From the NCBI GenBank assembly GCA_025362155.1, contig JANYHX010000133.1, positions 1 to 17,642 on the forward strand: DNA of 17,642 nucleotides, written 5' to 3'. The stretch comes from Gallionella sp. Its GTDB lineage: Bacteria; Pseudomonadota; Gammaproteobacteria; Burkholderiales; Gallionellaceae. Of the stretch, positions 1 through 17,642 are shown piece by piece. The translations under genes and the position numbers were made by a program. The notes under the pieces are model-generated. The model saw nothing but the letters and a program-made list of their open reading frames with translations, did no database searches and was not told the DNA's origin. Every line of letters starts with the position of its first letter. The first letter of the stretch is position 1.

Positions 1-135
1 GCAAACGTTGGGATCATGCGGGGAATAGCGAAAAAGCTCAGTGATGACGATATAGTAAATATCGCCGCCTTCCTATCCACGGCTCCCCGGATTTCGCCAG
101 AAGGAGAAATTATGCCCGCCCCTAAAAAGAATTGA
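1..135 (+). CDS. C-terminal fragment of a c4-type dihaem cytochrome c (cut by window start)
   Basis: This reading frame is open from base 1 and stops with TGA at 133-135. It encodes the last 44 residues of a protein, beginning ANVGIMRGIAKKLSDDDIVN. The segment GIMRGIAKKLSDDDI lines up with the end of the second haem domain in the four complete cytochromes downstream (for example GIMNKITQKLTDDELEALAEY). The methionine is the likely sixth haem ligand. The tail after the last helix (STAPRISPEGEIMPAPKKN) is longer than in the downstream copies and rich in proline and lysine. It is therefore probably a fifth, more divergent member of the same tandem family. The CXXCH motifs lie outside the window, so the assignment rests on the aligned C-terminus and the context. 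Confidence 0.7.
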   Translation, partial: ANVGIMRGIAKKLSDDDIVNIAAFLSTAPRISPEGEIMPAPKKN

Positions 136-241
136 TTTAATGTTCGCCCTTGGCAACGGCTGCTGCATAGTTCCGCCGTCGCCATAATTCATAACTTAAG
201 CACCACCGCTGGAATAGCTGCTAAAAGGGGAGGAGAATAAT

Positions 242-943
242 ATGTTACACATCAAAAACAATATTGCCGTCGGCTTGGGATTGGTCGTTTTGCTCACGAC
301 TATGATTGCTTTCGCCCGGAACGAAAATATGAATCCACTTACTGGGCAAATCGGGGTGGACAGTGCTGACGACAGCGCAGAGTCCATCAAGCTACGCAGC
401 GGTTCAGGCGACCCAGTTGTGGGCAAAGAAAAATCCCAGCTATGTCAAGGCTGCCACGGCGAGGAAGGTATTAGCATGGAGGGTCTGATTCCGAAGCTCG
501 CGGGACAATATGGTAAATATATCGCAAAAGAACTCCGCAATTACCAGGCTGGCACCCGTTCCCACCAGATCATGAACGCCATGGCGGCGACGATTAGCGA
601 TGAAGATTTGGCCGATATAGCCGCTTATTTCGCCAGCCGACCGAAAATGAAAGGCAGTGGGTCGAGCAACGAACTCGGAAAGAAATTGTTTACGCAGGGT
701 GATATATCCAGAACGATGGTCGCCTGTATTAATTGCCATGGTGTAAACGGCAAAGGTCTGACCCCGAATACTTCGATGTTCCCGGTAATTGGCGGCCAGC
801 AAAAAGATTACATTCGCCGGCAACTGGTTAACTTCAGGAAAGGTGATCGGACTAACAGCCCGAACGGGATAATGAATAAAATCACTCAGAAACTCACTGA
901 TGACGAACTCGAAGCATTGGCGGAGTATGTTTCAGGACAGTAG
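242..943 (+). CDS. Periplasmic dihaem cytochrome c, c4/c553 type (tandem copy 1)
   Basis: A 233-residue exported electron-transfer protein. Residues 1-25 form a Sec signal peptide ending in AFA. A linker of about 35 residues follows, then two c-type haem domains with CQGCH at 68-72 and CINCH at 162-166. Met114 and Met211, in NAM and GIMNKI contexts, are the likely axial ligands, as in cytochrome c4. The halves share the GQxxYIxxxLxxFxxGxR signature of the family (LAGQYGKYI, IGGQQKDYI). The ATG has a strong Shine-Dalgarno (ggggaggag, 227-235), so the start is secure. It is first of the complete tandem copies and very close to those at 927 and 2397. Cytochromes c4 shuttle electrons between membrane complexes and terminal oxidases. 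The specific partner cannot be read from the sequence. Confidence 0.93.
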   Translation: MLHIKNNIAVGLGLVVLLTTMIAFARNENMNPLTGQIGVDSADDSAESIKLRSGSGDPVVGKEKSQLCQGCHGEEGISMEGLIPKLAGQYGKYIAKELRNYQAGTRSHQIMNAMAATISDEDLADIAAYFASRPKMKGSGSSNELGKKLFTQGDISRTMVACINCHGVNGKGLTPNTSMFPVIGGQQKDYIRRQLVNFRKGDRTNSPNGIMNKITQKLTDDELEALAEYVSGQ

Positions 944-1685
944 AAAATACCCCCAGCCTCTCGCAGACAATGGCATTTTTGATATTAGGAGTAACCTTGC
1001 CATTGGTGGGGCTGCCCTAGTCTTTCTCCTCCTGACCGTATCCTCGTTCGCACAAGATAGCTTCACCAATTTTGCCCAAGGTAACCTGGAAATCACTAAT
1101 GGGGGGGATGACAGCCCAGAGTCAATCAAGCTGCGTAGCGGTGCTGGCGACCCAATCGAAGGCAAGGAGAAATCCCAGTTATGCCAAGGTTGTCACGGAG
1201 AATACGGCATCAGCATTGAGCCACTCATCCCTAAGCTGGCGGGCCAATATGCCTCGTATATCGCAAAAGAACTTCGCAATTACCAAGCTGGCACACGCTC
1301 GCATCAAATCATGAATGCCATGGCAGCGACCATCAATGACGAAAACCTGGCCGATATTGCCGCTTATTTCGCCAGCCAGAATAAAATGAAGGGTGATGGC
1401 TCGGCAGACAACCAGTTCGGCAAGGATTTGTTTTTACATGGTGATCCCTCCAAAATGAGGCTTGCCTGTGTTAATTGCCACGGCATCAAGGGAAAGGGCT
1501 TAGCCCCCACCATGCCAATGTTCCCGGTGATTGGTGGACAACACAAGGATTATATTCGTCGACAACTCATTAACTTCAGGGATGGTTATCGCACCAACAG
1601 TCCAAACGCCATCATGAATCGAATTGCCAGCTCACTAACTGACGACGAAATCGAATCATTGGCGGAATACTCGTCGGCGCAATAG
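927..1685 (+). CDS. Periplasmic dihaem cytochrome c, c4/c553 type (tandem copy 2)
   Basis: A 252-residue paralogue of the preceding gene with the same linker (SPESIKLRSGAGDP) and haem motifs CQGCH at 86-90 and CVNCH at 181-185. The start is uncertain. ATG 927 lies inside the end of copy 1 in another frame and overlaps it by 17 bases. ATG 900 is nine codons upstream with no Shine-Dalgarno. I prefer 927 because the junction before the gene at 2397 has the identical 17-base overlap. The N-terminus is long for a signal peptide: the hydrophobic core is at about 25-42 (LAIGGAALVFLLLTVSSFAQ), after a polar stretch of some 20 residues. Translation is probably coupled to copy 1, since there is no good ribosome site of its own. 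Function is as for copy 1. Confidence 0.88.
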   Translation: MFQDSRKYPQPLADNGIFDIRSNLAIGGAALVFLLLTVSSFAQDSFTNFAQGNLEITNGGDDSPESIKLRSGAGDPIEGKEKSQLCQGCHGEYGISIEPLIPKLAGQYASYIAKELRNYQAGTRSHQIMNAMAATINDENLADIAAYFASQNKMKGDGSADNQFGKDLFLHGDPSKMRLACVNCHGIKGKGLAPTMPMFPVIGGQHKDYIRRQLINFRDGYRTNSPNAIMNRIASSLTDDEIESLAEYSSAQ

Positions 1686-1764
1686 CTCTAAATCTGGGCG
1701 TTCACTGACCAGACAAGCATGGGAAAGCAGTTGTAAGTTTCTCTAAGAAAATTGAAAATATAAT

Positions 1765-1770
1765 GGAGGG
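1765..1770 (+). promoter_or_regulatory. Shine-Dalgarno that fixes the start of the third cytochrome
   Basis: GGAGGG lies seven bases before GTG 1778. The ATG at 1763 overlaps this motif and has no ribosome site of its own upstream. GTG 1778 is therefore the better start and gives a compact signal peptide. Confidence 0.7.
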
Positions 1771-1777
1771 AAAAAAC

Positions 1778-2413
1778 GTGTCTCTCGTTCGAATCAATAT
1801 TACAGCGAGCGTTATTTTGATTTTGCTTTCTTCCACTCCCGCATTTGGAGACGATGATGCAGATGATATTAAACAGCGCATCGGTAAAGGTGATCCAGTC
1901 GCAGGAAAAACAAAATCCGCGTTATGCCAAAGTTGTCATGGCGAGGACGGCAACAGCACGATATCGAGTTTCCCCAAAATTGCGGGGCAATATGCCGCTT
2001 ATATCCAAAAACAGATTAAGGACTTCAAGGCTGGCACCCGCCAGGATCCACTGATGACCGATATCGCATTGACGGTGACCAACGATCAGGACTTGTTCGA
2101 CATTTCAGCTTATTTCGCTAGCCAGAAGCAGATGAAGGGGGCTAAAGCTGTCATTACCAAAGCGGGTCAGAGACGATTTGAGTCTGGGAATGGCTGTCAG
2201 ACGTGTCATGGGATAAAGGGTAAGGGCTTGGCGCCTGACAGCCCATTTGCCCCAGTGATTGGTGGGCAGCATAAAGACTATTTAATTAAGCAGATCACGG
2301 ATTTCAGAAACAACGCTCGTACCAACGAGTCGACCGGTATGATGGGTCTAATTTCCGACCTGATGAGTGACGAGCAAATTGAAGAGATAGCTACCTATGA
2401 ATCAGGATTGTAA
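1778..2413 (+). CDS. Periplasmic dihaem cytochrome c4-like protein (tandem copy 3, divergent)
   Basis: A 211-residue protein starting at GTG 1778 (signal peptide to about residue 24, ending PAFG). Haem motifs are CQSCH at 50-54 and CQTCH at 140-144. Probable axial methionines are Met93 and one of the pair at 188-189. It lacks the long linker between signal peptide and first haem that copies 1, 2 and 4 carry, and it is the most divergent of the set, closest in layout to a classical cytochrome c4. It is separated from copy 2 by 92 bases and has its own strong Shine-Dalgarno, unlike the overlapping copies. Its end overlaps the next gene by 17 bases. Extending to ATG 1763 would add MEGKN before the charged N-region and is less likely. 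Confidence 0.9.
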   Translation: MSLVRINITASVILILLSSTPAFGDDDADDIKQRIGKGDPVAGKTKSALCQSCHGEDGNSTISSFPKIAGQYAAYIQKQIKDFKAGTRQDPLMTDIALTVTNDQDLFDISAYFASQKQMKGAKAVITKAGQRRFESGNGCQTCHGIKGKGLAPDSPFAPVIGGQHKDYLIKQITDFRNNARTNESTGMMGLISDLMSDEQIEEIATYESGL

Positions 2414-3131
2414 AGTTTATACCCTACTGGGGATAAAAAAGTACCTCTATGTTGTCGCTTTTCTGTCATTTAATGCAGCATTCGCTGACACCGAAGTTCC
2501 CTCCCCTTACTCTGCAACTCCCGGCGGACGTGTTAGTTCCAGGGTCGATGCGGAACGTAAAGAGACCATCAGGTTGCGTTACAAAACTGGCAACCCCATT
2601 GCAGGACAAGAAAAATCTCAATTGTGTCAAGGATGCCACGGAACAAACGGGAATAGCACCGATCCTCTTATCCCCAAGCTTGCCGGACAACATATCAACT
2701 ATATCTCCAAACAAATCCGCAATTACCAGGACGGCACGCGCACACACGAAATTATGGAGGCCATGGCATCGACCATTAGTGATGACGACTTGGCGGATAT
2801 GGCAGCCTATTTCGCCAGCCAGAATAAAATGAAAGGGAGCGGCGGGGCAGAAAATCCGCGTGGAAAAGAATTATTTACGCGTAGCGACACCACCAAAATG
2901 GGTATCGCCTGCGTAAATTGCCACGGCGAAAGAGGCAAGGGCATAGAGTCACAAATTTCGGCATTTCCGGTGCTTGGCGGCCAACACAAGGATTACATTC
3001 GCCAACAACTCATAAATTTCAGGAGCGGAGATCGTAGAAATAGCCCTTACAAGATCATGAACCGGATCGCCGAATCGCTGACTGATATTGATATCGAATC
3101 TTTGGCGGAGTATGTTTCTGTACAACCCTAG
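2397..3131 (+). CDS. Periplasmic dihaem cytochrome c, c4/c553 type (tandem copy 4)
   Basis: A 244-residue exported cytochrome. The signal peptide covers about residues 1-30 (core YLYVVAFLSFNAAFA). A linker follows, then haem motifs CQGCH at 77-81 and CVNCH at 172-176. Likely axial ligands are a methionine of the EIMEAMA segment and the one in KIMNRIA. It is closest to copies 1 and 2 (shared SQLCQGCHG, LIPKLAGQ, AAYFASQNKMKG). The start ATG lies 17 bases inside the end of copy 3 in another reading frame, with only a weak purine stretch upstream, so translation is probably coupled. It is the last cytochrome of the array. An out-of-frame ATG at the matching place near its own end opens only an 8-codon frame. 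Confidence 0.92.
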   Translation: MNQDCKVYTLLGIKKYLYVVAFLSFNAAFADTEVPSPYSATPGGRVSSRVDAERKETIRLRYKTGNPIAGQEKSQLCQGCHGTNGNSTDPLIPKLAGQHINYISKQIRNYQDGTRTHEIMEAMASTISDDDLADMAAYFASQNKMKGSGGAENPRGKELFTRSDTTKMGIACVNCHGERGKGIESQISAFPVLGGQHKDYIRQQLINFRSGDRRNSPYKIMNRIAESLTDIDIESLAEYVSVQP

Positions 3132-3272
3132 CCAATAATCGATTCGCGTGGGACGGCGTTCATATCACCCTTATGCGTGAATGGATCACATTTTCTAAAG
3201 CCATTACGCTATCATTCTCCTAGCGTGGATAAAAATCGGTTCCCGCGATCATTTAATTTTAAAAGGTTTATT

Positions 3273-3455
3273 ATGGATTCCAAAACTCGCACTCTTGTCA
3301 TATCGGTAATCATCGCGGCGATCCTATTGCTGCTTGGGGGATTTGTATTTGGCCATGTACTGGGAATAATTACTGTATTCTTGAGCATCTTGATTGTAGG
3401 TCTGGCCAGCGGAAATATGATGGACACGCCGTGCCAAACGTCTGGCAAAAAGTAG
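3273..3455 (+). CDS. Small membrane protein of unknown function (60 aa)
   Basis: Begins MDSKTRTLVI and carries about 35 hydrophobic residues from 8 to 43 (VISVIIAAILLLLGGFVFGH, then VLGIITVFLSILIVGLASG). They probably form a two-helix hairpin with a short glycine/histidine turn. A polar tail follows with one cysteine and a lysine-rich end. The frame stays open upstream to ATG 3177, but the extra 32 residues are basic and atypical of a membrane-protein N-terminus. ATG 3273 has a modest AAGG ribosome site, so I chose it. It is 141 bases after the last cytochrome, on the same strand, and could be co-transcribed. I do not recognise a family. A role near the respiratory chain would be a guess from position only. 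Confidence 0.6.
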   Translation: MDSKTRTLVISVIIAAILLLLGGFVFGHVLGIITVFLSILIVGLASGNMMDTPCQTSGKK

Positions 3456-3479
3456 TATTTTATAAGTCCGAGGATTGAA

Positions 3480-3497
3480 CGCCACCGCAAGGTGGCG
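3480..3497 (+). terminator. Hairpin, possible terminator after the cytochrome cluster
   Basis: CGCCACC / GGTGGCG form a perfect 7-bp stem with a GCAA tetraloop. It lies 24 bases after the stop of the small membrane protein and is followed by T-rich but interrupted sequence (tattgttgg). Position and stem fit a terminator. The weak U-tract lowers confidence. Confidence 0.45.
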
Positions 3498-3567
3498 TAT
3501 TGTTGGTTGAAAATAGCTCAAGTGGGTCTGGCCAGCAAGGCAAATAAAAGCTATCTATTAGCAAAAA

Positions 3568-5913
3568 TTATTTTGCTTCTTCACGCCGACGCAATATGTG
3601 CCACAGCCACATACCGAGCAGCAACATGCCCGCCGCGCCCAGCCAAAGCGGCCAGCGCATAGGCTGATTCCAATCGCGCCGCAGTGCATCGCGGCGCTTG
3701 GCATCAATACTCCAGTATTTGAGTTTATTGTTTGCCATCACGTTAGCCTTGACATTACCCAGCCAGCCATGCCGCAACACATAATTTTTTGGATGGTAAC
3801 CCCACAGCCACGGTGAATCATGGCGCACGATTCCCAGCATCCGGTCTATGATCGCCTGACGCGCCGGGCTGTTTTCCATATTTTTCATTTGCTCAAACAA
3901 TTTGTCGTATTCAGGGTTATTGTAATTCGCAGCGTTCTCGCCCCCCTTACTCACCTTGGCTTGCGCGCCGCTCAACAAAAATAAAAAATTTTCCGGGTCG
4001 GGATAATCCGCATTCCAACCGAAGTAGAACATTTGCGTGTCGCCCTTGCGTATTTTGTCCTGAAAGCGATTGTAGTCGGTAGTGCGAGCCACCAGCTGCA
4101 CGTTGATTTTGTCGAATTGTTTACGCAGCCAATCGAGCCGCGACTTGTCCCCCACCCCGTTCGCAGTGGTATCCAGATTAATTACCAGCGGCTGTCGTGT
4201 TTGTGCATCCACGCCGTTCGGGTAGCCCGCTTCGGCGAGCAAACGCTTGGCCGTTTCGATAGGCTTGCGCTTGGGCGCACCATCCACCCAATCGTAAACT
4301 TCGTGATTAATGCCTGCTTCTCCCTCGCGGTAGCCAAAAATACCGGGCGGAATCGGCGCTTGTGCTGCGATGCCGCGCCCGTTCGCAAAAATAGAAATGA
4401 ATTCTTCAAAGTCCACCGCGATCGCAATTGCCTGACGCAGTTTGCGTGCCCGTTCAGGGTTGCAAGATGACTCACTTCGTTTGCTCCCTGTGTCAATTCC
4501 ACGTTCAGCTTGCTGAACAGTGGATTGCCTGCCCTTGGTGCTCCCATCGGGGTAGCCAGCGACTTTGCCGTCGTTTGTTGACGGCTTAGTCGAATGGCTA
4601 GGGGTTTCATCAGAGGGTTGGGGTGGGGGAGCACTTGTTGAACTTGTGCAACCTCCACCCACCGTCGGATCAAGCCAGTTAAATCCGGTATACATGGTAG
4701 AGGTCGCCACCGCTGTCGAAAGCGAAATGTCCTGCGCCTTCATCTCATCGGTCACTGTTGCGTCGCCACTCACATTCACGTGGACTGCCTGGTCGAAACT
4801 GTCAGAACTGATGCCAGAGGCATCGTAATAGCCTTGCAAAAATTTATTCCAGTAAGGAATAGTTTCCTTCTCTAGAGTGAATACGATTTTGTCGATCAGC
4901 GGCAACGGTTTACCTGCATCTGCAAGCAGTCCGGCAGCTGCATCATCCGCCTCACCTTCGGTGGGATAGGTTTCGCTGTCGTAATACGGATTGCGCGTCA
5001 GCACCATGCGCTGGTTGGGATTATTCTCGGATAAATAATACGGCCCGCTGCCCACCGGCCACCAATCCAGGATCAGGTTGCGCTCGCGCATGCCGGTTTG
5101 TGCGTAGAAACGCTCTGCCTCCGGCGGCATCGGCGCAAAGAATGGCATCGCCAGCCAATAAGCAAACTGTGGATACTTTCCGATAATTTCGATGCGATAG
5201 GTGGTGTCATCCACCACCTGTACACCAGGCAGCGGATACTCATTCAAATCGAGAAACGCGTCAGGATTTTTCTTTAGCGCCTGTTGCAGCGTCGCGGCAT
5301 AATCTTTCAAACCGACAATATATTCGTTCATCACGCCTGAGATCGGCGTATGCAATTGGGGGTGAACAAGACGTTTGATCTGATAAACATAATCCGCCGC
5401 GGTGACGGCGCGCGTACCCGTATGCGCAAAATCTTTAAGTGCATGTATGTCGCGCAAATCATGCGGCGTGAGATGGACGTATTCCAGCTTGCCTTGGGCA
5501 TTCGAGTTTAATGGATTCCGGGCAAACGCAGGATGCGGCTGATAGCGCATCCTCGGTTTGAGATGAATCTCATACACGCTGAAGGCAATCTTCTCCGCAG
5601 GTGCAGTGTCCGGCAAGGGCTGGTGATGCTGATCCAGATAACGCACCGTCGGCATAGCACTTGCCGCCAGCGGCACCAGTTGATAAGGACGCTTCAGATA
5701 ATGATATTGCAACGGCGGTGCGTAAATCTGCGCCAGAAACTCATACTCATTTTCGCTGTATGCCTGTGCCGGATCGAGATGCTTGGGACGTTCGGTGAAC
5801 GCAGTATAAAAAATAGACTTGCCCTCGTCCGATGCAGGATAAGGATTATTCCATAACCCACCATCGCAAGCGGAAAGCAACAAGGCTAACAGGGAAGCCA
5901 ACATCATTCTCAT
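3568..5913 (-). CDS. ABC transporter substrate-binding lipoprotein, family 5 (peptide/nickel type), with in-frame insert
   Basis: A 781-residue extracytoplasmic solute-binding protein of the SBP_bac_5 (OppA/DppA-like) family. The N-terminus is a lipoprotein signal with lipobox LLSAC (Cys16), so the mature protein should be membrane-anchored. Family features include TAFTERPKHLDPAQAY near the N-terminus, WWPVGSGPYYL, ARKLRQAIAIAVDFEEF and FGWNADYPDPENF. Unusually, a transmembrane helix ends the protein (WPLWLGAAGMLLLGMWLWHI, then RRREEAK). Residues about 421-486 are a low-complexity Ser/Thr/Pro/Gly insert absent from the family as I know it. No permease or ATPase gene is adjacent, so the substrate is unknown. 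The frame stays open far upstream, but that part overlaps ygfZ. ATG 5949 is an alternative start giving a longer basic N-region. Neither start has a clear Shine-Dalgarno. Confidence 0.85.
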   Translation of the reverse strand: MRMMLASLLALLLSACDGGLWNNPYPASDEGKSIFYTAFTERPKHLDPAQAYSENEYEFLAQIYAPPLQYHYLKRPYQLVPLAASAMPTVRYLDQHHQPLPDTAPAEKIAFSVYEIHLKPRMRYQPHPAFARNPLNSNAQGKLEYVHLTPHDLRDIHALKDFAHTGTRAVTAADYVYQIKRLVHPQLHTPISGVMNEYIVGLKDYAATLQQALKKNPDAFLDLNEYPLPGVQVVDDTTYRIEIIGKYPQFAYWLAMPFFAPMPPEAERFYAQTGMRERNLILDWWPVGSGPYYLSENNPNQRMVLTRNPYYDSETYPTEGEADDAAAGLLADAGKPLPLIDKIVFTLEKETIPYWNKFLQGYYDASGISSDSFDQAVHVNVSGDATVTDEMKAQDISLSTAVATSTMYTGFNWLDPTVGGGCTSSTSAPPPQPSDETPSHSTKPSTNDGKVAGYPDGSTKGRQSTVQQAERGIDTGSKRSESSCNPERARKLRQAIAIAVDFEEFISIFANGRGIAAQAPIPPGIFGYREGEAGINHEVYDWVDGAPKRKPIETAKRLLAEAGYPNGVDAQTRQPLVINLDTTANGVGDKSRLDWLRKQFDKINVQLVARTTDYNRFQDKIRKGDTQMFYFGWNADYPDPENFLFLLSGAQAKVSKGGENAANYNNPEYDKLFEQMKNMENSPARQAIIDRMLGIVRHDSPWLWGYHPKNYVLRHGWLGNVKANVMANNKLKYWSIDAKRRDALRRDWNQPMRWPLWLGAAGMLLLGMWLWHILRRREEAK
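4458..4653. repeat. Probable in-frame inserted element inside the substrate-binding protein gene
   Basis: About 196 bp bounded by GGTTGCA (4458-4464) and its inverted copy TGCAACC (4647-4653). Inside are two more inverted repeats: GTTCAG/CTGAAC at 4503-4518 and GCCGTC/GACGGC at 4567-4585. In the host frame it encodes about 66 low-complexity residues (S, T, P, G, N rich) between LDPTVGG and ERARKLRQAI, two segments normally close together in this family. Other frames are also open across it (a second minus frame from 4673 to 4182 and a plus frame from 4565). No target-site duplication is obvious and no second copy lies in this window. The boundaries are inferred from the repeats and from memory of the family. 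Confidence 0.5.
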
Positions 5914-6028
5914 GATGCGAAGTTTAACGGAATAGCGTAAGCGCGTCATAGTCCAAGTTGACATACCCGGTGCATTGAACAACACTATGTGGCAATTTAT
6001 TGGCACTTCTACTACACACAAAAATACT

Positions 6029-7063
6029 ATGAATCCAGACTGGCAAAATTTTCTGTCGCAACATGGCGCGGTCATTGATGCGGGCGTGGTGCGCTTTGGC
6101 GACCGTACCGCCGAGCTGAAAGCAAGCATACAAAATACAGTGTTGTGCGACCTGAGCCATTTTGGGACCTTGCGCGTGTCCGGCGATGAAGCGCAATTGT
6201 TTTTGCAAAACCTGTTAAGTAACGACATAGGTGAAGTCAGCGCTACCCGCGCACAACTCAGCAGCTTCAACACCGCCAAGGGGCGGATGCTCGCGAGCAT
6301 GCTGATCTGGCGCGACGGCGACGATTATTTGCTGCAATTGCCGCAGGTGCTGTGCGAACCGATACGCAAAAAATTGAGCCTGTATATATTGCGCGCCAAG
6401 GTGAAAATTACCGATGCAAGCAACGAAATCATTTCACTTGGGCTGTCAGGCACAAATGCGCAGGAAGTTTTACGTGAACAGTTCGGTGAATGGCCAGAGC
6501 TTCCATTTGGTGTCATTACTACCTCACAAGGCAGCGCGATAAAAATCGACGACGCCACACGTTTGCAAATTAACACCACGATCCAACATGCCCCCGCTCT
6601 ATGGGAAGAACTCAGTCAGCAGGCGCAGCCGGTTGCCAATAGTTGTTGGGACTGGCTTAATATCCGCTCCGGAATTCCATTCATTTTGCCGCAGACGCAG
6701 GAACAGTTCGTCGCGCAAATGGTGAATTTCGATCTCATTGGTGGCGTGAATTTCAAAAAAGGCTGCTATCCGGGACAGGAAATCGTGGCCCGCATGCAAT
6801 ATCTCGGTAAATTGAAACGGCGTATGTATTTAGCGCATATCAAGGACGGCTCTCCTGAGGCAGGCGACGAATTATTCAGCGCAGATATGGAAGGCCAAGC
6901 CAGCGGCATGATAGTTAATGCTGCTCCCCATCCCACTGGCGGTTATAACATGCTCGCGACAGTGCAAATCGCCAGCCGGGAAATGCAGTCGATACATTGG
7001 AAATCCTTGCAAGGCGAGATATTGCAATTTTTGCCGCTGCCCTATTCTCTACCCGACGCATAA
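6029..7063 (+). CDS. ygfZ: YgfZ/GcvT-fold folate-binding protein for Fe-S cluster assembly or repair
   Basis: A 344-residue protein of the YgfZ/CAF17 family, related to the aminomethyltransferase GcvT. It binds tetrahydrofolate and helps maintain some [4Fe-4S] enzymes in the cytoplasm. The diagnostic motif KGCYPGQE is at 244-251 with the key cysteine at 246, followed by IVARMQYLGKLKRRMY. The N-terminal part has the typical CDLSHFGTLRVSGDEAQLFLQ and NTAKGRMLASMLIW segments. ATG 6029 (MNPDWQNFLSQHGAVID) matches the usual family start. The in-frame ATG 5975 would add 18 residues without family resemblance. The gene is divergent from the substrate-binding protein across about 115 bases that must hold both promoters. 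It faces the GNAT gene tail to tail. An Fe-S role suits a chromosome rich in redox proteins. Confidence 0.92.
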   Translation: MNPDWQNFLSQHGAVIDAGVVRFGDRTAELKASIQNTVLCDLSHFGTLRVSGDEAQLFLQNLLSNDIGEVSATRAQLSSFNTAKGRMLASMLIWRDGDDYLLQLPQVLCEPIRKKLSLYILRAKVKITDASNEIISLGLSGTNAQEVLREQFGEWPELPFGVITTSQGSAIKIDDATRLQINTTIQHAPALWEELSQQAQPVANSCWDWLNIRSGIPFILPQTQEQFVAQMVNFDLIGGVNFKKGCYPGQEIVARMQYLGKLKRRMYLAHIKDGSPEAGDELFSADMEGQASGMIVNAAPHPTGGYNMLATVQIASREMQSIHWKSLQGEILQFLPLPYSLPDA

Positions 7064-7108
7064 CTTTACTACCGGATAGAAGCGTAAGGTAAACGGAGCG
7101 CCGCCCTT

Positions 7109-7540
7109 CTACTGCAGTTTGAGTAACATTTTGATATGTGGCAACCCGGCGTCCAGGAATATTTCACCGCGCTCGACAAACTCAAAACCCTGATAGAACG
7201 GCACTGCATAAGTCTGCGCGTCCACATCCACCTGCTTGTAGCGATGTGCGTGGGCATAATCCAGTAACGCCTCCATGATCGCGGTGCCGACCTTTTTTTT
7301 GCGCCACTGCGGCAGCACCGCGATGCGTCCGATATGACCATTAGCAAGCATACGTCCGCAGCCAATGGCATCGCCTTTATGGCTCAGCGCCAGCGCATGC
7401 CGGCAATTTTCATCCAGCCCATCCCATTCCAATTCTACCGGTACATTTTGTTCACGAATGAACACCGCCTCACGGACAGATTTCAGCAATGGCTCACCGT
7501 CATGCCAGCCAATCAGACTAACCGTAAAAGGATGGCTCAT
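7109..7540 (-). CDS. GNAT-family N-acetyltransferase
   Basis: A 143-residue cytoplasmic single-domain GNAT protein that should transfer acetyl from acetyl-CoA to an amine. Motif A, which binds CoA pyrophosphate, is visible as GRIAVLPQWRKKKVGTAIME, with the Q/R-x-x-G/A turn as KKKVGTA. Motif B follows as DVDAQTYAVPFYQGFEFVERGEIF, ending in the usual YxxxGF element. The N-terminal VFIREQNVPVELEWDGLDEN is characteristic of the ElaA/YjcF-like subgroup. The start is set by a strong Shine-Dalgarno (AAGGGGGAG on the minus strand, 7555-7547). It is last in a three-gene operon, 21 bases after the L,D-transpeptidase gene. The substrate cannot be told. Confidence 0.9.
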   Translation of the reverse strand: MSHPFTVSLIGWHDGEPLLKSVREAVFIREQNVPVELEWDGLDENCRHALALSHKGDAIGCGRMLANGHIGRIAVLPQWRKKKVGTAIMEALLDYAHAHRYKQVDVDAQTYAVPFYQGFEFVERGEIFLDAGLPHIKMLLKLQ

Positions 7541-7561
7541 GCTTGTCTCCCCCTTAGAACA

Positions 7562-8643
<1,082 letters not shown>

Positions 8644-8645
8644 CT

Positions 8646-9104
8646 ATGTCAGAAAATACCGTTGCAGATTTTTCCTTGCCCGCCACAGGCAATCACACCT
8701 TTGTTTTATCTGGCGCGCGCGGCAAGCATCTGGTCATTTACTTTTACCCCAAGGACAATACGCCGGGCTGCACGACCGAAGCTCAGCAATTTCGCGATTT
8801 GCATGAAAAATTCCAACAGGAAAATTGCGAAATCGTGGGTATTTCGCGCGACAGCATTAAATCGCATGAGAATTTCAAAGCCCAGTTTACCCTGCCCTTC
8901 GCGTTACTCTCGGATGCCGATGAAACAGCATGCAATCTGTTCGGCACCCTCAAGCTGAAAAATATGTATGGCAAGCAAGTGCGTGGCATTGAGCGCAGTA
9001 CCTTTGTATTGGATAAAGATGGCATACTGCGTCGGGAATGGCGTGGTCTCAAAGCAGATGGTCACGCACAGGAAGTGCTGGATTTCGTTACAACCCTCAA
9101 CTAA
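8646..9104 (+). CDS. bcp: Peroxiredoxin of the Bcp/PrxQ type
   Basis: A 152-residue thiol peroxidase that reduces H2O2 and organic hydroperoxides in the cytoplasm. The fold is shown by HLVIYFYPKDNTPGCTTEAQQF, with peroxidatic Cys42 in the TPGCTTE motif, and by FALLSDADETACNLFG and ERSTFVLDKDGILRREWR. Many PrxQ enzymes have a resolving cysteine five residues after the peroxidatic one (TPGCTTEAC). Here that position is Gln47. Cys61 and Cys96 remain, so the enzyme may be 1-Cys or use another resolving residue. ATG 8646 matches the family start, and the frame runs upstream to a TTG at 8592. It heads the plus-strand run and ends 11 bases before phoH, so the two are probably co-transcribed. Confidence 0.93.
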   Translation: MSENTVADFSLPATGNHTFVLSGARGKHLVIYFYPKDNTPGCTTEAQQFRDLHEKFQQENCEIVGISRDSIKSHENFKAQFTLPFALLSDADETACNLFGTLKLKNMYGKQVRGIERSTFVLDKDGILRREWRGLKADGHAQEVLDFVTTLN

Positions 9105-9115
9105 AAAGGAACTTC

Positions 9116-10540
9116 ATGTCTCCACGCGATAAATCGGCTAACGCAGGAAATGTCCATGACATCAAGCTGTTTGTGCTGGACACCAATGTATTGCTGCATG
9201 ACCCGACCAGTTTGTTCCGCTTTGAGGAACATGATATTTGCCTGCCGATGTTCGTGCTGGAGGAACTGGACAACAAGAAAAAAGGCATGACCGAAGTCGC
9301 CAGAAATGCACGCCAAGCCAGCCGTTTTCTGGATCAGATTGTCAGCGATGCGCCGCGCAAAATCGAGGAAGGTATCGCGCTTGAATCTCCCGCACACAAA
9401 AACAGTACCGGCCGTCTGTATCTGCAAACCAGCCTTATCAAATACGAATTGCCGCAGAATTTGGAGCTGGGCAAAACCGACAACGCAATTCTGGGCGTGG
9501 TCAGCGAACTGCAAAAGCAACAAGCGCATCGTTCGGTAATCCTGGTCAGCAAGGACATCAACATGCGCATCAAGGCGCGTGCCTTGGGTCTCGAAGCGCA
9601 GGACTATTTCAATGACAAGGTACTGGAAGACAGTGACCTGCTTTACACCGGTGTCTTGCCGCTACCGGATGACTTCTGGGATCGGCACAGCACGGACATG
9701 AAGTCGTGGCAAAAGGAAGGCCACACCTATTACCAGATACAAGGGCCGTTGTGCGCCGCCTTCTTCGTCAATCAATTCGTTTATCTCGAAAATGGCGATA
9801 CCCCGTTTTATGCCGTGGTGCTGGAACAAAACGAGCATACTGCCTTGCTACGCACGCTCACCGATTACACCCATAGCAAAAATAATGTCTGGGGCATTAC
9901 CGCGCGCAATCGCGAACAGAATTTCGTGCTCAACTTACTGATGAATCCGGAGATTGATTTTGTGACACTGCTGGGTCAGGCGGGCACAGGCAAAACTTTG
10001 CTGACCCTTGCGGCGGGTTTGTTACAGACACTGGAAACCAAGATTTATTCAGAAATCATCATTACCCGGGTGACTGTTCCGATTGGTGAAGACATTGGCT
10101 TTTTGCCCGGTACCGAAGAAGAAAAGATGACTCCGTGGATGGGTGCGCTGGAGGACAATCTCGATGTGCTGAACAAATCCGACGATGAAGGCGGCGACTG
10201 GGGACGTGCCGCCACACGCGATTTGATACGCTCCAGAATCAAGGTTAAATCGCTCAATTTTATGCGCGGACGTACGTTTCTTAATAAATATGTAATCATC
10301 GATGAAGCGCAAAACCTTACGCCCAAGCAAATGAAAACGCTGGTCACGCGCGCCGGCCCCGGCACCAAGGTGGTGTGCATGGGTAATATTGCGCAGATTG
10401 ATACGCCTTATCTCACCGAAGGCAGCTCCGGGCTGACCTATGTGGTAGATCGCTTCAAAGGCTGGGAACACGGCGGTCACGTCACCTTGTTGCGCGGTGA
10501 ACGCTCGCGCTTGGCGGATCATGCAGGAGAGGTGCTGTAA
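9116..10540 (+). CDS. PIN-domain PhoH-family ATPase (PhoH2/YlaK type)
   Basis: A 474-residue two-domain protein. The N-terminal PIN nuclease domain covers about 15-150 ([14 protein letters not shown] with Asp22, [10 protein letters not shown], then [10 protein letters not shown]). The C-terminal PhoH ATPase has Walker A GQAGTGKT at 287-294 and Walker B VIIDEAQN at 393-400. Proteins with this architecture (PhoH2) have been described as RNA helicase/ribonucleases. The physiological target here is unknown. ATG 9116 has an AAAGGA ribosome site six bases upstream. The frame stays open upstream into bcp, but those residues are not family-like. It is followed after only five bases by msrB. PhoH proteins are often linked to phosphate or stress regulation, but nothing in this sequence shows that. 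Confidence 0.92.
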
Positions 10541-10545
10541 AAATT

Positions 10546-10944
10546 ATGGATGAACCAACCAAAAAATCCGACGCCGAATGGCGTGAGGCACTTACTCCCG
10601 AGCAATACGAGGTGTGTCGCCACGGCGGAACCGAGGCTCCGTTTACTGGAGCGTATTGGGATTGCCATGAGGGAGGAGTTTATCGCTGCGTGTGTTGCGG
10701 AAATGCGTTATTTGATGCGGCAAACAAATTCGATTCCGGCAGCGGGTGGCCTAGTTTTTGGCAAGCCCATGAAACTGAAAATGTCATTTCGAAAACGGAT
10801 ACCAGTCATGGCATGACGCGCGTCGAAGTGCGCTGCAAAAAATGTGACGCGCATCTCGGACATCTATTCCCGGATGGGCCGCAACCTACCGGCTTGCGCT
10901 TTTGCATCAACTCCGCCGCACTGACGCTGGATAAAAAGAAATGA
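10546..10944 (+). CDS. msrB: Peptide-methionine (R)-S-oxide reductase
   Basis: A 132-residue MsrB that repairs methionine-R-sulfoxide in oxidised proteins, in the cytoplasm since no signal peptide is present. Zinc ligands are the CxxC pairs Cys48/Cys51 (YRCVCCGN) and Cys97/Cys100 (RCKKCDAH). The catalytic cysteine is Cys120 in RFCINSAAL. Also typical are SGSGWPSFW and [10 protein letters not shown]. The length is normal for a single-domain MsrB. It starts five bases after the phoH stop, so it is co-transcribed with phoH and bcp. That grouping joins peroxide removal with repair of oxidised protein. Confidence 0.96.
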
Positions 10945-10992
10945 TAGACACACCGCTAAACGCATCTAATTGCTGAATACTCTAACAACATA

Positions 10993-11535
10993 ATGAAATT
11001 ATTCTTTGATTTGTTTCCGGTGCTGCTGTTTTTTGTTGCCTTCAAATTTCAAGGCATTTATGTTGCCACGTCAGTGGCCATTGCCGCGACCATAGCACAA
11101 ATCATCTGGAGCAAATATCGGCATGGCAAAGTTGACACCATGCTATGGGTCACCTTTGCCATCGTCGGCGTGTTCGGCGGTGCCACGCTGTTATTGCATG
11201 ATGAAAGTTTCATCAAATGGAAGCCCACCGTGTTGTATTGGATATTTTCCGCTACGTTGCTGCTCTCCAACTTGATATTTCATAAAAATCTGATGCGCAC
11301 GTTCCTGCATGAGAAAATTGCTCTGCCCGTGCATGTATGGAATCGCCTCAATCTGCTCTGGAGCCTGTTCTTTGCAGCGCTGGGTTTTATCAACCTATAT
11401 GTCGCATTCAATTATTCCACGGATAGCTGGGTAAATTTCAAACTGTTCGGCTTTACCGGTTTGATGCTGGTATTCATTCTGGCGCAAGGTGCCTGGCTGA
11501 CAAAGTATATAGATGAAAAGAAGGAAAATAATTAA
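10993..11535 (+). CDS. yciB: Inner membrane septation protein A (YciB/IspZ family)
   Basis: A 180-residue integral inner membrane protein with five or six helices, at roughly 3-19, 22-40, 49-68, 77-96, 117-138 and 150-170. The start [19 protein letters not shown] and the helix-4 to loop region [18 protein letters not shown] are characteristic of the YciB (septation protein A) family, as is the W-R-L-N-L-LW-x-x-F segment ([18 protein letters not shown]). In enterobacteria YciB links the elongation and division machinery and affects envelope integrity. In Shigella it is called IspZ. It lies 48 bases after msrB. The neighbouring yciI gene matches the order seen in many betaproteobacteria. Confidence 0.95.
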
Positions 11536-11569
11536 TGAAATCGCTCAGCAGATTTTTTGAGGTTGCCTG

Positions 11570-11872
11570 ATGTGGTATGCCATTATCGGACAAGATGTAC
11601 CCAATAGCATGAACCAGCGCCTGGCAGCTCGCCCTGCGCATGTGGCGCGCTTGCAGGAACTGCAGCGCCAAGGTCGTTTGTTACTGGCCGGCCCTTTCCC
11701 TGCCGTGGATGCCATTGATCCGGGAGCTGCAGGATTCACCGGTAGCCTGATCATTGCCGAATTTTCTTCATTATCAATTGCCCAGGACTGGGCAAAAGCG
11801 GATCCCTATGTGGCCGCTGGGGTATATGCAGAAGTGCGCGTGCAGCCCTTCAAAAAAACATTTCCGCAATGA
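11570..11872 (+). CDS. yciI: YciI-family protein
   Basis: A 100-residue cytoplasmic protein of the YCII domain family (ferredoxin-like fold related to muconolactone isomerase). The sequence runs [76 protein letters not shown]. The conserved His in RPAH and the Asp of ADPY are the family's putative active-site pair. No firm biochemical function is known for YciI. The start has TTGAGG seven bases upstream. The stop TGA overlaps the bolA ATG by four bases (ATGA), so bolA translation is coupled to it. The gene sits 34 bases after yciB. Confidence 0.93.
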
Positions 11873-12141
11873 CCATGAATGAATGCCCAGAAAAAATGCG
11901 CGAGAAACTTGCCGTGCTTAACCCGACGCTTTTGGATATTGTCGACGAAAGTTGGAAACACGCCGGGCATGCCGGGGCGCGCGAGGGTGGCGGCCATTAT
12001 GTGTTACATATCGTCTCAGCCCAGTTTGCGGGTAACAATACGATGGCACGCCACCGTATGATATATTCCGCGTTGGGAGAGTTGATGAAGCGCGAAATAC
12101 ATGCACTCACCATACAGGCACGCGCGCCGGATGAAATTTAA
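11869..12141 (+). CDS. bolA: BolA family protein
   Basis: A 90-residue BolA protein. These bind monothiol glutaredoxins through a shared [2Fe-2S] cluster and act in iron homeostasis and stress-linked morphology. Visible are the variable loop [11 protein letters not shown], the segment [33 protein letters not shown] (the RHRxxY and IHALxI elements of the family) and conserved histidines including that in IHALTI. The start could be ATG 11869 or ATG 11875 ([12 protein letters not shown]). The first overlaps the yciI stop and is kept. The sequence agrees with the short BolA class of betaproteobacteria that follows yciI and precedes a parvulin gene. Confidence 0.93.
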
Positions 12142-12175
12142 TTATCAATTTTTAATTTATTGAAGAGGACTCAAC

Positions 12176-12991
12176 ATGTTTAAAACCGGAAAATTTGCAG
12201 GGCCCGCATTTTCAGCACCATTTGCAGCATTGGCCATACTAAGCGCTCTGGCGGTGACCCCAGCTTTTGCCGAGGATAAATCCGTTGCGGTGGTGAATGG
12301 TGTTCCCATTCCGCAAGCACGCGTAGATATGCGCGTCAAAATGGCTACCGCCCAAGGACAAGTTGACAGCCCAGAATTACGCAAGGCAATCCGCGACGAT
12401 ATGATCAGCCTGGAAGTGCTGGCACAGGAAGCAAAAAAAGCGGGACTGGAAAAGGATCCTGAAGTTATCCAGCAGACCGAGTTGGCTAGAGAGTCAGTAT
12501 TGGTAGGGGCATTTGCACAGGATTATGCCAAGAACCACCCAGTTACCGACGCTCAACTCAAGCAGGAATATGAAAAACTGAAGGTCAATCTCGGCAAGAG
12601 TGAATATAACGTACGCCACATCCTCGTAGACACGGAAGATGAAGCCAAAGCCATCATTGCGCAACTCGGCAAAAAGGGAAAGTTTGAGAAGATCGCCGAA
12701 GAGAAATCCAAAGATGCCGGTTCGGCAACTAAAGGTGGTTCATTGGGCTGGGCAGTACCGAGCAACTTTGTGCCACCTTTTGCCAACGCCGTACTTACCC
12801 TGAAAAAAGGTACTTACACCAAAGAGCCAGTGAAGTCTCAATTTGGCTGGCATATCATCAAACTGGATGACGTACGCGACCTCAAAATGCCATCCTATGA
12901 CGAACTCAAGCCACAGATTCTGCAACGATTGCAGCAGCAATCCATCCAGGAATACATTGCCGACCTGCGCAGCAAAGCCAAGATCGAGTAA
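12176..12991 (+). CDS. Periplasmic parvulin-type peptidyl-prolyl isomerase
   Basis: A 271-residue exported PpiC/SurA-like foldase. Residues 1-32 are a Sec signal peptide ending TPAFA, with maturation before EDKSVAVVNG. An N-terminal helical chaperone part follows (about 40-135, with VNGVPIPQARVDM and the SLEVLAQEAKKAGLEKDPEV element). The parvulin rotamase domain is at about 140-236 (YNVRHILVDTEDEAKAI, GGSLGWAVPSNFVPPFANAV, SQFGWHIIKLDDVRD). It should assist folding of periplasmic and outer-membrane proteins. The start has AGAGGA eight bases upstream. The gene is last in the plus-strand run, 34 bases after bolA, and is closed by the terminator at 13013. Confidence 0.95.
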   Translation: MFKTGKFAGPAFSAPFAALAILSALAVTPAFAEDKSVAVVNGVPIPQARVDMRVKMATAQGQVDSPELRKAIRDDMISLEVLAQEAKKAGLEKDPEVIQQTELARESVLVGAFAQDYAKNHPVTDAQLKQEYEKLKVNLGKSEYNVRHILVDTEDEAKAIIAQLGKKGKFEKIAEEKSKDAGSATKGGSLGWAVPSNFVPPFANAVLTLKKGTYTKEPVKSQFGWHIIKLDDVRDLKMPSYDELKPQILQRLQQQSIQEYIADLRSKAKIE

Positions 12992-13012
12992 TTAGAAACA
13001 AACAACAACAGT

Positions 13013-13044
13013 AAAAAGGGGATGGCGTTGGCATCCCCTTTTTT
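13013..13044 (+). terminator. Strong intrinsic terminator, probably bidirectional
   Basis: GGGGATG (13018-13024) pairs perfectly with CATCCCC (13032-13038) around a 7-base loop and is followed by six T. Five A precede the stem, so the minus transcript from yceH would also end in a U-tract. It sits between the convergent parvulin and yceH genes, 22 bases after the parvulin stop. Confidence 0.92.
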
Positions 13045-13133
13045 ATTCTAATTGTTCGCAAAAAATCAACCTGCCGTTCATGAGCATTTTGTAATATTCA
13101 TCCTTCCCAATTTTGCGCTGCGCTAAATACTTG

Positions 13134-13175
13134 CTCGAGTTTAAGCATCATCATCTCGAGTTTAAGCATCATCAT
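13134..13175. repeat. Two perfect tandem copies of a 21-bp unit
   Basis: The unit at 13134-13154 (starting CTCGAGTTTAAG, ending CATCATCAT) is repeated exactly at 13155-13175. It abuts the 3' end of yceH: the last three bases of yceH plus one lie inside it. On the minus strand each unit reads as a heptapeptide beginning MMMLKL in a frame opened by an ATG that overlaps the yceH stop. Recent duplication by slippage is the simplest explanation. Confidence 0.9.
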
Positions 13176-13849
13176 ATTGAAACACCCAGCTCCGCGCACA
13201 GCTTGCCCATCTTCGTCCGCAGCTCGCTTACCTCCGCTTCGAGCTTGGCGACGTTGGCCTTGAGCGCAGCAATTTCACCCACCGTCACATCCCCTGAGGG
13301 GGCAGCAGATGCGGCTGCGGTGGCCACGCTTTCATCAATGACAGGTACGCCGGAGAGCAGGTGCACCCAGCGGTTTTCTCGCGAGCCGGGCTGGCGTGGC
13401 AACTCCATCACCAGGGCACCCGCCTCGCGCTCAGTCAACTCAACCAGAAAACTTTCGACTGAAGAAATGTCCGCAAACTTGTGCAACCTTTCGCAATTGA
13501 TGCGTAACTCCCCCGCCGTCTGTGGGCCACGCAACATCAGCATGGCCAGCAAAGCGGTTGATTGCGTGGGAATGTGCAACACCCGTTCGATGTTGTGCCC
13601 ATAACGTGTAGCCCTTCCTCCGCTGGTTTCCACGATCAGTGACAATGTCCTCAGGCCATCCAGCGCCACCTGCACTTCCGATTCAGAAGCCTCGATAACT
13701 GGGTCACGGCTGCTCTTCTGGTTGCAACCCGACACCAGAGAATTCAGTGTCATCGGATAACTGTCCGGCACCGTGCGCTGCTTCTCGGCGAGCACGCCGA
13801 GGACGCGCGTTTCAAGGAGTGAGAGGATCGGGAGAGTTGTGGTCATCAA
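13172..13849 (-). CDS. yceH: YceH family (DUF480) protein
   Basis: A 225-residue cytoplasmic protein of the YceH/DUF480 family. The N-terminus LETRVLGVLAEKQRTVPDSYPMTLNSLVSGCNQKSSRDPV is the family hallmark (ExRVLGxLxEKxxTTPDxYPLTLNxLxxACNQKxxRxPV). Two winged-helix-like domains follow, then LLMLRGPQTAGELR. The last 40 residues are a coiled coil (GEIAALKANVAKLEAEVSEL). The molecular function of YceH is not established. The first of two adjacent ATGs (13849) overlaps the djlA stop by four bases, so the two genes form an operon. Its 3' end enters a 21-bp tandem repeat, and transcription probably ends at the bidirectional terminator near 13013. Confidence 0.93.
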   Translation of the reverse strand: MMTTTLPILSLLETRVLGVLAEKQRTVPDSYPMTLNSLVSGCNQKSSRDPVIEASESEVQVALDGLRTLSLIVETSGGRATRYGHNIERVLHIPTQSTALLAMLMLRGPQTAGELRINCERLHKFADISSVESFLVELTEREAGALVMELPRQPGSRENRWVHLLSGVPVIDESVATAAASAAPSGDVTVGEIAALKANVAKLEAEVSELRTKMGKLCAELGVSI

Positions 13850-14619
13850 ATATTCCTGTTCTTCTTGATCAGGTCGTGGGCAAGCTGGATTTCTTTTGCC
13901 TGCTCGGTTGCCATTAAAATCATGTCTTCCGGCACACCTTGGCCAATCAGCTTGTCCGGGTGATATTGGCTCATCAGCTTGCGATAGGCGCGCTTGATCT
14001 CGGCATCACTACTGTCTTTGCTTACACCCAAAGCTTTATACGCGTCGTCCAACGCGGTGGCTGCATTTGCTTGCCCGCTGGCGAAGTGCGATTGATTCAA
14101 CACCATGTCCAGCATCTGTTTGAACGCGGCCTGGTTATAGCCAAGACGAACAGCGATGTCAGCGAGCAACGCTTGCTCAGCCGGATGAAAATGTCCATCT
14201 GCCAGCGCCATCACGATCAGATAAACCAGCAATACCTGCTTCAGGTCCTTCGTATGCCCGCAAATTGCCATGAATCTTTTATAGGTCTGCTCAATGTCAA
14301 ACGCCGGTTCAGCCCCCTGCTTGAACAAGGCAATCGCCTGCTGGCGATGCCCTGCAGTCATATTCAGTTTTTGCATGAGCTGTTCGACATGAGCGATCTC
14401 ATCCTGGGAGACATGCCCATCCGCCTTAGCCAGCTTTCCCATCGAGATGAACACTGTCTCAAGGAACACGGCCTGGCGCAGCGCATTCTGCAACGGGTTC
14501 ATCCCACCGGAGCCATATGCCCTCATGCGATCGAAAAATGACCCGACAAACAGGCCGAACAGTGCCCCGAAGAATCCGAAAAAGTAATAACCTGCAATGA
14601 CGCCAATGAGCTTAAACAA
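13846..14619 (-). CDS. djlA: DjlA-like membrane-anchored DnaJ co-chaperone
   Basis: A 257-residue type III DnaJ protein. Residues 1-27 form one glycine-rich transmembrane helix (FGALFGLFVGSFFD), like the dimerising helix of E. coli DjlA. A TerB-like central domain follows at about 50-180 (MGKLAKADGHVSQDEIAHVE, then ALADGHFHPAEQALL). The C-terminal J domain is at about 191-257 with the HPD motif at 220-222 (YHPDKL). It should stimulate the DnaK ATPase at the inner membrane. No ATG is available. TTG 14619 has GGAG five bases upstream and gives an E. coli-like N-terminus, so I chose it. TTG 14661 is in frame but falls next to the likely transcription start. It overlaps yceH by four bases. Confidence 0.9.
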   Translation of the reverse strand: MFKLIGVIAGYYFFGFFGALFGLFVGSFFDRMRAYGSGGMNPLQNALRQAVFLETVFISMGKLAKADGHVSQDEIAHVEQLMQKLNMTAGHRQQAIALFKQGAEPAFDIEQTYKRFMAICGHTKDLKQVLLVYLIVMALADGHFHPAEQALLADIAVRLGYNQAAFKQMLDMVLNQSHFASGQANAATALDDAYKALGVSKDSSDAEIKRAYRKLMSQYHPDKLIGQGVPEDMILMATEQAKEIQLAHDLIKKNRNI

Positions 14620-14669
14620 GACAACTCCAGAGAGAGAATATTTGAAGAACAGCCGCGACAAAGGCGCAC

Positions 14670-14675
14670 ATTATA
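14670..14675 (-). promoter_or_regulatory. Putative -10 element for djlA-yceH
   Basis: A perfect TATAAT on the minus strand, about 50 bases before the preferred djlA TTG. A TTGACA lies at 14706-14701, but the spacing is 25 bases, too long for a standard -35, so only the -10 is proposed. Confidence 0.4.
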
Positions 14676-14777
14676 CCTTCATCAGATTGCACCATAGATT
14701 TGTCAATCGGTGTTGCGCGTCAACAGTAAGGACAGGTAACGACACATTCTAGAACTTCAGATTTCCTCAAAGCAGAC

Positions 14778-14839
14778 TGTCAACGTGGAGCTAAGGAGCT
14801 GCGCGCTTTTGCGCAGTCCGCTTGAGCGCAGGGTTAGGT
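14778..14839 (-). other. attC recombination site of cassette 3
   Basis: On the minus strand it begins with ACCTAAC (containing the stop codon of the gene at 15241) and ends with GTTGACA, a diverged R' core. Between them CTCAAG and CTTAG arms flank a GC-rich hairpin with an AAAA loop. On the plus strand the CTTGAGC arm has one base more than its partner GCTAAG, the extrahelical base typical of attC. It is the last attC before the djlA upstream region. Confidence 0.8.
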
Positions 14840-15241
14840 TCCACTTTCATGGCATGTAACCGCAATGAATAGAAAAGGATTGCCCACTACAACCGACTCA
14901 ATGAGGTGTGGCCCTTGTCCATCTGTATACCGACGAAGGGCATAGGAACCAGTAACAGTGTTCTTGCCCTCATCGCTGAAAAGGTTGCGCATTGTTCCGT
15001 TGACTCGGCCACCTTTAAGTGTACCCGTCAATTGGTGAGATATTTGTCCTTCCATTCTCTCATCAAACATTTGCACCTCCAAATTGCCTTTGCTTTCATG
15101 GAGAGTGGCATTGCCTGAAACGGTAAACCAAGCTGGTTTTGGCACTGCGTAGCCAAGGACAAACTTGCAAGAACGATCTGCCGCATGAGCAGTGGTTATT
15201 TGACATAGCGTCAACAACATAACGGTAGACATGATCTTCAT
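14834..15241 (-). CDS. Cassette 3: secreted protein of unknown function
   Basis: A 135-residue protein with a Sec signal peptide (residues 1-20, core STVMLLTLCQITTAHA, cleavage before ADRSC). The mature part has two cysteines (CKF near the start, VTCHES near the end) that could form a disulfide. It is rich in polar beta-type sequence (SGNATLHESKGNLEVQMF, LTGTLKGGRVNGTMRNL, NTVTGSYALRRYTDG), so a small beta-sandwich or barrel is plausible. I recognise no family. The stop codon lies in the core of its attC site, and the gene begins 43 bases after the R' core of the previous attC. ATG 15232 is a possible alternative start. No clear Shine-Dalgarno is visible. A coding cassette is likely because the frame fills it. 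Confidence 0.75.
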   Translation of the reverse strand: MKIMSTVMLLTLCQITTAHAADRSCKFVLGYAVPKPAWFTVSGNATLHESKGNLEVQMFDERMEGQISHQLTGTLKGGRVNGTMRNLFSDEGKNTVTGSYALRRYTDGQGPHLIESVVVGNPFLFIAVTCHESGT

Positions 15242-15277
15242 GGCATTGTCCGATTAACTAGAAGCAGGCTCTGTGGA

Positions 15278-15340
15278 GCCTAACGTGGGGCTAAGGGTCT
15301 GCGCGCTTTTGCGCAGTCCAGCTTGAGCGTAGGGTTAGGG
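15278..15340 (-). other. attC recombination site of cassette 2
   Basis: On the minus strand it begins CCCTAAC (containing the stop codon of the gene at 15682) and ends in GTTAGGC, a perfect GTTRRRY core. The arms, hairpin and bulged base match the site at 14778, and the central CGCGCTTTTGCGCAG is identical in both on the plus strand. A 6-bp hairpin (AGGCTC/GAGCCT, 15266-15281) overlaps the R' core. Confidence 0.85.
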
Positions 15341-15682
15341 TTGTTTTTTGCTGGCATTAATGGCCACGAATATATGAACTAACAGGGAGATAGCCATGAT
15401 GATGCAAGCCAACACAGCACCGATGGCAATGAGAATATCAAATTTTGATGGGGCAGCTTTGTCTAGAGCGAAATTTATCAAAATGACCACGTAAAATAGG
15501 AGAGCTAGTATGTCAAAAATTACTGCACGATTGGTTTTGTTAAATGCTGTTTTGACTATAGCGGCAATGGTCTTGGCAGCCGCAGTGTTTTTCACTAATG
15601 CAACCGTCCACCTCCATAAATCCTTAGCGATTATAGTTATAAGTGCGGTAACTGCAATTGTCACAAGTTGCATTTTATCCAT
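15335..15682 (-). CDS. Cassette 2: small integral membrane protein of unknown function
   Basis: A 115-residue hydrophobic protein with three likely membrane helices, at about 5-20 (QLVTIAVTALITIIAK), 54-73 (VIFDILALLFYVVILINFAL) and 83-109 (DILIAIGAVLACIIMAISLL). A basic, alanine-rich loop (ALVKNTAAAKTIAAIVKTAF) joins the first two. There are no recognisable catalytic motifs or family signature. The base composition is AT-richer than in the flanking chromosomal genes, as often found in cassettes. The stop codon TAA is part of its attC core. ATG 15682 lies 28 bases after the R' core of the preceding attC, with no strong Shine-Dalgarno. The in-frame Met at residue 4 is an alternative. Small membrane proteins are common in cassette arrays. 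Confidence 0.75.
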   Translation of the reverse strand: MDKMQLVTIAVTALITIIAKDLWRWTVALVKNTAAAKTIAAIVKTAFNKTNRAVIFDILALLFYVVILINFALDKAAPSKFDILIAIGAVLACIIMAISLLVHIFVAINASKKQP

Positions 15683-15709
15683 GATTAAACGATTGACCCA
15701 TAAGCAAGA

Positions 15710-15768
15710 ACCTAACGTGAAGCTAAGGGGCGCGCTTTAGCGCGTCCCGCTTGAGCGCAGGGTTAGCC
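15710..15768 (-). other. attC recombination site of cassette 1
   Basis: On the minus strand it begins GGCTAAC and ends in GTTAGGT, a perfect GTTRRRY core. The hairpin is slightly shorter than in the other two sites (GCGCTAAAGCGC) but the CTCAAG and CTTAGCT arms are conserved. The initial 7-mer is the exact reverse complement of GTTAGCC at the 5' boundary of the same cassette (16378-16372), as expected for one circularised cassette. Confidence 0.85.
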
Positions 15769-16358
15769 TCTTGCGCATCAGTTTGTTGATGAGTTGCGAA
15801 GCGTGCCCAATCGCTTCCGTATGCTGCGGCAGGAATAAGAAGCATGACCCCGGCCGTAAATCCATGGCTGTTAACAGCCAAGTGACCTTCCGTTCGGTAT
15901 AGATCAATGGCTCCGGAGCCAAATGCAGCAACATTATCACCACTCATGTCGCCACCTTGCGCAACGCTAAGCACACCATTGTGACAAGTGAACTCTCTTT
16001 TTGCTTTGTCGTATGACCATTGCTGATTAATGTTATTGCCGCTTGCCGTTACAGTAAGTAACACATCATTGGTGAGGTCAAGCTTAACGATTTGAGCTCT
16101 AAAAAGGTCATCCCACATTTTTTGACGAGACAGTCGTTCCTCACTTGTTTGTGAACTTTTCGTGGGTTTCAGCCAAGTGGCCAAATATACTACTGTCCCG
16201 TCCGGTTTTTCCCCCTTGTTATCATATACACCATCAATCGAAGGGCAATCATCTTGGCGAGCGCTAGTGGTGGTTTGACCCCACGATGCAGGATATTGCT
16301 CGACATGAACACAAGCGCTTAGCAGTAGAGCCGTTAATACAATCGAGAATCGATGCAT
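15723..16358 (-). CDS. Cassette 1: putative lipoprotein of unknown function, reading through its attC
   Basis: A 211-residue protein with a lipoprotein signal peptide (MHRFSIVLTALLLSAC, lipobox LLSAC, Cys16). The mature part contains CPSIDGVYDNKGEKPDG, a pattern I associate with small lipoproteins in cassette arrays, and later a second cysteine (FTCHNGVLSVAQGGD). No catalytic domain is recognised. ATG 16358 has AGGA six bases upstream and lies only 13 bases after the cassette boundary, so it is the cassette's natural start. The frame does not stop before the attC but runs through it. The last 14 residues (ANPALKRDALKRAP) are translated attC sequence, with the stop in the L' arm. It is the first cassette from the presumed promoter side, hence probably the best expressed. 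Confidence 0.78.
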   Translation of the reverse strand: MHRFSIVLTALLLSACVHVEQYPASWGQTTTSARQDDCPSIDGVYDNKGEKPDGTVVYLATWLKPTKSSQTSEERLSRQKMWDDLFRAQIVKLDLTNDVLLTVTASGNNINQQWSYDKAKREFTCHNGVLSVAQGGDMSGDNVAAFGSGAIDLYRTEGHLAVNSHGFTAGVMLLIPAAAYGSDWARFATHQQTDAQEANPALKRDALKRAP

Positions 16359-16371
16359 GTCGAATCCTGAG

Positions 16372-16530
16372 GGCTAACAGTTATTCACCAGACCCACGGG
16401 TCTGTACTATTAAAAATAGTGTGGAATGCATAGTTTCAATAAGCGATTGATTTATTGAAGTTCCCAAAATCTATTGTTCCTCATATGCATAATAGTATGG
16501 ACAGGAGCGAATGTCTCCTTGTGGCTGCGG
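16372..16530 (-). other. Cassette boundary and possible attI/leader region
   Basis: GTTAGCC on the minus strand (16378-16372) is the recombination core at the 5' end of cassette 1. What lies above it is not an attC: there are no L'/L'' arms. It holds a 7-bp inverted repeat CAGACCC/GGGTCTG (16389-16404). A TTGAAA (minus, about 16438-16433) with a TTTAAT about 19 bases on could be a weak cassette promoter. The position fits attI plus leader, but no attI consensus can be confirmed. No convincing gene is seen here. Confidence 0.4.
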
Positions 16531-17642
16531 ATTCAACCGGTCAATGCAACATACTAGAATCTGCGTAAGCAGAAGAAGGAGTGTTGCAGATGAAACAAAG
16601 ACCACGGATCTATTACACGGAAACCCAGAAAGCGCTAATGTGGGAGCGCTGGCGAAAAGGCGAATCTCTCCAGCAGATCGCAAAGTTGTTTGATCGAAAT
16701 CACTCTTCAATACAACGTATTTTGGCCGAGAGTGGTGGGATACGACCGGCGCAGCGACGTCGTTCGAGATTAGCGCTGACGTTGGCTGAACGAGAAGAAA
16801 TATCGCGTGCAGTGGTGGCGGGGCAGTCGATTCGCTCGATTGCAACGTCCCTCGGGCGGGCACCATCCACGATCAGTCGTGAGTTTAAGCGCAACGGTGA
16901 CCAGGAATGCTATCGGGCGGGTGAAGCCGACCAAGCGGCCTGGGATCGGACGCGTCGTCCCAAGACCTGTAAACTGGTGGAGAACAGAACGTTGGCGCGC
17001 ATCGTGGCAGGGAAGCTCCAATCGCAGTGGGCACCGGCGCAAATTGCTGGATGGCTGAAACGCACTTACCCGGATGACGAGAACTATCAGGTGTCACACG
17101 AGACCATCTATCGCAGCCTCTTCATTCAAGCCCGTGGGGCGCTGAAGAAAGAGCTGGTGCAGCATTTGAGGCGCACACGAATCATGCGCCGCTCGCGCCA
17201 TCATACGCAGAAGACAGACAACCACGGCAGAATTACTGATACGGTATCAATCAGTGAGCGCCCGGCCACGGTGGCAGATCGGGCGATACCCGGACACTGG
17301 GAAGGTGACCTAATATGCGGAAGCGGGAACAGCCAGATTGCGACCCTCGTTGAACGTCATACACGCTATGTGATGCTGGTGAAGGTCGCCCGCAAAGATA
17401 CCGAAACTGTCATCAACGCGCTAATCAAAAACGCTCGCAAGTTACCGCATGAACTCTACAAGTCGCTGACCTGGGATCGGGGAAAAGAGATGGCCGACCA
17501 CAAGCGCTTCACCTTGGCGACCGATATCCAGGTCTACTTCTGTGACCCGCAGAATCCCTGGCAGCGTGGGAGCAATGAGAATACGAACGGGCTATTGAGG
17601 CAGTACTTCCCCAAGGGAACCGACATTTCGGCCTACTCGCAG
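16531..17642 (+). mobile_element. IS30-family insertion sequence, right end beyond the window
   Basis: The left end is placed near 16531 at ATTCAACCGGTCAATGCAAC, which resembles terminal inverted repeats of IS30-family elements and lies 59 bases before the transposase start. The transposase frame runs to the window edge. Without the right inverted repeat the exact end and any target duplication cannot be confirmed. Confidence 0.65.
16590..17642 (+). CDS. IS30-family transposase (3' end outside window)
   Basis: The frame is open for 351 codons from ATG 16590 to the window edge, with AGAAGGAG as ribosome site. Two helix-turn-helix segments lie at the N-terminus (about 22-48, ESLQQIAKLFDRNHSSIQRI; and about 75-110, GQSIRSIATSLGRAPSTISR), as in IS30 transposases. 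The catalytic triad is Asp240 in HWEGDLICG, Asp296 in TWDRGKEM and Glu330 in GSNENTNGLLRQYFPKGTD. There are 33 residues between the second Asp and the Glu, giving the DD(33)E spacing of this family. All catalytic residues are inside the window and intact, so the element may be active. Family members are usually a few dozen residues longer, so only a short C-terminal part is missing. It is transcribed away from the cassette array. Confidence 0.95.
   Translation, partial: MKQRPRIYYTETQKALMWERWRKGESLQQIAKLFDRNHSSIQRILAESGGIRPAQRRRSRLALTLAEREEISRAVVAGQSIRSIATSLGRAPSTISREFKRNGDQECYRAGEADQAAWDRTRRPKTCKLVENRTLARIVAGKLQSQWAPAQIAGWLKRTYPDDENYQVSHETIYRSLFIQARGALKKELVQHLRRTRIMRRSRHHTQKTDNHGRITDTVSISERPATVADRAIPGHWEGDLICGSGNSQIATLVERHTRYVMLVKVARKDTETVINALIKNARKLPHELYKSLTWDRGKEMADHKRFTLATDIQVYFCDPQNPWQRGSNENTNGLLRQYFPKGTDISAYSQ

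Follow-up and report, generated by a model that had tools for sequence, protein, structure and literature searches.

A Gallionella cassette array with no integrase in view that probably lies in an orphan attI-like site

The window analysed here is a whole contig (C18; 17,642 b) of a 330-contig, 87.8% complete draft assembly from Gallionella sp., a member of the probably iron-oxidising Gallionellaceae, and we consider it quite probable that its cassette-bearing region is an integrase-less cassette array (CALIN) seated in an orphan attI site. The array appears, from the arrangement of its sequence, to be flanked by the two halves of an attI site whose integrase is gone, because a leader stands before cassette 1, a trailer stands after the last attC site, and both recur around arrays elsewhere. 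The features on which this reading depends are as follows (attC scores are those of covariance model R1, below):

13846–14661, minus strand: flanking chromosomal gene with TerB and DnaJ domains (domain matches), outside the array
14723–14784, minus strand: trailer, matched by an HMM of 21 other arrays; putative right half of an orphan attI-like site
14778–14839, minus strand: attC3, the terminal site, 62 bp (57.7 bits, E 2e-12)
14784–15283, minus strand: cassette 3, 500 bp
14834–15241, minus strand: cassette 3 ORF, 135 aa, with a Sec-like signal by eye and a predicted eight-strand beta meander
15278–15340, minus strand: attC2, 63 bp (61.6 bits, E 2.4e-13)
15284–15715, minus strand: cassette 2, 432 bp
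15335–15682, minus strand: cassette 2 ORF, 115 aa, putative membrane protein, with hydrophobic windows starting at residues 4, 50–60 and 76–94
15710–15768, minus strand: attC1, 59 bp (63.9 bits, E 6.5e-14)
15716–16377, minus strand: cassette 1, 662 bp, from G^TT at 16378 to G^TT at 15716
15723–16358, minus strand: cassette 1 ORF, 211 aa, lipoprotein-like (lipobox LLLSAC), its last residues encoded within attC1
16378–16525, minus strand: leader, cut at G16378 with T16377 as the first cassette base; putative left half of an orphan attI-like site
16526–17642, plus strand: IS30-family insertion at the leader's outer edge (NF033563, 271.7 bits, cut-off 80), truncated at the contig end
16581–17642, plus strand: IS30 transposase gene; the contig ends inside it

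The attC sites and the cassettes

Behind the three minus-strand ORFs stand attC-like sites of 59, 63 and 62 bp, one for each ORF, and a first-pass annotation made from the letters of the window had recognised the attC layout at 14778, 15278 and 15710. These sites were examined with a covariance model of our own, R1, rather than with IntegronFinder. R1 was built from 24 attC sites on congener contigs that carry an intact or broken intI gene, the window being kept out of the training, and its structure comprises 13 base pairs (R''/R', an unpaired spacer, and L''/L' with one unpaired base), 6 of which show compensatory changes. It matches all three sites with E values of 2e-12 or better, whereas the next-best match in the window with filters off (14.0 bits, E 0.09) is the reverse strand of attC2; an attC cassette array running in one direction is confirmed at the level of this model. 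The extent given earlier, 14778 to 16378, also agrees with ours, 16378 being the G that precedes the first cassette. Rfam, which may or may not include an attC family, has no family at its gathering threshold in the window. The folding-energy z values of attC1, attC2 and attC3 (−1.43, −2.41 and −0.79) are not striking alone, and the minimum-energy fold of attC3 differs from the canonical stem. The R' of attC3 is GTTGACA and serves as the right half of the insertion site, which is expected because the array ends there and the far half of that site begins.

At E 0.1 the three cassette proteins match nothing in Pfam, PADLOC or PHROGs, and no NCBIfam match comes near its cut-off; their earlier description as unrecognised holds. 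That all three are directed to the envelope, as was also proposed, is reasonable from reading of the sequences and from hydropathy (the lipobox in the first, the hydrophobic segments in the second and the Sec-like signal in the third). Counting the window's own entries, cassette 1 has 4 related proteins, cassette 2 has 8 and cassette 3 has 4, mostly on short contigs; those of cassette 1 (P0001–P0004) are only on contigs of 0.9–3.1 kb, and those of cassette 2 are P0010–P0016. Among GTDB genome contigs, from which the window's own or near records may be absent, cassette 2 gave 85 pattern matches, of which 0 were confirmed. Structure models (mean pLDDT 76 from 4 sequences for cassette 3, pLDDT 63 for cassette 1) suggest that the products of cassettes 1 and 3 are small beta barrels, with no confident fold match; a calycin-like identity for these barrels was considered and not accepted, as Foldseek TM-scores were about 0.2–0.5 and other folds were listed too.

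A leader and a trailer that recur around arrays

The 148-bp stretch that separates cassette 1 from the end of IS30 aligns at 82.7% over 133 bp with a sequence at locus L163 and at 81.5% over 124 bp with one at L182, two loci that had been chosen for their attC sites alone; in both the leader stands directly before the first cassette, and each has a different chromosomal context. L143 has a weaker copy (E 0.035). A sequence-only model, R2, built from these four leaders (window, L163, L182 and L143) finds the leader at E ≤0.01 in 91 of 158 Gallionellaceae genomes and in 11 of 15 genera, with up to 8 copies per genome, some of the matches being short or weak. The 80 regions around listed copies of ~58 bits or more, the window's own region left out, yielded 82 leader copies; these were found and aligned with R2, whose training included the window, so the procedure is partly circular. 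An HMM made from the 82 non-window copies matches the window at 16504–16374 on the minus strand with E 1.2e-36 (119.6 bits), and its next-best match there (E 0.0033) falls on the opposite strand of that stretch.

An attC site lies downstream on the same strand in 60 of the 82 copies, always within 2 kb, and in 56 of the 67 copies for which 2.5 kb or more of downstream sequence is available; attC sites also occur upstream on the same strand in 4 and on the other strand in 3. No downstream attC was detected in 22 of the 82, 11 of which have a downstream flank of 2.5 kb or more. About 130 bp of leader are conserved among the copies, and this similarity ends sharply: 5038 of 5845 ordered pair alignments that span the leader (window included) stop between −5 and +4 nt of the leader end, and those that run >40 nt past it make up six rows (three pairs). 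In a profile of the 73 of 82 copies that could be anchored, information is 1.45–1.82 bits at each of positions −7 to −2, +1 and +2 and ≤0.4 bit from +5 onward; the 2 bits at the cut T and G are there by construction because T and G were used as the anchor. The shared sequence thus ends at the G^TTRRRY cut point, as that of an attI site should. Two tandem hairpins near the cut covary, with 34 both-side-change cells versus 15.7 ± 3.2 in shuffled alignments (0 of 500 as high), although the number of hairpin pairs with both-side change was reached in 51 of 500 shuffles and relatedness of the copies inflates the counts.

An integron integrase for which we coin the name IntI-B aligns at full length directly upstream of, and divergent from, the leader at four loci (L245, L289, L290 and L293) that span three genera. 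The gene is open at L293, and in-frame stops could be present in the full-length alignments at L245, L289 and L290; a fifth locus, L254, has a 107-aa IntI-B remnant upstream of its leader. Downstream attC sites are present at L245, L289 and L293, and the L290 contig ends 415 bp on. Compared with three other Gallionella integrases, IntI-B has 49–52% identity. With the other 77 leader copies tblastn found no integrase, in up to 2.5 kb of upstream sequence for most and in far less for a few (6 nt at L317). One locus is seen both with and without intI: L293, with IntI-B, and L281, without intI, share an upstream gene; the homologous stretch reaches to within ~15 bp of the leader in L281 and stops ~1.2 kb short of it in L293, where intI lies between. 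Because it adjoins IntI-B, has attC sites downstream and shares sequence that ends at the cut point, the leader is, as judged from these sequence comparisons, in the position and with the boundary of an attI site; the position between intI and the first cassette is seen in the leader family and not in the window copy itself.

Several other identities of the leader were tried and rejected. It does not look like a degenerate attC site or non-coding cassette (no RYYYAAC partner by eye, no attC model match and weak folding), and a short reading frame that three copies have in common loses its start codon in many of the 82. It also differs by eye from the sequence beside the common Gallionella integrase, around whose intI an HMM of three leader copies has no match at E ≤1, so it was not taken as the attI of that enzyme. 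No match to the leader was found on plasmids or phages by blastn or on viral contigs with two exact patterns.

On the far side, arrays often run on as GTTGAMNGTCTGCTTT... past the last attC, and the last R' begins GTTGA in 24 of the 60 leader copies with attC. An HMM of this ~60-bp trailer, built with the window left out from 21 arrays that were chosen by their GTTGA ending and therefore partly circular, has a sole window match at E ≤10, with E 4.1e-5 and a start exactly at G14784. Across the 80 regions it gave 47 matches at E ≤0.05, several of them weak (up to E 0.05): 37 follow a leader in the same orientation, 3 precede one in the same orientation and 7 are in the opposite orientation. The 37 serve 37 of the 82 leader copies, and 15 of them are outside the training set, one of which (L300) is nearly identical to a training array. 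The other half that an attI site would have after its last cassette is thus found in the window and behind these 37 copies. In 165 kb of control loci (Xer, TerB–DnaJ and mismatch-pattern loci, with an attC site in one, L023) neither HMM reaches 17.7 bits, the one trailer match having 14.4, and in 636 kb of loci chosen for attC the leader HMM has 5 and the trailer HMM 4 matches of at least 17.7 bits, several from overlapping loci. No leader joined straight to a trailer, i.e., an empty site, was seen. The first-pass annotation did not mention a recurring leader and trailer that bracket the array.

Absence of the integrase and origin of the array

No TIGR02249 match exceeds the cut-off in the window's 87.8% complete assembly, which bears out the description of the array as one with no integrase in view; the best sub-cut-off matches, on contigs C63 and C261, we take to be XerC/D. 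The window contig has three attC sites and no adjacent intI; elsewhere in the genome, contigs C199, C221 and C315 together carry four more attC matches. The draft state of the assembly (87.8%, 330 contigs) leaves room for an intI gene elsewhere in this genome. Within the genus, 67 of 76 genomes, the window's included, have attC sites (R1, E ≤1e-4). Two genomes that are each a single contig, G063 and G067, show 17 and 18 attC matches (E ≤0.01) and no intI match at E ≤1e-40, so arrays without an integrase are not an assembly effect there.

A motif upstream of the leader, GGAGACATTCGC, which was derived from the consensus of leader copies and counted at ≤3 mismatches, is exact in the window. Of 77 integrase-less copies, the window among them, 46 have it and 31 lack it, a further copy having been omitted because its upstream sequence was too short; it occurs in 0 of the 5 copies that keep IntI-B or a remnant of it, and in 0 of the 79 controls. 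For another motif, GTGCCAGAAG, the contrast is weaker (50 of 77 copies versus 19 of 79 controls). With its exact copy of the first motif, the window appears integrase-less at the point where intI-B should start, with IS30 just outside. The 79 leader copies with enough flank, again including the window, lie in 64 distinct upstream contexts.

The sequence of events we propose is this: an IntI-B integron would have lost intI while its leader and trailer, which together make one attI, stayed behind; the integrase-less leader–trailer unit would have come to occupy many chromosomal positions; and cassettes would have been inserted by attC × attI recombination at G^TT, by IntI before its loss or in trans. 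In the window lineage IS30 would have landed at the outer edge of the leader. The array would now be immobile unless integrase is supplied, and the leader may also carry the cassette promoter. A more far-reaching version, which we offer as a tentative idea, is that Gallionellaceae have miniature integrons, in which integrase-less attI copies form a non-autonomous element with inverted-repeat ends (leader plus trailer, by our estimate roughly 200–300 bp when empty) that has spread among many places in the chromosome and is loaded in trans by the rare IntI-B, one integrase thus serving several attI sites per genome. Inverted-repeat-like termini (TCGGCCKGAA / TTCMGGCCGA) with one mismatch are found in 10 of 81 and 7 of 38 copies versus 0 of 75 and 0 of 34 control stretches, and with two mismatches in 22 of 81 versus 14 of 75 and 20 of 38 versus 7 of 34. 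Such ends, in a minority of copies, would point to a mobile unit and are a lead only.

The same termini at one mismatch and the presence of as many as 8 copies in a genome are what might be expected if leader and trailer were a dispersed repeat or small transposon, a preferred landing site for cassettes and no true attI. We regard this as unlikely, since the leader occupies the attI position beside IntI-B at the four loci in three genera and the shared sequence stops at the cut point; the repeat and attI readings are in any case mutually compatible.

An ordinary sedentary chromosomal integron split by the assembly, with its intI just past IS30 and the contig end, is rather improbable. The contig does stop inside a repeat, 1.1 kb beyond the leader and within IS30, an intI exceeds the cut-off in 38 of the 76 genomes of the genus (a total that counts the window's), and CALINs are over-counted in draft assemblies according to the accessible text of PMC9024848. 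The IS30 terminal repeat at 16526–16551 is also present on contigs C319 and C152, which were not accepted as the continuation because the IS30 ends are just 88% identical over 64 bp. Against a split integron, no intI exceeds the cut-off in the assembly, and the leader is unlike the sequence beside the common Gallionella intI and matches that beside IntI-B instead; moreover, the window's upstream edge has the integrase-less form marked by GGAGACATTCGC, which argues against an intI hidden behind IS30. Of the two possibilities first put forward, a CALIN or a chromosomal integron with its intI beyond 17642, the former is favoured and the latter disfavoured by the leader and the exact motif.

It is very doubtful that the cassettes went into an arbitrary chromosomal site by off-target (attG-type) insertion, with the integrase encoded elsewhere. 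Such insertion, and CALIN formation by it, are described in the available portions of PMC12901181, PMC12444791 and PMC8618304, and the spot upstream of the TerB–DnaJ gene (a gene matched in 30 of 40 other congeners) is variable within the genus. The target here is no non-conserved genomic one: a ~130 bp leader and a trailer are common to arrays at dozens of other loci, and arbitrary sites would not have these in common. Finally, fixed chromosomal genes with palindromic repeats that merely resemble attC, a reading to which the modest folding energies taken on their own would lend something, are scarcely credible, since R1, trained on intI-bearing contigs, matches all three sites, near-identical sites occur in cassette arrays of other genomes, and the protein of cassette 1 has no match at E 1e-5 in 75 other congeners.

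Comparison with known integrase-less arrays

The preferred reading, a CALIN in an orphan attI site, ties the integrase-less arrays here to a recurring insertion site and to its neighbouring integrase lineage. Were these sites active, a single integrase could supply several of them in one genome, which would depart from the usual one attI beside one intI. The attG sites of Loot et al. (2024, Nat Microbiol) are reportedly targets that have diverged from classical att sites; the window resembles them in having cassettes away from intI and differs in that ~130 bp are conserved here.

CALINs and their proposed origins are already established, as far as the available text of the sources goes (PMC8618304, PMC12444791, PMC9024848), and off-target insertion and intI loss or rearrangement are the origins proposed in the accessible part of PMC8618304. 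Like CALINs in general, the window array has at least two attC sites in one direction with no intI in view; unlike them, it has one half of a recurring attI-like site at each end. In the literature searched, which took in few subscription papers, we found no report of a dispersed integrase-less attI family, and what appears new here is a dispersed family of putative orphan attI sites that carry CALINs, the window being one such CALIN. In Xanthomonas, according to the available sections of PMC12444791, the integron is ancestral in the genus, intI is often lost, and CALINs lie at other loci in about half of the genomes; these are described there as near particular genes, with no conserved flanking leader and trailer mentioned. 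A further comparable case is the Shewanella prophage M16-3, in which, from the part of PMC9892861 at hand, a CALIN with its own attI lies beside a complete integron. Both are integrase-less arrays that start with what looks like a proper attI, but M16-3 is, in that text, one case in one prophage, whereas the leader described here occurs in 91 of 158 genomes of the family, often several times per genome and mostly with no neighbouring intI.

attC sites within and beyond the array

The genome from which the window derives contains four more attC matches, which lie on contigs C221, C315 and C199 (loci L193, L194 and L195). One strict attC pattern also matched sites (L141, L164, L175 and L186) in assemblies whose labels are Anaerolineae, Nitrospinota, Desulfuromonadales and Nitrospirae, and these sites could reflect either transfer or misbinned contigs. 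In cassette 1 the attC itself encodes, at 15723-15768, the C-terminal residues of the lipoprotein, about NPALKRDALKRAP.

Leader and trailer variants

Some arrays (those of loci L081, L281 and L289) are followed by a second trailer type, GTTGANNNTGTAGAAAAAC. Loci L265 and L313 carry paired leader copies less than 1.5 kb apart, and the two copies in L313 are divergent.

Genes outside the array

242-3131, +, four consecutive ORFs, of which some overlap, with two CxxCH motifs per ORF (by eye)
3568-6300, -, long ORF (read by eye)

Judged from their sequences, the four ORFs look like tandem di-haem c-type cytochromes, and the product of the long ORF resembles, by eye, an ABC-transporter substrate-binding protein. 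The latter has a long N-terminal extension and an unusual Ser/Pro/Thr-rich segment in mid-protein.

The TerB-DnaJ gene (13846-14661) is present in most of the congeners searched and is preceded by a promoter-like GGTATAATG. By eye, the sequence upstream of this element varies between congeners, and within a few groups, for example loci L042 and L043, it is similar.
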